Part shown: positions 1 to 64,000 of the stretch, piece after piece
How the letters are laid out: each line of letters begins with the position of its first letter
Numbering within the stretch: the first letter of the stretch is position 1
Source of the DNA: Halobaculum sp. MBLA0147
GTDB taxonomy: Archaea > Halobacteriota > Halobacteria > Halobacteriales > Haloferacaceae
Reading direction: 5' to 3'
Assembly (NCBI RefSeq): GCF_041361345.1
Contig: NZ_JBGKAD010000005.1
Location: 1 to 64,000 of the forward strand
Length of the DNA stretch: 64,000 bases
Translations under genes and position numbers: made by a program
Notes under the pieces: generated by a model
What the model was told of the DNA's origin: nothing
Database searches by the model: none
Seen by the model: the letters and a program-made list of their open reading frames with translations, nothing else

Positions 1-960
1 ATGGATCATCAAGAGGCAGATAACCGTGCCACAGACGTATCAACAGAGAATGCAAGCAATGGCCCGAGCAATCGCCCAACGTACCCCGAGCGCGGTGGTA
101 TTGATGTCTTCGACTCGCTACTGGTTCGTCAACCGATTGCTAACGGGCAGATCGAGGCCGTCAGGAAGCTGCTAACAGACTGGGCGACGAATAATGCTGA
201 CGGCGATGTCCACACGCTATTGCCGGTTAACAGCGTGACGCTAGTGACGCTGTTTCTCGACAGCGGTGGGTTCGGCTGGACCGACGAGCCTGAACATGAC
301 CCACAGCGTGGCGACGCACTGCTGTGGTATATTGAGGTGGTTGATACAGACACCGAGGCATGGATGAAGCCGAACGCAACCATCCGGGCTGCGTCCCCGC
401 TGTTTGAGCGTGGATTGACAGACTTGCTTACGGGTGAGGTGATGATCCACGCTGACGGTTGTGATACCCACCGGTATGTAACCCACCTAACCAACCCCCA
501 CCGGCAGACACGGTATGCCGACACCGTCGGGCAGTCGCTTGTCGCACCTATTGCTGGTGACGAATTACCGATACCGATTGTGATCACCTCCCTTGCGTTG
601 AACGCCGGACCCACCAGCACCTTGGTCGCACGAGCCGTTGACTTCGTCAACTGGGTCAAACAGTTCGACCGTGTACAGTCTTGGGCTCGAAATAAAACGG
701 ACACAGCTGAAGCGGAGGGGATGTACACCGAATCACTGTTGCTAGAAGCGGTTGGTGGCCGCCAGGTGGTTCACTACTATATGGAGACCGAAGATATGGA
801 CCGGCTCTACGAGGCTTTCTACGAGTCCGATGATTGGGAAGCACGATTCTCTGAGTGGCTACTGCGGCGGGTGCTAGAAAATCCTGAGACATTCCTTGAA
901 CCACCGCTGAAGACGGATTGCGAGGTACTGCTTCACGCCGTTGATCCTGAACGGCCCTGA
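1..960 (+). CDS. Hypothetical acidic protein, two DUF6176-like halves
   Basis: Function unknown. The 319-residue protein appears to be built of two related halves. Residues about 50-155 and about 215-319 each carry a conserved-looking tail in which a ligand-like stretch is followed by a segment ending in 'IHADG' (first half) or 'LLHAVDPERP' (second half). The second half has 'VVHYYMETEDMDRLYEAF', which resembles the haloarchaeal DUF6176 family. No membrane segment or signal peptide is visible, so it is probably cytoplasmic. The start codon is the first base of the window, so the true start could lie further upstream. A Bat-type regulator follows after 32 bases and may be co-transcribed. The family assignment is from memory and is tentative. 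Confidence 0.6.
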   Translation: MDHQEADNRATDVSTENASNGPSNRPTYPERGGIDVFDSLLVRQPIANGQIEAVRKLLTDWATNNADGDVHTLLPVNSVTLVTLFLDSGGFGWTDEPEHDPQRGDALLWYIEVVDTDTEAWMKPNATIRAASPLFERGLTDLLTGEVMIHADGCDTHRYVTHLTNPHRQTRYADTVGQSLVAPIAGDELPIPIVITSLALNAGPTSTLVARAVDFVNWVKQFDRVQSWARNKTDTAEAEGMYTESLLLEAVGGRQVVHYYMETEDMDRLYEAFYESDDWEARFSEWLLRRVLENPETFLEPPLKTDCEVLLHAVDPERP

Positions 961-992
961 TTTCTATACCAGTCCAACCCGCAAGGGCTGGT

Positions 993-1643
993 ATGCACGC
1001 TGCCCGAATCGCACTGGAAATCCCGGCTGAGGATCTTCATCCGATGCATGAGTTCGTCTGCGAATCACCGGCGATTGATCAAGAGACCATCCTTGAACGG
1101 GACGCTGGTGGTGGGGTGACGACGCTGTTGCTCCACGTAGCAGGAGACCGCCAACGCTACGAACAGACCATCGACGAGGTCCCTCAGGTTGAGGAGTGGA
1201 CGACTACTAAGTTTGAGGACGAGGGTTTCTACGTCTATGTCCGAACACAGTTGCGCACCCGCGAGCAGCAGTACCGACAGGCACTGGACCGTGACGCCGT
1301 ACTTGTAGTGCCACCGGTTGAGCTGCGTTCGGACCGAACCGTCAGGCAGACCATCGTCGGCCAGGGCGATAGTCTCTCTGCGGCTATTGAGGCGCTCCCA
1401 GACAACGTTGACATTGAGGTGCTTCGAACTGGTACCTACAACCGTTCACGTGGTGCCCGAGTAAGCAGCCGTCAGCGAGAGGCACTCATCGCAGCGTGGG
1501 AGGCCGGCTACTATGAAGTCCCTCGTGAAGGCGATATCGAGGCGGTTGCTGGGGCACTGGACTGTGCCACGTCGACGGCTTCAGACCTGCTCCGACGGGC
1601 TGAACGACAAATCGTAGCGGCCACACTGGACAAACGTTTGTGA
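993..1643 (+). CDS. Bat-type (HTH_10) transcriptional regulator
   Basis: A DNA-binding regulator of the bacterio-opsin-activator class, which is abundant in haloarchaea. The first 145 or so residues form a family-type sensor region without recognisable ligand motifs. The last 60 carry the HTH_10 signature: 'SRQREALIAAWEAGYYEVPR', then 'IEAVAGALDCATSTASDLLRRAE', spanning residues about 155-205. The 216-residue length fits single-sensor members of this class. It lies 32 bases after the hypothetical gene at the window start in the same direction, which suggests a two-gene unit. The signal sensed and the target genes cannot be told from the sequence. Confidence 0.85.
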   Translation: MHAARIALEIPAEDLHPMHEFVCESPAIDQETILERDAGGGVTTLLLHVAGDRQRYEQTIDEVPQVEEWTTTKFEDEGFYVYVRTQLRTREQQYRQALDRDAVLVVPPVELRSDRTVRQTIVGQGDSLSAAIEALPDNVDIEVLRTGTYNRSRGARVSSRQREALIAAWEAGYYEVPREGDIEAVAGALDCATSTASDLLRRAERQIVAATLDKRL

Positions 1644-1811
1644 TAACTTCAGGCCCCCACTGCGACCAGACCACGCCTGACAGGGCTCAACGTCTATTGC
1701 ACGTCTAATAGCGACTGGCTTGGTGTAGATATCATTTTGGAAAATGAAAACATAAATAAAATTTAAGAACTTATTGAAAATAACCATAGTATATATTTGC
1801 GTAATATATAA

Positions 1812-2651
1812 TCAAATCTTAATTCTTTTATTGGACAGACGTTCATCCATATGAGTTCTATCGGCGATGTATAGGGCGATATTGGCAATTCCTAGCACGG
1901 CGATACCGCTAATCCCCTGTATCCCAATTACTATGTTGGTACCACCGGTGAGTAGTAGTAGTGGTACTGCCGCTACGCTGTTAAGTGTTCCGTGCGCAAG
2001 CGATGGACCAATCGTAGACTGTGTCCGGTAACGAAGATATCCAAAGATTGGCGAAAGTGATATTGTGAACAATATCATCAGAAGCATCCCGAGGTATGGG
2101 TGGTTAGGGTAGTTGTGGCCTGCAAGTATTAGTGGTGCGTGCCAGAGTCCCCACACAATTCCGACGGCCACTGACCCCTTCCAGAACCCATAGGTATCCA
2201 GTTCCGGTTGTAGTAGGCCCCGCCAGCCCACCTCCTCCCCAGCGGCAAATCCGGTGTTAATTACTGCCCCGAAGAGCATTCCCCGGCTGAACAAGACGGC
2301 AGTGGCTGCGATCGGTGACCCTGCTGAAATGCCAGACTGCTCAAAGAGTGCGGGCGTAAAAGAGAGATTTATGCCAGGCAAAGAAAGCCCAACAAATATT
2401 GTTACCGCGGTGAGCGCTGGCGGCAGTATCCAAGCGACCATGTACCACCGGTTAAGACTGACGGTTAAACCGAGGTTTGATAAGGAATCGCGCATCAATA
2501 AATTTGCCCCTACAGCTGCGACTGCTGGGGTAAACATATATACTGGAGTAATAATAACTAGTGGTACATTTAGAACCTGCAAAGCCACGGCTGCAAACCC
2601 CATCTGAGGAACCAGCAGCCCGATATATAATATCACTCTAGACCGGTTCAT
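1812..2651 (-). CDS. CPBP family intramembrane metalloprotease
   Basis: A polytopic membrane protein of the CPBP (Abi, CAAX-protease-like) family, 279 residues with about eight hydrophobic segments. The expected catalytic motifs are present: 'EEVGWRG' with the glutamate pair at residues 139-140, and 'WGLWHAPL' with the histidine at 171. A third conserved block, 'SLAHGTLN', follows. Family members cleave substrates within the membrane; the substrate here is unknown. Its start overlaps the end of the upstream membrane-protein gene by four bases (ATGA), so translation is probably coupled. Together with the YbjQ-like gene further upstream it looks like a three-gene operon on the minus strand. Confidence 0.9.
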   Translation of the reverse strand: MNRSRVILYIGLLVPQMGFAAVALQVLNVPLVIITPVYMFTPAVAAVGANLLMRDSLSNLGLTVSLNRWYMVAWILPPALTAVTIFVGLSLPGINLSFTPALFEQSGISAGSPIAATAVLFSRGMLFGAVINTGFAAGEEVGWRGLLQPELDTYGFWKGSVAVGIVWGLWHAPLILAGHNYPNHPYLGMLLMILFTISLSPIFGYLRYRTQSTIGPSLAHGTLNSVAAVPLLLLTGGTNIVIGIQGISGIAVLGIANIALYIADRTHMDERLSNKRIKI

Positions 2652-3151
2652 GTCTCTGATACAGTATCAGTCCAGGGTAACTCGGTAGGCTTGTACATCA
2701 CAATCCATAGGCCCCCAGATACGACCCAAGTGAGCGTTTGCACAACATAAACCAGGCTTTTCGGAGCCACGAGACTTGTTAGTGCTGAATCGATCACGCC
2801 AAGGAGTAGACAGACCGGAACTACAATCCTGAACTCAAATAGGTTAGCTCTCTCAAGAACAATTGCTGCTATAGATCCGACAACAATAAGGATGAATAAT
2901 TCACTTAATGGGCCGACAACAACACTCATCCAGTACAGTGCCTCGGCAGACACTGGTAGTGACTGTGCCTGTCCCGTTTCTCGAAGAGTAGTGTCTATCG
3001 TCGCAATCACTTCAGACCGACCAAGTAGAGTTGTTACTAAGACGAACGTTGACCACGGGATTCCAGCGACTGCTGCACCACGAGCACCGGCGTCACCAGG
3101 CTTGTCAACGATATTGACCGGGAGCGCGGAGTAGAGACGTGTTGATACCAT
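2648..3151 (-). CDS. Hypothetical multi-pass membrane protein
   Basis: I do not recognise a family. The 167-residue protein has about four hydrophobic segments: roughly residues 29-45, 73-95, 105-125 and 132-152. The N-terminal 25 residues are polar. It lies between a YbjQ-like gene (15-base gap) and a CPBP protease gene (four-base overlap), so it is almost certainly the middle gene of one transcript. The coupling to a membrane protease suggests a partner or substrate, but that is inference. Start codon choice is uncertain because the ATG is the only candidate before the first hydrophobic block. Confidence 0.7.
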   Translation of the reverse strand: MVSTRLYSALPVNIVDKPGDAGARGAAVAGIPWSTFVLVTTLLGRSEVIATIDTTLRETGQAQSLPVSAEALYWMSVVVGPLSELFILIVVGSIAAIVLERANLFEFRIVVPVCLLLGVIDSALTSLVAPKSLVYVVQTLTWVVSGGLWIVMYKPTELPWTDTVSET

Positions 3152-3166
3152 CGCTAGAGAAGACTA

Positions 3167-3499
3167 TCACTCCAAGCGGACCGCAGTCCCATATGCCAGC
3201 ATCTCTGCCGATGAACGTGCGACTGCTGATGTATCAAATCGGACGTTGACGACGGCGTCAGCATCCATTTCTATTGCCTGAACCTTCATCCGCTCTAGCG
3301 ATTCGTCACGTGCTTCTGACATTAGGTTGGAGTACGACTTTAGTTCACCACCAAACAAGTTCCGCAGCTGTTGTGTAATGTCTCTTCCAACATTTCGTGC
3401 CCTGACCGTATTACCCTTTGCAACACCAAGCGTACGCTCTATGCTTTCACCTGGAACTGTCGCCATTGTGGTCGTATACATATCCACTTGATCCGACAT
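3167..3499 (-). CDS. YbjQ/UPF0145 family protein
   Basis: A 110-residue soluble protein of the YbjQ (UPF0145, often labelled heavy-metal-binding) family. It shows the family pattern: an N-terminal strand region ('TTMATVPGESIERTLGVAKG'), the 'VRARNVGRDI' segment, and the C-terminal 'EMDADAVVNVRFDTS' followed by 'AYGTAVRL'. Members are small pentameric proteins of uncertain function. It is the first gene of the minus-strand operon with the membrane protein and CPBP protease. The start at 3499 follows a short A/T-rich leader. The specific role is not known. Confidence 0.88.
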   Translation of the reverse strand: MSDQVDMYTTTMATVPGESIERTLGVAKGNTVRARNVGRDITQQLRNLFGGELKSYSNLMSEARDESLERMKVQAIEMDADAVVNVRFDTSAVARSSAEMLAYGTAVRLE

Positions 3500-3992
3500 C
3501 TATACACCGTGACATACACTACTAATATAAATAGGTGATGTGCTGTCTCTCCAACAGATACCTTGGCAGGGCACTGACATCTCCCTCCGCGTTCACACGG
3601 AGGAATCCTGAGCGTTGGAGATTTCAGGTCTACAGTCTCGCAAAGCATCCTGACGGTGAGAATCTATCAGAATGGTTTGCGGTCTTAAACGGATGAGACT
3701 GTTGGGAGTGCCAAGCTCCCGGTACTCCTATCCTCTGTCATATATGGAATTCCAGAGTTGTTTTTTGCTCAGGGAAGTTCAGCAGACCTCACCGGACTCA
3801 GAGTTGCTTTCGTGGTGCGTACAGCAGTCAGCTCCGCGTCAACTCTGTGAGAATCAGGCGGTCATCGACTGGTTCCGATTATAAACTGTCTTTTGCTAGT
3901 GTCACAGCGTGGCGAGCGGAGAGCAGACCGGCGAGGCTCGCGGTGACGCTGGCGACGGAGTAAATGAACACTCAGACGCTCGGTGAGCCGGA
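3500..3992. other. Intergenic region without a convincing gene
   Basis: About 490 bases between the YbjQ-like gene and a Bat-type regulator. It contains the IS200/IS605-like hairpin at 3575-3625. A 70-codon open frame at 3672-3884 has no recognisable domain and no convincing start context. The area probably holds the promoter of the YbjQ operon and debris of a mobile element. Confidence 0.5.
3575..3625. repeat. IS200/IS605-like terminal hairpin remnant
   Basis: A stem CCTCCG (3584-3589) pairs with CGGAGG (3598-3603) around an 8-base loop. It is preceded by TGACATCTCC and followed by AATCCTGAGCG. This layout resembles ends of haloarchaeal IS200/IS605 elements. No tnpA or tnpB lies nearby, so this would be a solo end or decayed copy. 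Similar hairpins occur at 25661 and 48999. Confidence 0.4.
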
Positions 3993-4736
3993 TCACTGTT
4001 GGTTGAGATACCGGCCGACGTGTCGCATGACCTTTCCTTCCGCACGCGAGAGGTGTTCCCAAGCGGTCGTCTCGGCAACCCCGAGTACGTCCGCCACATC
4101 CGCAATCGCTCCGTCGCCGTCATATCCGTAGTAGTCAATCGCGATGGCGGCCGCGAGTGCGTCGCGCTGTCTCGTCGTTAGTTCACCGAGCATCTGGTCA
4201 ACATGGAGCTGACCAGGCGACGATAGCTCACTCATCTCAACATTCGATACCAGTTCCACGTCGTTTCCTCCCGCTCGGAGATGATCCATCACCTGCGACA
4301 GTTCGTTGGGGTCCTCCAGGTAGATGGTCCACCGCTCCCACCCAGCGCTGATTGTCGTCCCGACCTTGTAGTGAACACCTAACTCCCTCAGCAACTCCGA
4401 GATGCTGTCCCACGTCGTCACGTCGTAAACGAAGATCACGTACACCTGGTTGCGAGACAGTGGTGACAGCGGTTCTGCGGTGATGATGGACTCGGTCTCC
4501 CGAAACTCCGACACGAACGCCCTGATCTTGTCCGGGTCTCCCTGGAGTTCGATGATCCGCTTGCGCCGGTCGCCGCTACCGGTCATTGACGAGACGGACC
4601 GGAGTGTCACGCTCGGGAAGGCTGCCGACACATCCGACTCCGGCTCACCGTAGTGTCGGATCCGGAGGGTGACCTGTCGCATCTGTGTCGGCGTCTCACC
4701 GGCCACATCGTCTGTTGTCTTGTCGTCTCGTGTCAC
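3993..4736 (-). CDS. Bat-type (HTH_10) transcriptional regulator
   Basis: A 247-residue regulator with a C-terminal HTH_10 domain: 'LTTRQRDALAAAIAIDYYGY' followed by 'IADVADVLGVAETTAWEHLS', residues about 180-240. The N-terminal 180 residues contain two similar alpha/beta blocks (about 22-95 and 97-165), as in the usual tandem sensor region of these proteins. It is transcribed away from the peptide ABC importer starting at 4824, and only 87 bases separate the starts. It could therefore regulate the importer from the shared promoter region, although that is inferred from position only. Confidence 0.88.
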   Translation of the reverse strand: MTRDDKTTDDVAGETPTQMRQVTLRIRHYGEPESDVSAAFPSVTLRSVSSMTGSGDRRKRIIELQGDPDKIRAFVSEFRETESIITAEPLSPLSRNQVYVIFVYDVTTWDSISELLRELGVHYKVGTTISAGWERWTIYLEDPNELSQVMDHLRAGGNDVELVSNVEMSELSSPGQLHVDQMLGELTTRQRDALAAAIAIDYYGYDGDGAIADVADVLGVAETTAWEHLSRAEGKVMRHVGRYLNQQ

Positions 4737-4823
4737 TGCGAATCACCGTATGGAGGTGACATTCATACCCCGAAATAATTTGGTGTATCTTTCACCTGTG
4801 TGTGACAGCTTGTAACGTATGGC

Positions 4824-6503
4824 ATGACAGCGGATGACGACTTCGACAGCGAAAAACTGAGCGGCCCGCGTGTGAGCAGGCGGACGGCAGCCGGACTGCT
4901 GGCTGCGGCCGGCATGGGCGGTCTGGCCGGCTGTGCTAGCGGTGGCGACAGCTCCGGAGGTACAGACACGCCGACAGACGGCGAGAGTGAACAGACAGAG
5001 TCGACGCCGACACCGGAGAACAAGACCGGTGGTCGGCTCCAGGCGGCATGGTTCACCGGCTCGATCGAAGAGTTGGATCCACCGTACATCAGTGTCGGTC
5101 AGTACTTCCAGTTGGCGTCGAACGTGTTCAGCGGGCTGACGACGCTTGACGACGACTTGAGCATCGTCGGCGACCTAGCGACGGACTGGACGGTCTCCGA
5201 CGACGGGACCCAGTACACGTTCCAGCTTCGTGACGACGTGACGTTCCACAACGGGGCGGAGTTCTCGGCTGCAGACGTGGAGTACACCATCCGCCGGACC
5301 ATCGAAGAGGAAGCACCGGCGGCCTCGAAGCTGAGTTCACTCCAGCCGCTCGACGAGGGCGGTGTCGAGGTGCTGGGTGACTACGAGGTCCGGCTGAACC
5401 TCACAGACCCGAACGCGGTGTTGCTCGTGTACCTCACCCGTGGTCCAGGCCGCGCCGCGACCATCGTGAGCCAGGAGGCAATCGAGGAGATGGGGTCCGA
5501 TCAGTACTCCGTCACGCCCGTCGGTACTGGTCCGTTCCAGGTCAGCGGTCACGAGGTTGGGTCGAGTGTCACGCTGGACGCTTACGACGACTACTTCGAA
5601 ACGGACGATGATGGGGTGCAGCTCCCGTACCTCGACGGGATTGATGTTCAGCCCATCGCCGAGCCAGCGTCACTGGTGAATGCGCTGCGTGCCGGTGACG
5701 TGCAGTTCTCGAACCTCGTCCCGCTCCAGAATCTGAACCAGATCGAACAGGACGGGTCCACCTCGATCAGCCGTGCGCCTGGGATCAACTGGCTCGGCGT
5801 CGCTATGAACCAGAATCGTGAGCCGTTCGGTTCGAAGAAGGCCAGACGCGGCATCGCCAAGAGCATTGACAGCGAACGATTCGTTGAAACGGCGTTCTTC
5901 GGTAACGCGCTGCCGGATGTGGGCGTGATCTCGAAAGGGACCCGCTGGGCGTGGCGGGAGGACAAACCACAAGATCAGGCGTACGCTCCTGAGGAGGGGA
6001 AACAGCTGATCGAGGAGGCGGGTGCCGATGGCGCCAGCTTCGCTATCTTGGCGAACTCTGGGAACCTCCGACAGGCGAAGGCGATCAGGCAACAGCTCAC
6101 CGAGGCCGGGTTCGACGTGGAGATTGACCAGGTTACCTCCTCCACGTACTGGGACCGCTACGCTGACCTTGACTACGACGTGACGATCTCCGGGAGTGTC
6201 GTTGATCCAGACCCCGAGCAGGGGCTGTGGAACTTCTACCGGCTCCCCGACGAGGGTGGCGTGTGGAACTGGGTAAACTACCAGAGCGAGGAGGTCCACG
6301 AAATGCTCGCAGAACAGCGTCAGACCACGGATCGCGAGGAGCGAACGCAGGTTCTCCACGACATCGAGGACCAGCTTATCGAGGACGCTCCGCACGCCTA
6401 CCTTTCCCACGAGGACGACATCGCTGGCATCCGCAGCGAGGTCGGTGGGTTCACGCACACCCCCGGACTCCGGAACTTCCACAGGGTGTTCCTCAAGGAG
6501 TAG
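4824..6503 (+). CDS. Peptide ABC transporter substrate-binding lipoprotein
   Basis: The extracellular solute-binding protein (family 5, DppA/OppA type) of an oligopeptide or dipeptide importer, 559 residues. The N terminus has a Tat-type signal, arginines 19-20 in 'VSRRTAAG', and a lipobox 'LAGC' with the lipidated cysteine at 37. An acidic/threonine-rich linker to about residue 75 follows, as is common in haloarchaeal lipoproteins. The rest is a typical SBP_bac_5 fold with 'LATDWTVSDDGTQYTFQLRD' and 'VTFHNGAEFSAADVEYTI'. It is the first gene of a five-gene operon and is followed three bases later by the permease gene. The ligand is unknown; peptides are the likeliest, but some family members bind other solutes. 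Confidence 0.95.
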   Translation: MTADDDFDSEKLSGPRVSRRTAAGLLAAAGMGGLAGCASGGDSSGGTDTPTDGESEQTESTPTPENKTGGRLQAAWFTGSIEELDPPYISVGQYFQLASNVFSGLTTLDDDLSIVGDLATDWTVSDDGTQYTFQLRDDVTFHNGAEFSAADVEYTIRRTIEEEAPAASKLSSLQPLDEGGVEVLGDYEVRLNLTDPNAVLLVYLTRGPGRAATIVSQEAIEEMGSDQYSVTPVGTGPFQVSGHEVGSSVTLDAYDDYFETDDDGVQLPYLDGIDVQPIAEPASLVNALRAGDVQFSNLVPLQNLNQIEQDGSTSISRAPGINWLGVAMNQNREPFGSKKARRGIAKSIDSERFVETAFFGNALPDVGVISKGTRWAWREDKPQDQAYAPEEGKQLIEEAGADGASFAILANSGNLRQAKAIRQQLTEAGFDVEIDQVTSSTYWDRYADLDYDVTISGSVVDPDPEQGLWNFYRLPDEGGVWNWVNYQSEEVHEMLAEQRQTTDREERTQVLHDIEDQLIEDAPHAYLSHEDDIAGIRSEVGGFTHTPGLRNFHRVFLKE

Positions 6504-6506
6504 CGT

Positions 6507-7463
6507 ATGTGGCGATACCTCACGAAGCGCGTCGCGCACGCTCTCTTCGTGATGTGGCTAGTGGCGACGACGGTGTTCTTTGGGTTGCGTGCTGTCCCCG
6601 GGGGGCCGGTCCGTGCGATGCTCGGTCAAGAGGCGACACCCGAAGCCGTCGCGGCTCTCCGGAGGGAACTCGGTCTCAACCGTCCGCTCCCGATCCAGTA
6701 CGTCGACTGGATGACGGATTTGCTCGTCGGCCAATTCGGAACGAGCATTACGTCTAGCGAACAGGTGGCGACACTCGTCGCACAAGCGCTGCCGAAGACG
6801 CTGTCGATCGCGGCTTTTGGGGTCGTGTTGGGACTGCTCGTGGCGATTCCAGCCGGCGTCGTCGGTGCCACGCGCCGCAACGAGCCGGCCGACTACGCGG
6901 CGACGCTCGCGGCGTTCCTTGGAATCTCGATGCCGGCGTTCTTCGTTGGCATCCTGCTAGCGATCGTCTTCGGAGTCTGGCTCGGCTGGTTCCCGACGGT
7001 CGGCTACACCCCGTTGTCGGAGGGAATCGTCGCGTGGCTCAAGAGCATCGTGCTCCCCGGTGTCGCCGTCGGCCTCCCGTACGCCGCCGGGGTGACTCGG
7101 ATGATGCGGTCGTCGCTGATCGAGACTCTGAACGCACAGTATATGCGGACGGCTCGAGCGAAGGGTGTCGGGAGCACTGTGCGACTGTACAAGCACGCGC
7201 TTCAGAACGCGCTCATGCCGGTCGTGACCATCGCCGGCATCCAACTGGCCCTCGTCCTCGGCGGTACCGTCACCGTCGAGATCGTCTTCGGCGTAAAGGG
7301 GGTCGGCCGGCTGTTGGTCAACTCGATTCTCGAACGAAACTACCCGGTGACGCAGGTGGCGATCCTGCTCGTCTCCGGGATCTTCGTGTTCATGAATTTG
7401 CTCGTCGACATCACCTACACCGCGATCGATCCGCGGGTAGGGTACGGAGGTGACGAAGCGTGA
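6507..7463 (+). CDS. dppB: Peptide ABC transporter permease, DppB type
   Basis: An integral membrane permease, 318 residues with about six membrane segments. It begins with the typical 'YLTKRVAHALFVMWLV' segment, which is the usual N terminus of DppB-type subunits. The binding-protein-dependent transport motif that contacts the ATPases is at about residues 205-235 ('MRTARAKGVGSTVRLYKHAL'). It follows the lipoprotein gene after three bases and overlaps the next permease gene by four bases (GTGA). It would pair with the DppC-type subunit to form the membrane channel. Confidence 0.95.
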   Translation: MWRYLTKRVAHALFVMWLVATTVFFGLRAVPGGPVRAMLGQEATPEAVAALRRELGLNRPLPIQYVDWMTDLLVGQFGTSITSSEQVATLVAQALPKTLSIAAFGVVLGLLVAIPAGVVGATRRNEPADYAATLAAFLGISMPAFFVGILLAIVFGVWLGWFPTVGYTPLSEGIVAWLKSIVLPGVAVGLPYAAGVTRMMRSSLIETLNAQYMRTARAKGVGSTVRLYKHALQNALMPVVTIAGIQLALVLGGTVTVEIVFGVKGVGRLLVNSILERNYPVTQVAILLVSGIFVFMNLLVDITYTAIDPRVGYGGDEA

Positions 7464-8527
7464 CGAGAGACGATGTTGAGGCGACAGACGCGACAGAGAC
7501 GGACACTGACAGCACTGAGGCGACCCGCACAGACGGCGGTGTGGCGGACGACCACCCGGAGTATGCCCAGAACCGTGGTGAGTTTGGCGTCGGCGAAGTG
7601 CCCCCGGAGTACGAGACAGAGACGACTGTCGCCGAACACGACTCCGCCCGTGAACGGATCGTGTCGGCCCTGCTCGGGAACAAACTCTCGCTCGCGGGAG
7701 CAGTCGTCGTCGTAACACTCGTTCTCGTCGCCGTGTTTGCGCCGTTCGTCGCGCCGTACGGCCCGGAACAGACGTTCGGGTTCATGAAAGAGCCGATGAG
7801 TCAGTCAACGGGTGACTTCGACGAGGACGGGCAGATGGAGACAGCAACCCACTACTTGGGCACGGACTCGTTCGGTCACGACGTGCTCACGCGGATCATC
7901 TACGGCGCCCGGGTGTCGTTGCTCGTCGCGCTGGCGACAGTCGCGCTCGCGTTCACCGTCGGCACCACACTCGGGATCATCGCCGGGTTCTACGGCGGCT
8001 GGGTCGACAGCGTCATTATGCGGTATGTCGACTTCCAGTGGGCGTTTCCGGAGATCATCCTCGGCGTAGGGATCATCGCAGTGATGGGCGGACTGGGGGT
8101 TGTGAACGTCGTTTTGGCGATCGGAATCGCGTTCATCGACGACTTCGCGCGGATTATCCGGGGAGAAGTGTTGTCGATCCGGGAAGAGGAGTACGTCGTC
8201 GCCGCCCGCGCCGTCGGGATGAGTGACGCGCGGATCATGTTCAAGGAGATGCTCCCGAACGCCGTGGCGCCGTTGATCGTCCAGGCGACACTGATGATTC
8301 CGCTCGCCATCCTCGCCGAGGCTGGGCTCTCTTTCCTCGGGCTGGGGGTGAAGCCGACGACTCCGACTTGGGGGCTGCTCATCTCGGACGGCCGCCAGTT
8401 CATCTCACAAGCGTGGTGGATCTCCGTGATGCCCGGGCTAGCGATTATGCTCACCGTCCTCGCGTTCAACACTGTCGGTGACGGGCTACGGGATGCCTTC
8501 GACATCTCACAGCAGGAGGTGAACTGA
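7460..8527 (+). CDS. dppC: Peptide ABC transporter permease, DppC type
   Basis: The second channel subunit, 355 residues. A long acidic N-terminal extension (residues 1-60, rich in D, E and T) precedes the first membrane segment at about 77-95. The DppC block 'LGTDSFGHDVLTRIIYGAR' follows, and then the transport motif 'EYVVAARAVGMSDARIMFKE'. The GTG start overlaps the end of the DppB-type gene by four bases. The ATPase gene begins one base after its stop. The acidic extension is typical of haloarchaeal versions and is probably cytoplasmic. Confidence 0.95.
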   Translation: MTRDDVEATDATETDTDSTEATRTDGGVADDHPEYAQNRGEFGVGEVPPEYETETTVAEHDSARERIVSALLGNKLSLAGAVVVVTLVLVAVFAPFVAPYGPEQTFGFMKEPMSQSTGDFDEDGQMETATHYLGTDSFGHDVLTRIIYGARVSLLVALATVALAFTVGTTLGIIAGFYGGWVDSVIMRYVDFQWAFPEIILGVGIIAVMGGLGVVNVVLAIGIAFIDDFARIIRGEVLSIREEEYVVAARAVGMSDARIMFKEMLPNAVAPLIVQATLMIPLAILAEAGLSFLGLGVKPTTPTWGLLISDGRQFISQAWWISVMPGLAIMLTVLAFNTVGDGLRDAFDISQQEVN

Positions 8528-8528
8528 T

Positions 8529-9602
8529 ATGGCGACGACAGACACCACACAAGATCGACACGACGACGATACCGTCTTGGAAGTCGACGGCCTCCGGACG
8601 GAGTTCCCGACAGACCGCGGGACGGTAACTGCCGTCAACGGCGTCGACCTCACCATCGAACCCGGTGAAATCGTTGGACTCGTTGGCGAGTCCGGCTCCG
8701 GCAAGTCTGTCCTCGCCGAGAGTGTCGTCGGGATCTTACAGGAGCCGGGCGACATCGTGGACGGCGAGATCCGATTCCGTGGCGAACCGGTGTCGGAGAT
8801 GTCGGACGCCCGGCGCCAACAGCTCCGTGGCGACCGACTGTCGATGGTGTTCCAAGACCCGATGAACAGCTTGAACCCCACACTCACTGTGGGGGAACAA
8901 ATCGCTGAATCCGTCCGCCTCCACCAGGACGTGGGTGAGTCCGTATCGTTACCGGCGGAAATAAAACGCAAACTCGTCGGCGCCGCAAAGAACGGTGAAG
9001 CGTGGCGCCGCGCCGTCGAGATGCTGGAGACGGTCGAGATTCCTGAGCCGGATGCCCGAGCGACGGACTACCCTCACGAGTTCTCCGGCGGGATGCGCCA
9101 GCGAGCAATGATCGCTATGGCGCTGTCATGTGAACCGGACCTGCTCGTCGCAGACGAGCCGACGACTGCGCTCGACGTGACGATCCAGGCGCAGATCTTA
9201 GAGGAGTTAGAGGACCTGAAAGAGGTCTTTGACACCTCGATCCTGCTGATCACACACGACCTCGCCGTCGTCGCCGAGACGTGCGACCGTGTGAACGTGA
9301 TGTACGCCGGTGAGATCGTCGAACGGGCCGAGACGCGCGAACTGTTCGACAACCCACAGCACCCGTACACACAGGGGCTGATCGCGAGTACACCACAGAT
9401 CGACGACCCGGACCGCGATCTCCAGCCCATCAAGGGGAACGTTCCGGACCTGATCGACATCCCGTACGCCTGTCACTTCGCGCCGCGGTGTCCGGAGGCG
9501 GAACGTGACTGTTTCGAGGTAGCACCGTCGTTCCGGGCGGTGGGTGAGACGGACGACCACGAGGCGGCGTGTCTCCGCCGTGGGGAGGGTGATGTCTCGT
9601 GA
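8529..9602 (+). CDS. dppD: Peptide ABC transporter ATPase, DppD type
   Basis: The first ATPase of the importer, 357 residues. The Walker A motif 'GESGSGKS' is at residues 53-60, the signature '[12 protein letters not shown]' is in the middle, and Walker B with '[11 protein letters not shown]' follows. The C-terminal oligopeptide/dipeptide transporter domain has the cysteine cluster '[16 protein letters not shown]', which in relatives binds an iron-sulfur cluster. It overlaps the second ATPase gene by four bases. The two ATPases are expected to form a heterodimer. Confidence 0.95.
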
Positions 9603-10981
9603 GTCTCGACACAGACGACCGAGACCGCACAGACGGCAGCAAGACAGACACAGGAACCACCGCAGGGGCCGACGACTCGTCGAACCAGGCCGACCCCGTG
9701 CTGGCGGCAGAGGGGATAAAGAAGCACTTTGACCAATCGGACGGGCTCTTGGACCGACTCCTCGGCGCCGGAGGGACGGTCCGCGCGGTCGACGGCGTTG
9801 ACCTGACCGTCCGTGAGGGCGAGACGCTTGCGGTTGTCGGCGAGTCCGGCTGCGGGAAGTCGACGCTTGGCGAGACGCTGTTGAACCTCCATACGCCGAC
9901 TGCCGGGTCAATCCAGTACCGCGACGAGGACATCACCGGGCTTGACGACAGTTCGATGCGTCCGTACCGGCAGAAACTCCAGATGGTGTTTCAGGACCCG
10001 CTCGCGTCGTTGAACCCGCGCCAGACTGTCGGCGAGATTGTCACGGCACCGATGGCTGTTCACGACATCGGTGACTCGGCGGCTGATCGACGGCAGCGGG
10101 CAGAGGAACTGCTTGAGCGTGTCGGGTTGGAGCCGGAACACGCCGAGCGGTACCCGAAGCAGTTCTCCGGCGGCCAACAGCAGCGTGTCGGGATCGCCCG
10201 CGCGCTGTCAGTCGACCCGGACCTGATCGTTGCTGACGAACCGGTGTCGGCACTGGACGTCTCTGTCCAAGCACAGATTCTGAACCTGCTTCAGGATCTT
10301 CAGCGGGAGTTCGGATTGGCGATCCTGTTTATTACGCACGACCTTTCGGTCGTCCGGCAGGTCGCTGACCGCGTGGCAGTGATGTATCTTGGCGAAATCG
10401 TTGAGACCGCGCCCGTTGAGGAACTATTCACCGCGCCACAGCACCCGTACACCAAGTCACTGCTATCGGCAGTTCCGCGGATCGACCCATCTGCCCGAAC
10501 GGACCGTGTGGTCCTCCGTGGGACGGTCCCCTCACCGATCGATCCGCCGACGGGATGTCGGTTCCACACCCGGTGTCCGGAGGTGATTCCAGGCGACGAC
10601 TGGACCGGAGATCAAGCATCCTTCCGACAGGCGTTCACCTTCCGCGTCCGACTGGAGGAAGGCGAATTAGAGCCGGAGGCGGTCCGCGAACGGTTGGCCG
10701 CAGATGGCGGCGACCCTGATGAGGCATCCGTCGCCGACCGGTTGGTCGAGACGACCCTACCTGGGGACCCGGACGACCTGCCGAAGGCAGCACACACGAC
10801 TATCCACGAGGCGGCGACGGCTGTCGCCGCCGGCAATAGACAGGAGGCGCTCGAACTCGTCCGTGATCTCTGTCCGTCGCCGTGTGTCGACGACGCCCCG
10901 ACGGCTGTCGTTCGCGGTGATGACGAAACGGCAGCCTGTCACCGCGTCGACCCGAATCACCCGAGTAGCACACTGGAGTGA
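9599..10981 (+). CDS. dppF: Peptide ABC transporter ATPase, DppF type
   Basis: The second ATPase, 460 residues, longer than the usual 330-350. The Walker A motif 'GESGCGKS' is at residues 81-88, the signature '[12 protein letters not shown]' and Walker B '[11 protein letters not shown]' follow, and the C-terminal domain contains '[18 protein letters not shown]'. After about residue 330 there is an extra acidic tail with a cysteine group near the end ('LCPSPCVDD', 'ACHRVDP'), as often seen in haloarchaeal DppF proteins. It ends the operon and converges on the DUF1028 gene 29 bases downstream. Confidence 0.94.
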
Positions 10982-11010
10982 GACGGGACGCGCCGTCCTC
11001 GACAACGCCG

Positions 11011-11673
11011 TCAGTCGAAGATCCGGTGTTTCGACGCCTCGCTGAACCCGTCGCTGGCCTCGACTGCCGCTGCCCGCACACGACGAAGTTCAGCGACCGG
11101 CGTCTCGTGTTCGTCGACCCGGAGGTCATGGTAGGGGGTCGTCTGTGGCGCCCAGATCAGCAGCGCCGCAGAACTGTGGCCACGCTCGTCGCCGCCAGCT
11201 TCGACTCCGGCCGCGAGTGCGTCCAACAGTCGTTCGCCGATCCGTCCCTCTGACTCCATGAACGTCTCGCCGGCCGCTGTCAGTGTCCCTTCACCAGTAA
11301 GGATATTGCCGGCAACCGTCAGGCCCTCGCTCTCGTAGCAGTGGTGGTTCGCGTACGGATCCGTGTTCTCTCCGGTGAACCCGAACAGGCTGTCGTCGTC
11401 GACGCCGTGGAGCTGTCTGTTCTCTGCGTGGTCGTCCTGCGCGAGTAGCCCGGCAAGCGCGTCCTCGACGGCGAGATCTTCAAGCAGGGCGATCCCGCGA
11501 CGACCGAGTCTAACATTGACGAACGCCTGTGTGGCAACCACACCATGACTGCTCACGAACGGACAGAAGGCGCCGACGGCTGGTGCGTCCGTCGTCACTG
11601 CGACGGCGTACGCCGTCCCGTCGCCGACATCATGGGCTGACGACGGGATGCGAGCACAGAGTGAAAACGTCAT
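11011..11673 (-). CDS. DUF1028 family protein, Ntn-hydrolase-like
   Basis: A 220-residue soluble protein of the DUF1028 family. Matching features include the N-terminal 'MTFSLCARI', 'YAVAVTTDAPAVGAFCPFVS', the 'GVVATQAFVNVRLGRRGIAL' block, and 'GNILTGEGTLTAAGETF' around residues 125-141. Members are thought to adopt an Ntn-hydrolase fold and are often encoded near peptide transporters and peptidases. Here it faces the end of the peptide importer operon, so a role in processing the imported substrate is plausible. Direct proof of activity is not available from sequence. Confidence 0.9.
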   Translation of the reverse strand: MTFSLCARIPSSAHDVGDGTAYAVAVTTDAPAVGAFCPFVSSHGVVATQAFVNVRLGRRGIALLEDLAVEDALAGLLAQDDHAENRQLHGVDDDSLFGFTGENTDPYANHHCYESEGLTVAGNILTGEGTLTAAGETFMESEGRIGERLLDALAAGVEAGGDERGHSSAALLIWAPQTTPYHDLRVDEHETPVAELRRVRAAAVEASDGFSEASKHRIFD

Positions 11674-12155
11674 ATCCTCAAACTCTCACGCCCCAGTAAA
11701 GTAACCGGAACCGAATAGTTTCGGTTCCGACGTCCGTACCGGTGGTCGACACCCTGTACGTCCGCCAACATTCCGTCTCCCTCAGTCGGCTAAGAGGGCA
11801 AGCGCGTCGACGGGTTGTCCATCACACCGATCACTCGTGGGGTCTTTGACCCATGAGATCGCTCCCGAGGACGCGACGGGCGGCGAGGCCACCGAGCGTG
11901 TATACGAGCCACTAGGCACCGCCGCAGGCTTTGAGATAGTGTGGTCTCTGCGGGTGGTAGTCGTGTCTGATTAGTCACTGTCGGCTTGTGCGTCGTCGGT
12001 CATGATCACTACCATCCAGAGTTTTGTATTAAGAGCCAGAGCATCAGTGAGGTTAGTGAGGCAGTGACCGTGGCGACCTATTCCTATTGTACATATCGAT
12101 GCTACACGGGGTTCGGTAAACAGAGTCCGGAGTACGTGCGCCGCGAAATGGTATA
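11674..12155. other. Intergenic region, no convincing gene
   Basis: About 480 bases between the DUF1028 gene and the cupin gene. A minus-strand stretch ending near 11791 reads as 'WVKDPTSDRCDGQPVDALAL' but is interrupted by stops upstream, so it may be a decayed coding fragment. The sequence before the DUF1028 start (11700-11730) carries a near-palindrome GGAACCGAATAGTTTCGGTTCC around 11707-11728. Confidence 0.4.
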
Positions 12156-12878
12156 GTGTTGCCTCAAATTCAGAGGGTTCACACTCGTGCCGGTCGTACA
12201 ACGGCTGTGTCCACGATCACGACAGGTCGTACGCTAGACAGCGATGGCGACCCAATCCCCGGCACAGGATTCGAGGTCGAACCTGACTCTTGGCTGGCCG
12301 ACCGGATTCGCGAGCGGATCGGTCCGATCCAGTCACACCCGACCCGATCGATTTGGGGGGTGCCTGTCGCGGCCGACGGTGACACCGTCCGGACGGTCTC
12401 CGTTGTCGGCGGCGGGTATGGCGGGCCGCCGCCACACTATCACACCCAGAGTCGCGAGCGCTTCAGCGTCAAGCGTGGTGAACTGCTGCTCCAGTTGGAC
12501 GAGCGTGAACACCGCATCACTGCCGGCGAATCAAAAACTGTCCCTACTGGCGTTACACACTCTTTCCGTGTCGACACGGACGAGCGGGCGCTTGTCGTGA
12601 CGGAGATCGAGACGCCCGGCCGGCTCCGTGATGTCTTGCCGACGCTCGGTGGACTAGCCCACGACGATGATCGCGACCCAGACAACCCGCTCCAGCAGGC
12701 GGTGATCGCCGATCGGCTTGCGGATAACACCGTGTTCACCGCTGCCGAAGGCGGGCTGCAGGGCGTCGCGACCGATCTCCTCGCTCCGGTCGGGCGTGCA
12801 GCTGGGTATCGTGCCGCCTACGCGGAGTACCGAACGCCGGCGTTCTGGCGGGCGCATGTCGAACAGCCGTCGTTGTGA
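12156..12878 (+). CDS. Cupin domain protein
   Basis: A 240-residue protein with a cupin barrel in its middle. Motif 1 is 'GGPPPHYHTQSRERFSVKRG' (about residues 89-108), with two metal-ligand histidines and a glutamate position. Motif 2 includes 'VPTGVTHSFRV' about 20 residues later. The remaining 80 C-terminal residues are helical and family-specific. The GTG at 12156 gives the full frame; a later GTG at 12207 would remove 17 residues and is equally possible. The substrate is unknown. It stands alone, downstream of the peptide importer block and convergent with a winged-helix regulator gene. Confidence 0.85.
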   Translation: MLPQIQRVHTRAGRTTAVSTITTGRTLDSDGDPIPGTGFEVEPDSWLADRIRERIGPIQSHPTRSIWGVPVAADGDTVRTVSVVGGGYGGPPPHYHTQSRERFSVKRGELLLQLDEREHRITAGESKTVPTGVTHSFRVDTDERALVVTEIETPGRLRDVLPTLGGLAHDDDRDPDNPLQQAVIADRLADNTVFTAAEGGLQGVATDLLAPVGRAAGYRAAYAEYRTPAFWRAHVEQPSL

Positions 12879-13096
12879 GGTTCGTCTGAGAGTGGTTCAG
12901 GTTCGGTCTTGTATCGCTGGCTGTGTCAGGGATGTCGACGTGGTGGAGGCGAATGCGTGCCAGACGGTGCTCAAGTCTGGAGCAACATCTGCTGAGCGAG
13001 GTTAGTCCATTAGAAACAGCGACCCCGATGACGGACAGTCTTGAGCAGATCACGATCAACAATCTTGTCTTCTCAAGTCGACACTGTGCTGTGTGT

Positions 13097-13432
13097 TCAC
13101 CGACACAGCGATGACAGCGTTTGCATATGTGTCTGCAGTGCCTGCGTGCCGACTGGCGACAACCGATAGCGCTTCGTATTGCCACGTCGTGTGACCTCGA
13201 GATATCCAGCCGACGCTAGCTGGTTCAAGTGATCATACACTGTTGACTGGCTGACCGACATGTCTCGGTAGTCGCGCACATATGTGATCACCTCGCTTCC
13301 TGTTGGACTCTGGGGCTGTACCTGGAGATCAGCGACGACGGCAAGCATATCCCGCTCGGTCGCCGATTGATCTAACAACCGCACTGCAACCACCTCCACG
13401 GCCGGCGGCGGTGGGGTCGTGATACTGGACAC
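13097..13432 (-). CDS. Winged-helix transcriptional regulator, PadR/MarR-like
   Basis: A 111-residue DNA-binding protein. Residues about 45-100 form a winged helix, with the recognition helix in 'VSQSTVYDHLNQLASAGYLE' and the wing in 'VTRRGNTKRYRLSPVG'. The N-terminal part is helical and may mediate dimerisation. It is read away from the RND exporter gene at 14036, and the 600-base spacer contains four alternating GGTTAG/CTAACC copies that could be its binding sites. Inducer and targets are unknown. Confidence 0.8.
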   Translation of the reverse strand: MSSITTPPPPAVEVVAVRLLDQSATERDMLAVVADLQVQPQSPTGSEVITYVRDYRDMSVSQSTVYDHLNQLASAGYLEVTRRGNTKRYRLSPVGTQALQTHMQTLSSLCR

Positions 13433-14035
13433 TCAGTGACTGTGTGGGTCCGAGTCATAGGCGATTCAGCCGACCGGGAACCCGAATCGGCTCGCCCACT
13501 CCTGCTTGTACAAACGCTGTCGTGGACGTGACGCGTCACAGAGTAGCTCGAGGTGCTCGCCCTGCTCCGCCCGTGGTAGCCGCCATCAGCAAGCGACAAA
13601 TTAATCTATAACAAACATAAGTACCATCGCAAAACAGGTTAGAACACACGGTTAACTAACCTCCCTTTGCCTACAATACAGGCCGTTGGTTAGCCCAAGC
13701 AGAACACTCAGCCGACGTGATTGCTGTAACTAACCAGCTCAAATCCCTCACGCCACAGGAGTCGTCATCGCCGGCTGAACACAGTTGAATATAGCTTACT
13801 ACGCACAACTCTCACTGCGGATCTCCTCCGTTTGCAAGTAGCAGTTAATCCGGCAATAGGGCATCTGGACCCCGGAGACAGTTCGAGCCAAATAACTGGT
13901 GTCTGAGTTGGAATTGTGCTATATTCCCAAAGCTACTAAATGCTATCCCGGCCATGTACTGATGCGGATGGATCAAACCGTGATTCAAACAGCGGCAGCA
14001 CTGTCGATGGACCGACTTTGTCAGGAGAAATATTT
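13433..14035. other. 600-base divergent regulatory spacer
   Basis: This lies between the winged-helix regulator (leftward) and the RND exporter (rightward). No gene with coding character was found. It is A/T-rich around 13590-13660 and 13900-13945, with promoter-like stretches, and holds the GGTTAG/CTAACC cluster at 13637-13735. Confidence 0.5.
13637..13735. repeat. Alternating GGTTAG / CTAACC repeat cluster
   Basis: Four six-base copies alternate in orientation: GGTTAG at 13637-13642, CTAACC at 13656-13661, GGTTAG at 13688-13693 and CTAACC at 13730-13735. The third sits inside CGTTGGTTAGCCC, which nearly matches the TGTTGGTTAG repeats at 53.6-55.7 kb. Location in a regulatory spacer suggests operator half-sites, but chance cannot be excluded. 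Confidence 0.4.
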
Positions 14036-16426
14036 ATGATAAAAAGCTCGTTAGGCCGAACACTCGCCGCCGTTGGTCGATGGGCGGCAACGCACAGACG
14101 AGCAGTGTACACATTCACCGTCGCGGTGATCATTGTGTCCAGTGTTGGAGCAGCAAGCGTGCAGATGAGCCTCGGGATGGAACTGTATCTTGAGGACAAC
14201 TCCGAGACAACCGCCAACTGGGAGGAGATTCAATCGGATTTCAAGTACGGGAATGTCATCTTTGTCGTTATTGAGTCTCCTGAGTCTTTTGACCTATACG
14301 AACCCGAAAATGCACAGACGATCGTCACACTCTACGAGTCATACTACGACGAGTTTGAGGCAGCCGGGTTGGTAACGAGCTTTGCACATCCGATTCAAGC
14401 GGGACCGGGCGGTGGTGAGATACCTGACACGAAGAAAGGTGTGCTGCACTCGTTGCGTGTCACGCAGGAAGAACACCGATCGAACGAGAAGGTCATATAT
14501 AATCTTCACCCAGAGGCACGCAAGACTGGGCAGTTCGATGGCGGTGACACCGCTGTTGTGATGATCCAGTATGGTGATGTCGAAGTCTCTGGCGATCACC
14601 AAGGCGAACTATTCGGCCTGTTGCCGCCGAGTGAGGATAAAATCGCGCAACAACAGGTTCGCGAAGTCACTACCGAGGCGAACCTACCCGATGAAATGGA
14701 TGTTACGATTACTGGAACGCCGGTGTTCGAACAGGCGGCGTTCGGATTGCTGTTGCCGGAGATGATCACGCTGTTCGGGGTCGCATTGGTTGTTATCCTG
14801 GTGCTGGTAATCGTCGTGATGCGGGGAAAGCTCAGGAAAACCCGTCGCGTCGTGTTTCCACTCGTGACTACGCTGGTATCTGTACTGGCAATGACCGGGA
14901 TGATGGGATACGTTGGGTTTGACTTCAATGCCGTTATGTTGACGGTGCTTCCAGTCGCACTAGGCCTCGGGATTGACTACGGGCTCCAGATCCAGACCCG
15001 CTATATTGAAGAACGGCGTGCTGGTCAGTCACCGGTTAAGGCGGCTGCGACCGCCACGCAGACGGCTGGTCGAGCTGTCGCGCTGGCTCTTGGAACAACA
15101 CTCGTTGGACTCGGTTCGCTGTTTGTTGCCAAGGTGCCGCCAGTTCGTCAGTTCGGTGCGACAACAGCATTCAGCGTCCTCGTGGCGATGGTATTGTCCA
15201 CGACGCTCCTTGTCGCGTTGCTCGTGGAGTTTGACGACGGAGAGTCACACCCGACGAGCGCATCGGCACACGAGCGACCCTCGGGTGGCGGGCTAGAGTC
15301 AGTGTTCACCTCACTGGGCCGGGTCCTGAGTCTCCGTCCGGCTCTCGTCGTGTTGCTCGTTGGGAGTGCAGTTGTTGGTGGTGCTGCCGCCTATCCGGCG
15401 GTCGACACAAAGACCGATATGCTCGATTACTGGCCTGACATTGAGGAGCGGCAGGACATCCGAGAGATGGAAGAACGGCTATTGAGTCCGAACATTATTT
15501 ATACAATCGTAGAGACGGACGATGCATACACCCGAGAAACGTTTCTCGAGATCCGTAAGTTCCAACGAGAACTCGAAAAACACGAAGAGATCGTCACGCC
15601 GATGAGCCCGGTCCGGGGGATGGAGATCACGAACCACGACAAAATCCCCAAAGGAGAGGCGTTCGACAAGAACCTCGCCAAACGGGCAAAGGTGGATCGC
15701 CCACCCACGCTAGGGCAGACCCCCTCCGATCACCCCGATCGAGTGGTCGTGCAGGTGTTCGTTCGTGACATCACGGGCCAGACCGAACGAGAGGTGATCG
15801 ACTACACCAAAGAGACAGCGAACGCTACGCTCCCTGCCTCGATGGACAGTCGCGTCACTGGTGAGATGGTGATCAACCGGAATGTCATTGAGAACGTCAC
15901 GGCAGGGTTGACTCGCACAACACTCGTGAGCTTCTTAGCCGGAGGCGTCTTTCTTGCGTTTGCGTTACGGTCAATTCGTGAGTCGGTACTGCTGGTCGGC
16001 GGTGTTGCGGCGACTACATTGGCGATGGTTGCCGGCGGTATGTACCTACTTGATGTGCCGTGGAATCCGTTGACGGTGACGACGGCTGCCATCGTGTTGG
16101 GAATCGGTGTCGATTACGGTGTCCACGTGTACGAACGGTTCCGCGAAGAGACTACAGACGGAACAGCTCCTGCTGCAGCCGTCCAAACAGCAGTCGTGCA
16201 GAAAAGTCGCCCCGTGCTTGGCTCAGGTGCGACGACGATGTTCGGATTCGGTGTGTTGATCGTCTCTCAATTCCCCGTGCTGTCGAATTTCGGCGTGGCG
16301 ATCAGCTTAGCAATGGGTCTGGCGATGGTCACATCGTTCGTCTTCCTCCCCGCTGTGATCGTCCTGTTGTCCCGTCGTGGGCTCTTGGCTACTGAAAGTA
16401 CTGAGAGCGTATCGGGAGCTGACTGA
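14036..16426 (+). CDS. RND superfamily exporter (MMPL/HAE3 type)
   Basis: A large membrane transporter of the RND superfamily, 796 residues from the chosen start. It has two repeats, each with a membrane segment, a large extracytoplasmic domain and a five-helix bundle. Conserved blocks 'LGLGIDYGLQIQTRYIEERR' and 'LGIGVDYGVHVYERFREE' lie in the two bundles. The ATG at 14036 is preferred over an upstream one at 13940, because AGGAG lies just before it and the protein then starts with a positively charged helix. Archaeal relatives export lipids or hydrophobic molecules; the cargo here is unknown. The divergent winged-helix gene is a candidate regulator. Confidence 0.93.
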   Translation: MIKSSLGRTLAAVGRWAATHRRAVYTFTVAVIIVSSVGAASVQMSLGMELYLEDNSETTANWEEIQSDFKYGNVIFVVIESPESFDLYEPENAQTIVTLYESYYDEFEAAGLVTSFAHPIQAGPGGGEIPDTKKGVLHSLRVTQEEHRSNEKVIYNLHPEARKTGQFDGGDTAVVMIQYGDVEVSGDHQGELFGLLPPSEDKIAQQQVREVTTEANLPDEMDVTITGTPVFEQAAFGLLLPEMITLFGVALVVILVLVIVVMRGKLRKTRRVVFPLVTTLVSVLAMTGMMGYVGFDFNAVMLTVLPVALGLGIDYGLQIQTRYIEERRAGQSPVKAAATATQTAGRAVALALGTTLVGLGSLFVAKVPPVRQFGATTAFSVLVAMVLSTTLLVALLVEFDDGESHPTSASAHERPSGGGLESVFTSLGRVLSLRPALVVLLVGSAVVGGAAAYPAVDTKTDMLDYWPDIEERQDIREMEERLLSPNIIYTIVETDDAYTRETFLEIRKFQRELEKHEEIVTPMSPVRGMEITNHDKIPKGEAFDKNLAKRAKVDRPPTLGQTPSDHPDRVVVQVFVRDITGQTEREVIDYTKETANATLPASMDSRVTGEMVINRNVIENVTAGLTRTTLVSFLAGGVFLAFALRSIRESVLLVGGVAATTLAMVAGGMYLLDVPWNPLTVTTAAIVLGIGVDYGVHVYERFREETTDGTAPAAAVQTAVVQKSRPVLGSGATTMFGFGVLIVSQFPVLSNFGVAISLAMGLAMVTSFVFLPAVIVLLSRRGLLATESTESVSGAD

Positions 16427-16613
16427 CGGCTCCGTCACTGCCACAATGCACTTGCTTTTTTATTTCAGATTAATGAAATCATAAACGCATAGTACAGTTG
16501 AGAAGTCCTCACCGGGCTAGCCAGAGAGCGGGCACCGGCCGCTTCCAAGTCGATTGGAGACGCTCATAAGCTTAAATGACCACACGGCTGGGGCTTCACT
16601 ATGGGAAGCGATG

Positions 16614-16630
16614 GCCAACACTCGGTTGGC
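16614..16630. promoter_or_regulatory. Inverted repeat GCCAAC-N5-GTTGGC before DtxR-like gene
   Basis: A perfect six-base inverted repeat, GCCAAC (16614-16619) and GTTGGC (16625-16630), with a 5-base centre. It lies just upstream of an A/T-rich TATA-like stretch (16631-16645) and 34 bases before the regulator start. The position fits an autoregulatory operator. Confidence 0.4.
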
Positions 16631-16663
16631 TTACTAAATAATAGTATACCTGAGAGGAGTGGT

Positions 16664-17095
16664 ATGATGACCGACAGCCACCTGAGTCCAGGCGAGGGAC
16701 GACACGTCTGTCGGTTGTTCATTGCGACGTTGGCTGACGGGACCCCAGTTCGAAACGGCGAGTTGGCCGACCGGCTCGGTGTGGACCCGGCGACCGTTAC
16801 AGAGACAGTCAAGCGATTCGATGACGCTGGACTGGCGCGTCACGAACCGTACACCGGTACGAAATTAACTGACAGGGGTGAACAAATTGCCCGCCGCCTC
16901 GTCTGGCGTCGGTGTCTCGTTCAGCAGTTCTTTGAGACAACTGCTGGCCTCTCATTCACCGACGATGACGCCTTCTGGGTCGCCAGCGTTGTCTCCCCAG
17001 ATCAATTCAATGGACTTGACGAGCACCTCTCACGGCCCTGTGATGACCGGTGTGTGGCGACCAGTCTGACAGACTGCGACCGACTTTCCGGCTAA
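16664..17095 (+). CDS. DtxR/MntR-family metal-dependent regulator
   Basis: A 143-residue regulator with an N-terminal winged helix: 'RNGELADRLGVDPATVTETV' followed by 'LARHEPYTGTKLTDRGEQIA'. This is the hallmark of the DtxR/SirR/MntR family. The segment after it matches the start of the dimerisation domain, but the protein is shorter than full-length members and ends with a cysteine cluster ('CDDRCVATSLTDCDR'). The ATG at 16664 has GAGGAG just before it and is preferred over an ATG 21 codons earlier. It is followed by feoAB, whose promoter contains a DtxR-type palindrome, so it probably senses Fe(II) or Mn(II) and represses iron uptake. Confidence 0.88.
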   Translation: MMTDSHLSPGEGRHVCRLFIATLADGTPVRNGELADRLGVDPATVTETVKRFDDAGLARHEPYTGTKLTDRGEQIARRLVWRRCLVQQFFETTAGLSFTDDDAFWVASVVSPDQFNGLDEHLSRPCDDRCVATSLTDCDRLSG

Positions 17096-17200
17096 TCAGG
17101 GACGACAACCGACCTTCGATCCAGTAACGAAGACCGATGGCGCACTCGCAGGTGGTTCCCGGCACCCTGCAATCCCCGGCGGTTTATTTGCTGCATATGC

Positions 17201-17216
17201 TTTAGGCAGGCCTAAA
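17201..17216. promoter_or_regulatory. DtxR-type operator at feoA start
   Basis: TTTAGGCAGGCCTAAA is a perfect TTTAGGC-N2-GCCTAAA palindrome ending one base before the feoA ATG. A TATA-like TTTATTTG lies about 30 bases before the ATG, so a leaderless transcript would start at the operator. Binding there would block transcription. It resembles operators of DtxR/IdeR-family repressors. Confidence 0.75.
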
Positions 17217-17453
17217 ATGACGCTGGCACTGGGAGACGTCCGTCAGAATGAGCAGTTCGAACTCGTCACAGTCCCAGACGAGGAAATCAAGGCACGACTG
17301 CGTCGACTTGGACTCCATGACGGAGTTGTTGAGTGTCGTCGTCAACTTCGTGGCGGACCAACTATCGTTCGTCGAAGCGGGACACAGTTAGCAATCGGGG
17401 CTGGCCTCGCGGACCGAATCGAGATCGAGCGGGCCGAACACCAGCAGCGATGA
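17217..17453 (+). CDS. feoA: FeoA domain protein
   Basis: A 78-residue SH3-like FeoA protein that assists Fe(II) uptake by FeoB. It shows 'IKARLRRLGLHDGVVECRRQ' followed by 'PTIVRRSGTQLAIGAGLADR', the conserved half of the family. The ATG directly follows the DtxR-like palindrome. Its stop overlaps the feoB start by four bases (ATGA), so the two proteins are translationally coupled. Confidence 0.92.
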   Translation: MTLALGDVRQNEQFELVTVPDEEIKARLRRLGLHDGVVECRRQLRGGPTIVRRSGTQLAIGAGLADRIEIERAEHQQR

Positions 17454-19315
17454 CCAACGGTGTTGAAGCGGCGTCCACAACTGTCGCATTGGTCGGCTGC
17501 CCAAACGTCGGTAAAAGCGTCGTGTTCAGCGAACTCGCGACGGCGTACGCTGATGTCTCGAACTATGCAGGGACCACCATTGAGACGACGACAGCAGCTA
17601 CCGACGACTACCGACTGATTGATACACCCGGTGTCCACGGGATTTCCTCATTCAACGAGGAAGAACGGATCACGCGTGAGGTTGCCCTCTCAACAGACAT
17701 AGTGATCAACGTTGTTGATGCCACTCAACTCAATCGTGACCTCTTCCTGACGTTGCAGTTGCTCGATATGGGAATTCCGACAGTGGTTGCGCTGAATCTG
17801 TTCGACGAGGCGGAGGCAGACGGAATTGACATCGATGTCGCTGCGCTCGAAACGCGGCTTGGTGTACCGGTCGTCCCGACTGTCGCCATTACTGGCGCTG
17901 GAATTGAGGACCTACGCGAACGGATTCCCGAAGCTGCCGCTCCCGAGTCGACTCCGATTGAACGCTACGAATCTAAACTCCCAGACGACGTGGCGGCGTC
18001 CCGCGCCAAGCGAGTGTTGTTACTCGAGGGCGACGAGCAAACCGCGCAGGATGTCCAACAGGAACTATCGGTCAGAGGCGGTGGTAGTTCCGCTGCGATG
18101 CGTGAGACAGTGTACAGACACCGTCGGGATCGCGTGGAATCTCTCGTGAAAGATGTGTGCCAGACGACTACTGGCGACAGGCGACTTGCAGAAATCATCG
18201 ATAGGCTGCTGGTTCGGCCGGCGACAGGGACACCGATTGCGGTGGGACTGCTGGTGGCAATCTTCTACGTGATCGGTGTCGGCGTGGCACAGACGTTCGT
18301 TGGCTTCACAGAGAGCATATTCACCCAGTACTATATTCCGAATGTTACAACCACTGTCAAAACGCTCGTCCCGCAAACCACGTGGGGCGAACCAACGCGG
18401 TTCATCCTGATTAACGAGGAACTCGGATTGGTGACCACTACCGTTCAGTACGTGGTCGGCGTCCTCTTGCCATTAGTTGCTAGTTTCTATCTAGTAATCG
18501 GAGCGCTTGAAGACTCTGGTGTGTTGCCGCGACTCGCAGTGTTGGCCGACCGTGGGCTCGGTCGGGTAGGACTCAATGGGCGCGCCGTCGTTCCGCTAAT
18601 CATCGGGGTGGGCTGTGTGACAATGGCGGTCGTTACCACACGGATGGTCGGCTCACGCCGAGACCGGATCATTGCAACCGCATTGTTAGGTCTTGGCGTC
18701 CCCTGTTCCGCTCAGATCGGCGTGATCGTGGGACTGCTGGCTGGGCTCGGACTCCAGTGGTGGGCTGCGTACCTATTGATTCTGCTGACCGTGCTTGGTG
18801 TCGTGGGAATGTTCTTAGACCGGGTGCTTCCGGGCGAACGGGAGCCGTTACTGACGGAACTCCCGCCAGTCCGTGTGCCACAGCCGCGCAATATCGTTCG
18901 GAAAACTGCCCACCGGACACGTCGGTTTCTCTTGGAGGCCGGGCGGCTATTCGGGGCCACGGCGGTAGTCGTTTCTGGAGGGACCTATCTCGGCGCGTTG
19001 GATATGATCGTCGACGGATTCCAGCCGCTGACCAGCGTACTCGGATTGCCGAGAGAGTTCGGTCGGATCCTTGTGGTGGGGCTGATTCGACGTGATTTCG
19101 CTGCCGCCGGAATGACCGACCTTGCTTTGTCGAATACACAGACGTTCGTTGGACTCCTTGTCATCACCCTCTTTGTCCCGTGTATCCTTTCGATGGGAAT
19201 GATTCTCGAAGAACGGGGTTGGAAGACCGCGCTCACGACATGGGTTGGTTCGTGGGTCGTTGCGTTCGGCGTTGGTAGCATCGTTGCCGCTGTACTTGGG
19301 GTGATGAACACGTGA
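17450..19315 (+). CDS. feoB: Ferrous iron transporter FeoB
   Basis: The membrane Fe(II) transporter, 621 residues from the ATG at 17450. The N-terminal G domain carries G1 'GCPNVGKS' (residues 16-23), a threonine-rich switch region ('YAGTTIETTT') and G3 'DTPGVHGI'. The C-terminal part holds about eight to ten membrane segments with the paired Gate motifs, including 'GVGCVTMAVVTTRMVGSRRD' and 'GVPCSAQIGVIVGL'. An upstream in-frame ATG at 17333 lies inside feoA and is rejected. The stop overlaps a GTG start of a small zinc-ribbon gene. Control is likely through the operator at 17201. Confidence 0.95.
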   Translation: MTNGVEAASTTVALVGCPNVGKSVVFSELATAYADVSNYAGTTIETTTAATDDYRLIDTPGVHGISSFNEEERITREVALSTDIVINVVDATQLNRDLFLTLQLLDMGIPTVVALNLFDEAEADGIDIDVAALETRLGVPVVPTVAITGAGIEDLRERIPEAAAPESTPIERYESKLPDDVAASRAKRVLLLEGDEQTAQDVQQELSVRGGGSSAAMRETVYRHRRDRVESLVKDVCQTTTGDRRLAEIIDRLLVRPATGTPIAVGLLVAIFYVIGVGVAQTFVGFTESIFTQYYIPNVTTTVKTLVPQTTWGEPTRFILINEELGLVTTTVQYVVGVLLPLVASFYLVIGALEDSGVLPRLAVLADRGLGRVGLNGRAVVPLIIGVGCVTMAVVTTRMVGSRRDRIIATALLGLGVPCSAQIGVIVGLLAGLGLQWWAAYLLILLTVLGVVGMFLDRVLPGEREPLLTELPPVRVPQPRNIVRKTAHRTRRFLLEAGRLFGATAVVVSGGTYLGALDMIVDGFQPLTSVLGLPREFGRILVVGLIRRDFAAAGMTDLALSNTQTFVGLLVITLFVPCILSMGMILEERGWKTALTTWVGSWVVAFGVGSIVAAVLGVMNT

Positions 19316-19467
19316 AGTGCCCCACTTGTGGATACGACTTCGAGTCGGCCGAGACACGCCAGTGTCCCCGGTGTGGTGACTCGCTCGACTGCTCGGTCGT
19401 CTCGTGCGCGAACTGTGATCAGTGCACCAGCCTCCTAGCACAACTCCGTCGTCTGACTGACCGGTGA
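19312..19467 (+). CDS. Small eight-cysteine zinc-ribbon protein in feo operon
   Basis: A 51-residue protein whose GTG start overlaps the feoB stop by four bases. It has eight cysteines at residues 3, 6, 18, 21, 27, 32, 35 and 38. The first four form two CPxCG-type knuckles ('CPTCGYDF' and 'CPRCGDSL'); the others form CxxCxxC ('CANCDQC'). Such a pattern would bind zinc or possibly an iron-sulfur cluster. In bacteria a small cysteine-rich FeoC often follows feoB, so this could be a functional analogue, but I do not recognise a FeoC sequence. Confidence 0.78.
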   Translation: MKCPTCGYDFESAETRQCPRCGDSLDCSVVSCANCDQCTSLLAQLRRLTDR

Positions 19468-19877
19468 CGCGACGAGAATAGCTAGCTACGCACACCAGCC
19501 GAAGTCGCACGAGACGGCGGCCGTTCCGATGGCCTATTCGTGACATTGCGACAGCCATCGGTTTTGCGCATAGAGCTTGTTACCGCCGAAAAGTTGCACC
19601 GGGCCAACAGCATAGAACCCCGCTCTAACCTTCGTGAAGACGTGGAGCAGCCTCGTGAGCGCGAGCAGTCCCGCCGACTTTTTCTGTGGTTGAGAGTCCA
19701 GTCTCTCTGACCGTCGTCTGACTTCGTGTTATCGGGTGCACTCAGAGCCCTAATAAACAGAGAATGGTGAATTTCTAACAGCAATACTGCGAGGCAGTAG
19801 TGGCAGCAAAAGAGTCAACAACGACACAGCCACAGCAAGAAGACGGGTTGAAATGTGTGGAGATAATACAATTCTAT
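19468..19877. other. Intergenic region without a gene
   Basis: About 410 bases after the feo operon. Open frames here lack codon character or recognisable domains. The last 60 bases are A/T-rich and probably contain the promoter of the next small membrane protein. Confidence 0.4.
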
Positions 19878-20153
19878 ATGAGTACGCCGGAGGCGAACGA
19901 CGATGTTGGATCACCAGACGAGAATGGAGCAGGCCAGTCACCGTTGGCAGTCGCGGTGCCCGTATTCGCAGTCGTGGTAACGTTCGCGTCAGTCGCGTAC
20001 GGAATACTCGTATCGATCGTCGATTTAGCGGTCGGTGTGTTGGCTTACCCTGTCGCGTCAACAGCCCCGTTCATCGTCATCACTGGCGCCATCCTCACAA
20101 TCCCAGTGCTTGCCGTGACGACGCTGATCACGACGCGCGTGGCGGGTACGTGA
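19878..20153 (+). CDS. Small membrane protein, two helices
   Basis: A 91-residue protein of unknown function, beginning 'MSTPEANDDVGSPDENG'. An acidic N terminus is followed by two hydrophobic segments (about 24-50 and 55-85). The ATG at 19878 is preferred over one 26 codons earlier because the upstream part has no haloarchaeal coding character. It is transcribed toward the rhodanese/persulfide-dioxygenase gene 280 bases away. Confidence 0.65.
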   Translation: MSTPEANDDVGSPDENGAGQSPLAVAVPVFAVVVTFASVAYGILVSIVDLAVGVLAYPVASTAPFIVITGAILTIPVLAVTTLITTRVAGT

Positions 20154-20431
20154 CTGCCTCTTGGACTGAGGCAGGGGAAGGTGCCTACTGCGTGTATGCC
20201 GTCCTGTGTAGCATCAGATGCAACAGATCTCCTACTACTCTCATGAGTGTAGGAATGAGCAATTACCACACTACAGTGACCGGGGGACCACCCCATTTCA
20301 CGCAGCCTATTGCCACTTCTCGCCATTGAGTAGTGTACTTTGGCACGGCCTTCTGGTCTGCATCTGTTTCCACTAGTATTGTAATTCACCCACAATTCTT
20401 AACTACCTCCCGGCCCCACGTGTCGGTGGAG

Positions 20432-21622
20432 ATGAACCCAGACGACTTTCCGACGCCGGATGTCGACGTTCCGTCGACCGCGGCGTCCGAACTCAGACAG
20501 TCGATTACCGACGGCGATAGCGTGGCCGTTCTCGACACACGGAACGATTCTGACTTCCAAGAGTGGCACGTAGACGGTCCAAACGTCGAGATCGAGAACG
20601 TTCCCTATTACGAGTTCCTCGGCGAGGAGGTTGACGAGGCACTCCTTGATCGGGTACCGGTCGGTGACCCGTTGGTAGTCTTGTGTGCGAAAGGCGGCGC
20701 GAGTGAGTACGTTGCTGGTGAGTTGATCGAGGCTGGCCGAGATGTCGTCCATCTGGACGGGGGGATGGAGGCATGGGCACGAATATACGAGCGTATCAAA
20801 ATCGAAGACTATGATGGTCCTGGAGCAGTCTATCAGTACCACCGTCCCTCCTCAGGCTGTCTCGGCTACCTCGTTGTTTCCGATGGGGAGGCAGCGGTGA
20901 TCGACCCGTTGCGGTCGTTCACCGATCGGTACGTGGATGATGCCGCAGCGCTGGATGCAGAGCTTGTGTACGCGCTGGACACACACGTGCACGCAGACCA
21001 CGTCAGTGGTGTCCGTGATCTGAATGAGACAAGTGTGGGTGTGATTCCTGCTGAGGCCGTCCCACGAGGCGTCACTTACGATGAGGAGGTGTCGACCGCC
21101 GCTGACGGCGACACGTTCTCTATCGGCAATGTTGAAATCGAGACAGTGCACACGCCGGGTCACACTTCTGGGATGACCTCGTATCTCGTCGGTGACTCGC
21201 TGCTGGCGACAGGTGACGGACTGTTCATTGAGAGTGTTGCTCGCCCGGATCTTGAAGAAGGGGACGAGGGGGCGCCTGACGCAGCTCGACAACTGTATGA
21301 GACTCTCCAAGAGCGTATCCTGTCACTTGACGACGACGTGTTGATCGGAGGTGCACACGTCAGCGACGCCGCAGAACCGGCTGCCGACGGGAGCTACACC
21401 GCACCGCTCGGCCAACTCGTCGAGGAGATGGACGCACTGACGTACGAGAAAGGCGAGTTCGTCGAGACAGTATTGGCTGACATGCCGCCCCGTCCAGCAA
21501 ACTACGAGGACATTATCGCAACTAATCTCGGCAAACAGACAGTGGACGATCAAGAAGCCTTCCGGCTTGAACTTGGCCCGAACAACTGCGCTGCAAGCCA
21601 GGAGTCGATGGCAGGCGACTAG
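20432..21622 (+). CDS. Rhodanese-MBL fusion, persulfide dioxygenase-like
   Basis: A 396-residue two-domain enzyme. Residues about 12-118 form a rhodanese domain with the active-site loop 'LCAKGGAS' (cysteine 85). Residues about 125-380 form a metallo-beta-lactamase fold with 'THVHADHVSG' (H185, H187, D189, H190) and 'HTPGHTSGM'. The MBL part resembles ETHE1-type persulfide dioxygenases, which oxidise glutathione or other persulfides to sulfite. In the better known fusions the rhodanese follows the dioxygenase; here it precedes it. The start chosen is ATG 20432; an in-frame GTG lies 12 bases earlier. It opens a sulfur gene cluster. Confidence 0.9.
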   Translation: MNPDDFPTPDVDVPSTAASELRQSITDGDSVAVLDTRNDSDFQEWHVDGPNVEIENVPYYEFLGEEVDEALLDRVPVGDPLVVLCAKGGASEYVAGELIEAGRDVVHLDGGMEAWARIYERIKIEDYDGPGAVYQYHRPSSGCLGYLVVSDGEAAVIDPLRSFTDRYVDDAAALDAELVYALDTHVHADHVSGVRDLNETSVGVIPAEAVPRGVTYDEEVSTAADGDTFSIGNVEIETVHTPGHTSGMTSYLVGDSLLATGDGLFIESVARPDLEEGDEGAPDAARQLYETLQERILSLDDDVLIGGAHVSDAAEPAADGSYTAPLGQLVEEMDALTYEKGEFVETVLADMPPRPANYEDIIATNLGKQTVDDQEAFRLELGPNNCAASQESMAGD

Positions 21623-21728
21623 CTCACGTTCAATTTCTGTCGCTTTTTGTAGGATGACTAAACTTCTAAGTAAATGAGCCAGTGAAGTGTTGAGTAGTTG
21701 AACTGACTAATGTGGTACGACGAGCTGT

Positions 21729-22760
21729 TTAGTCGGCGGCCCGTGTCGTGTCTGTCCGCTCGCCTGTGCGGAGTTCGCGGACGGAATTGACAACGATCGC
21801 TCCGCTGACAAGCAGTGCTGCTCCGACGATAACAACGAGCGCGACTGTGTCCAACACGGGGGCGTCGACTACACCACCAACCTGCCGAATCGCGACCGCA
21901 ATAGCACCGAGCAATAACATTACCCCGAAGTACACCTGAATATCGTCCTCCTCAACGACGCTCGTTGCGGCTGCACCTAGCCGCGCGCCCAGCGCTGACC
22001 CGCTCAGCAGTGGGACGACAATCGTGAGGTCAACTGCTCCGTCGAGTGCGTAAAGGAAGCTCCCGATCCCGCCAGAAAACACGATTTCGAACAGATCTGT
22101 CCCGACAGCGACTGGTACCGGGACACCGACGAGATAGAATAATGCCGGCATCCTGATGAAGCCGCCGCCAACGCCGAGGAACCCTGATAAAAGTCCGGTC
22201 GCGAACGCGACGAACAAGACCATCCACAGTGAGACGACGACTCCGCCACGTAACTCTAGCATCGGTGGTACTTGATACGACTGAATCTTCTGTGCGACCG
22301 GTGGGAGCTCTCTGTCGTCGGACGAGTCGGCGTCCTCGCTGGGACCAAACCCGCCGCTACCCTCACCGAGCGCGCGGTACGTGACGAAGGCTCCGATTCC
22401 GCCAAGAAGGCCGATGTACGACACGTTGACGATTACATTAGCAAGTCCAATTCGCTGGAGCCAGTGGAGGCCGATCTTCCCCACCTCGATTCCGGCAGTG
22501 GTGCCGACGATCATTGAGACGCCCAGTTTGTAGTCGACCTGCCCAAGATCGCGGTGCTTCAGCGTCGCGATCACAGACGTTCCGAACACGAACGCTAGTC
22601 CGGAGGCGACTGCTACATCCGTCTCGTACCCCATCACGAGCAGCGCGGGTGTGACAAGGAACGATCCACCCATCCCAAAGAAGCCGAACAAAAGTCCAAC
22701 AAGGAGCCCAAACCCAGCAAACGTGCCGAGCAGACTCACCGCAACACCGAGCAGCTCCAT
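21729..22760 (-). CDS. TauE/SafE family anion permease
   Basis: A 343-residue membrane protein of the TauE/SafE (sulfite exporter, DUF81) family. The repeated glycine-rich family motif appears twice: 'GLLFGFFGMGGSFLVTPALL' near residue 20 and 'GLLSGFLGVGGGFIRMPALF' in the second half. About eight membrane segments are visible. The ATG at 22760 removes a 37-residue non-hydrophobic extension and places the start two bases after the stop of the small upstream gene. Within this cluster it probably exports sulfite or moves another sulfur anion. Confidence 0.92.
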   Translation of the reverse strand: MELLGVAVSLLGTFAGFGLLVGLLFGFFGMGGSFLVTPALLVMGYETDVAVASGLAFVFGTSVIATLKHRDLGQVDYKLGVSMIVGTTAGIEVGKIGLHWLQRIGLANVIVNVSYIGLLGGIGAFVTYRALGEGSGGFGPSEDADSSDDRELPPVAQKIQSYQVPPMLELRGGVVVSLWMVLFVAFATGLLSGFLGVGGGFIRMPALFYLVGVPVPVAVGTDLFEIVFSGGIGSFLYALDGAVDLTIVVPLLSGSALGARLGAAATSVVEEDDIQVYFGVMLLLGAIAVAIRQVGGVVDAPVLDTVALVVIVGAALLVSGAIVVNSVRELRTGERTDTTRAAD

Positions 22761-22761
22761 A

Positions 22762-22908
22762 TCACTGGCCCTCCAATGTGCGTGCCAGCCAGGGACCGAT
22801 GACCCGTTCCAAGGCGCCATAGCCGAGGTACAACACCAACGCCTCGATAAGCACTGCACCGATGACAACACCTGCCTGCGTTACCGCGGCTGACTCAACA
22901 CCCAGCAT
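22762..22908 (-). CDS. 48-residue single-helix membrane protein
   Basis: A small protein starting 'MLGVESAAVTQAGVVIGAVL' and ending in a charged tail. One hydrophobic helix spans about residues 10-32. Its stop is one base from the TauE start, so the two are probably co-translated. Similar small proteins (I recall a DUF7512 label) occur with haloarchaeal sulfur permeases. A subunit or stabiliser role is inferred. Confidence 0.65.
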   Translation of the reverse strand: MLGVESAAVTQAGVVIGAVLIEALVLYLGYGALERVIGPWLARTLEGQ

Positions 22909-23270
22909 CGGTACCCCGTTCGATCGCTGCCGTAGTATTGTTAGTTCGCTGCATATCCGATAGTTGTCGCGGGTGCCTATAACAGTGTTGGACCAAACCC
23001 ACAATACTATATTCCCGTGTCTGATGGGTACCCTCTCATAAGTTATCGGGTTGTTATTCAGGAAGCGACAGCGGTGTTGCCCCGCATATTGTGCTTCTAG
23101 GTTGATCCTGTCACGCGCGTGACGCGGGGTGCGAAATCAATTCTCAACTAGTACCCCAATCTTGAGAGTACGGATAACCGTGTACTATTATCCGACAACT
23201 GCTGAGGGTGCAACAGACTGAGCCGCCGCCTCGCGACTAACTACTTCTAGGAAGACCGTGTCGTGGAGAC
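22909..23270. other. Intergenic region with shared GAATAACAACC motif
   Basis: About 360 bases with no convincing gene. On the minus strand GAATAACAACC (23049-23059) precedes the small membrane protein/TauE pair by 141 bases; the same 11-mer lies just before tusA (24106-24116). Confidence 0.4.
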
Positions 23271-23852
23271 TCAGACGAGAAGTTGCACGTCTGCGTTAGC
23301 CATCTCTTGGAACGCGGTTGCGGCACCTACACCCGTCGTGACACCATCGAAGAACTCTGTCTCGTCGTAGTCGAACAGGTCCATCGTCATCTGACACGCC
23401 TGTAAATCGACGCCAGCGTCCAACGAGGTCTCAATCAGCTCTTCGATGCTAGCGACATTCTCATCGTCGATCTTCTGGCGCATCATCCGGCTCGTCACGG
23501 CGTCCATCCCGGGCAACGCCGCGACGGCGTTAGGCACCGAAAGGTTAGGATTGCCGACCGCTGACATCGATAGGTCGCTTGCGTGGTCCTCGTGGAGGAT
23601 CTCTAGTCCCCAGAACGTGTGGAACACGGTCACATCATAGCCGAACGCCGCGGCTGTTGACGCGAGAATCAATGGCGGGTACGCCATATCGAGAGTGCCT
23701 TGCGTGGCGACAATCACCATCTTATCTTGTGTCTGAGCGGCGGCGATATCCTCCTCGAGTTCTGCCAGCTCATCCTCCAACTCAGCGACGCGGGCAGCCA
23801 ACTCCGCCCGAGTTGGTCCGTCGCTCGGCCCGCTCGGAGTGTCGGTACTCAT
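23271..23852 (-). CDS. DsrE/DsrF/DsrH-like family protein
   Basis: A 193-residue protein. An N-terminal coiled coil (about residues 15-42, 'LAARVAELEDELAELEEDIA') precedes a DsrE-like alpha/beta domain: 'KMVIVATQGTLDMAYPPLIL', 'YDVTVFHTFWGLEIL', and 'LQACQMTMDLF' with the conserved cysteine near 158. DsrE-type proteins carry or relay sulfur together with TusA, and tusA is directly upstream, one base from this start. A role as sulfur carrier in the cytoplasm is likely. Confidence 0.9.
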   Translation of the reverse strand: MSTDTPSGPSDGPTRAELAARVAELEDELAELEEDIAAAQTQDKMVIVATQGTLDMAYPPLILASTAAAFGYDVTVFHTFWGLEILHEDHASDLSMSAVGNPNLSVPNAVAALPGMDAVTSRMMRQKIDDENVASIEELIETSLDAGVDLQACQMTMDLFDYDETEFFDGVTTGVGAATAFQEMANADVQLLV

Positions 23853-23853
23853 A

Positions 23854-24099
23854 TCAGGCTGTCCGCCGGATGTAGTGGCGGTAGATATCGCCGTCCTCGT
23901 TCTGGTCCACTAGTTCGAACTCGTCGGCAGAGTCTGCCCACCCCGCGATGTCGCTCATGCTCCCGGGGTCAGTCGCGAGCACCTCTAATACCTCATCCGT
24001 GCTCAATTGGTCGACCGCTTGTTTGGTCTTGATCACCGGCATCGGGCAGTTCTGACCCTGTACGTCAAGCGTCTCTGTCGCGTCGACAGTCGAACTCAT
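23854..24099 (-). CDS. tusA: TusA family sulfur carrier
   Basis: An 81-residue TusA-type protein. The active cysteine is residue 18 in 'QNCPMPVIKTKQ', matching the family CPxP motif. The ATG at 24099 gives a normal-length protein; the longer frame upstream has no family similarity. It is the first gene of a tusA-dsrE pair. TusA proteins accept persulfide sulfur and hand it to other carriers. The GAATAACAACC motif lies seven bases before the start. Confidence 0.92.
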   Translation of the reverse strand: MSSTVDATETLDVQGQNCPMPVIKTKQAVDQLSTDEVLEVLATDPGSMSDIAGWADSADEFELVDQNEDGDIYRHYIRRTA

Positions 24100-24105
24100 C
24101 CACCC

Positions 24106-24116
24106 GGTTGTTATTC
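24106..24116 (-). promoter_or_regulatory. GAATAACAACC motif before tusA
   Basis: An 11-base sequence identical to 23049-23059, on the same strand. Its position next to the tusA start suggests a regulatory or leader element shared by two sulfur operons. Two copies are too few to prove function. Confidence 0.3.
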
Positions 24117-24333
24117 GGGCGGTAATATAACTTTGTCGACTGTATTGTGGGTTTCTCACCATCTAGCATCCGTTCTTATCGGGCTGCATTCCATATATGG
24201 GGCATCAGAGGCTCAGAGACCGGATATCTGGACTGTGATGCATTGAGAGCGTTGTGGATGTGAAGGCTTATTGCAACGCAGGAACAAAGACGAGTCACAT
24301 GCAGGTGACGCACACAGGGAGGACGATGGAACC

Positions 24334-24834
24334 GTGGTGACGAGCGTCCTTGCGCAACTCGGCGGCTTTGATGTGTTGTTCCCACGCGGCATTAGTCGAT
24401 ATGCCGTTGGTGGGTTGTTAGTGGCAACAGGGATCGGTGTGATCTATGTTGCGACGGCCATCTCCCCCGGTAACAGCACGTTTCTAGAGACGACGCTGTC
24501 GTATGTCTCCGACCAGTCACGGTTCCAACAGAGTCGGTTCGTTGAATCGCGTGACTGGCGAGTCGTGTTTGCTGTCAGTATCGTCGCGGGCGCAGCACTG
24601 TGGGGACTAATATTAGATCCCGGTCCGTTCCTCACTGAGGTCCAGCCCTGGCGGCTGTTCGTTGGTGGAACTCTCGTCGGAATCGGCACTCGGATCGGGA
24701 AAGGTTGCACAGCCGGCCACGGTGTCTGTGGACTCGGCTCGGGATCACAGACCTCGATCCTCAACGTCATCTTGTTCGTCGGGGTCGCGATTGCAACCGC
24801 TGCCGTCGTCGCTGCACTGGGGGTAACACCGTGA
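24334..24834 (+). CDS. YeeE/YedE family transporter half (N-terminal type)
   Basis: A membrane protein of the YeeE/YedE (TsuA-like thiosulfate permease) family, about 166 residues. The family motif 'GTRIGKGCTAGHGVCGLGSG' lies near residue 120 and carries two cysteines implicated in sulfur-compound passage. About four to five membrane helices are visible. I chose the GTG at 24334, which follows GGGAGG; a TTG at 24271 would add 21 polar residues. It overlaps the second YeeE gene by four bases, and the two halves together would match a full-length permease. Confidence 0.87.
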   Translation: MVTSVLAQLGGFDVLFPRGISRYAVGGLLVATGIGVIYVATAISPGNSTFLETTLSYVSDQSRFQQSRFVESRDWRVVFAVSIVAGAALWGLILDPGPFLTEVQPWRLFVGGTLVGIGTRIGKGCTAGHGVCGLGSGSQTSILNVILFVGVAIATAAVVAALGVTP

Positions 24835-25292
24835 GCGACCGTCACCCGCTATTCTACCCGCTGATTGTCCTTGGCGGGCTGATCGAGGGATTCGGACTCG
24901 CATACAGCGGGATGGCACGCCCAGAGGTCGTGCTTGACTTCCTCCAGTTTGACGACCTCGGACTGGTGTTCGTGATGGGCGGTGCGGCGGTCGTGTCAAG
25001 CTTGTTCTTCTTCATCGTCCCCAGACTCCGCGATCGCGCCCCGCTGACTGGCGACACGTACGGTCGTCGACTGAAGTCGATGGATCGCAACGTCGCTGTC
25101 GGCGGCATCGTCTTCGGCGTCGGTTGGGGACTGTCGGGGATCTGTCCGGGTGCAGCATACGCGAGTTTGGGCGTGGGGAACATTACAATCCTGTGGGCGC
25201 TCGCCGGGATGTTCCTTGGTGCATACCTCCAGGGTGTCTGGCGGTCCCGCGAAAGCGAGCGCGGAGCTGCACCCACGGCAACTGGCGACTGA
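24831..25292 (+). CDS. YeeE/YedE family transporter half (DUF6691 type)
   Basis: The second half-size permease, 153 residues, with four membrane segments. The corresponding motif is 'GVGWGLSGICPGAAYASLGV' around residues 99-118, with one conserved cysteine. The GTG at 24831 overlaps the first half's stop (GTGA). The pair is expected to form a thiosulfate or sulfide-species importer that feeds TusA, DsrE and the rhodanese enzymes. Confidence 0.88.
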   Translation: MSDRHPLFYPLIVLGGLIEGFGLAYSGMARPEVVLDFLQFDDLGLVFVMGGAAVVSSLFFFIVPRLRDRAPLTGDTYGRRLKSMDRNVAVGGIVFGVGWGLSGICPGAAYASLGVGNITILWALAGMFLGAYLQGVWRSRESERGAAPTATGD

Positions 25293-25712
25293 CTCAGTCG
25301 GTGAAAGACTTGTAGCCAAGATTCTCCGTCACCAATTTGCCTGTCCGCCGGTTTTTATTCCCCTGCCCGTCGCTGGCCCCTTCTAGATATCTGGACAGAG
25401 CTTCTCGGTGAGCCTTGCTGTACAAACACTATTGGGAATAGTGGTGTTCGTCCGGTTCCTCGCTTTATTAAGTTCTTTTTGACACGGTAAATCGAAGCGG
25501 ATCACATGCACGTGCCACGAAAGCCGGAGACTGATTTGCACCGACTATTCTATGATTAAGCCAACCGTCTGTTACTAACCCAATTTTACACGTGAGCAAG
25601 ACGAGTACTCTGGGCTTGACCCGAGGCTGTTCACGAACCTACCCTCTCTATGGGAAGAAGCCTCGGGGCTTACTCCCGAGGTACTTCACGACTCCACCTA
25701 GCCGACTTGCAG
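25293..25712. other. Intergenic region with IS200/IS605-like hairpin
   Basis: About 420 bases between the YeeE pair and the YgaP-like gene. No gene is apparent. It includes A/T-rich tracts at 25440-25570 and the hairpin at 25661-25681. Confidence 0.45.
25655..25690. repeat. IS200/IS605-like terminal hairpin remnant
   Basis: CCTCGGG (25661-25667) pairs with CCCGAGG (25675-25681) around a 7-base loop, preceded by GAAG and followed by TACTTCAC. The structure resembles ends of haloarchaeal IS200/IS605 elements, but no transposase is near. It could instead be a terminator hairpin. Confidence 0.35.
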
Positions 25713-25934
25713 TCAGCGTCTGTTCCCGCGCGTACCGATGCCAAGGACATTATACAGCGGGCAAACGTTCACAGTCCCAGTCACCAACAATACGAGTGCC
25801 AGCACACCCAGGATTGGCGACACTACCGCCGGCAATGCCACCGTCTGTGTCAGTATGGCTAGCGATAATGCACCGGCCACTGCGCCCACAAGTACTCGTA
25901 CTGTTCCGTCGGAACCGCCTACGTTCTTTTCCAT
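25713..25934 (-). CDS. YgaP-like/DUF2892 membrane protein
   Basis: A 73-residue protein beginning 'MEKNVGGSDGTVRVLVGAVA', which fits the YgaP transmembrane (DUF2892) family. Two membrane helices (about 13-32 and 36-56) are followed by the family tail 'NVCPLYNVLGIGTR' with its conserved cysteine. In bacteria this domain is often fused to a rhodanese, and the sulfur context agrees. A 14-base direct repeat lies upstream. Confidence 0.9.
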   Translation of the reverse strand: MEKNVGGSDGTVRVLVGAVAGALSLAILTQTVALPAVVSPILGVLALVLLVTGTVNVCPLYNVLGIGTRGNRR

Positions 25935-25983
25935 ATATGACAATACTCCCACAAGCACCTGAAAACCCGACTACCGGCAACAA

Positions 25984-26021
25984 TTGCAGGCTAAATGCCC
26001 AATACTCTTGCAGGCTAAATG
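25984..26021. promoter_or_regulatory. 14-base direct repeat before YgaP-like gene
   Basis: TTGCAGGCTAAATG occurs at 25984-25997 and again at 26008-26021, exactly 24 bases apart. The pair lies 50-87 bases before the YgaP-like start and on the far side of the TrmB-like regulator's stop. Spacing near two helical turns suggests adjacent binding of a dimeric regulator on one DNA face. Confidence 0.5.
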
Positions 26022-26154
26022 GAAAAGTTTGATATCGGGAGGTATCAGATCTTACCGTCCATCATCACTAGCAGCGATTCCTGTACAGGTCACAGAAACC
26101 CAAGATAGCAGTTGACGATAGCCGATCAACAGCTTCTATGATTCGCGATATCAG

Positions 26155-26550
26155 TCAGCTGTTCGCGACCACCGGTGGTTCATCGAATTCATCACGATAC
26201 CTGTTGATTAACTGTCCTACCTGCGCGTACCAGTCGTTAAGCATCCGGTTCAACTCATCTGCGACTTCGTCAGGGTTAGTCAGCGTGAACACGTGGTAAT
26301 AGCCTCCCTGATCGTAGTTGATTTGTTCGCGTTCCACAAACCCGGTGTCAACAAGCCGCCGCACTGATCGGTATGCAGTTGAGCGTTCTCGATCAATTCG
26401 CTCCGCGATTTCGTCAACGGTTAATGCTTCTTCGGCTGACGCCAACTCGTCAAAGACAACGCGGTCAAGTTCCTTCAACCCGTAGAAACACTCCAGCAGT
26501 CCTTCGCACTCTAGGTCCTCTTGGAGGTAGTCGTCAATTGAATTGGCCAT
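26155..26550 (-). CDS. TrmB-like helix-turn-helix regulator
   Basis: A 131-residue regulator. The winged helix lies around residues 30-85, including 'LTVDEIAERIDRERSTAYRS' and 'VRRLVDTGFVEREQI'. The C-terminal region is helical and probably dimerises. The ATG at 26550 starts a compact family-like protein. It is encoded next to the YgaP-like gene and the aminotransferase in the sulfur block, so it is a good candidate for sulfur-responsive control, perhaps through the direct repeat at 25984. Confidence 0.82.
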   Translation of the reverse strand: MANSIDDYLQEDLECEGLLECFYGLKELDRVVFDELASAEEALTVDEIAERIDRERSTAYRSVRRLVDTGFVEREQINYDQGGYYHVFTLTNPDEVADELNRMLNDWYAQVGQLINRYRDEFDEPPVVANS

Positions 26551-26629
26551 ACCAGAGCGTATATCTCGTGGCGTCAAAAGGCTTGTGCGTTTCGTGAACA
26601 ACTGGACAAGACCGCCGATAATGGGCACC

Positions 26630-27766
26630 CTACCGATCGGTCGGTGTCGACTTATCAAGTTCCCGCGCAAGCCGATCTACCTCAGTTGCTGTATTAACAG
26701 CGTGAATCGATGCTCGGACAGCGTCGGGGTCCGATAGCGATCTGATGGTGATTCCAGCGCCCCCAAGCCGTTCGACAGTCGCCTGTGGGTCTGGCACGTC
26801 GATCGTGACGAGCCCGGACTCCGCCGGCGTTGGCGTCAGCAGTTGCTTGTCCGGCACCGCATCGGTGAACCGTTCGGTTAGTGCGGTAATTCGGTCGCGA
26901 ATCGTGGTGATTCCAACTTCACGGATCGTGTCCATTGCCTCTGACAACGCAACGTGTGGTGCGGGGTTCGCTGATCCCACCTCAAACCGTTCGGCGCCCG
27001 GCGCGAACGACACCGATGAACCGCTTGCGTCGTTGACGCTTCGGTAGCCCACCCGTCTGGGTGCGAGTTCGTCTGCCACTGCATGATCAACATAGAGGAA
27101 CCCGCCACCCCACAGCCCAAGAAGCCACTTATGACCGGCTGCCGCGACCGCATCCGCGTCCCACACGTCGACATCCGACTCGGCCTGTCCAGGGACCTGT
27201 ACTGCGTCGACGAGCGCGAGCGCGCCTGCATCATGTGTGATCTTGACCAACTCAGTGACGGGAAGCTGAGTACCATGGGTCCACGTGATCGCACTGAAAC
27301 ACGCTAGCTTCGCGTCTGCAACTGCATCAGCAAACGCATCACGGTTAATGCGTCCACCTTCTGTTGGGACAGTTCTAACCTCGACACCCGCACGCTCTAA
27401 CCGTCGCCATGGGAGTGTTCCGGCAGGGTGTTCAAGATCGGTCCTGACGACCACATCCCCATCCTCCCAGGAGATACCGTCTGCGACCGCGTTGATTCCG
27501 GCAGTCGTTGATTCTGTTAGCGCGATCTCCGCGGGTGCAGCGTTTATGAACCGGGCCACCCGCTCGCGCACCTCGTCGTATGTGTCGAACGCGTGCTGAT
27601 ACGGGTCGCTCGCTGCCGGTACAGTAAACTCATGATCGGCAAGAAATGACTCTGCCCGCTCGACAACATATCGTGGGCTTGGCCCGTGGGCGCCGTAATT
27701 AAAGTATGCTTCCTCGCTAAGCGCTGGCACGTCTGCACGGAGTTCCATCGGCGTGAGTCCACTCAT
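26630..27766 (-). CDS. Class V aminotransferase (cysteine desulfurase-like)
   Basis: A PLP enzyme of 378 residues. The PLP-binding lysine is K213 in 'AAAGHKWLLG'. Other fold-type I features include 'NYGAHGPSP' near the N terminus, 'LTESTTAGINAV', and the aspartate in 'ALVDAVQVPGQ'. It belongs to the class V (NifS/isopenicillin epimerase-like) group. I see no clear desulfurase cysteine loop, so the reaction cannot be named. The ATG at 27766 is preferred over two ATGs further upstream, which would add a basic, non-conserved tail. The neighbouring sulfur genes make desulfurase activity attractive but unproven. Confidence 0.88.
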   Translation of the reverse strand: MSGLTPMELRADVPALSEEAYFNYGAHGPSPRYVVERAESFLADHEFTVPAASDPYQHAFDTYDEVRERVARFINAAPAEIALTESTTAGINAVADGISWEDGDVVVRTDLEHPAGTLPWRRLERAGVEVRTVPTEGGRINRDAFADAVADAKLACFSAITWTHGTQLPVTELVKITHDAGALALVDAVQVPGQAESDVDVWDADAVAAAGHKWLLGLWGGGFLYVDHAVADELAPRRVGYRSVNDASGSSVSFAPGAERFEVGSANPAPHVALSEAMDTIREVGITTIRDRITALTERFTDAVPDKQLLTPTPAESGLVTIDVPDPQATVERLGGAGITIRSLSDPDAVRASIHAVNTATEVDRLARELDKSTPTDR

Positions 27767-28020
27767 TGCACCCACCATCCCTGTATGCTCATATCTATGA
27801 TGATGGCGTCTAAACTGATAAAATTGTCCACTATACACAGTTCCACATCGAAGCGACATCACGCCTGCTCCCGGGCGGGCTCGGCAAATGTCATTCGGAA
27901 CAGCTGTGATCGGTCAGTCGCCCCCGTCGGTGATGCATATATACCACGTACAACTGCGGGTGGACGGAGTACATGAGTACTATCAGTAACGTGAACTCAA
28001 CAAGTTGGATTGATCTGTAG

Positions 28021-28737
28021 CTAGCAGGTGGGACATGACTGGCGAGTTGGCTGGTGGGTCTCTGTCAGTGAGACGAAGTTGTCGAATACACGTGCGGCAA
28101 CTGCAGCTTCATCTACGGCCGCCTCGGTGATTTCCTCTTGTAGCGCTTGAATCCGGTCCTGTGAGAAGTCTTTGCCCTCAACAACCCACTCGGCGGTCTG
28201 TCGGTCGTACTCTGGGTGAAATTGAACACCGTATGAGTGATCGACACGGAACGCTTGGATACCGTAATCGTTGTGTGCCAGCTCGACCGCGCCACACGGG
28301 AGTTCGGCGACCCGGTCCGAATGTGTCTGGAAGGCAGTAAATGACTGTGGGATATCGTCAAATAGTGGATCTGTGCCAAGACGTCGAACAGGCTGATAGC
28401 CGATCTCGTACTGACCCATGTCTACGACGCGCCCACCGAGTGCTTGTGCGATGAACTGGTGCCCCCAACAGATACCAAGAGTCGGGACACCGCTCCGGTG
28501 AACCTGTCGGAACCATTCAGTTAACTCGTGGATCCAGTCTGCATCGTCGTAAACAGCCGTCTGTGACCCGCTAATCACGATACCGCTGTAGTCCCACTTC
28601 GACGCTGTTGGTGACGGCGGTATCCGTCCTTCACTTGCTTTGTATACGTCCGTCCGTGTGTCGATCTCTCTCGTCAGATTCCGTTCTGCTGGTGTATCTC
28701 CGAGTGACGCGTCAACCACCGCAATCGCCTGTGCCAT
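28021..28737 (-). CDS. Class I glutamine amidotransferase
   Basis: A 238-residue type 1 glutamine amidotransferase similar to the GMP-synthase GATase domain. The nucleophile is C90 in 'LGICWGHQFIAQALGG', and the histidine-glutamate pair is in 'GVQFHPEYD'. It is a stand-alone protein, so the synthase partner is unknown; such proteins are often annotated as GMP synthase-like or gamma-glutamyl hydrolase-like. Its promoter contains the GTATTGTAC motif shared with trxA and the reductase-like gene. Confidence 0.92.
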   Translation of the reverse strand: MAQAIAVVDASLGDTPAERNLTREIDTRTDVYKASEGRIPPSPTASKWDYSGIVISGSQTAVYDDADWIHELTEWFRQVHRSGVPTLGICWGHQFIAQALGGRVVDMGQYEIGYQPVRRLGTDPLFDDIPQSFTAFQTHSDRVAELPCGAVELAHNDYGIQAFRVDHSYGVQFHPEYDRQTAEWVVEGKDFSQDRIQALQEEITEAAVDEAAVAARVFDNFVSLTETHQPTRQSCPTC

Positions 28738-28776
28738 ATGTGACAGCACAATGGCTGAGGCTATATTGGTTTCTTA

Positions 28777-28788
28777 GTATTGTACAAC
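28777..28788. promoter_or_regulatory. GTATTGTACAAC motif, amidotransferase promoter
   Basis: This lies about 40-50 bases before the amidotransferase start, just upstream of a TATA-like ATATAG. The same core, GTATTGTAC, precedes trxA, the reductase-like gene and the 35.5 kb membrane protein. Confidence 0.45.
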
Positions 28789-28907
28789 AGTCGCACTCAC
28801 GGGGGCAGACAGAACCCGGTCCCATTTGACTCCAATTGCATAGTGGAGACGAGTGCTACAGGCATGTGTTCCGACTTTGAGAAGTTTAATACGGTGGAAG
28901 AATGCTA

Positions 28908-29816
28908 TCAGAACATTAACAGTGGGAGCATCAACAGAACGCCAGCGATAGTGCCGCCGGCCAGCTCTCGAAACCCACCGTTGTCAAGATTCTCTCCAAG
29001 CTCCAGCGCTTCAGGAAGGAACTCGGAGACAACGAGGAACACCATCGCGCCAGCGGCGAACCCGAATCCAAACGGAAGAAACGCCCGTGCCCACGAAACG
29101 AATAGGAACGCGACAGCCGCTCCGATAGGCTGCGGGAGTGAGGAGAACACGGCCGCCGCCACCAGCCGCCAATTGTCGACGCCCATTGACCTGAGCGGAA
29201 TCGACACCGCAACTCCCTCTGGGATGTTGTGGATCGAGATGGCGACTGTCATGAAGACGGCTAGCAGTGGCACCGTGACGCCGAATAGCGGGAGGCCACC
29301 GTCAAGACCCACATCTGCGAAGGAGACCCCGACAGCCACTCCCTCTGGGAACGAGTGAATTGTCAGGATACCGAAAATCAACAGGAGTTTTCTGAGATCG
29401 CCCTCCGTCACCGCTGTCGAGATCAGTTGTGTCTCTTCTTCCACCTCACTGCTGTTCGTCCGTGTCTGTGGTGTTTCTTTGGTCGTCACGTCCGCCTCGC
29501 TCGGCTGTGGTGTCGTGGACAGACCATCGAGATCGACGCGCTCAATCACCGCGTCAGCGGCGACGACGAGCGCGACTCCAGCAGCGACACCGGCCACGAG
29601 GAGCACTGGGAGTCCAGTCGAGGCGTTTAGTCCCTCGACAACGAGCCCAAACCCCGACGCGGCGAGCATGATTCCGGAAGCGAGCCCCCACAGGACAATG
29701 TTCCACCGGTCGCCGATCTCCTTGATAAAAAAGAACGGCACTGCGCCTAGTCCAGTGGCGAGAGCAGTTGCGAGACCCGCGAAGAAAACGAGCGCGACGC
29801 TACCGGGGGTCACCAC
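28908..29816 (-). CDS. ZIP family metal transporter
   Basis: A 302-residue ZIP transporter with about eight membrane helices. The metal-site helices are clear: 'HSFPEGVAVGVSF' and 'HNIPEGVAVSIPL'. An acidic cytoplasmic loop (about residues 100-130) separates helices 3 and 4. The GTG at 29816 follows GGGGAGGTG. Members import Zn(II), Fe(II) or Mn(II). A DtxR-like site 140-155 bases upstream suggests iron or manganese control. Confidence 0.93.
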   Translation of the reverse strand: MVTPGSVALVFFAGLATALATGLGAVPFFFIKEIGDRWNIVLWGLASGIMLAASGFGLVVEGLNASTGLPVLLVAGVAAGVALVVAADAVIERVDLDGLSTTPQPSEADVTTKETPQTRTNSSEVEEETQLISTAVTEGDLRKLLLIFGILTIHSFPEGVAVGVSFADVGLDGGLPLFGVTVPLLAVFMTVAISIHNIPEGVAVSIPLRSMGVDNWRLVAAAVFSSLPQPIGAAVAFLFVSWARAFLPFGFGFAAGAMVFLVVSEFLPEALELGENLDNGGFRELAGGTIAGVLLMLPLLMF

Positions 29817-30620
29817 GATGCGACACCTCCCCGAACGCTATCGCTCGTCGAAACGTCCCGACGGTGAACGAGGCCGTCGCCGAACTGTATGGCATTGTCC
29901 ACAGTCCGAAATACTACCTGGAGACAAAAGATATTTTTGATTCACAAAATTTCCTTTTGGCTCGCCTAATCGCTCGTCGCCGAGAGGGGTAGGTCAAGAC
30001 AGCGTGGGCGACACGATCACATTGACACACAGGCCGTGCGTCGGCGGGATTCTACCAGCAGTAAATTTGCAATCATAGTTTTATAATGTGATCGCCCCAA
30101 AAGGTATCGGCCCTGTCCAAACTACCTCCTCGTATATACTTGTTAATTGTTTTGCAATGATGCTACTTCGGCATTTAACTTCTTTTGAAACACCAAAATA
30201 ACCTGCTAGTGAGTAGTTGCGCCGGGTCCACCTGGTAGTACCCAACTGGCGGACAATCTCACCACTGCCGACAGCATTATAGTACAGTAAGTGCAATATT
30301 GGGGTGCCTGTCACGGTGGCTCGTTGCCTGGAAGCGGCCGTCCCACAACTGTGACAGGTATTTCAGCGTGCCCGAGTTCCTGAGTCATCTTCGGACACGG
30401 CGGTCGTGAGGGACCCCCTGGCCCCATCACGACCGTTTCCCCCCGAACAACACGCTTCAATGTCTTTACCTATGTGAATGAAGTGTGTTAGTTAGTTGCT
30501 GCTCCCGCTCAGCAGGCCCAGCACCTGTGATGCAGCTGGAGGCGAATTCTTTGTTGTGAATCTTGTGAAATAGTGGGTTTTTCATACTCGTGTAACAGTA
30601 GACCGTCTAGGTCACTGACT
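29817..30620. other. 800-base intergenic region
   Basis: No convincing gene. It contains the candidate DtxR-like site (29955-29970), an A/T-rich stretch around 30060-30290, and TGTTAGTTAGTTGCTGCTC at 30486-30504, which resembles the repeat at 53576. A C/T/G-rich block at 30400-30450 has no obvious function. Confidence 0.4.
29955..29970. promoter_or_regulatory. DtxR-like operator upstream of ZIP gene
   Basis: TTTTGGCTCGCCTAAT matches the feoA operator TTTAGGC-N2-GCCTAAA at 12 of 14 arm positions and keeps the two-base centre. It is upstream of an A/T-rich promoter-like stretch that leads to the ZIP transporter. Confidence 0.5.
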
Positions 30621-31160
30621 ATGGAAGAACACATTATTGACGCAGAGAGGGCGGAGGTGCTTGAGGATGAAACCAGATATCAGGCTGTCTCACGAGAGGA
30701 GATCCTGCGAATAGTTGATAGTGATGATGTAGTTGTAGATATTGGCTCTGGAACTGGGTTCTTTACTGACGATTTAGCGACACATGCACAGAGAGTGTTC
30801 GCTGTTGACTTTCAAGACGAAATGCACGAATATTATAAAAAGAAAGGCATCCCGGGCAACGTTCAGACAATTCAGTCAAAAGCATCCCAAGTCGACATCA
30901 CAGGGGTTGATGTAATCGTCTCACTTTTCTCTTTCCACGAAATTGATATTGATAGCTCAATAGAGAAATTCAATAATATGGTGGGAGAGTCGGCACAGGT
31001 TCTAATAGTTGACTGGAGCAAAAATGCCGAAACAGATGAAATCCCCCCACGTGAGAAACTATTCACTGCGACGGAAGCCGCAGATGCACTTGCGGATCAG
31101 TTCACTGTACAAGTGGCTGATGAACGGTATAACACATTCAGCGTGCTTGCAACACAGTAG
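30621..31160 (+). CDS. Class I SAM-dependent methyltransferase
   Basis: A 179-residue methyltransferase. Motif I is 'VVDIGSGTGFFTDDLA' around residues 37-52; motif II has the acidic residue in 'VFAVDFQDEM'; a motif IV-like 'VIVSLFSFHEID' follows. The ATG at 30621 starts at 'MEEHIIDAERAEVLEDETRY', typical of UbiE-like small enzymes. Substrate unknown. Codon usage is more A/T-rich than its neighbours, which may indicate recent acquisition. Confidence 0.9.
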   Translation: MEEHIIDAERAEVLEDETRYQAVSREEILRIVDSDDVVVDIGSGTGFFTDDLATHAQRVFAVDFQDEMHEYYKKKGIPGNVQTIQSKASQVDITGVDVIVSLFSFHEIDIDSSIEKFNNMVGESAQVLIVDWSKNAETDEIPPREKLFTATEAADALADQFTVQVADERYNTFSVLATQ

Positions 31161-31242
31161 TTGGTGTACGATCGATAAACCGCGGAGTGGCTGATCACAG
31201 ATGCTGATCAACGAGAGTGCTTCTCACACTACAGCCAATGGT

Positions 31243-31256
31243 TTGGCGCATGCCAA
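31243..31256. promoter_or_regulatory. TTGGC-GCAT-GCCAA palindrome before ferritin-like gene
   Basis: A perfect TTGGC-N4-GCCAA inverted repeat 40-53 bases before the ferritin-like start. It is one of five such sites in the 31-43 kb redox region. Confidence 0.6.
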
Positions 31257-31295
31257 GCGAGTCCTCAACCGTTGCGCCGACATAGTGGGAATGTA

Positions 31296-31787
31296 ATGGC
31301 AACAGAAGACGAGACGAGAAACAGTAAACCGACCCAAGACGGTACGGTCGTGGAGTTGTTACAGAGTGCGTATCTTGAAGAGTTGGAGACGGTGATCAAC
31401 TACCAGACGAACGCGATCGTACTCGATGGTATCCGCGCAGAGGAAATCAAAGAGAGTCTTCGCGGTGATATTCAAGAAGAGCTGGCCCACGCCGACCGGC
31501 TCGGACAACGACTCAAGCAGTTGGATGCACAACCACCAGGGTCCGCCGAGTTCGAAGCCGTCCAGATGTCGCTCCAGCCGCCTGCTGACTCGACAGACGT
31601 CCTCGCGGTAATCGACGGTGTCCTCGACGCTGAGGAAGATGCAATCGCGACATACCGCGAACTCGTTGACGCCGCTGACGCAGCCAACGACCCGGTGACG
31701 GAGGACCTCGCCGTCGAGATTCTCGGTGACGAGGAGGCACACCGGACGGAGTTCCGCGGCTTCGCGAAAGAGTACCGGTCTGAGTGA
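31296..31787 (+). CDS. Ferritin-like di-iron protein
   Basis: A 163-residue four-helix protein of the ferritin-like superfamily. The metal-binding pattern is visible: a glutamate in 'LEELETVINYQTNAIV', 'EELAHADRLGQRL', 'DAEEDAIATYRELV' and 'GDEEAHRTEFRGF'. This fits rubrerythrin- or Dps/bacterioferritin-like oxygen or peroxide handling. The ATG at 31296 is chosen because the eight preceding codons have no family match. Its promoter has the TTGGC-N4-GCCAA site, linking it to the terminal oxidases. Confidence 0.88.
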   Translation: MATEDETRNSKPTQDGTVVELLQSAYLEELETVINYQTNAIVLDGIRAEEIKESLRGDIQEELAHADRLGQRLKQLDAQPPGSAEFEAVQMSLQPPADSTDVLAVIDGVLDAEEDAIATYRELVDAADAANDPVTEDLAVEILGDEEAHRTEFRGFAKEYRSE

Positions 31788-31884
31788 CCTACCGGACGTG
31801 ACGGAGTGCCAGTCGGAGTGATCTGTCGAGTGTGACGGCGGGTACCAGAGGGCACTTGTGAAGGGCAATAGTACGCAAAGCGGA

Positions 31885-32067
31885 TCACTCGCCGACCGAA
31901 TTCCAGTTCCGGTACAGCGCGACACCGAACCCGACGACAATGCCGCCGACTCCGATCTGCCGTCCGACCGTCCCGAAGTCGCCCGCGGCAGCCGCCACGA
32001 TAGCTCTGACGCTCATCACGATCCCCACGATCGAAACGAGAGCGAGTACGATGTGTGGCGTATCCAT
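31885..32067 (-). CDS. 60-residue membrane protein, divergent from cydA
   Basis: A small protein starting 'MDTPHIVLALVSIVGIVMSV' with two hydrophobic helices (about 5-28 and 36-52). The ATG at 32067 leaves 250 bases to cydA, within which two TTGGC-N4-GCCAA-type sites occur. Co-regulation with cytochrome bd is likely. I do not recognise the family. Confidence 0.65.
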   Translation of the reverse strand: MDTPHIVLALVSIVGIVMSVRAIVAAAAGDFGTVGRQIGVGGIVVGFGVALYRNWNSVGE

Positions 32068-32103
32068 ATGCTTTCTACCGACCGAACAGGCGAGAGTCTG
32101 TTG

Positions 32104-32117
32104 TTGGTGTGTGCCAA
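32104..32117. promoter_or_regulatory. TTGGT-GTGT-GCCAA site (one mismatch)
   Basis: This lies 37 bases before the 60-residue membrane protein start, on the cydA side. It differs from TTGGC-N4-GCCAA at one arm position. Confidence 0.5.
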
Positions 32118-32224
32118 CTGGTAGCCGCCGAGAGACTAGGGTTGAGTCACACGGGATTCCGAGAAGCCGAGAGAATGCCATAGCCTGTGGACGCAACCCA
32201 CAGAGACGTATCGCCATCATTGGG

Positions 32225-32238
32225 TTGGCACACGCCAA
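32225..32238. promoter_or_regulatory. TTGGC-ACAC-GCCAA palindrome before cydA
   Basis: A perfect inverted repeat 80-93 bases before cydA. It is separated by 107 bases from the site serving the divergent small gene. Confidence 0.6.
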
Positions 32239-32317
32239 CCGTGGGTGTAGGTGACTCTGCACGTCACATGATCGTACGGGGACGACTGCGGTTCGCCGTC
32301 TCCGGAGGTGATCCACG

Positions 32318-33760
32318 ATGATTGATCCAGTCGTCGCCAGTCGGTTACAGTTCGCTCTCACGACGATCGTCCACATCATCTTCCCGGTCGTGAGTATGGG
32401 GCTCGCACCGTTCCTGATCTACGTCACCTGGCGTGACGTGCGTGGTGGGCCTGCAGTCTACGAGCAGCTGCGCCGGTTCTGGACCAAGATCTTCGCCGTC
32501 TCGTTCGTTGTCGGGACCGTCACGGGGATTGTCCTTGAGTTCGAGTTCGGGACGAACTTCGCGGCATTCTCGACGACGGCCGGGGAACTGTTCGGTGGCC
32601 CGCTCGCAGTCGAGGGGATGATGGCCTTCATGTTGGAGGCGACGTTCCTCGGGATCTTCGTGTTCGGGCGAGACAGAGTCTCCGACAGACTGTACCTCGT
32701 GTCGAGTCTCGCCGTCGGAGTCGGAACGTGGCTCTCTGCCGTGTGGATCCTGATCGCCAACTCGTGGATGCAGACGCCTCGTGGATTCGAACTAGTGACT
32801 GAGAACGGACGCCAGATCGTCCATCTCGTCGACCCCGTCGCGGCGTATCTCAACCCTCGCTTCGGGTTCATGTACGTCCACATGCAGAACGCCGCCGTCG
32901 AGTCCGTCGCACTCTTGATGGCCGGGATCGCTGCGTACCACCTCCACCGTCATTACGTTCGCGGAGTGACGACGGACTCCATCGCCTTCTGGGAGAAGAC
33001 GCTGAAGCTCGCGCTTGTCGCACTGTTGATTACGGCTCCGCTTCAGGTGGTACACGGTGATCTCTACGCCCGACACGTGTACGAGACGCAGCCCCAGAAG
33101 TTCGCCGCGATGGAGGCTGTCTGGGACACGGAGACGTACGTGCCAGAGTACCTCGTCGCGGTGCCGACCGACCTTGACCAACTGACGAACCCACGTGCGA
33201 AGGAGCTGTTCGGACTCGGCATTCCTGGAGGTGCATCGTGGCTCGCGAGTGGTGGCGACCCGACGGCAGAGATACGTGGGCTGAACGCCTTTGAGTCGGA
33301 GGCACCGCCAGTGGCTATCGTGTTTTGGTCGTTCCGTGCGATGGTCGGACTGGGATTCTGGTTCATCCTGCTGGCGTTCTGGGGTGGCTACCGGTGGCTC
33401 ACCGGTGGGCTCCGGGAGGATGGACTGTACCACCTCTCACTGATGGGGTCGAGTGTCTTGGGAATCGTGGCCGTCGAACTCGGGTGGGTGGTCACAGAAG
33501 TGGGACGACAGCCGTGGGTTATTCAGGGTGTGATGAAGACGAGCGACGGTGTCTCGCCGGGGCTGACTGGTAGTGAGGCCCTCGTGACTCTTCTCGGGTT
33601 TGTCAGCGTATACGCCACGCTCTTAGGGCTGTACACGTACGTCGTGGCGCGAATCGTCCGCGACGGCCCGCCCACCGGTGAGGAGCTTGAGACGCCCGTC
33701 ACGAGCCACGACGAGCAGCCGCCGGCAGAGCCGACGACTGGGGTGGCGAGTGATGATTAG
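32318..33760 (+). CDS. cydA: Cytochrome bd oxidase subunit I
   Basis: The main subunit of the bd-type quinol oxidase, 480 residues with about nine membrane helices. Landmarks include the N-terminal heme-ligand histidine in 'TTIVHIIFPVVSMGL', 'GIVLEFEFGTNF', 'MLEATFLGIFVFGRDRVSDR' and 'NSWMQTPRGFEL'. The short Q-loop is the type without the E. coli insertion. The enzyme reduces oxygen to water with high affinity. cydB overlaps its end by eight bases. The TTGGC-N4-GCCAA palindrome lies upstream. Confidence 0.96.
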   Translation: MIDPVVASRLQFALTTIVHIIFPVVSMGLAPFLIYVTWRDVRGGPAVYEQLRRFWTKIFAVSFVVGTVTGIVLEFEFGTNFAAFSTTAGELFGGPLAVEGMMAFMLEATFLGIFVFGRDRVSDRLYLVSSLAVGVGTWLSAVWILIANSWMQTPRGFELVTENGRQIVHLVDPVAAYLNPRFGFMYVHMQNAAVESVALLMAGIAAYHLHRHYVRGVTTDSIAFWEKTLKLALVALLITAPLQVVHGDLYARHVYETQPQKFAAMEAVWDTETYVPEYLVAVPTDLDQLTNPRAKELFGLGIPGGASWLASGGDPTAEIRGLNAFESEAPPVAIVFWSFRAMVGLGFWFILLAFWGGYRWLTGGLREDGLYHLSLMGSSVLGIVAVELGWVVTEVGRQPWVIQGVMKTSDGVSPGLTGSEALVTLLGFVSVYATLLGLYTYVVARIVRDGPPTGEELETPVTSHDEQPPAEPTTGVASDD

Positions 33761-34754
33761 CGTCGGAGAACTTGCTGCAGGTCCGCTGTTTGGACTCCCG
33801 TTGTCCGATCTGTGGTTCGGACTCGTCTTCGCGATGTTGGGGACGTTCCTGTTCCTCGACGGGTTCGACTTCGGAGCCGGTGTGATCTTCGCGACACTCC
33901 CCGAGCCCACACAGCGAGAGACGGTCCTCGCGGCGATCGGTCCGTTCTGGGACGGCAACGAGGTCTGGCTCGTCGTGTTCGGCGGGGCACTGTTCGCGGC
34001 GTTCCCACCGGTGTACGCGGCGCTGTTCAGCCGTCACTATCTGCTGATGTTCGCGATCCTCGGAGCACTGCTTCTCCGAGGACTCGCCCCGGAGATGTAC
34101 GAACAGCGGTCGGACGAGCGCTGGCAGCGATGGTGGGGACGGTCGTTCGTCGCCGGAAGCCTCGCAGCCCCGTTCACCTTGGGTGTCTTTGTCGGCAACT
34201 GGGTCGTCGGGAGCGCTCGGTCTCTCACTCTCGTCGGACTCGTCGCCGGTGTGACGGTCGCGACACTGACCCTCGTTTCCGGGGCGGCATTTCTCCGGGT
34301 GAAAGCCGGGAGCCACCTCCCCGATCGCGTCGGCCGGATCGGACGTGGGGCGGTCGTCGTCTATCTACTCACCGTGGTCGCGACACTGGCTGTCGTGACC
34401 GCTCGACTCCCCGGTAGCGTTGACACCGTCGTGACACCTCCGGTCGTCGGACTCGTCCTTGCGTCGGTGGGACTCGCCTGGGTGTACTTCCGTGCACTCG
34501 GACGTGGAGCAGACCACACTGCACTCGGATCGGCGGCGGGGTTGAGTTACGGGCTGGTGGCCGTCGTCGCGCTACTCACATACCCGACGATCGACCGCGC
34601 GAGTGGACTCACCGTCGAGACTGCAATCGTCTCGACACTCCCATTGAACCTGATGTCCATCGGCGCCGCCCTGTTGTTGCCACTCGTCGTGACGTACTTC
34701 GTCGTCCTTTACTCGGCGTTCGCCGGGCCAGTTCGACCCGAGGAGGTGCACTGA
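33753..34754 (+). CDS. cydB: Cytochrome bd oxidase subunit II
   Basis: The second subunit, 333 residues and about eight membrane helices. The CydB pattern is clear: 'GTFLFLDGFDFGAGVI', 'DGNEVWLVVFGGALFAAFPP' and 'LRGLAPEMYEQR'. The start at 33753 overlaps cydA by eight bases; the in-frame ATG at 33678 lies inside cydA and is rejected. It is followed one base later by a small membrane protein gene. Confidence 0.96.
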   Translation: MISVGELAAGPLFGLPLSDLWFGLVFAMLGTFLFLDGFDFGAGVIFATLPEPTQRETVLAAIGPFWDGNEVWLVVFGGALFAAFPPVYAALFSRHYLLMFAILGALLLRGLAPEMYEQRSDERWQRWWGRSFVAGSLAAPFTLGVFVGNWVVGSARSLTLVGLVAGVTVATLTLVSGAAFLRVKAGSHLPDRVGRIGRGAVVVYLLTVVATLAVVTARLPGSVDTVVTPPVVGLVLASVGLAWVYFRALGRGADHTALGSAAGLSYGLVAVVALLTYPTIDRASGLTVETAIVSTLPLNLMSIGAALLLPLVVTYFVVLYSAFAGPVRPEEVH

Positions 34755-34755
34755 G

Positions 34756-35007
34756 ATGGCCGACGGCACACGACGTAGGAGCGCGACCGGCGGCACGCGG
34801 GGCGACGAGACCGGCGACAGTCGCGGTCTTCTGCTGTCTCGGATCCTCGTCACGTGGGTCGAGTTGATCGTCGTCGGGTTCGCCGGTGCTGCCCTCGGCG
34901 GGGCGACGAGTGGGCCGCCACAGTTGGTGGTGTACCTCGCTAGTGTGCTCGCGTTTGTCGGGGTGTTGCTGTACAACGTTGACCGACTCGTCGCAGCACG
35001 ACTGTGA
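34756..35007 (+). CDS. Small membrane protein ending the cyd operon
   Basis: An 83-residue protein with a basic, disordered-looking N terminus and two helices (about 30-50 and 55-78). It begins one base after cydB. Bacterial bd oxidases carry small single-helix subunits (CydX, CydS); this two-helix protein could play a comparable role, although I see no sequence similarity. It is cotranscribed by position. Confidence 0.7.
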   Translation: MADGTRRRSATGGTRGDETGDSRGLLLSRILVTWVELIVVGFAGAALGGATSGPPQLVVYLASVLAFVGVLLYNVDRLVAARL

Positions 35008-35056
35008 CCCCGACGGCAGGCACGGACAACCGGCCCCCCGCACCGATATGTTGCGT

Positions 35057-35066
35057 ATTGTACAAT
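35057..35066. promoter_or_regulatory. ATTGTACAAT palindrome before trxA
   Basis: A perfect 10-base palindrome within GTATTGTACAATTAG, 43 bases before trxA and just upstream of a TATA-like AATACTTAT. The core is shared with the promoters at 28777, 35962 and 37496. Confidence 0.5.
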
Positions 35067-35108
35067 TAGCCCAATACTTATCGGCGTCGGGAACGTACGT
35101 CAAGTCGC

Positions 35109-35501
35109 ATGACGGAGCCTACTGCGGACCACGACGGACAGACAGCAACGCAGCCTACGCACGGGGCAGAGAAGAGTTCCACCGAGGAGGAGCCGATCCA
35201 CGTGCGGAGCCGAACCCACCTCACCGAACTCGTCGACGGCGACGACCCGGTATTGGCCGACTTCTACGCAGACTGGTGTGGCCCGTGCCAGCAGCTTGAA
35301 CCGATCGTCGCGTCCGTTGCTGCCGACTCGCCGGCTACCGTCGCGAAGGTGGACGTGGACGAGCACCAACAATTGGCGGCAAAGTACGGTGTCCGAGGAG
35401 TTCCGACGATGGTGTTTTTCGTGGACGGTGAACCGGTCGAACGCGTCGTCGGGCTCCGCAGCGAGAGTGACCTGCTGGAGCTGATCGACGAGTACGTCTG
35501 A
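35109..35501 (+). CDS. trxA: Thioredoxin
   Basis: A 130-residue thioredoxin. The redox motif 'WCGPC' has cysteines 57 and 60, followed by 'LAAKYGVRGVPTMVFF' with the cis-proline. An acidic N-terminal extension of about 30 residues precedes the domain. It reduces protein disulfides in the cytoplasm. Location after cydAB and near a thioredoxin-reductase-like gene, with the GTATTGTAC motif in both promoters, suggests joint redox control. Confidence 0.95.
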   Translation: MTEPTADHDGQTATQPTHGAEKSSTEEEPIHVRSRTHLTELVDGDDPVLADFYADWCGPCQQLEPIVASVAADSPATVAKVDVDEHQQLAAKYGVRGVPTMVFFVDGEPVERVVGLRSESDLLELIDEYV

Positions 35502-35564
35502 GTGCCGGCCCGGGCTCGTCGTCTCTTGGGTCGGCGGGCATTCTCGGGGGTCGACCGTGACAGG

Positions 35565-35957
35565 TCAGTCCCGGTCGACGAGCAGGAGTCCGAGCACTAT
35601 GATGAGCGCGATCTGCGCTACTTTGTCGACGTATCCAACAATCGTGTAGTTCCCTGCCTTCACGACGTACCACAGTGGGATCTGGACCCCAGTGAACGGA
35701 ATGGCGAGTCCAGTCAGCAATCGTCGGCGATACTCCCGGATGAACAACACCGCACCACCAACAAACCCGAGACCCGCTAACAACACTGGTGGCGCGCCTT
35801 CGACAACGCCTGCGTATACATGTGTCACGGCCGAAAAGAGAGTCAGTCCGACTGCGACTGCCTCGAGGCTCGTGAGTTCTGTACCGGCAATGCTTACAGT
35901 CGAATTACTGTCTGTGGTCGACACGAGATAATACATGAGTTGCAGGTACAAAGGCAT
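35565..35957 (-). CDS. Four-helix membrane protein of unknown function
   Basis: A 130-residue protein with four hydrophobic segments (about 25-45, 52-68, 78-96 and 105-125). I recall a DUF7475-like label for similar haloarchaeal proteins. Two starts are possible, ATG 35957 or ATG 35936; the GTATTGTAC motif sits 5 to 18 bases before the first and about 26 before the second, so 35936 fits a promoter element better. Function unknown. Confidence 0.68.
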   Translation of the reverse strand: MPLYLQLMYYLVSTTDSNSTVSIAGTELTSLEAVAVGLTLFSAVTHVYAGVVEGAPPVLLAGLGFVGGAVLFIREYRRRLLTGLAIPFTGVQIPLWYVVKAGNYTIVGYVDKVAQIALIIVLGLLLVDRD

Positions 35958-35961
35958 GGGG

Positions 35962-35975
35962 GTACTGTACAATAC
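35962..35975. promoter_or_regulatory. GTATTGTACAGTAC motif, 35.5 kb membrane gene
   Basis: On the minus strand the sequence reads GTATTGTACAGTAC, directly before the membrane protein start. It contains the core found in three other redox-region promoters. Confidence 0.45.
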
Positions 35976-36108
35976 ACGAGACAGTAGATGTGTCTTAGAA
36001 TACAGGCGCTGGTACGACGAGAACCTGTACCTGCCAGCGGTGAACAGGCGTGGCACGCGCGAAACAACGTGGAGAGGCCTGCTTACGCTACTACATCTTC
36101 TGCTCAAG

Positions 36109-36237
36109 ATGAGTGGCACAAAGTCGGAACTGCGAAACACTCTTCATGACTACTGGTTAAGGTATATTGTGGAAAACACGCCATATAACGCGGATCAGAC
36201 GGATCCGGACGAAGTACTGAGGGGTGAGGCTGTATGA
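36109..36237 (+). CDS. Possible 42-residue protein coupled to transporter gene
   Basis: An ORF 'MSGTKSELRNTLHDYW...' whose stop overlaps the following ATG by four bases (ATGA). The length is marginal, but the acidic content and coupling support it. It might be a small regulator or leader peptide. The frame also stays open further upstream to 35935, without coding character. Confidence 0.4.
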   Translation: MSGTKSELRNTLHDYWLRYIVENTPYNADQTDPDEVLRGEAV

Positions 36238-37256
36238 CGGTTCGGAGTGGTCTCGTCGCGTTGAAAGAGAACTTGGTGTACGTGGTTGTTGCGTCACTCA
36301 TTGTCGGGCTAACGACCGGACAGTTCATCGGAGCAAGCACACGTGGACTGCTCCGTGCGAGCGTCGTTCCGATTCTGTTTGTGATGATCTACCCGATGAT
36401 GATCAACGTCGACGTACGTGAGGTCGTCGGGATTCGCGACCATGCGGGACCCGTACTTGCTAGTCTCGCAGTAAACTTCCTCGTCACCCCAGTGCTTGCA
36501 CTCGGCTTAGCACGCTTGTTCTTCGCTGGCGATGTCGGCTACGCCGTCGGTCTGTACTTCGTGGCACTGGTTCCAACCTCTGGGATGACGGCCGCGTGGA
36601 CAGGGCTGGCGGACGGTGACCTGGAGGCAGCGCTCGTCGCGATGGCTGTCAACCTCCTCGTCGCGGTCGCCGTGCTCCCCGCGTACCTCTCCGTGTTGAT
36701 CCCCGGGAGCGTGGGATTCGAACCGACACGCCTGTACCGCCAACTAGCACAGGTTGTCGTCGTCCCGATGCTCGCCGGTGCGGTCACGCGCCGGCTGTTA
36801 CACCGTCGGTACGGGGCCGACGGCTTCCGACGCCTGAAACCGGCACTGGGAGGCGTCAGCTCACTCGGTGTGACACTGATCGTCTTCGTTGCAACCGCCA
36901 TGCGATCGACTGCGATCCTCGCGGATCCAGTGGCGTCGCTGAGCGTGATCGTCCCACTCGTCGGATTTTACGCCGGGACACTCGCCGTCGGTGCGGTAGT
37001 GGGGCGAGTGCTGTTCGACCACGCTCGTGGGACGGCTCTGGTGTACGCCACCAGCATGCGGAACCTTTCAATCGCATTGGCGGTAGTCGTCGCCGCAGAC
37101 GAACTGCCCCCAGCGGCCGTCCTCCCGATTGCACTCGGATACCTACTCCAGCCGCCGTTGGGAGCAGTCTACGTGCATTACCGCCGGGATGTGATCGGCG
37201 AAGGACTGACCCTCCGTGAGGCCGTTCAGCGTCTTGTCCGTGGGGAATCAGCGTGA
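36234..37256 (+). CDS. BASS/ACR3-like transporter
   Basis: A 340-residue membrane protein with about ten helices. It matches the bile acid:sodium symporter fold, in which ACR3-type arsenite exporters also sit. Hallmarks are 'VPILFVMIYPMMINVD' in the first half and 'ALVYATSMRNLSIALAVV' in the second. The cysteine typical of ACR3 pumps in the fourth segment is not evident, so arsenite export is uncertain. It overlaps small ORFs at both ends by four bases. Confidence 0.85.
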   Translation: MTVRSGLVALKENLVYVVVASLIVGLTTGQFIGASTRGLLRASVVPILFVMIYPMMINVDVREVVGIRDHAGPVLASLAVNFLVTPVLALGLARLFFAGDVGYAVGLYFVALVPTSGMTAAWTGLADGDLEAALVAMAVNLLVAVAVLPAYLSVLIPGSVGFEPTRLYRQLAQVVVVPMLAGAVTRRLLHRRYGADGFRRLKPALGGVSSLGVTLIVFVATAMRSTAILADPVASLSVIVPLVGFYAGTLAVGAVVGRVLFDHARGTALVYATSMRNLSIALAVVVAADELPPAAVLPIALGYLLQPPLGAVYVHYRRDVIGEGLTLREAVQRLVRGESA

Positions 37257-37423
37257 CTAACAGGCGCTCTGCTGGAACAACCCGCACCCACCAACGGCGC
37301 CTCGGCCCAACCGTTGTCAGTGTTGTCTTCACTATCTGTCTCGGGATCCTGTTGCTCCCTCTCGTACCGCTCGCTTGCCTCGTTGCTGGTCTCCGGGCTG
37401 CCCGGCGGCGAACCCCTGGGTGA
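37253..37423 (+). CDS. 56-residue single-helix membrane protein
   Basis: The GTG start overlaps the transporter stop (GTGA). A basic N terminus is followed by one hydrophobic helix (about residues 20-46) and an arginine-rich tail. Coupling suggests a transporter accessory. No family recognised. Confidence 0.55.
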   Translation: MTNRRSAGTTRTHQRRLGPTVVSVVFTICLGILLLPLVPLACLVAGLRAARRRTPG

Positions 37424-37495
37424 TTCTCTCATTCACTCGATGACACATCGATGCCCACGTCGCGACGACCGTCGCCGGCGTTAAGTGCCTGAGTA

Positions 37496-37512
37496 TTGTA
37501 CTATTCGTACAA
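37496..37512. promoter_or_regulatory. TTGTAC-N5-GTACAA dyad before reductase-like gene
   Basis: TTGTAC (37496-37501) and GTACAA (37507-37512) form a perfect dyad two bases before the ATG at 37515. A TATA-like TTAAGTG lies about 34 bases upstream of the ATG, so the dyad covers the start of a leaderless message and could block it. Confidence 0.5.
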
Positions 37513-37514
37513 GC

Positions 37515-38438
37515 ATGGATGTGACAGTGATTGGCGGTGGACCAGCGGGCTTGAGTGCTGCTATCTACACGGCGCGTGCTGGTAAGGACACGCTCGTGCT
37601 CGACAAGGGTGGTGGAACGACTCGCCAGGTCGACTGGATGGAGAACTTCTACGGCTTCCCCGACGGCATCTCTGGAGAGGAGATCGTCGAACGTGGTGAG
37701 AAACACGCCAAGCGCTTCGACGCGGAGATTCGACGAGAGGAAGTGGTCAAGGTGACGCCCGACGGGGATGGATTCGTTGTTGAGACGACGGATAACACGT
37801 ACCAGACACGGGGACTGATCCTCGCAACAGGGGCCTCCTACGAGTCGCCGGCGATTGGCGGCATCGATGACTACGAGGGACAGGGCGTCTCGTATTGCGT
37901 CGAGTGTGACGCGTACTTCTACCGGGATGCACCGGTCGCCGTCGTCGGTGCGGGCGACTACGCCGTCGAGGAGGCGTCCGCGCTGTTGGACTACACGGAT
38001 GAGGTGTACCTGTTGACAGATTGCGAATCACTCGACGCCGACGAGGCGACCGTCTCACGACTCGAGACAGCCGGCGTGGAAGTCATCACCGACACCGTCG
38101 ACAGGGTGGCTGGCGACGACCACCTCGAGCGGGTCGTGTTCCGAGACGGAGACACACTGTCCGTCGAGGGACTGTTCGTCGCGTTGGGTGCGGCCGGTGG
38201 GACGGACATCGCAGAGACGCTCGGTATCCCGCGAGACGGCCCCTACCTAGAGGTGAATCCGGACCAGTCGACCGCCGTCGACGGTGTGTACGCCGCCGGC
38301 GACCTGACCGGCGGGAACCGACAAGTCGCCACGTCTGTCGGCGAGGGAGCAGACGCCGCTGTGAACCTACTCGAAGAGTTCCGCGGTGCCGACTACGTCG
38401 ATTATAAGAAGCTGGACACGGCAGCCGAATCGGCATAA
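37515..38438 (+). CDS. Thioredoxin-reductase-like flavoprotein
   Basis: A 307-residue NAD(P)/FAD oxidoreductase. The FAD motif 'VIGGGPAGLSAAIY' is at residues 5-18 and the NAD(P) motif 'VAVVGAGDYAVEEA' in the middle. The redox pair is C128-V-E-C131 ('YCVECDAYF'), instead of the usual CAxC. 'GVYAAGDLTGGNRQVATSVG' near the C terminus binds FAD. The ATG at 37515 begins exactly at the flavin fold. It likely reduces thioredoxin or a related protein; the nucleotide preference is not clear. Control through the dyad at 37496 is possible. Confidence 0.93.
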   Translation: MDVTVIGGGPAGLSAAIYTARAGKDTLVLDKGGGTTRQVDWMENFYGFPDGISGEEIVERGEKHAKRFDAEIRREEVVKVTPDGDGFVVETTDNTYQTRGLILATGASYESPAIGGIDDYEGQGVSYCVECDAYFYRDAPVAVVGAGDYAVEEASALLDYTDEVYLLTDCESLDADEATVSRLETAGVEVITDTVDRVAGDDHLERVVFRDGDTLSVEGLFVALGAAGGTDIAETLGIPRDGPYLEVNPDQSTAVDGVYAAGDLTGGNRQVATSVGEGADAAVNLLEEFRGADYVDYKKLDTAAESA

Positions 38439-38510
38439 CAACGACCACACATAGTCTATTAATTAGTTATAGCTTTTGATAAATCGGGTTCGTATTTCCT
38501 GCCGGCCCTA

Positions 38511-38759
38511 TCAGGCCGTGCCACCGCGGCGGAATCCACCCGGTGGGCGAAGACTGATTCCCGCCAAGAGCGCGGCTGCCGGGAAGAACAGCAGTGCACC
38601 GAGCGCGGTGACGATGTCGTCGTGTTGGACCCCGTACCACAGACTCCCGGCGGCGAGCATTGTCACCACACCTGTTGCCGCGACGAGTGGTCCGTTGACG
38701 TGACGGAGCCGCTCGTGGACCCACTGTCTGATCACACTGTAGTTTCGTAGCCGTCTCAC
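38511..38759 (-). CDS. Small membrane protein, two helices
   Basis: An 82-residue protein with a basic N terminus and two hydrophobic helices (about 25-44 and 50-68). It is divergent from the broken Bat-type regulator, and the 84-base spacer holds a TTGGC-N4-GCCAA-like site. Function unknown. Confidence 0.6.
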   Translation of the reverse strand: MRRLRNYSVIRQWVHERLRHVNGPLVAATGVVTMLAAGSLWYGVQHDDIVTALGALLFFPAAALLAGISLRPPGGFRRGGTA

Positions 38760-38771
38760 CTAGGTCTCCGC

Positions 38772-38785
38772 TTGGCACACGCTAA
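38772..38785. promoter_or_regulatory. TTGGC-ACAC-GCTAA site (one mismatch)
   Basis: It lies between the small membrane gene and the Bat-type regulator, 59 bases before the regulator start. It differs from the perfect palindrome at one arm position, which might weaken binding and suits autoregulation. Confidence 0.5.
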
Positions 38786-38843
38786 GCCACCGTTGGACGT
38801 GACGGAGACCGAAACCAGTTAGACCGCAGACAATGTAGCGGCA

Positions 38844-39566
38844 TTGATGCGAGAGTTTCAGTTCTCGCTCCACTACGAGTCGGGCGTGGACAAGTACGCC
38901 GACCGTCTCGACGAGTACGGCTCGTTGCGTTCGGAAGCTCTCGTCTCCTGTCTAGATCCGACAGAGTTCTGGCGGCTCGAACTCGTCACCGGCGACCGAA
39001 AGGCACTCTCCGCAGTCGACGAGTTGCTCCGCGACAAAACAGTCGACCGCGAGTCGATCAGTAGCCGTGACTGTCGTGGAGCGCGACGACACAGTGTACT
39101 CGAGTCGGACGCCTCTCACCGAGTCGTGTACACACACGTCGGAGACATCCAGTACTGTGACGCCGTCCCGACGATCGCCGCCCGATACCTCGAGGGAGGA
39201 ACGCTCTTCGAAGTCGTCCGCGACGGCACCACAAGTCGCTGGCGGGTGTTGCTGCAAGACGACGACAAAGTTGGAATGGTGTACGACACGATCACCGGTT
39301 GACTCGCAGACGGGATCACGTTTCAGTTCGGACACCTCGAGAGTGTGAATGGATGGCACACCGACCTCCTAGGCGGAGGGTCGCTCCCAGACGAACAACG
39401 TGAGGCACTGGAACTCGCCGTCGAGCGTGGCTACTTCGAGGAACCACGCGCCGTTTCCATCGAAGACCTCGCGACCGAACTCGGTGTTCCACGCTCGACG
39501 GCGTCGTATCGACTCCGTCGTGCGACCGCGGCGCTCGCAGAGGGTTTCGTCGACGGGTGGTACTGA
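38844..39566 (+). pseudogene. Bat-type HTH_10 regulator split by an in-frame TGA
   Basis: Two pieces in one frame make a typical Bat-type protein. The first (38844-39302, 152 residues) is the sensor part with cysteines in 'SSRDCRGARRHS' and 'YCDAVPTIAARYLEGGTLFE'. Then TGA at 39300-39302 interrupts it. Reading on gives 'LADGITFQFGHLES' and, from the GTG at 39345, a complete HTH_10 domain ('EQREALELAVERGYFEEPRA', 'LGVPRSTASYRLRRATAALA'). The linker looks like true protein, so the stop is probably a point mutation or sequence error. Alternatively the two parts are expressed separately. Target sites may be the nearby TTGGC-N4-GCCAA palindromes. Confidence 0.8.
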
Positions 39567-39688
39567 CATACAACGTCCGTCGAGAGATTTGTCGACCGGC
39601 TGGACCGATCCCGGCTCTCTCGAACCGGCTCGCCGGGGAATCAGAACTGTCGGTAGGTCTTTGTCGCCAGACCGTCTCAACTCAGGTA

Positions 39689-40585
39689 ATGGACACTGAG
39701 GGGGTCACGAGTGGCTTGTCAGAGGACACAGGGGAGACGAGCGAGACACCGCCGCTCGTCTCTCCTGCGTGGGTTCGTGAGCGACTCGACGAGTTCGCCA
39801 CCTCCGATCCGGATCTCCGGTTAGTCGAAGTGGATATGAACCCGGCGTTCTACGAGGTGGCCCACCTCCCCGGTGCCGTCGGGTTCGACTGGCGGCACGA
39901 TCTCCAAGCCGACCGGGTACGCGACATCCCGTCGCCGTCGGCGTTCGCGGACCTGCTCGGGAGTCACGGGATCGGACCCGACACGACGATCGTCGTGTAC
40001 GGCGACAACGCGAACTGGTTTGCAGCACACTTCTACTGGGTAGCGAGCTACTACGGGCACGCTGACGTACGGCTCCTCGATGGAGGCCGGACCTACTGGA
40101 CGGAACACGATATGCCGACGACAGACGAGGTCCCGACATACCCGCGTGTCACGTACCCGACGCCGACCGCAGACGAGTCGATCCGCGCGTACCGCCGAGA
40201 GGTCTCGCGTGCACTCGAATCGGAGACGGCGCTCGTCGACGTGCGGATGCCGGAGGAGTACCGTGGCGACCTCGTCGCGCCACCTGGGACTGACGAAGGA
40301 GCACGCCGAGGTGGACACCTCCCAGGGGCAGTGAACGTCCGGTGGTCGGCGAACGTCGGTCCAGACCGACGGTTCCGCTCCCGCGAGGAACTCGCGACGA
40401 TGTACGCAGACGCTGGTGTCGGTCGCGGCGAGGACGTGATCACGTACTGTCGGATCGGCGAACGCTCGTCGGTCACGTGGTTCGTGCTCTCGGAACTGCT
40501 CGGGTACGACGCGGTTCGCAACTACGACGGATCTTGGGCAGAGTGGGGGAACCTCGTCGGCGCTCCCGTCGCCGTCGGGGAGTGA
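39689..40585 (+). CDS. Two-domain thiosulfate/mercaptopyruvate sulfurtransferase
   Basis: A 298-residue sulfurtransferase with two rhodanese domains. The first (about 30-140) has the inactive-type loop; the second carries the active cysteine C254 in 'ITYCRIGERSS'. Other family marks are 'VSPAWVRERLDEF', 'HLPGAVGFDWRHDLQ' and 'LVDVRMPEEYRG'. The loop 'CRIGERS' favours thiosulfate-type sulfurtransferases. The ATG at 39689 is preferred over one 44 codons earlier. It transfers sulfur to cyanide or a thiol acceptor and links this region with the 20-28 kb sulfur cluster. Confidence 0.93.
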   Translation: MDTEGVTSGLSEDTGETSETPPLVSPAWVRERLDEFATSDPDLRLVEVDMNPAFYEVAHLPGAVGFDWRHDLQADRVRDIPSPSAFADLLGSHGIGPDTTIVVYGDNANWFAAHFYWVASYYGHADVRLLDGGRTYWTEHDMPTTDEVPTYPRVTYPTPTADESIRAYRREVSRALESETALVDVRMPEEYRGDLVAPPGTDEGARRGGHLPGAVNVRWSANVGPDRRFRSREELATMYADAGVGRGEDVITYCRIGERSSVTWFVLSELLGYDAVRNYDGSWAEWGNLVGAPVAVGE

Positions 40586-40748
40586 TCTCAGTCACTACGT
40601 GTGTTTTCACTGCGTTGGAATGGCAGGCCAGTTAGGCTGTTTCAACTCCTACTATTGGTGTGAACGATACACTGATCAGGAGCAAGTGCCGGCTACTCTC
40701 GACCGAGAACTGTGTTAAAACACCTGGGACCGACAATACGGTCACGGT

Positions 40749-41285
40749 GTGGAGGTGAGCGTGCGGCGTCAGATCGGTGTTGGTGCGGCTAGCATCGTCA
40801 TGCTGTCAGTCGTCCCCGTGGTTGGACTAATCGCGCCACTGCTCGGCGGTGGATTCGCCGGGCGATACACCGACGAGTCGCCCGAGCGGGGTGCGGTTGT
40901 CGGGGCGGGTTCGGGTATCGTCGCGTCGATACTTGGACTCCCACTGGCTATCGCTGCGAGTGTTGCCATCGCAGCGACATCATGGACCCTCGCTGCAGCC
41001 ATACTTGTCGGAACGGTCGGTATGGCGCTATATACAACTGGGATGAGTGCACTCGGCGGGTATGTTGGACAGCTACTCACTGCAGAAGCTAACGAGTCAG
41101 GCATAGACTCCACAGTTGAACAGCTCCGTGCGGAGTATCTCAACGATGCCGTCAGCGAGACAGAATTTGAGCGACGGCTTGAACAGGCTTTGCGTGACGG
41201 TGATCCCTCAGAAGCGATGCAAGGAGATATTGATGACGTAGAGCAGGTCGAGACCATAGATAATCGTCTCGAAGAACGCCCCTGA
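40749..41285 (+). CDS. DUF5518-like membrane protein with SHOCT domain
   Basis: A 178-residue protein with three to four membrane helices (residues about 10-115), rich in glycine and alanine, resembling DUF5518. A C-terminal SHOCT motif follows, 'TVEQLRAEYLNDAVSETEFE' (about 122-148), and then an acidic tail. SHOCT domains occur at the ends of many small membrane proteins and may mediate oligomerisation. The ATG or the GTG just before it could be the start. Function unknown. Confidence 0.8.
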   Translation: MEVSVRRQIGVGAASIVMLSVVPVVGLIAPLLGGGFAGRYTDESPERGAVVGAGSGIVASILGLPLAIAASVAIAATSWTLAAAILVGTVGMALYTTGMSALGGYVGQLLTAEANESGIDSTVEQLRAEYLNDAVSETEFERRLEQALRDGDPSEAMQGDIDDVEQVETIDNRLEERP

Positions 41286-41351
41286 TGGTGGTATGAATTC
41301 TGTGTCAGCTACTTTGCTGAACCGGATTAAAAGATATATAGAAGATTCAGC

Positions 41352-43094
41352 TCAGTCACCACGCACGGTCTCGTCGTTTTCATCCTCACCCCCGTCAGCG
41401 ACGAGCCGCTGTCGCCGGGACGCAAACCAATCCCACTCAGCCGTGTTCAGATCATCGTCGGCCAGGTTCCATGGATCGCCACTCTCAATACGGGTGCCCT
41501 CTCGCCAGGAGACAACGATATTGTACAGCCAGATGAGCTGGCCGATGGTGAGGATTACTGCACCGAATGTGGCGACTTGATGGAGCGTCGTAAACTGCGG
41601 GAGGTAGCTAGCGTACCGCCGCGGCATACCGCCGTACCCCAGTAGCACCATCGCAAAGAAGGTCACATTCACACCGACCATTGTCAGCCAGAAGTGGACT
41701 CTCCCTAACGACTCCTGATACCATCGTCCAGCGTACAACGGGAACCAGTAGTAGATGCCCGCGAACACAGCGAACACCGTCCCACCCATCAGGAAGTAGT
41801 GGAAGTGTCCGACGACATAGTAGGTGTCATGCAGCACCAGGTCCACTGGAATTGACGCGAGGAACACACCTGTCACACCACCAATGACCACATTTGAGAC
41901 GAAGCCGACACAGAATAGCATCGGCGTGGTCAGGCGTAGTTTTCCATTCCACAACGTCGTGATCCAGTTGAACGTCTTGACCGCTGTCGGCACTGCGATG
42001 GCAAGTGAGATAGCCATAAAGCTCGCACGGAGTCGGGGATCAATCCCAGTCGAGAACATATGATGGGCCCAGACGCCGAACGAGAGTACGCCGATTGCGA
42101 GTGTGGAGTAGACGACGAATTTGAATCCAAACAGCTTCCGGCCAGCGAATCGCGGGAGGACGTAACTCACGATCCCCATCGCCGGCAGGATCAAGATGTA
42201 CACTTCCGGGTGGCCCCAAAACCAGAAGAGGTGTTGCCAGAGGATCGGGTCGCCGCCACCAAGGAAGAACTCTGTTCCGAAGTTGCGGTCTAAGAGGAGC
42301 ATCAAGATTGCACTACCCAAAAGCGGGAACGCGAACAGAATCAGTCCGGACTGAGTAAGGATCGTCCACGACAGAATATCCAGGTTTGCCCACGTTACCT
42401 TGCGATTCCGCTCTGTCACAATAGTGACAATGAAGTTAATCGCACCCATCGTCACAGAAATTCCCGAAAGGTGAAGCCCCAGCAGCATGAGATCCACGCC
42501 GACGTTACCCTGCGTACCAACCCCACCGCCAGCTGACAGTGGTGTATACATTGTCCAAGCAGTCTGGGCTGGGATCACCCCCTCTAGCGGGAGGAACCCA
42601 GCGATCACGAGCAACGCCGACGGCGGCAACAGCCAGAACGCGATAGCGTTGATCCGTGGGAACGCCATGTCATCAGCGCCGATCAGCATTGGCACAAGGT
42701 AGTTTGAGAAGGCAGCTAAAATCGGTGTACCGAACAGGATCAGCATCGCGATCCCGTGGCTCGTCAGCAGGGAATTATAGAATGTCGTCGAGATGAGAGT
42801 CATTTCTGGGTCGATTAGCTCGGCACGCATCACCATTGCCGCGCCGCCGGCCCACCCGAAGATTATTACAGAGTACACGCCGTATAGAACTCCGATATCC
42901 CGGTGGTCAACGGTCGTGAGCCACCGGAGCAGGCCAGAGGGTTTGTTTCCAACCGTCGTGTCTGTCTCTTCGTTGCCGCTCACGGCTGTCCCGCTCGCTG
43001 CCACCGACTGCCAGTTCTCAACCCTGGCGAGGAAGGTGACGACGGCGAGCAAGAGCCCAGCCGAGAGTAGTCCGAGCAACACCTGTGTCTCCAT
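41352..43094 (-). CDS. coxA: Heme-copper oxidase subunit I (cytochrome c/quinol oxidase)
   Basis: The catalytic subunit of an A-type heme-copper oxidase, 580 residues and twelve membrane helices. Signatures include the low-spin heme ligands in 'SLLTSHGIAMLILFGTP', the CuB/tyrosine block 'FWFWGHPEVYILILP', the histidine pair 'GVWAHHMFSTG', and 'HFHYFLMGG' near helix X. The ATG at 43094 is preferred; a longer frame from 43187 would run through a TTGGC-N4-GCCAA palindrome. No subunit II or III gene is adjacent. It pumps protons while reducing oxygen. Confidence 0.95.
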   Translation of the reverse strand: METQVLLGLLSAGLLLAVVTFLARVENWQSVAASGTAVSGNEETDTTVGNKPSGLLRWLTTVDHRDIGVLYGVYSVIIFGWAGGAAMVMRAELIDPEMTLISTTFYNSLLTSHGIAMLILFGTPILAAFSNYLVPMLIGADDMAFPRINAIAFWLLPPSALLVIAGFLPLEGVIPAQTAWTMYTPLSAGGGVGTQGNVGVDLMLLGLHLSGISVTMGAINFIVTIVTERNRKVTWANLDILSWTILTQSGLILFAFPLLGSAILMLLLDRNFGTEFFLGGGDPILWQHLFWFWGHPEVYILILPAMGIVSYVLPRFAGRKLFGFKFVVYSTLAIGVLSFGVWAHHMFSTGIDPRLRASFMAISLAIAVPTAVKTFNWITTLWNGKLRLTTPMLFCVGFVSNVVIGGVTGVFLASIPVDLVLHDTYYVVGHFHYFLMGGTVFAVFAGIYYWFPLYAGRWYQESLGRVHFWLTMVGVNVTFFAMVLLGYGGMPRRYASYLPQFTTLHQVATFGAVILTIGQLIWLYNIVVSWREGTRIESGDPWNLADDDLNTAEWDWFASRRQRLVADGGEDENDETVRGD

Positions 43095-43132
43095 GCGTGT
43101 TTCCCACCAGACGAGAACACTTGTCGCACCGG

Positions 43133-43146
43133 TTGGCACGCGCCAA
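43133..43146. promoter_or_regulatory. TTGGC-ACGC-GCCAA palindrome before coxA
   Basis: A perfect inverted repeat 39-52 bases before the coxA start, positioned like the site upstream of the ferritin-like gene. It supports a shared regulator of the two terminal oxidases. Confidence 0.6.
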
Positions 43147-43569
43147 ATCTGTTGTCTCTTGAAGAACATAGCCGCTGTCGGAAACAAGAGTTAATTCGAA
43201 ACGCGAGATGAAACAAACCCCCATTTTCTCAGGGATAGGAGGAAGTCAAGAAGATCGAGGTGAACGCCTCAAGACTCGTCCCTGTGGTACTTCATCAGCC
43301 CGGTGCAGAAGCAGCAGCCGCGTAGTTCACCAGCACGTTGATAAAGCCCAATCAACTCACCACGGGACCTCTCGTGGTCACCGTCGTTGTGCTGGGCATG
43401 CTAAGAGCAGAGTCGATTCATCTCGCAAACGGGGAGTCAGCAATCATCGGTTCGCAGACCGAACTCGTCTGGTGTCTTTTATGATTCGCAACTCACTCTT
43501 GTTCCCATGGCCTGCTCTCGTCGCTGTCAGTTTACTGCTTTTATTCACTAGAAAAAAGTTATGTGGGTT
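43147..43569. other. Intergenic region, no convincing gene
   Basis: About 420 bases. A minus-strand fragment near 43280-43380 reads as 'SRGELIGLYQRAGELRGCC' between stops and might be a coding remnant. No domain was recognised. The last 100 bases are A/T-rich. Confidence 0.35.
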
Positions 43570-44736
43570 TTAGGACAGTAGGCGCTTTGCGAGTCGCTCA
43601 GCGAGGTCACGCCCTCCGTCAGTTGCAATCCCGACTGTCTGTCCGTCATCGCTTCTCCACGCGACGATTGTCCGGCTATCTGTCTCTGTCACACGAACCG
43701 ACTCACCGGCCACTGTCGTGTTTTCGACATCACGATCGCTAGTCGGTAGTTCGTCAGCAGTTGTCGCAACCACCGAGACGTTCGCTGGTCCAGTGTACTG
43801 TGCGATGGCTGTCTCACCACCGAAGCTAACAACACTTCCACCGGCGAACGTGTATGATTCGCCAGAGAGCTCTGGGACAGTCGCCTCGGTCGCCGATTGA
43901 AGCGACTTGAAGCTGTCATAGTCAACGGCACTGGCTGCACCCGGCTGATCACGGGCGTCGCTGGGTGGTTGGAACGTCTCGTTGCTGACGCTCACATTCA
44001 ACCGAGTTTCAGTATAATCAATAGTCACGGTGTCGTTATCGCTCACAATACGCTGGCGGAGCAACAGGTCTGACTCAACGCTGACCCAGTTGGTCACCGT
44101 CGTGTCGACTTCATCGTTGGTTGAACTAACTTCGACGATCCACGCCTGTGTGTCACGGACAGTTGTCTGTCCGACGCGATCTGCCGTCCGGTTACTCTCA
44201 TTCCAGGCGCCTGCTGTGGGCTGCATGCCCGTTCGATTGTGCCAGTTGACTCGGTCGCTGGGTGCTGCTTTGCTCATCTGGCTCTGACGCTCCGTCGTAT
44301 TTTCTTGAACCCGCTCACGCCAGTCCTCGCCAGCTGTCTGATTCATAAGCGCCCGGAGTTCCGACCGGTTTTCAACGACGCGCGTGACACCACTTGATTC
44401 ATCGTGAATCCACGCAACCGAGCCGTTCGTCCCAACGACGATGGTCCGGTTCTCTGTCGTCGTCGTCAATCGTGTTCTATTGTTTGTCGCGACGGCGTAC
44501 GATACTGTTGTTGTTCGATTCGTCGTTCCGTTGTCAACGGTCACTGTCGCCTCACCAACGACCGTATCTGCTGACTCATACGTTGCTGCCGCATCGTCAA
44601 GGATTGCATCACCGCTCGGTGCGCCAAGGTCTGCCATCGCCGCACCGCCGACCGTAACGACCCCAAGCAGCACCATTCCGATGGCGACTGCATTGCGCAC
44701 GATACCACGTCTTCGGTCTGGTTGCCCTTCCATCAT
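43570..44736 (-). CDS. LolA-like secreted protein with N-terminal anchor
   Basis: A 388-residue protein. A single hydrophobic segment (about residues 15-35) anchors or exports it, and the rest is asparagine/threonine-rich and extracellular, with many N-glycosylation-like NxT/NxS sites. The fold resembles LolA/DUF4367-type proteins: 'ATYESADTVVGEATVTVDNG', 'WVSVESDLLLRQRIVSDNDT', 'VNWHNRTGM'. Adjacent ATGs at 44736 and 44733 are both possible starts. It is divergent from a MacB-type ABC pair, and a lipid- or substrate-carrier role is plausible but unproven. Confidence 0.82.
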   Translation of the reverse strand: MMEGQPDRRRGIVRNAVAIGMVLLGVVTVGGAAMADLGAPSGDAILDDAAATYESADTVVGEATVTVDNGTTNRTTTVSYAVATNNRTRLTTTTENRTIVVGTNGSVAWIHDESSGVTRVVENRSELRALMNQTAGEDWRERVQENTTERQSQMSKAAPSDRVNWHNRTGMQPTAGAWNESNRTADRVGQTTVRDTQAWIVEVSSTNDEVDTTVTNWVSVESDLLLRQRIVSDNDTVTIDYTETRLNVSVSNETFQPPSDARDQPGAASAVDYDSFKSLQSATEATVPELSGESYTFAGGSVVSFGGETAIAQYTGPANVSVVATTADELPTSDRDVENTTVAGESVRVTETDSRTIVAWRSDDGQTVGIATDGGRDLAERLAKRLLS

Positions 44737-44958
44737 ATAGAGTATAGCACTACTCCGTAAAGACCAGACAGGGCATTCACACAGCTCGAACCTGTGGGAA
44801 ACAACTATATACCTCCAGACATAGGCGGTTTCTCTGCCTGGCAAACAACTTTGGACATCAATCCTCCCTGGTTTTGTAGGCTATTAAATTGTGGTGTACA
44901 TTCACTACTGCTGCCGCCGTGGCATTGGCTTACAACTATTCCGACCGTACACTGTGGC

Positions 44959-45804
44959 GTGTCACAGTCGACAGAGGATCACGCGGCGACACAGTCAACA
45001 CCAGCAGTTGCTATCTCGAATGTCACGAAACATTACCAACTCGGCGGGAGAGTAACAGCCCTTGACGGTGTCTCGTTGTCATTGCCTGAAGGGTCATACA
45101 CCGCGGTTATGGGGCCGAGCGGCTCCGGAAAGAGTACCTTGCTCAACCTCATCGGGGGGCTCGACACTCCCGATTCGGGCGAGGTATCCGTTGACGGGAG
45201 CCGGCTTGATAACACAGACGAGGCGACAAGAGCGAACGTACGTGGGACTGAGATTGGGTTCGTATTCCAGACGTTCGACCTCCTCCCACGGCTGACGGCA
45301 CGTCAAAACGTTGCATTGCCGTTGACGTTTGCTGGCTGGGGACGCACCGAACGCCATGACCGAGCTACAACACTGCTTGACGATGTTGGGCTGGATGACC
45401 GGCTTGACCACCGTCCCCCGGAACTATCCGGCGGACAACGACAGCGTGTCGCCATCGCCCGTGCACTCGCGGCAGACCCGTCGATTGTGCTCGCCGACGA
45501 ACCTACCGGCAACGTCGACACCGAAACTGGTGATGAGGTGTTGTCGTTGCTTGATGAGGTCCATGCGTCGGGGAACACAGTGTTGCTTGTCACTCATGCC
45601 CGTCGAGTAGCCGAGCGCGCACAACAGATCGTCCACGTACGTGACGGCACCATCGAAGGAATTGAGCGGGTTGAAGACGATGCACCGGTGCTGGCAGCTG
45701 CGGACAACTCAAGCGGGGTCGATGTCGATACGGACACGAACACTCGAGGCAGCAAGGGACGCGAGCAAGGTGATAGGGCGACAACAGGTGGGGGTGAAGA
45801 CTAA
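44959..45804 (+). CDS. MacB/LolD-type ABC transporter ATPase
   Basis: A 281-residue ATPase of the LolD/MacB class. Walker A is 'GPSGSGKST', the signature '[15 protein letters not shown]', and Walker B '[11 protein letters not shown]', followed by the H-loop 'LLVTHARR'. A threonine/aspartate-rich tail of about 35 residues follows. The GTG at 44959 is chosen since an ATG at 44794 would add a cysteine- and tryptophan-rich stretch unlike the family. Its stop shares one base with the permease start. It energises the FtsX-like permease. Confidence 0.93.
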
Positions 45805-47060
45805 TGGATTTCAGAGAGACACTCCGGATCGCCGTGCGTTCGATCCGTGCACACAACCTGCGCTCAGCACTGACGATGTTGGGTGTCGTCGTTGGGATCG
45901 GGTCGGTGATCGTTTTCGCCACCTTCGGTGCGAGTGTCCAAGCGGCGGTCGTCTCACAAATCGGCCAGACCAGCGCAAATAGTATCTTCCTCACACCGGC
46001 CAGCATTGAGGGCGGCGGCCAGAACGGCCCACCCGGAGCAGGAATCGCTGACGCGACACGGCCGGTATTCACCGAGCGTGACGTGACCGAACTGGGCGAT
46101 ATTGACGGTGTTAACACGGTCGTCCCGCAGGGGACTATCCGGCTCTCTGGGGTGAGTTACGCCGGTGACACAGTCGCTCAACGACAGGCGATCGGGACGA
46201 CGCCAGCAGCGTTTGGCAATGATGATATCGTCGACGGACGCGCATTCGAGTCGGGTGCCAGGGAAGTAGTGGTGAACGAGGCTGCACGAACCGCATTTGA
46301 GCAGAACCTCTCGGTCGGTGACACGATCACGTTGACATTCGCAGACGGTGATCGTCAGAACGCTACCGTTGTCGGTGTCGCCGACGGTACCCGCGGTGGG
46401 CTGTTATCACAGTTTGGTCCGAGCGGACCTCAACTGTACCTCCCTTCGGATCCGTTCTACCAGACAAGCGTCGAAGGGACGACCGACGGCGTCAGAGTGA
46501 TTGCTTACCCACAGGTGACAGTCATCGCGGAGCCGAGTCAGACCGGCACGGTTGCAGACGCGGTGCGGGCGTACGCGTCGGAGTCTGACGCGGCAGCACT
46601 CCTCCCAGCGGGGCAGACGATCGGTGTTCAGACAACCGGTGAAATTGTCGGCCAGATTCAGGACATCCTTGGCCAACTTACCCGGTTCGTCACTGGGATC
46701 GCTGTCCTATCACTCGTTGTTGGTGCGATTGGAATCGCCAATATCACGCTCGTCTCTGTCACCGAGCGAACACGCGAGATCGGGATTATGAAAGCTGTCG
46801 GCGCACAGAACCGCGACGTGATGCAGCTGTTTCTCACAGAATCAGCATTGCTCGGCACCGGCGGCGCGATGTTGGGGATTCCTATCGGGCTCGTTGTCGC
46901 GTGGGGTGCGACACGATTCGCTGAGGTCGGGTTCACCCTTGCCCTTGACTGGATGGTGTTTGCAGTCGTTGTCGGTGTTGCGGTCGGTGTCGGGGCGGGA
47001 TTGTACCCGGCGTGGCGTGCCGCTCGGGTCGATCCGATCGAAGCACTCCGACAGGAGTGA
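45804..47060 (+). CDS. MacB/FtsX-type ABC transporter permease
   Basis: A 418-residue permease. One N-terminal membrane helix (about 20-45) precedes a large extracytoplasmic MacB_PCD domain, and three C-terminal helices carry the FtsX motif 'LVSVTERTREIGIMKAVGAQ'. Such permeases do not transport through a channel but drive mechanical export or extraction of substrates outside the membrane. Together with the ATPase, and facing a LolA-like protein, it could handle lipoproteins or peptides. Confidence 0.94.
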   Translation: MDFRETLRIAVRSIRAHNLRSALTMLGVVVGIGSVIVFATFGASVQAAVVSQIGQTSANSIFLTPASIEGGGQNGPPGAGIADATRPVFTERDVTELGDIDGVNTVVPQGTIRLSGVSYAGDTVAQRQAIGTTPAAFGNDDIVDGRAFESGAREVVVNEAARTAFEQNLSVGDTITLTFADGDRQNATVVGVADGTRGGLLSQFGPSGPQLYLPSDPFYQTSVEGTTDGVRVIAYPQVTVIAEPSQTGTVADAVRAYASESDAAALLPAGQTIGVQTTGEIVGQIQDILGQLTRFVTGIAVLSLVVGAIGIANITLVSVTERTREIGIMKAVGAQNRDVMQLFLTESALLGTGGAMLGIPIGLVVAWGATRFAEVGFTLALDWMVFAVVVGVAVGVGAGLYPAWRAARVDPIEALRQE

Positions 47061-47181
47061 CGACGGCCCCCGCCTCTCGACATCAGCGAACGGATAGTGT
47101 TGCGCGTTCTCCACTCACCGGCGTGTTTCAATCACGCTAGAACGGCGGGTGAACTAGGCCTCTTGAGCATCAACACTGGGT

Positions 47182-47346
47182 ATGGACGATGCGAACGCAG
47201 CGGGTATCACGAGCGCAATCGTCGCCGGAATTGTGACTCTCCTGGTCACGGGTATCATCTCCCCGCCGTGGGGGTTCGGCACGGTGTTGCTCGGGGTAAG
47301 TATTGCAACCTACGCGACTGGCTATGTGGTCGCAACACAACGGTGA
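47182..47346 (+). CDS. 54-residue membrane protein
   Basis: A small ORF starting 'MDDANAAGITSAIVAGIVTL' with one or two hydrophobic helices (about 8-27 and 32-50). The base composition and start context (GGGTATGG) look coding. It follows the MacB-type permease by 121 bases. Function unknown. Confidence 0.5.
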   Translation: MDDANAAGITSAIVAGIVTLLVTGIISPPWGFGTVLLGVSIATYATGYVVATQR

Positions 47347-47564
47347 ACGTGCGCGGAGAACCATTATAAAACAAGTTCCCCGATACTTGGCCTGTCTGCC
47401 TGTAGGCAACGACCGATACCGGTGTTAATGACTGATGAACACGTATCTAGAACCCTAGATATAGCAGACAATGCAGGACATCTGGCTGGAGCGTTGATTA
47501 ACTATTCTTGTAGTGGAGTGTCGGCAGGCAGGGGTGTCTTGTAGGCGTCCCTGTATGAACGAGT

Positions 47565-48899
47565 ATGGCCGCACCGACAGATGTTCAGGATGGTGACAAC
47601 CTCGTGTCGAGAAGTGGCGAGTCGGATGAGATGGACTGGCGCCGGTCGTTCGAACTGCTTGTGTCACACTTTCCTGAGCCGGCATTCATCGTGGACGCGT
47701 CTGGGACAATCACGCTGTGGAACGACGCTGCGAGCGAGCTGATGGGCGTGCCTGCGGGCAAGGCTGAGGGCATGGGCGCGTACGAGTTGTTCGGCACAGA
47801 AGGCGAAGACGAGACGCTCGTTGAGACAGTACTCCGGACGGGGGAGACGATTCAGGAAGACTCTATCCGGTCAGCGGAGACACCGAAGGGAACGACAGAA
47901 CACGCGCGAGCGCTGGCTACTCCGATCACAGCCCCTGACGGGTCTATCGTCGGTGGTGTGGAAGTGTTGACGCAGGTTACGTCGTTTGTGGAGCAACGGC
48001 AGGAGATTGAGGAGTTGCAAGAGCGGATGACAGACGACGTTGAGTCGTCTGTGGACGCGTTTCGAACTGCGGCCGCTACTGCGGCCGACCAGTCTGAAAC
48101 CGCCGCTGAGACGGCTGCTGCGCAGTCCGAGAGCATCCAAGATGTCCAACAGGAGGTGGCAACGTTCTCAGCAACGGTCGAAGAGATTGCATCGACGGCT
48201 GAAGCCGTGTCGAATCAGGCTGAAACGGCCGAACAGTTGACCACGGAGAGCGCGCAGTCGGCACGCGACACAGCAGAGTCTGTCGAAGACGTTGCAGCAC
48301 AGGCTGACGAGGTGGCCGCTGATGCTCGTCGACTCGGCGAGCGCGTCGACGAGATCAGTGAGGTGGTGAACGTGATCGACGAAATCGCCGATCAGACGAA
48401 TATGCTCGCGTTGAACGCGAATATCGAAGCGGCTCGAGCGGATCAGGGTGGAGATGGCTTTGCAGTCGTCGCGAACGAAGTGAAGAACCTCGCAGAACAG
48501 AGCAAGGAGCGGGCTGAGGAGATTGCGGACATCGTCAGTGATGTCCGTGAGACTGCATCGACGACTGTCGACCGCGTCGAGGCGTCGAACGCTGCAGTGA
48601 GCGAGATTGCCGACGAAATCGAGGATGTCGAGAGCAACCAAGCGGAGATCGAGGCGGCGATCACTGAGGTGAACAATGGCCTGTCAGAAATCGCGAACGC
48701 GACCGGTGACCAAGCCACCAGTGCTGAGGAGGTCGCCAGCATGGTCGATACGGTTGCCGACCAGAGTGACGAGCTTGTCGCGGCTGTTGAGCGGACGGCC
48801 ACGGCGACAGACAAACAACGGGAGATGGCGGACGAAATCAGCGAGACCGTTGTAGCACTCGAAGAGGAGATTGCGGCTGTCTCTGATCAGATCAGGTAG
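47565..48899 (+). CDS. Soluble PAS-domain chemotaxis receptor
   Basis: A methyl-accepting chemotaxis protein of 444 residues with no membrane helix. A PAS domain covers about residues 25-140 ('FPEPAFIVDASGTITLWNDA'). A short coiled coil leads into the signalling domain, whose tip reads 'TNMLALNANIEAARADQGGD' around residue 285. It would sense a small molecule or redox state in the cytoplasm and signal through CheA/CheW, which are not encoded here. It is close to the opsin-like/transducer operon on the opposite strand. Confidence 0.93.
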   Translation: MAAPTDVQDGDNLVSRSGESDEMDWRRSFELLVSHFPEPAFIVDASGTITLWNDAASELMGVPAGKAEGMGAYELFGTEGEDETLVETVLRTGETIQEDSIRSAETPKGTTEHARALATPITAPDGSIVGGVEVLTQVTSFVEQRQEIEELQERMTDDVESSVDAFRTAAATAADQSETAAETAAAQSESIQDVQQEVATFSATVEEIASTAEAVSNQAETAEQLTTESAQSARDTAESVEDVAAQADEVAADARRLGERVDEISEVVNVIDEIADQTNMLALNANIEAARADQGGDGFAVVANEVKNLAEQSKERAEEIADIVSDVRETASTTVDRVEASNAAVSEIADEIEDVESNQAEIEAAITEVNNGLSEIANATGDQATSAEEVASMVDTVADQSDELVAAVERTATATDKQREMADEISETVVALEEEIAAVSDQIR

Positions 48900-48984
48900 T
48901 GGGTACTCGGCGGGTCCGGTGACTGACCGTACTGTATTATTTTAATCTTACCCTGGCGTCCGACGACTCTTGAAGTTTGAGTGG

Positions 48985-49036
48985 GCATTGATATCCTCCC
49001 ACGGTTGAAGCCGTGGAATTTCCACGTTGGGATATT
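48985..49036. repeat. IS200/IS605-like terminal hairpin remnant
   Basis: CCACGG (48999-49004) pairs with CCGTGG (49011-49016) around TTGAAG. Flanking ATATCCTCC and TTGGGATAT extend the symmetry. This strongly resembles haloarchaeal IS200/IS605 ends (ATATCCTCCC-hairpin-). It sits between two convergent genes, so a terminator role is the alternative. Confidence 0.45.
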
Positions 49037-49055
49037 AGTTCGGGGGCCGTCGGCG

Positions 49056-49805
49056 TCAGTCGGCTGACGAGCCAGTCGTTTCACGACCAGCTGACTGACT
49101 GCCGTCGTACTCGGCCTCAAACAGCAACTGCACCGACTCATCGTCGAACCCGGTGAACTTGTAAATAAAGAAGGCTGGAAGGCCTGCTGAGAAAATATAT
49201 CCAACGTATTGTAGGAGGAGTTGACTCAACACTTGCTCGGTCAACACGCCGGATAAGAGTAGTCCCACATAAACGAGAACCATTGCGTACACGAACAGGA
49301 GCAGATTGCGAGCCTTCCAGTAGAGCAACCGGCGACTCGGGGGGAGAGACGCTGACAGCCGCTCTAGCCGGCCGAAGAAGAAGTACAACAGGAGCGGAAA
49401 CGGGAGTAGGAATCCAACGGTAATGAGCAATAACAGTGCCCCTCCACTGGCGATCAAGGCCCCTATCTCAGTGACGAATACTGGCAACAGCGCGACCACG
49501 ATCATCGTCGCCGTTAGTCGCCGGGACCCACCGCCGAGGCGGACGACAGCACCGTACAACACAACGTATTCGATCGTCTGTGAGAGGAGAGTACTCACAC
49601 CAAACGAACCGGACCCAACAGGCACACTTCCGACACCAAGGAGTTGTGCGACGAGGTCTAACGCGGCTGCCACTACGACCACGATGAACACCCCAGCGTA
49701 CGTTTGCAATCGTGAGGGAACCCGCGTTGTCGCCGCGAGGAACACCACTGCAGCGATACCGTAGAGTGCAGCGAAGACCGCCTGGATCAGTTCGACAGAG
49801 ATCAT
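49056..49805 (-). CDS. Sensory rhodopsin II-like opsin lacking retinal lysine
   Basis: A 249-residue seven-helix protein that aligns, from memory, with sensory rhodopsin II of Natronomonas. Matches include 'LGVGSVPV' (56-63, SRII has LGVGWVPV) and 'WKARNLLL' (163-170, SRII has VRLRNLTV). The retinal-binding lysine of helix G is absent: the position is serine 206 in 'YIFSAGLP'. Other pocket residues also changed: the Schiff-base counterion corresponds to glutamate 79, the conserved arginine to glutamine 76, the helix-G aspartate to glycine 202, and helix-F tryptophans to Y173 and V180. The tyrosine used for transducer contact seems kept (Y200). It overlaps the transducer gene by four bases, like sopII in htrII-sopII operons. 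Confidence 0.85.
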   Translation of the reverse strand: MISVELIQAVFAALYGIAAVVFLAATTRVPSRLQTYAGVFIVVVVAAALDLVAQLLGVGSVPVGSGSFGVSTLLSQTIEYVVLYGAVVRLGGGSRRLTATMIVVALLPVFVTEIGALIASGGALLLLITVGFLLPFPLLLYFFFGRLERLSASLPPSRRLLYWKARNLLLFVYAMVLVYVGLLLSGVLTEQVLSQLLLQYVGYIFSAGLPAFFIYKFTGFDDESVQLLFEAEYDGSQSAGRETTGSSAD

Positions 49806-51427
49806 TTGTCGGTCACCCCCGTCGCTTCGGTAGAGCGTTGTGTCAAAGCACGCCCCTCCGCGCTAGAGTGTCCAGCATCAACGGTAGCCGAGTTGCCCTC
49901 CCGTGTCTCCGAATAGTGTGTGGTCGCTGTCGTTTCTCGAAGGTTGAAGTTGGACAGTCGCTCTCGGAGGTCGGCAGTCTGCTCGGCCAGACTCTCGGCG
50001 AGTGATTCAAGATCATTCATCGTTTCGGCTGTCGCGTCCGCTGTGTCGGCCAACGTCTGGCTCCGCTCTGCGACCGTCTGCACCGCGTCACGAGCTTCGT
50101 TGATCTGAACTGTCACTTCTTCGGTGGAGGCTGCTCCGTCATCTGTCGCCCGAGCAATCTCCTCTGTTGAGGCGTCAATTCTCGTGACGATCTCAGCGAG
50201 TTCTTGGAATGTATGGCTCGCGTCGGTAATCGTCTCACTTCCGTCAGTGATCCGTGACCGTGTCTCGGTCATCTCCTCACTGACTGCAGCCGCGTCGGCT
50301 TGTGTCTCGGTGATAATTGCGTTCACGTCGTCAATAGCAGTCTGTGTCTCTTCGGAGAGACTTCGAACTTCGTCGGCGACGACCGCGAAGCCATCACCAT
50401 CCGTGTCAGCTCGCGCCGCTTCGATGTTGGCGTTCAGTGCGAGGATGTCTGTCTGTTGTGCGATGTCATCGATGAGCTCTGTCGTCTCGCCAACGTCGGT
50501 CATTTGCTCGTCAAGTCCTCGGACTAACTCTGCAAGCCGATCCACATTCGATTCGATCGCTTCAATAGCGTCAACGACAGCATCAGCCTGATTGGCACCG
50601 ATCTCTGCTTTCTCACCGCCCTGTCCAGCTTGTTCTGCGAGTTCGTCCGCCGTCGCTGCGACCTCTTCGATGGTCGCGGAGACATCACTGACCTCCTCGG
50701 TCGTTGTATCTAGAGTTTCTGCCTGCTGAGTAATTTCGTCTGCGACCGCCCGAATTTCGACCGCCAGTTCTGCTTGGTCATCGGCGAGATTGCCGGCATC
50801 ATGGGCGACAGTGTCTGCGGTCGTTTCAACTTCAACGACAAACTCTCTGAGTCGGGTGAGTGTGACCGAGAGTTCTTCTGTCATGTCGGTGTATGCGTCG
50901 GCGATCTGGTCGGTCGCCTCGGCGTCCACGTCAAGATCGAGTTCCTGTGTCAGGTTACCGTCGGCGACTGCTGAGAGTGCCGCTCCAATCTCGTCTGCAG
51001 CCGTCAGGAGCGAGTTATTGAATGCCTCGGCGTCTGCTCGGGCTGTCTCGGCCTCTTGGCGAGCCTGTGCCGACTTGTCAAACGCCTCACGGAGTGAGTC
51101 TCGCATCGACCGCAGGGAATCGGCGAGTTGGCCCACCTCGTCGGAGCGGGAACTCTGTGGGTCCACATCCAGGTTTTCGTTGCCGATTGCTTCTGCGGCG
51201 TCGGTGAGTTGTCTCAGTTCGGTCGCAACGTCGCCACCAACAACAATCCCGAGTAGTCCGAGGTGAAGCAAGAAGAGATATGCGACGGTTGCGACGACGG
51301 CAGTTACACCGACCTCCGCTGTGACCGCGTACTGCCACACGATGTACAGGAGCAGTATGGTGGCAATCGCGACCACGTTCAGTACCACGAACAACCGGTA
51401 CGTGTACCGTGACCTGATTCGTTCCAT
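49802..51427 (-). CDS. HtrII-like sensory transducer
   Basis: A 541-residue chemotaxis transducer with two closely spaced membrane helices (about 12-33 and 39-63) and almost no extracellular loop, as in haloarchaeal Htr proteins. Two HAMP-like regions (about 64-120 and 140-200) lead to the signalling tip 'TDILALNANIEAARADTDGD'. Because there is no ligand-binding domain, the signal must come from a membrane partner, which fits the opsin-like protein encoded just downstream with a four-base overlap. Output to CheA/CheW is expected; those genes are outside the window. Confidence 0.9.
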   Translation of the reverse strand: MERIRSRYTYRLFVVLNVVAIATILLLYIVWQYAVTAEVGVTAVVATVAYLFLLHLGLLGIVVGGDVATELRQLTDAAEAIGNENLDVDPQSSRSDEVGQLADSLRSMRDSLREAFDKSAQARQEAETARADAEAFNNSLLTAADEIGAALSAVADGNLTQELDLDVDAEATDQIADAYTDMTEELSVTLTRLREFVVEVETTADTVAHDAGNLADDQAELAVEIRAVADEITQQAETLDTTTEEVSDVSATIEEVAATADELAEQAGQGGEKAEIGANQADAVVDAIEAIESNVDRLAELVRGLDEQMTDVGETTELIDDIAQQTDILALNANIEAARADTDGDGFAVVADEVRSLSEETQTAIDDVNAIITETQADAAAVSEEMTETRSRITDGSETITDASHTFQELAEIVTRIDASTEEIARATDDGAASTEEVTVQINEARDAVQTVAERSQTLADTADATAETMNDLESLAESLAEQTADLRERLSNFNLRETTATTHYSETREGNSATVDAGHSSAEGRALTQRSTEATGVTDK

Positions 51428-51527
51428 TCCACCAGCTTACGGGGCTCGTCGAAAATAAACCCCCTCCCGCCGTTTCGCTGAACTACACAGCTGTATTCCG
51501 GAGAATAAATATTGTGTAAGAATTTAA

Positions 51528-51764
51528 ATGCCGACTCATCGTCCTGACCAGCTCCCTCCCGTCAAAGAGTTTCTTGACGTAATCGTCTACTCTATCGACA
51601 TTACCCCCCTACGTCGATCTCACTGGTACTCGATGGCGGCCTCGTAGCTCACCACTACGGCCGCGCTCGTCAAGAGTACGAACCCGAAGTACAACGCGAA
51701 TCAGGTCAAGGCTGCAGAAGTGCCGACTGGTTGTGACGAGAAGTTCTACGGGAGCGGCTTCTGA
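51528..51764 (+). pseudogene. Remnant of subtilisin-like protease C terminus
   Basis: From the second half of this frame, 'SMAAS' then TAG (51645-51647) then 'TTAALVKSTNPKYNANQVKA' and 'FYGSGF'. This matches the subtilase end pattern (SMAAPH..GAAALLKS.NP.Y...QVR...A...G.G) around the catalytic serine. The stop and the missing body show a decayed copy. The N-terminal 30 codons have no clear match. Confidence 0.45.
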
Positions 51765-51913
51765 ATATCCTCGACGCGCTGTAGACTGCCGCTGTCGGTA
51801 CCGCTCGGTGCGGCTGAGCAGTGAGTGAGCCCACATCAGCCCAACGCGGCGGAGACGGCAGCCGAACGACTATCGGGTTGCCGAACGTACTCCTAGACAG
51901 AGACCACCGCAGT

Positions 51914-52531
51914 ATGACACTCACACCAGCAGACGTACGCGAGTACGACGAACAAGCGGGGGCAGCGACAGAAACGGCGACGTTCGCACTCGGTTGTTTC
52001 TGGGGACCGGACGCGGAGTTCGGGGCCTTAGACGGCGTCATCAAAACGAGAGTCGGCTACGCCGGCGGGACGAAACGCGATCCATCGTACCACGCATTGG
52101 GCGATCAGACGGAGGCGTTGCAGGTGGATTTTGACCCCACGGTTGTCTCCTACACGGAACTGCTTGACCGCGCGTTCCAGCTCCACGACCCGCACAATCA
52201 GACGCGGACGACCCAGTACCAGAACATCGTCTTCGTCGCGACGACGAGCCAACGTGACGCGCTCACTGCGTGGCTTGAGGCCAACGGGCTCACAGGCGAT
52301 GGGATCGAGACACGCATTGAGCAACTCTCACAGTTCCACCTCGCAGAGGACTATCACCAGAAACATAGCCTGCGAGGCGAGGATCGACTGCTGAACGCGT
52401 TCACTGAGGCCGGGTACGACGACGAGGCGATCCGCGAGTCGCCGGCTGCCGCTGTCGTGAACGCGCACGCCGCCGGGCACGACACCAACGGGCTTGACCT
52501 CCCGGACCGACAGACGATCCGGTTCCGATAG
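51914..52531 (+). CDS. msrA: Peptide-methionine (S)-S-oxide reductase
   Basis: A 205-residue MsrA that repairs oxidised methionine. The catalytic cysteine C28 sits in 'ALGCFWGPDAEF'; 'VGYAGGTKRDPSYHALGDQT' and 'FHLAEDYHQKH' are family blocks. The ATG at 51914 is preferred to one 31 codons earlier. It uses thioredoxin for recycling; trxA and a reductase-like gene lie 16 kb upstream. The gene stands alone between the protease remnant and the AhpD-like gene. Confidence 0.96.
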   Translation: MTLTPADVREYDEQAGAATETATFALGCFWGPDAEFGALDGVIKTRVGYAGGTKRDPSYHALGDQTEALQVDFDPTVVSYTELLDRAFQLHDPHNQTRTTQYQNIVFVATTSQRDALTAWLEANGLTGDGIETRIEQLSQFHLAEDYHQKHSLRGEDRLLNAFTEAGYDDEAIRESPAAAVVNAHAAGHDTNGLDLPDRQTIRFR

Positions 52532-52822
52532 CCGTCGGTTTCGGCTCTCGGGTGTGGGTGTCTGCCTAGACCACTCGTTCAACGAATGAATGACCCACCC
52601 TACTCAGCCGCTGGCGCGGCTTGCTCAAGAGTGGTCCTTTCCGTTTCCCGGACGCTCTTTCCATCCACGACATCGGTAGCACCCGATACCGTGAATAGGG
52701 GGAGCGTAATCTCCACAGGCGTACCCTTGCACTGTCCCAGTCCTAGTCGTCGCTCATCGACTACTCGTCCTCGATATTCCGGAGATCGACGGCTTTTGTC
52801 GCTGGAGCCACTGACTCGTTCT

Positions 52823-53350
52823 GTGACACGAATTGCTCACGTCGGCGATGACGAGGCATCAGAACGAGTTGAGACGATCTTCGATGCTGCTGAAGACCAG
52901 TTTGGATTGATCCCGAATATCGCTCGGACGATGGGACACAGTGACGCCGTGGCCGACGGGTTCATTGGGACGGAAGGCGAACTATTCGGCAGTGGCGAGC
53001 TCGGACACGAACTGTTGGAGAAGGTCGGCGTCGCGGTGAGTGCGGCCAACGATTGCTCGTACTGTGTCGATGCCCACTCGCTGTCGTTGCTGCGAAATGT
53101 CGACGCGACCGAAGAGGAGATTGAGGCGATCACGACCGGCCAGTTCGGGGAGTTGTCCGAACGGGAGGCTACTGCGACGGCCTTCGCCGCTGCCGCTGCA
53201 GACGATCCACAAACGATTGATGAGGACCTGTACGAGGATCTGACTGGGGAGTTTTCCGACACTGAAATCACGGAGATTGTCGGGACTGCTGCGTTGTTCG
53301 AGGGGATCAACCTCTTCGCCGACGCACTGGATGTTGATCCCGATCAGTAG
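52823..53350 (+). CDS. AhpD/carboxymuconolactone decarboxylase-like protein
   Basis: A 175-residue all-helical protein of the CMD/AhpD family. The redox motif C78-S-Y-C81 in 'AANDCSYCVDAHS' is followed by the family histidine. This fits peroxidase-related AhpD-like proteins. The GTG at 52823 gives the normal start 'TRIAHVGDDEASERVETIF'; the upstream in-frame ATG at 52586 adds 79 residues that have no match. Likely protects against peroxides together with msrA. Confidence 0.88.
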   Translation: MTRIAHVGDDEASERVETIFDAAEDQFGLIPNIARTMGHSDAVADGFIGTEGELFGSGELGHELLEKVGVAVSAANDCSYCVDAHSLSLLRNVDATEEEIEAITTGQFGELSEREATATAFAAAAADDPQTIDEDLYEDLTGEFSDTEITEIVGTAALFEGINLFADALDVDPDQ

Positions 53351-53575
53351 GTCCGAGTCTGCAAGCGACCGATCGGCCCACGAACGGACTGGACGCGCAC
53401 CTCGTGGACAGCAGAACTGGTCACCATCGTCAGTCGCCGGCTCGGTGGACGGTACCAGTCGGACCACAGGTCATCGCGAACGGACTTGGAATCGGTCTCA
53501 GCTTGATCCTCTGGGTCGTCATCGCTCGCGACTGGATATTCGGCAGCTACCCAACGAGCTACGTTTCCGGCCCGC

Positions 53576-53585
53576 TGTTGGTTAG
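53576..53585. repeat. TGTTGGTTAG repeat copy a
   Basis: The copy overlaps the stop codon of the DUF6788-like gene (minus strand). It is oriented opposite to copy b, so the gene is flanked by inverted copies. The following TTGCTGCTCGCTGGAACG resembles sequence next to copy d and at 30490. Confidence 0.55.
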
Positions 53586-53977
53586 TTGCTGCTCGCTGGA
53601 ACGACTGGTGCGACGTACTTGCTTGGGGTGGAGTCGCCGTCCCGCCACTGGAGGTAGTAGTAGTCGTGGCCGTCGATTGTCTTTGTCGTGAGCGTGGCTT
53701 GGCCACTCACGTCTGCCTCCGCCCGCGCCTCCTCGAGTTGCTGTTTCCACTCGTCTTCGTCCCACGCATCGGGTACGGTGTCAGTGTCGTGTTCTGCGTC
53801 CGATTCGAGTTTTTGCTGAGCCTCCGCCTCCTGCCAGTCAGCCATCGCTGTCGCGTACGCGGCGAGCTCGCGGAGTGTGTCTGCGTCCTGTTTTGACACG
53901 CCGTCGACGAGGTACGTCGGGAGTGAGTCCGGAGCGTCGGGTTCGCCGGTCGGGCAGTCGGTGTCGTCCGCTGTCAC
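53582..53977 (-). CDS. DUF6788-like hypothetical protein
   Basis: A 131-residue acidic protein. A helical middle ('LRELAAYATAMADWQEAEA') is followed by 'DGHDYYYLQWRDGDSTPSKY' and 'VAPVVPASSN', which resembles the DUF6788 family found on haloarchaeal plasmids and proviruses. GTG 53977 is chosen; an in-frame TTG 12 bases earlier starts inside the repeat. The gene is bracketed by inverted TGTTGGTTAG copies, the upstream one ending one base before the start. Function unknown. Confidence 0.72.
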   Translation of the reverse strand: MTADDTDCPTGEPDAPDSLPTYLVDGVSKQDADTLRELAAYATAMADWQEAEAQQKLESDAEHDTDTVPDAWDEDEWKQQLEEARAEADVSGQATLTTKTIDGHDYYYLQWRDGDSTPSKYVAPVVPASSN

Positions 53978-53978
53978 G

Positions 53979-54019
53979 CTAACCAACAAGACGGCATACC
54001 GATTAGTAGTGTTGGTTAG
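53979..54019. repeat. Inverted TGTTGGTTAG pair b-c
   Basis: CTAACCAACA (53979-53988) and TGTTGGTTAG (54010-54019) form a perfect ten-base dyad separated by 21 bases. It lies just upstream of the DUF6788-like gene start, so it may be its operator or the junction of two repeat-bounded cassettes. Confidence 0.6.
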
Positions 54020-54633
54020 CCCGGTGGTCGGTTCCGGGTGTCACGGCGCGGCCGACGTAGCGTCGGGGTAGGCCGAGACCTCGCGAGTCAGAGTCAATGG
54101 CAATAGGAGTTGTAGTACTAACCAGAACGATGGAGGCTAGCCGTAGTTGGTGTTCCCACCACGTCAAGCCAAGAGCCATTCAGTAGACGGGGGTATATCG
54201 TGACCAGGCGGTCACCGAGCGACCGCTCACGCATGACGAAGCTTGGCGCCTATCGCGAGATAGATCCCTGACACTGTCCACACCGGCAGTGGACACGCTT
54301 TGTTACCCGTTCTCCACCGACACTTGCTTGCTCTCGAAGCCGTTGACTGGTTGGGTTGCCACAGACGGATTAAAGACTGTACACACCCCGTGTCAGTCGT
54401 CACGACTCACGGAGAAGAACACTGGACCAGTGAGAATCACGAACCCGTGATCGATGATTTCTCGCCGCGCGACCACTCTCGCGTTTCCTCCGTCAACACC
54501 TACTGAAACGCAAGAGCGGTTCCCGCCTGCTGGTGCTACACGACAGTTACGTGCCGCGACGTGCGGTGTGAACGAGAGTTAGCCTTGTGCTGGAATCCCG
54601 GCTGGGTATGGTGGAATCACGAGGGGTCGGTGA
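54020..54633. other. 610-base region without a convincing gene
   Basis: Between the repeat pair and the coiled-coil gene. Open frames such as 54300-54506 lack domains. It includes short inverted repeats ('GTCCACACCGGCAGTGGAC' near 54276-54294) and may be decayed mobile-element sequence. Confidence 0.35.
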
Positions 54634-55530
54634 TTATCCGGTCACGGACTCGTGTTTCCCGGCGTCGACGGCATTCAGTTGGTTCACCACGTCGGCCTCA
54701 ACGGTGGCTGCCCCGAACTTCTGACAGCGATCCGCGAGTTCGGCATCGATCATTACTCGACGTTCTGTACCACGTCCGCCGTCATCTTCGACACTGATCC
54801 CGTCTTTCCCAAACTCATCGAGTGCTTCGATGACACGGGTGATTGTCTGCCCGTGTGCACGATCGCCTGTCGCGTTAGTCCGACAGTCCGTGTGTGACGC
54901 CAGCCACCTCGAGAGGTCCGATGCCCGGACCATTCGTTGTTCACCGCCTGGCACGGCCTTCGATCGACTGTACAGCTCTTCGGCGAACGTCACGGCTCGA
55001 TAAATATCGACTTTCTCAGTCGCCTGCTGTTGGATCGTATCCGGGCAAGCGCACAGTTCCTCGAGCGGTGTCTCGGGGGCGACTCGGAATCGGGTATCGT
55101 TCTGTTGGTTGGTACGTTCGCCAGCGTCGACCATCTCAAGCACGTCGTCGATCTCACTCTCGACTTCATCCCGCGATGGTCTCGTGGTCAGTGCTCTGCC
55201 GATGGGATAGTTTGCTTTCTCTGGGCGGACGATCGTGGCGTCGTCGAACTCCTTCGTGTCCCAGTCGAGGTGTGGTCGTGATTCGAGCGCTGTGACTCGC
55301 TCGTCGATGTCGTCGAGGTCAGACAGCTGACCACGCAGTGTGGCGTTCTCCCGTTGGAGGTGATCGACGCGGTCTTCGAGCTGGTTAATCTCGTCGTCCA
55401 GGGTGTCGACCTCGGTTTCGAGCGCGTCGACGCGGTCGCGAAGTTGTGCGTTTTGATCGTGCAGTTCCTCGACTGCCGCCTCAAGTGCGGCGAGTCGGTC
55501 GTCCGTCGTGGGTGTCTCTGTATCTGTCAT
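54634..55530 (-). CDS. Coiled-coil accessory-island protein
   Basis: A 298-residue protein. Residues 10-85 form a long coiled coil ('LAALEAAVEELHDQNAQLRD' and repeats); the C-terminal half has a winged-helix-like region around residues 200-270 ('VRASDLSRWLASHTD', 'GQTITRVIEALDEFGKDGIS'). Similar proteins occur on haloarchaeal plasmids and proviruses, where they may bind DNA. The ATG at 55530 is chosen over a start inside the repeat at 55659. A tRNA T-arm-like sequence lies between the repeat and the start. Confidence 0.75.
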   Translation of the reverse strand: MTDTETPTTDDRLAALEAAVEELHDQNAQLRDRVDALETEVDTLDDEINQLEDRVDHLQRENATLRGQLSDLDDIDERVTALESRPHLDWDTKEFDDATIVRPEKANYPIGRALTTRPSRDEVESEIDDVLEMVDAGERTNQQNDTRFRVAPETPLEELCACPDTIQQQATEKVDIYRAVTFAEELYSRSKAVPGGEQRMVRASDLSRWLASHTDCRTNATGDRAHGQTITRVIEALDEFGKDGISVEDDGGRGTERRVMIDAELADRCQKFGAATVEADVVNQLNAVDAGKHESVTG

Positions 55531-55562
55531 CGCAAGCCGCAGGCGGGAGCCTGCACTCCCCG

Positions 55563-55581
55563 CCACGGAATCGAACCGTGG
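55563..55581 (-). other. tRNA T-arm-like fragment (possible att site)
   Basis: On the minus strand CACGG-TTCGATT-CCGTG forms a five-base stem and seven-base loop with GTTCGATTC, matching the tRNA T-loop consensus GTTCRANYC. No 5' tRNA half could be found upstream. A 3' tRNA fragment is the usual footprint of an integrated element. Confidence 0.4.
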
Positions 55582-55648
55582 TCTGCCGGCCGGGGTGATC
55601 GCGTGTGGTGGTCTGGTGGCTGATCGGGTACGTTCTGCAGCGCAGCAG

Positions 55649-55690
55649 CTAACCAACACGCGCTACCCCGAGAGGGGATCTGTTGGTTAG
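55649..55690. repeat. Inverted TGTTGGTTAG pair d-e
   Basis: CTAACCAACA (55649-55658) and TGTTGGTTAG (55681-55690), 22 bases apart, repeat the b-c arrangement. Copies c and d flank the coiled-coil gene in inverted orientation. Confidence 0.6.
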
Positions 55691-56138
55691 CTCCGGCGCT
55701 CATGGTCGTTGGTCCGTTACTGCGGGATGGTGGTGGCATCGCTCTGAGGTGGCGATCACTGTCTGGGCACGCCCGCCAGTGTCGGAAACTCGAGGGATAT
55801 GGAGTCGGAGTGGCAGCTGGTGTCCACCCCCCGTTTGCGATGTGTACTGGCGGTGATTCACTGCGCAGCTGGTCGTGGGTTCCGGTGAGCCTATCTCGGG
55901 TGTTCGTTGACGATCACGATCGCCAACTACAGCATTCGTGTGCGCTGGAGCGAAGACTCGGCTGGCGGTCCGGGTATGTACGGTGACGCTCGTGTCAGGA
56001 CTGTCAGCAGTACCCGCTGTGCGTTGTCCGTCAGTCCCTGCTGGCCGCGCTGTGAGGTCTTCGTAGGCTATGCTGGTACCTGAGGGGCGTGAGTCACGGT
56101 GGCTGCATGTGTACGTTCTGAGCAGCCACACGACGGTC
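55691..56138. other. 450-base region without a convincing gene
   Basis: Overlapping open frames on both strands (minus to 56152, plus to 55986) have biased but not protein-like composition. No domain was recognised. It could contain a short plasmid-type gene that I cannot support. Confidence 0.35.
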
Positions 56139-56519
56139 TCAGCGGCCGCCATCTGGTGCCTCGTTCAGGGGGCTGATATTCGCCCAAGCGCGGCGGATCT
56201 CGTCGCGGCGTTCGCGTGACGGCGTGACCTGGCAGGACTGGCAGTGGATCGGTTCGCCGGCGCTGGTGCGCCACTGGCGCGCGCCACACTCGTCGCAGGC
56301 TGGGACGCGCGTCGGGTCCCGGTTGGATAGTTCGTCGGAGAGGGCCTGGTAGCGCTGCCACTGCTCGCGGGTGTCCGCGATACAGCCGAACCAGTCCACC
56401 TCCTCGTCAAGGCGCTTGATCTCGTTGCGGAGTGCCTCGGTGGACATCTCCCCCGGGTTCGGGTGGTCCCGCTGGTCGCTGCGGGTGGACCGCCCGTTGA
56501 GTCGGGTGGCGTCGCGCAT
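56139..56519 (-). CDS. Zinc-ribbon accessory protein
   Basis: A 126-residue protein typical of haloarchaeal mobile elements. The N-terminal half is helical; the second half has a zinc ribbon, 'CDECGARQWRTSAGEPIHCQ' followed by 'SCQVTPS' (four cysteines). It may bind nucleic acid. Its start is immediately next to the stop of the upstream cysteine-rich gene, so both form one transcript. Confidence 0.7.
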   Translation of the reverse strand: MRDATRLNGRSTRSDQRDHPNPGEMSTEALRNEIKRLDEEVDWFGCIADTREQWQRYQALSDELSNRDPTRVPACDECGARQWRTSAGEPIHCQSCQVTPSRERRDEIRRAWANISPLNEAPDGGR

Positions 56520-56828
56520 CTACGCCACCTCCCTGTCGACGAGGCGCTCGGTCAGGTCGCCCGGGTACGTCGGCGTGTGGTTCTGGTCGCCGGTGAACAC
56601 TGGCCCGCCGCTCGCTAGGCGTGTCCCGTGCTGGCGGAGGCGGTGCCCGCCACCTCGGCAGGCGCCGCGACAGCGGTAGTTCTCGACGCAGGTGTCGCCC
56701 TCGATGATGGTGGATCGGTAGGCGAGCGAGCCGCCGCAGACGGCACAGACAGTTCGCTGGTGGTCGACAGCCGGTGCGCTGGATCGTGAGGGGCCACGAC
56801 TAAGACCCCGCTCGTGTGACTTGCTCAT
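56520..56828 (-). CDS. Cysteine-rich zinc-finger accessory protein
   Basis: A 102-residue protein with 'CAVCGGSLAYRS' and, 20 residues later, 'CVENYRCRGACRGGGH', a likely zinc-binding fold. The ATG at 56828 is preferred to an ATG 16 codons earlier. It directly precedes the zinc-ribbon gene. Function unknown; plasmid or virus association is inferred from the neighbourhood. Confidence 0.62.
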   Translation of the reverse strand: MSKSHERGLSRGPSRSSAPAVDHQRTVCAVCGGSLAYRSTIIEGDTCVENYRCRGACRGGGHRLRQHGTRLASGGPVFTGDQNHTPTYPGDLTERLVDREVA

Positions 56829-57040
56829 GGGTCGTTCGAAACCCCTCGTAAGAGGGGATCCACTGGGATGACCCACCCCCGTCCTGCTCCAACAGGGCGG
56901 GACCTTCCCGCAAGGGGCCGGGTCGAATCGAGATTATGCCCGACTTCGTAAATACCTTACTGAGGATTTTGCAGTCAGTACCTGATACGTCACAGGGAAT
57001 AAGGAGGAAGCTCTCGTATCCTCACCCAACCGGTGCTATC

Positions 57041-57337
57041 ATGAGGAATGCTCATCAGACAACAGATGAAATGCGCCAGCGCGCGGAGTGGATGGTGCCA
57101 TCGGACGATCAGATCCTGGAACTCCTTCACGACAACCAACACCTGACTCCGAAAGGAATCGAACACTACGGTGGACCATCGTCTGGTCACGCACACGACC
57201 GCTGTGCTGTCCTGGCGGAATATGGTTTGATAGAGCGTGTTGTCCAGGGGCTGTACAAATTGACCGATGAGGGCCGCGCCTACCTCAATGAGGAGCTGGA
57301 CGCGAGCGAGCTGGAGCCGGTTGACGAGGCGGAGTGA
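57041..57337 (+). CDS. phiH1-repressor-like winged-helix protein
   Basis: A 98-residue DNA-binding protein. The pattern 'MRQRAEWMVPSDDQILELLH', 'LTPKGIEHYGGPSSGHAHDR', 'LAEYGLIERVVQGLYKLTDE' and the tail 'ELDASELEPVDE' is that of the phage phiH1 repressor-like family common in haloarchaea. It probably represses genes of the accessory island. Starts at ATG 57041 or the ATG ten codons later are both possible. Confidence 0.8.
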   Translation: MRNAHQTTDEMRQRAEWMVPSDDQILELLHDNQHLTPKGIEHYGGPSSGHAHDRCAVLAEYGLIERVVQGLYKLTDEGRAYLNEELDASELEPVDEAE

Positions 57338-57339
57338 CA

Positions 57340-57585
57340 TCACTTTCTCCCGACGTGGGCGAGCGCATCCTCGATCCAATCCGGTAGCTCCGCGTCTGCG
57401 TCTACCTCTCCGCGACTGTTCCAGCCGGTGACCAGCTCCGGTGTCCCGGTCGCGCTTACGTCGACGCGTCACTCTCTGCTGTCGGCGGTGAGGTCGAGGC
57501 GACAGCCACCGCCCGAGAGGGGTTCGACGATTTTGATCTTGACTTCGGTGCCGCCGCGAGTCTGATTCTGGTCGGTGCTTCGCAT
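57340..57585 (-). pseudogene. Short haloarchaeal accessory protein broken by TGA
   Basis: On the minus strand a frame from ATG 57585 reads 'GGTEVKIKIVEPLSGGGCRL', 'DLTADSRE', then TGA (57469-57471), then 'RVDVSATGTPELVTGWNS' and 'LPDWIEDALAHVGRK' to a stop at 57340. The two parts read as one 81-residue protein of a type I associate with haloarchaeal plasmids. The TGA replaces a single codon, so this is a point nonsense change rather than an indel. Confidence 0.6.
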
Positions 57586-57843
57586 CACATAGAGCGTCGC
57601 GAGGGAGCGGCTTCAGGCTCTCTGGGGTGGTTCCGCGTTTCCGGTAACTACCTCGGTCGGATTCATACGGCGTTCCAATACACCTCGTTATCACCGCGAG
57701 GTTGCGGTTCACCATATCAACGTCGTCAAGTATACACCCCTCAAAGTAACCACAACTCTTTTGAAATGTTCGTGCCTTGTCACTCTTGATACGCTCAGGT
57801 ATCTGTCCCGTCCAAAGAAATTGAAACATATTCCAAAGCTAAA
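57586..57843. other. Promoter region of the defence locus
   Basis: About 260 bases. The last 100 are A/T-rich and hold several TATA-like stretches before the methyltransferase. No gene was recognised. Confidence 0.4.
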
Positions 57844-58854
57844 ATGAGCCGATTCACCTTTGCTGACTTGTTTGCCGGTATCGGAGGAACGCGTGCTGCC
57901 TACGAAGCGGTTGGAGGCGAATGCGTGTTCTCCTGTGAAATTGACGAGGATGCACAGGAAGTGTACGAGCGTAACTGGGAGGACCCCATCACCGAGCACG
58001 ACATCCGCGAAGTTGAGGCAGACAGCGTTCCTTCACACGACCTCCTGCTGGCGTGCTGGCCGTGTCCTTCATTCAGCCAGATGGGTAAGCTCGACGGACT
58101 CGAAGATGAGCGAGGAATGTTATTTTATCATATTATACGTATACTCAAAGAAAAGCAACCCAAAGCGTTCATGCTGGAGAATGTCAAGAACCTTCGATTC
58201 GTTAAGGATGGCGACGCATACGAGACCGTTAGAAGCGCACTCGAACAATGCGGATACACTGTATTCGACAAAGTGCTTAATTCGCTCAATTTCGGGCTCC
58301 CTCAGCACCGCGAGCGGCTCATCGTCGTCGGGTTCCATGATGACCTCGCGCCTGACGAGGATTCCTTCTCCATCCCGACCCAGAATCAGGCGAAGTTGGC
58401 AACTGAGACTGACCAACGCGAGGCACTAGCAGATATCCTCGAAGACAAGAATGACGTAGATGAGCGGTACTACGCCAGCGAAAAGGTACAATCTGATCGG
58501 CGCGAGGATGTTGAAGATGTGTCGGCCATTCCTGAGCCATCTATTTGGCACGAGAATCGTGCGGGACAGATCACGACCCGTCCCTACTGTGGTACGCTTC
58601 GGGCGTCGTCGTCGTGGAACTATCTGCTCGTAAACGGTGAACGTCGTCCTACAGTTCGCGAACAACTTCGGTTACAGGGCTTCCCTGAATGGTTCAAGAT
58701 CGACGATTCAAACCGTAGCCGAGGGAGAAAACTCACCGGAAATACTGTCCCTATTCCGATGATTCACGCTGTTGCGAAGGAGCTAGTAGCTGAATTGGAC
58801 TTCGATACTGCTTCCACGACAACAGTAGATGCCGGAACCGCCACGTCAGATTGA
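57844..58854 (+). CDS. DNA cytosine-C5 methyltransferase (DISARM drmMII-like)
   Basis: A 336-residue C5 methyltransferase. Motif I is 'FADLFAGIGGTRAAYEAVGG', motif IV 'PCPSFSQMG' with the catalytic C74, motif VI 'ENVKNL' (112-117), motif VIII 'QHRERLI', and motif X 'LTGNTVPIPMI'. A target-recognition region ends in 'GTLRASSSWNYLLVNGERRP'. In class 2 DISARM the matching methyltransferase protects self DNA; the following drmE- and drmA-like genes support that. The gene is less GC-rich than the core genome, in line with acquisition. It may otherwise be an orphan or restriction-modification enzyme. Confidence 0.92.
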   Translation: MSRFTFADLFAGIGGTRAAYEAVGGECVFSCEIDEDAQEVYERNWEDPITEHDIREVEADSVPSHDLLLACWPCPSFSQMGKLDGLEDERGMLFYHIIRILKEKQPKAFMLENVKNLRFVKDGDAYETVRSALEQCGYTVFDKVLNSLNFGLPQHRERLIVVGFHDDLAPDEDSFSIPTQNQAKLATETDQREALADILEDKNDVDERYYASEKVQSDRREDVEDVSAIPEPSIWHENRAGQITTRPYCGTLRASSSWNYLLVNGERRPTVREQLRLQGFPEWFKIDDSNRSRGRKLTGNTVPIPMIHAVAKELVAELDFDTASTTTVDAGTATSD

Positions 58855-58928
58855 GTAGTAGGCTGAGTGAACAGTCCACAATCTTTTAATACAAATAGCT
58901 GCCAATGTGTCACGGGGTCACATAAGAA

Positions 58929-61146
58929 ATGGAGGCGATTACAAAGCGTGCTGAGGCCTGTCGTCAGCGCGCATTCTTAGGAGGATTCCACCAAGGAAGC
59001 ATCCGAAGCGATGGGACTCCATTTCATTTTGGAACGACAGAATGTGCAATCGTTGAAGAAACGCTCAGGAACATTGAGGGAGGCCGTTCGCTTCTCATCC
59101 ACAACCCATTCCCGACAACTGCTCTACCCGTCGCCATCATCGCCTCTTATGCGTACTCGGAGAAACCTAGCATCCCTGGAACGGATGGCCTCCCAATGCT
59201 CGTATTCCCGGCACCGTCGCGGGGGTACCTGAGCGAGGTAGACAACTTCCACTTCCAGACGACAAAACACGCCAAGGACAACAAGACACCGCTCATCCCA
59301 CGACACCCTATCGACGCGTTGAGCGAGCAGGACGCCGAGTGGGGTGTGTACACCGCGAAGGATGGATTCGTGTTCGATGAAGAAGACCACGACGCGCCCA
59401 TCGGGGCGATGTTCGTTGACCTACAGAAGCCTGAGTGGAACGACCGGGCCTTCGACCGCATCGAGTCATTCTGTGAGGAACACCCTGAGGTGCCGACCAT
59501 CTTCTACACCGACGAAATGGGGCCCGCCGCTGAACTCACCCGCGACCGTATAGACACGAGTACGCTTCGAGTGACCAATGAGATGCTTGCGCAGGCCTTC
59601 AGCAAGGACGACGCGTCTCCCGGCGAGAGCGACCTGACTACCCAAGAGCGCATCCTCTCGAATGGCGGTGTGGAGGTGCTCCAGTTTCCCATTACAGACG
59701 AGGACTTCGGATCTCTTATTCCTGATTTCATCGAACTCAAAAACAAGTGCCAGAACCGAGACCTCGCTTATGTGGAAGTCTCCCGCGTCTTCAACCGGCT
59801 GACGAAGCAGCCGTTCAAGCCCCACTACTGGACGCGTGCGGTCGGCTCGAACGCGTTCTTTGACGATGTCCCCGGCTACATCAAGCGGATCAAACGACGC
59901 GCTGAGAACGCCTCATCGGGAGGCAACCTACTGTTCAACTACGCACGGAAGGCCAATGAGGTGCAAGGCTACCTGAACGACAAGCACGTTCTCCAAAACA
60001 CCGTCCTCGACGCGATCCAGCGAGCGGGCGAGACCAACGACACTTCGCGGTTCGTCGTGAGTAACACAGCCGAAAAAAAAGGCTCTCCGGCTCGCGGCAA
60101 CCGACTCGGGCTACGCCATCCCCAGAAACGTCGAACTTATTGAGCGGCAAAAAGTGACGCCGATGCCGGACACGCGCTACGTGTTCCTCTACCCGCCGTA
60201 CCGCGACGACTATGTGTTTGAATTCCCGCCTTCAAGACAGGTCGCGTTCATCCACAACGCTCTCTGGTCAAACTACGTGCGGAAGGCTGCGCAGGACGCT
60301 ACCGAGAACATCACCGCCTCGTACAAGACGACGAGCATCGGGTCCTCAGGCGCGGTTGGCGACGTAGAAGACCACGTGTTCGATATCGACACACTGGAAA
60401 GCGACATCGAGAGCTACATCCGCCGCACCGACTTCGACGGTGGCGGGTCATCATCTTCGAGCGAACGTTCTGCGGGCGGGAGTGGAGGCGACGACTACGT
60501 ATTCCATCTGGGGAACGGCGACCAGCGCACGTTCTCGGAGGCGAGCGTCGTCACCGTCTACGACTCGGACAAAGCGAAAATCACCCGCAAGAAGGCTAAG
60601 AATGTATCCGAAGGCGAAGAGATTCTGCTCCTTGACAGCGTGGCGGGAGACCTCTATGACGTGTTGCTGGAATCCGCCCACAAGCGCGATGCCGTGCGCG
60701 AGGACGAAGACCTCGTCGAGAAGTGGCGGGAACTGCTCAGTACCGGAATGGAGCGCGAGGGGATGAACTACTCAGATGTGGTGAACACCCTACAGGAGTA
60801 TGGCTCGGACATCGAGAGTTGGCACTCCGTCCGCGCATGGGCAGAAGGGCGCTACATCGGGCCCCTCGATGAGGGCGACTGCCGCCGGGTTCTCCACATC
60901 TTCCGACCAGAACTGGAGGGTGAACTGCTTGAACAATTACACGAGGCCGTCTGGCAGGCGATGAAACACCTGCGTCTCCTACATCGACGCATCGGACGTA
61001 ATGTCCGTCGGGCGGTTGAAGCCGAGTTCAACCCCTCGACGAGTGCGAAGTTTGGTGGGGATGTCAACGAGAATATGATAAAGAATATTGCACGCGACAT
61101 CGAAAGACAGACCGTCATTAAAGTTGACATAACTGACGGCGGTTGA
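58929..61146 (+). pseudogene. drmE: DrmE-like DISARM protein, frameshifted at an A8 run
   Basis: Two overlapping frames make one protein of about 738 residues. The first (58929-60143) reads normally until the A8 tract at 60073-60080, after which it becomes arginine-rich nonsense. In the other frame the sequence continues 'ALRLAATDSGYAIPRNVELI' and on to 61146. With seven A residues the join would be 'SNTAEKKALRLAATDSG', which looks seamless. I recognise the class as the DrmE-type partner of class 2 DISARM by its position between the methyltransferase and DrmA; no functional motif is obvious. The frameshift may be real, phase-variable or a sequencing error. Confidence 0.7.
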
Positions 61147-61189
61147 GGCCGCAGTCGTCAGGCTGTCTTCAACTGGAGGACCATCCAAC

Positions 61190-64000
61190 GTGGATCAAAA
61201 CACAACACCAAACGAGGGACGAATCACCAGCCCGGATACCGAGGCTGAGGCAGACGCAACGCCTCTCTCGGCGGGCGACGAAGCGAAGGTGAATCCGACC
61301 CACCACGACGCCATCGGCGCATCGATTCTCAACGACTCGCTCACCCGAGCGCGCGGACGACACCAGCCGTACTGCATCTCGGAGGAGCCCAAGCGCGAGT
61401 ACTACGTCTCGAACCTCGCCCCGACGCACGGGGTGAGCGACGGCGAGGAGTTCGTCTCGCAAATCAAGCCCAGCGCCATCACGCTGGACTTCCGCCCATC
61501 CGACCGCGAGGCGACGCTCGAACCGCTCAAAATCGAGTTCGACCTATACTACCCCAGCCACCCGACGTTCGAGGAGTACAAGACAATCCTCGCCCGCTCG
61601 CAACGCGCCGCCGCGCTCGAACGCGAGGCCGCCACTGGCGAGGACGCCGACGACATAGACGTGGCCGACCTCGACGAGACCGAACTGTATCGGCTCGACG
61701 AGGACTTCTACCGGCGCGTGGACGTGCGCATCGAGACTGAGCTCGACCTCTCCTCCCCACAAAACGAACGCGAGCGGCTGACCGAACGCATCGCGGACGA
61801 AATCGAGGCCGCGCTCGAAGCTGCCACAGGACACGCCGACCGCGAGGATGGCGTGATGGCCACCCGCGACACCGCAGACCCCGAGGAATGGGAGGGAGAC
61901 GACTTTGACCTCCACGACCTTGATGCGGACGAGTTCCAGACAGTCATCGACTCATTCAACGAGGTGCCGCCCGGCGACTTCGAATGGGCGGTCACGTTCG
62001 GTGTCGAGATTCGGGACACTGAGGTCTCACTCCGCCTGATGAATGAACCCGTCGGCGGGGAGGAAGACGAGGAGGGCGCGGACGAGCCGCACATCTTCAA
62101 CCCGAAAATCGCGACCGAGGCCGCAGTTGACCGCTACGAGTTCGACCTCGGCCCTGACGACTACCGCTTCGACCAGTTCATCTGGGCGAAGGGGCACAAC
62201 TGCTCGACAACCGTCGATGAACTCGACGCGGACGCCCAACGATTCCGCGTCGAAACCACCGCGACGCCCAGCGCACCCGTCTTCGAGTTCGAGTTCAACA
62301 ACGACCACGAAACCCGGTTCAAGGCGCTCGCAGGGGACGTGTCTGGTGTCTCCACCGTCGACGTGCTGGAGGACATCTCCGAGGGGATGGACGACTACCT
62401 CGGAGAGTGGCGCGGCTCGAAGAAGTCGGAGTTCATCCGTGAGTACGGCGAGGACTCCGACGAGTTCACGGAATTCATGGACGCCGCCGACAACTTCGAG
62501 GAGGAGGCCAATCGCTTCGACGCGGGCATCGAGGTACTTCGCAACGAGGACGACGTGCGGCGCGCGTTCCAGATGATGAACCGCGTGAACAACACCGTCC
62601 ACAACGTCAAGGCCGACGCCTTCGACGGCTGGCGGCTGTTCCAGTTGGTGTTCATCGTCTCGAACCTCTCAAGCATTGTCACCCGCGACCCTGACCCGCG
62701 CTTCGAGCAGTATGAGAGTCGATACGACGATATGGCCGAGGTATTATGGTTCCCCACCGGCGGTGGGAAGACGGAGGCGTACCTCGGGCTCGTGCTGTTC
62801 AACCTGTTCTTCGACCGGATGCGCGGGAAGGACAATGGGGTCACCGCTTGGATTCGGTTCCCGCTTCGCCTGCTCAGTCGCCAGCAGAAACAGCGATTTA
62901 TGGAGGCGATGATGGAGGCCGACGCCATCCGTCGGGCCCCCAAGGACGAGGGAGGACTCGGCGGAAGCGGACGACCGTTCTCGCTGGGCTACTTCGTCGG
63001 CTCGCGCGACTCCCCGAACGACATCGGGAAGAACAACCACCTCGACGAGGACTACCGCGCAAGCCAAGAGAAGCTCGAAGACGACTGTAAACACCTCGAC
63101 GAGTGCCCGCTCTGTGGAAGCGACGTGAACGTCCGGTACGACCAAAACGCCAACAGCGTCTACCATCACTGTACCGAGAGCAACCTCGACGACGACGAGA
63201 AGTGCGTTGGACGACTCCCCATCTACGTCACCGACCACGACATCTACCGCTACACGCCGAGCGTCCTGCTCGGGTCGCTCGACAAAATCGCGGTGATGGG
63301 GATGCAACCGCTGTTCGCCAACCTGCTTGGGAACTTCACCACGAAGTGCCCCGTTCACGGCATCGGCTACTCAGGGCGCTGTCCCGAGAAACACCTCTGC
63401 GAATACGAGGACGACTCCGAGGAGTTCATAGACATCAACCCCGGGACGCGCGACCCGGCACAGCGCGAGGAGACCGAGTACTTCGACCCAGTTCCGACGC
63501 TCCACCTCGTGGATGAGGTTCACCTGCTGAACGAGGAACTCGGCGCGTTCGCCAGCCACTACGAGACGATGTTCCTCACGCTGTGCCAGAAGCTGTTCGA
63601 CGTGACGCCGAAGGTGCTGACCTCGACGGCAACCATCGCGGAGTACGAACGCCAGATTCGCAACCTCTTTCAGATGGAGGCGACGCGCTTCCCCGAGGAG
63701 GGCCCCGAGCTCGGGGAAACGTTCTATGGCGAACTCTCCGAGAGCGAAGTCGAACGCGAGTACCACGGCCTCACGCCGAACAACCGAACCCACCTGTACG
63801 CCGTCCTTGATCTTGTAAAGCAGTACCACGAAGTCATCCGCGACTACTACGACGAGCAACCCGAGACGGTGGCAACGCGGGCAGGACTCGACCCGACGGA
63901 CATTGACGACATCGACGAAACGGTCGCGGGCGTGCTGGACGCCTACGAGACCTCGCTGGTGTACTTCACGAACAAGCGCGAGAAGGACACCTACCGGAAG
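61190..64000 (+). CDS. drmA: DrmA-like DISARM helicase (3' truncated by window)
   Basis: An open frame from GTG 61190 to the window end, 937 codons so far. The large acidic N-terminal region (1-510) is followed by a helicase core: Walker A 'FPTGGGKTEAYLGL' (K527), Walker B 'VDEVHLLNEE' (D775, E776), and 'LTSTATIAEYE'. Two cysteine clusters, 'CPLCGSDVNV' and 'CPVHGIGYSGRCPEKHLC', lie between them. The PTGGGKTEAY form is characteristic of DISARM DrmA. DrmB and DrmC would be expected beyond the window. Confidence 0.88.
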   Translation, partial: MDQNTTPNEGRITSPDTEAEADATPLSAGDEAKVNPTHHDAIGASILNDSLTRARGRHQPYCISEEPKREYYVSNLAPTHGVSDGEEFVSQIKPSAITLDFRPSDREATLEPLKIEFDLYYPSHPTFEEYKTILARSQRAAALEREAATGEDADDIDVADLDETELYRLDEDFYRRVDVRIETELDLSSPQNERERLTERIADEIEAALEAATGHADREDGVMATRDTADPEEWEGDDFDLHDLDADEFQTVIDSFNEVPPGDFEWAVTFGVEIRDTEVSLRLMNEPVGGEEDEEGADEPHIFNPKIATEAAVDRYEFDLGPDDYRFDQFIWAKGHNCSTTVDELDADAQRFRVETTATPSAPVFEFEFNNDHETRFKALAGDVSGVSTVDVLEDISEGMDDYLGEWRGSKKSEFIREYGEDSDEFTEFMDAADNFEEEANRFDAGIEVLRNEDDVRRAFQMMNRVNNTVHNVKADAFDGWRLFQLVFIVSNLSSIVTRDPDPRFEQYESRYDDMAEVLWFPTGGGKTEAYLGLVLFNLFFDRMRGKDNGVTAWIRFPLRLLSRQQKQRFMEAMMEADAIRRAPKDEGGLGGSGRPFSLGYFVGSRDSPNDIGKNNHLDEDYRASQEKLEDDCKHLDECPLCGSDVNVRYDQNANSVYHHCTESNLDDDEKCVGRLPIYVTDHDIYRYTPSVLLGSLDKIAVMGMQPLFANLLGNFTTKCPVHGIGYSGRCPEKHLCEYEDDSEEFIDINPGTRDPAQREETEYFDPVPTLHLVDEVHLLNEELGAFASHYETMFLTLCQKLFDVTPKVLTSTATIAEYERQIRNLFQMEATRFPEEGPELGETFYGELSESEVEREYHGLTPNNRTHLYAVLDLVKQYHEVIRDYYDEQPETVATRAGLDPTDIDDIDETVAGVLDAYETSLVYFTNKREKDTYRK

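Follow-up and report, generated by a model that had tools for sequence, protein, structure and literature searches.

The closest described relatives of the protein considered here are the opsin-related proteins (ORPs) of haloarchaea, 48 of which were described by Becker et al. in 2016 (PMC4915679). These lysine-less proteins were divided into two groups, with group A having arginine at the lysine position and group B a hydrophobic residue there. Fifteen of the 16 group A ORPs adjoined a gene for a HAMP/MCP transducer, and a light-independent receptor role, with taxis to stimuli other than light, was proposed. Transcription of ORPs was shown in the same study, but the native protein was not found by MS, and two related ORPs gave no retinal binding and no pigment in vitro (PMC4915679). 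No paper naming an ORP stimulus was found in the open-access literature. The second system of relevance is sensory rhodopsin II (SRII) with its transducer HtrII, in which HtrII is bound through Thr189 and Tyr199 of SRII; once these residues were transplanted into BR or HR, both bound HtrII (PMC3274258). A sequence-only reading of the present locus had put forward the lysine-less opsin with a dedicated transducer as novel. This did not survive, since the arrangement is already in Becker et al. (PMC4915679) with the same role proposed. What appears to be new here is an arginine-less side branch, together with the evolutionary evidence for that branch.

The window, which is the whole stretch of 64,000 nucleotides of Halobaculum sp. 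MBLA0147 that was analysed, carries the ORP gene and its transducer gene as follows.

49056..49805, minus strand: ORP (opsin-related protein), 249 aa, seven helices, Schiff-base lysine absent
49802..51427, minus strand: cognate HAMP/MCP transducer, htrII-like, 541 aa, immediately upstream of the ORP in the same operon
49802..49805, minus strand: overlap of transducer stop and ORP start, 4 bases, ATGA
49188..49190, minus strand: Ser206 codon TCA, aligning with NpSRII K205; Ser also in the same-genus orthologue
49206..49208, minus strand: Tyr200 codon, equivalent to NpSRII Tyr199, which binds the transducer; Tyr in every aligned ORP
49239..49241, minus strand: Thr189 codon, equivalent to NpSRII Thr189, the second transducer-binding residue; the orthologue also has Thr
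51338..51394, minus strand: transducer membrane helix 1, aa 12-30, from hydropathy; aligns with NpHtrII TM1
51242..51298, minus strand: transducer membrane helix 2, aa 44-62, from hydropathy; contains His55, which aligns with NpHtrII Asn74
51086..51217, minus strand: transducer HAMP domain, aa 71-114, Pfam PF00672
50093..50635, minus strand: transducer MCP signalling domain, aa 265-445, Pfam PF00015
51452..51459, minus strand: TTTATTTT, candidate TATA box, 25-32 bases 5' of the transducer ATG, from sequence

Both ORFs were found in the order and with the 4-base overlap of htrII-sopII, in agreement with the earlier reading, and the transducer proved to have two hydrophobic helices and no ligand domain, as Pfam gave HAMP and MCPsignal only. 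The motif TTTATTTT 5' of the transducer gene is tentatively regarded as a possible leaderless haloarchaeal promoter element. A soluble PAS-MCP transducer is encoded convergently with the ORP gene (window 47565-48899, plus strand), and a close paralogue of it lies on contig C4 of the same genome (143171-143686, L136).

The window ORP is barely recognizable from its own sequence. It scored 8.5 bits against Pfam PF01036, under the cut-off of 24.6, had no match in NCBIfam, and retrieved rhodopsins from the PDB by phmmer at an E value of about 5 only. Its divergence was too great for a single-sequence search of GTDB contigs and PLSDB plasmids to return any relative. In three species the group A ORPs likewise gave no PF01036 match, and proteins of this kind are therefore missed by family-based annotation. 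With a profile of 19 relatives, NpSRII became the top PDB match (E value of about 1e-18), and its K205 fell into the column of Ser206. An AlphaFold model built from the window ORP and 28 relatives (mean pLDDT 89, pTM 0.81) comprised seven helices (residues 4-28, 31-55, 70-90, 95-117, 123-144, 156-185, and 191-218) and a beta hairpin between helices B and C. Foldseek ranked SRII structures first for this model (E value of 2.4e-6, TM 0.74/0.85), and VIA-align returned rhodopsins throughout, with Z values of about 24 alike for middle rhodopsin, SRII, and bacteriorhodopsin. The predicted fold is accordingly that of a rhodopsin with SRII nearest, and the likeness to SRII claimed at first sight was upheld by profile, model, and Foldseek alike.

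Residues were assigned by alignment with NpSRII and are compared in NpSRII numbering. Ser206 replaces the Schiff-base lysine K205, the counterion D75 is Ser75, R72 is Thr72, and D201 is Gly202. The pocket tryptophans W76, W171, and W178 are Gln76, Tyr173, and Val180, respectively; Y174 is Val176, and T79 and T80 correspond to Glu and Tyr. The sequence-only reading had listed the changes of the lysine to Ser206 and of the counterion, arginine, and helix-G aspartate, all of which were recovered in this alignment. It was also right that pocket tryptophans are altered but gave their number as two instead of three. All Schiff-base and counterion features are thus lost in the alignment. Ser206 is also present in the same-genus orthologue, which ruled out both a sequencing error and a normal SRII whose lysine had been misaligned. 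The interface residues of NpSRII, Thr189 and Tyr199, are present (Thr189 and Tyr200). Since the pocket and counterion residues are replaced while these two are kept, the pigment side was deduced to have been lost and the transducer side to have been retained.

The relatives compared came from 292 genomes of the class (a match in 62, a few of these being canonical lysine-bearing rhodopsins), from named GTDB contigs (29 loci), and from genomes of the family and genus. In a tree of 78 rows, the ORPs formed a clade of 63 rows (support 100/99) adjoining the sensory opsins, and the window ORP fell inside the group A clade of 34 rows (support 100/99). Its neighbours were L068 (JAQCMZ010000358.1), from a Haloferacaceae MAG, and the second ORP of its own genome, to which it is 34% identical. 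That second ORP is of the Arg type and forms a further ORP-transducer pair (L112/L010; contig C3, 197672-198379, plus strand). L068 has Tyr at the Schiff-base position, is sister to the Ser type, and has a transducer gene upstream. A different ORP match, in a Halorubrum-group genome, falls into two pieces (G153, contig C1, 2929472-2930091) and is possibly a broken copy.

As a lysine-less type 1 opsin homologue within the ORP clade, the window protein shows two general features of an ORP. It clusters with the Halorubrum-type ORPs and adjoins a HAMP/MCP transducer, as group A members do, and it has Ser206 in place of the group A arginine and Gln76 in place of the Asp at the W76 position. The group B combination (hydrophobic 205, Arg72, Gly75, and Tyr76) is absent. 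Of the marks of SRII, the Schiff-base lysine and Asp counterion are missing (Ser206 and Ser75), and the HtrII-binding residues Thr189 and Tyr199 are found as Thr189 and Tyr200. The best explanation is that the window protein is a haloarchaeal ORP of the group A lineage, descended from a sensory opsin.

Arginine occupies the Schiff-base position in 38 of 41 nonredundant group A ORPs. The three others are the window protein (Ser), its orthologue (Ser), and L068 (Tyr), and since all of them belong to one branch within group A, the arginine was lost there. This side branch is small, was not mentioned in the 2016 description of group A, and is apparently unreported. An acidic residue in helix C, at position 75 or 76, was found in 37 of the 38 Arg-type proteins (at 75 only in two lineages), L041 being the sole Arg-type member devoid of one, and in none of the three Ser/Tyr proteins. 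Arg205 and the acid at 75/76 may form an ion pair succeeding the Schiff base and its counterion, with the non-Arg cases counting as one branch. The covariation was rejected as proof of such a pair because the three exceptions are one clade and L041 has arginine but no acid.

The association with a transducer was examined across the family. An MCP gene lies directly upstream of 45 of the 46 group A genes (the two usually overlap by 4 or 8 bases) and of 14 of the 29 group B genes. Nothing beyond the ORP and transducer pair was common to the neighbourhoods across genera, and no neighbour hinting at a ligand was found among them; an HPRT-like gene beside the orthologue was considered as such a hint and rejected, as it is absent beside the window gene. 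In the transducer tree, the group A transducers formed a single clade (17 of 17, support 100/100), separate from the group B transducers, from the transducers of the lysine-bearing sensory rhodopsins of the window's own genome, and from all other MCPs of that genome included in the tree. The branch order ((window, orthologue), L068), paralogue was identical in the ORP and transducer trees. Path distances in the two trees were correlated (r = 0.84 for 28 pairs, reached in 0 of 2000 permutations), a value that partly reflects shared descent. On the evidence of these trees, ORP and transducer are co-inherited as a two-gene module.

The transducer itself is of the HtrII type in having two TM helices, a HAMP domain, an MCP domain, and similarity to NpHtrII, which was the best PDB match of aa 1-120 (E value of about 1e-9, spanning TM1, TM2, and HAMP). 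The Asn74 of NpHtrII TM2, the partner of Tyr199, is replaced by His55, and the interface is therefore not identical to that of SRII/HtrII. Asn is found at this place in the orthologue's transducer and in most group A transducers. The host genome encodes CheW-domain proteins and archaellins, so an output in taxis exists. Its MCP genes number about 32 (33 domain matches).

From these data, the window ORP is probably a membrane receptor that works without retinal and drives its own Htr-type transducer through helices F and G, in an SRII-like coupling. Such a receptor would be light-independent or ligand-binding, as first suggested. ORP and transducer would form a complex via helices F and G and TM2, like SRII/HtrII, and a stimulus other than retinal photoisomerization would displace helix F or G. 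The stimulus would most likely be a small molecule or a membrane or ionic condition that works on the rebuilt core of helices C, F, and G, and the movement would pass to TM2, HAMP, and then CheA and the archaellum. With its Arg/Asp pair gone, the Ser206 branch probably responds to another stimulus than the other group A members do, or to a more neutral one. A more specific proposal is that group A uses Arg205 and Asp76 (or Asp/Glu75) as a switch pair, that the Ser/Tyr branch lost the pair and turned to a different, uncharged stimulus, and that a split in ligand specificity thus arose among archaeal seven-helix chemoreceptors derived from a light sensor; this we offer as speculation that is unlikely to hold.

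The retention of the interface residues beside a diverged core would also suit an accessory or assembly partner that senses nothing itself, either a structural subunit positioning or adjusting the transducer within receptor arrays or a competitor of SRII for transducers. Fungal ORPs have been reported to be chaperone-like (cited in PMC7714340). The partner of the window ORP is, however, a dedicated transducer from a clade of its own, and the helix C/G core is strongly conserved in group A (Arg205 and Tyr80), which would be needless for a passive subunit. We therefore consider an accessory role improbable.

A role as a light receptor, in which the old pocket would hold retinal noncovalently or a different chromophore and signalling to the transducer would continue, was also considered. 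The host genome contains retinal-forming BCD enzymes and eight lysine-bearing rhodopsins, so that retinal is probably present and its absence is no argument for the window's own species. Moreover, lysine-less BR and visual rhodopsin can work with aminated retinal analogues, and the assays of Becker et al. did not extend to an alternative chromophore (PMC4915679). Against this, every pocket aromatic has been replaced, as have the two counterion residues, the two ORPs assayed formed no pigment with retinal (PMC4915679), and group A members persist in genomes devoid of BCD or a detectable rhodopsin. No BCD-family and no PF01036 match was obtained in three group A species (G026, G138, and G146; completeness 99%), and a fourth (G058) had no BCD match and one weak PF01036 match. 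The same pattern was reported for crtY and brp in eight species (PMC4915679). Taken together, a chromophore in the window ORP seems very unlikely, and the retinal-independent receptor is preferred.

The eight lysine-bearing rhodopsins of the host (L001-L008) are spread over contigs C1, C3, C4, and C5, and at least five of them have an MCP-type transducer gene upstream. Two are members of near-identical rhodopsin-transducer pairs on different contigs (L007 at C4:120906 and L008 at C5:212555), which suggests that a block was duplicated between C4 and C5. The photosensory and chemosensory gene set of this genome is unusually large.

The orthologue in the same-genus genome G292 (74% complete) is 53% identical to the window ORP, has a transducer gene upstream, and keeps Ser206, Gln76, Thr189, and Tyr199; the Tyr member of the branch comes from one MAG. 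Between the window gene and the orthologue, third codon positions differ by 61% and second positions by 29%, with a dN of about 0.44 and a dS of about 2.4 (NG86; dS saturated). The end branches of the window ORP and of the Arg-type paralogue are equally long in the 78-row tree. Codon comparison thus indicates a maintained gene under purifying selection, and the gene pair and Ser206, both kept in the orthologue, mark a conserved type and not random decay, as had been anticipated. One might imagine a sensory rhodopsin in decay, carried by a plasmid-like contig, from the location of the gene on a 220-kb contig and from the second change at the Schiff-base position inside group A (R to S/Y), but with an open frame, a conserved pair, a conserved Ser206, a dN far under dS, and a branch no longer than the paralogue's, this is scarcely credible.

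If ORPs prove to be receptors, the type 1 opsin family would cease to be confined to light, and a seven-helix receptor of archaea would parallel the GPCRs of animals. A conserved branch that has not even the replacement arginine allows the switch position to be compared in three naturally occurring states (Lys, Arg, and Ser/Tyr). One genome holds eight lysine-bearing rhodopsins and ORPs of both the Arg and the Ser type, each with its own transducer, so a direct comparison is feasible in a single host background. The function of the whole ORP family is now more directly testable.

Among the known systems, ORP group A (PMC4915679) shares with the window ORP its clade, the missing lysine, a position downstream of a HAMP/MCP transducer, the retention of Tyr199, the loss of Y174 and W178, and sensory opsins as nearest relatives. 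The window ORP differs in Ser for Arg 205, Gln for Asp 76, Val for Ala 178, and Thr for Asp 189. With SRII/HtrII of Natronomonas pharaonis (NpSRII and NpHtrII) it shares the fold, the operon order, a two-helix HAMP transducer, and Thr189 and Tyr199, but the lysine, counterion, Arg72, Asp201, and pocket aromatics are gone and Asn74 of the transducer is His55. Group B (Natrialba type) is also lysine-less, haloarchaeal, and in possession of Tyr199; unlike the window ORP, it has Gly75/Tyr76, Arg72, an acidic 201 (Asp or Glu), and a hydrophobic 205, occupies ORP and transducer clades of its own, and adjoins a transducer in about half of the cases. The Rh-noK proteins of algae and fungi (e.g., Guillardia theta; PMC7714340) are likewise lysine-less homologues of microbial rhodopsins, but their lysine was lost independently and they have no haloarchaeal transducer.
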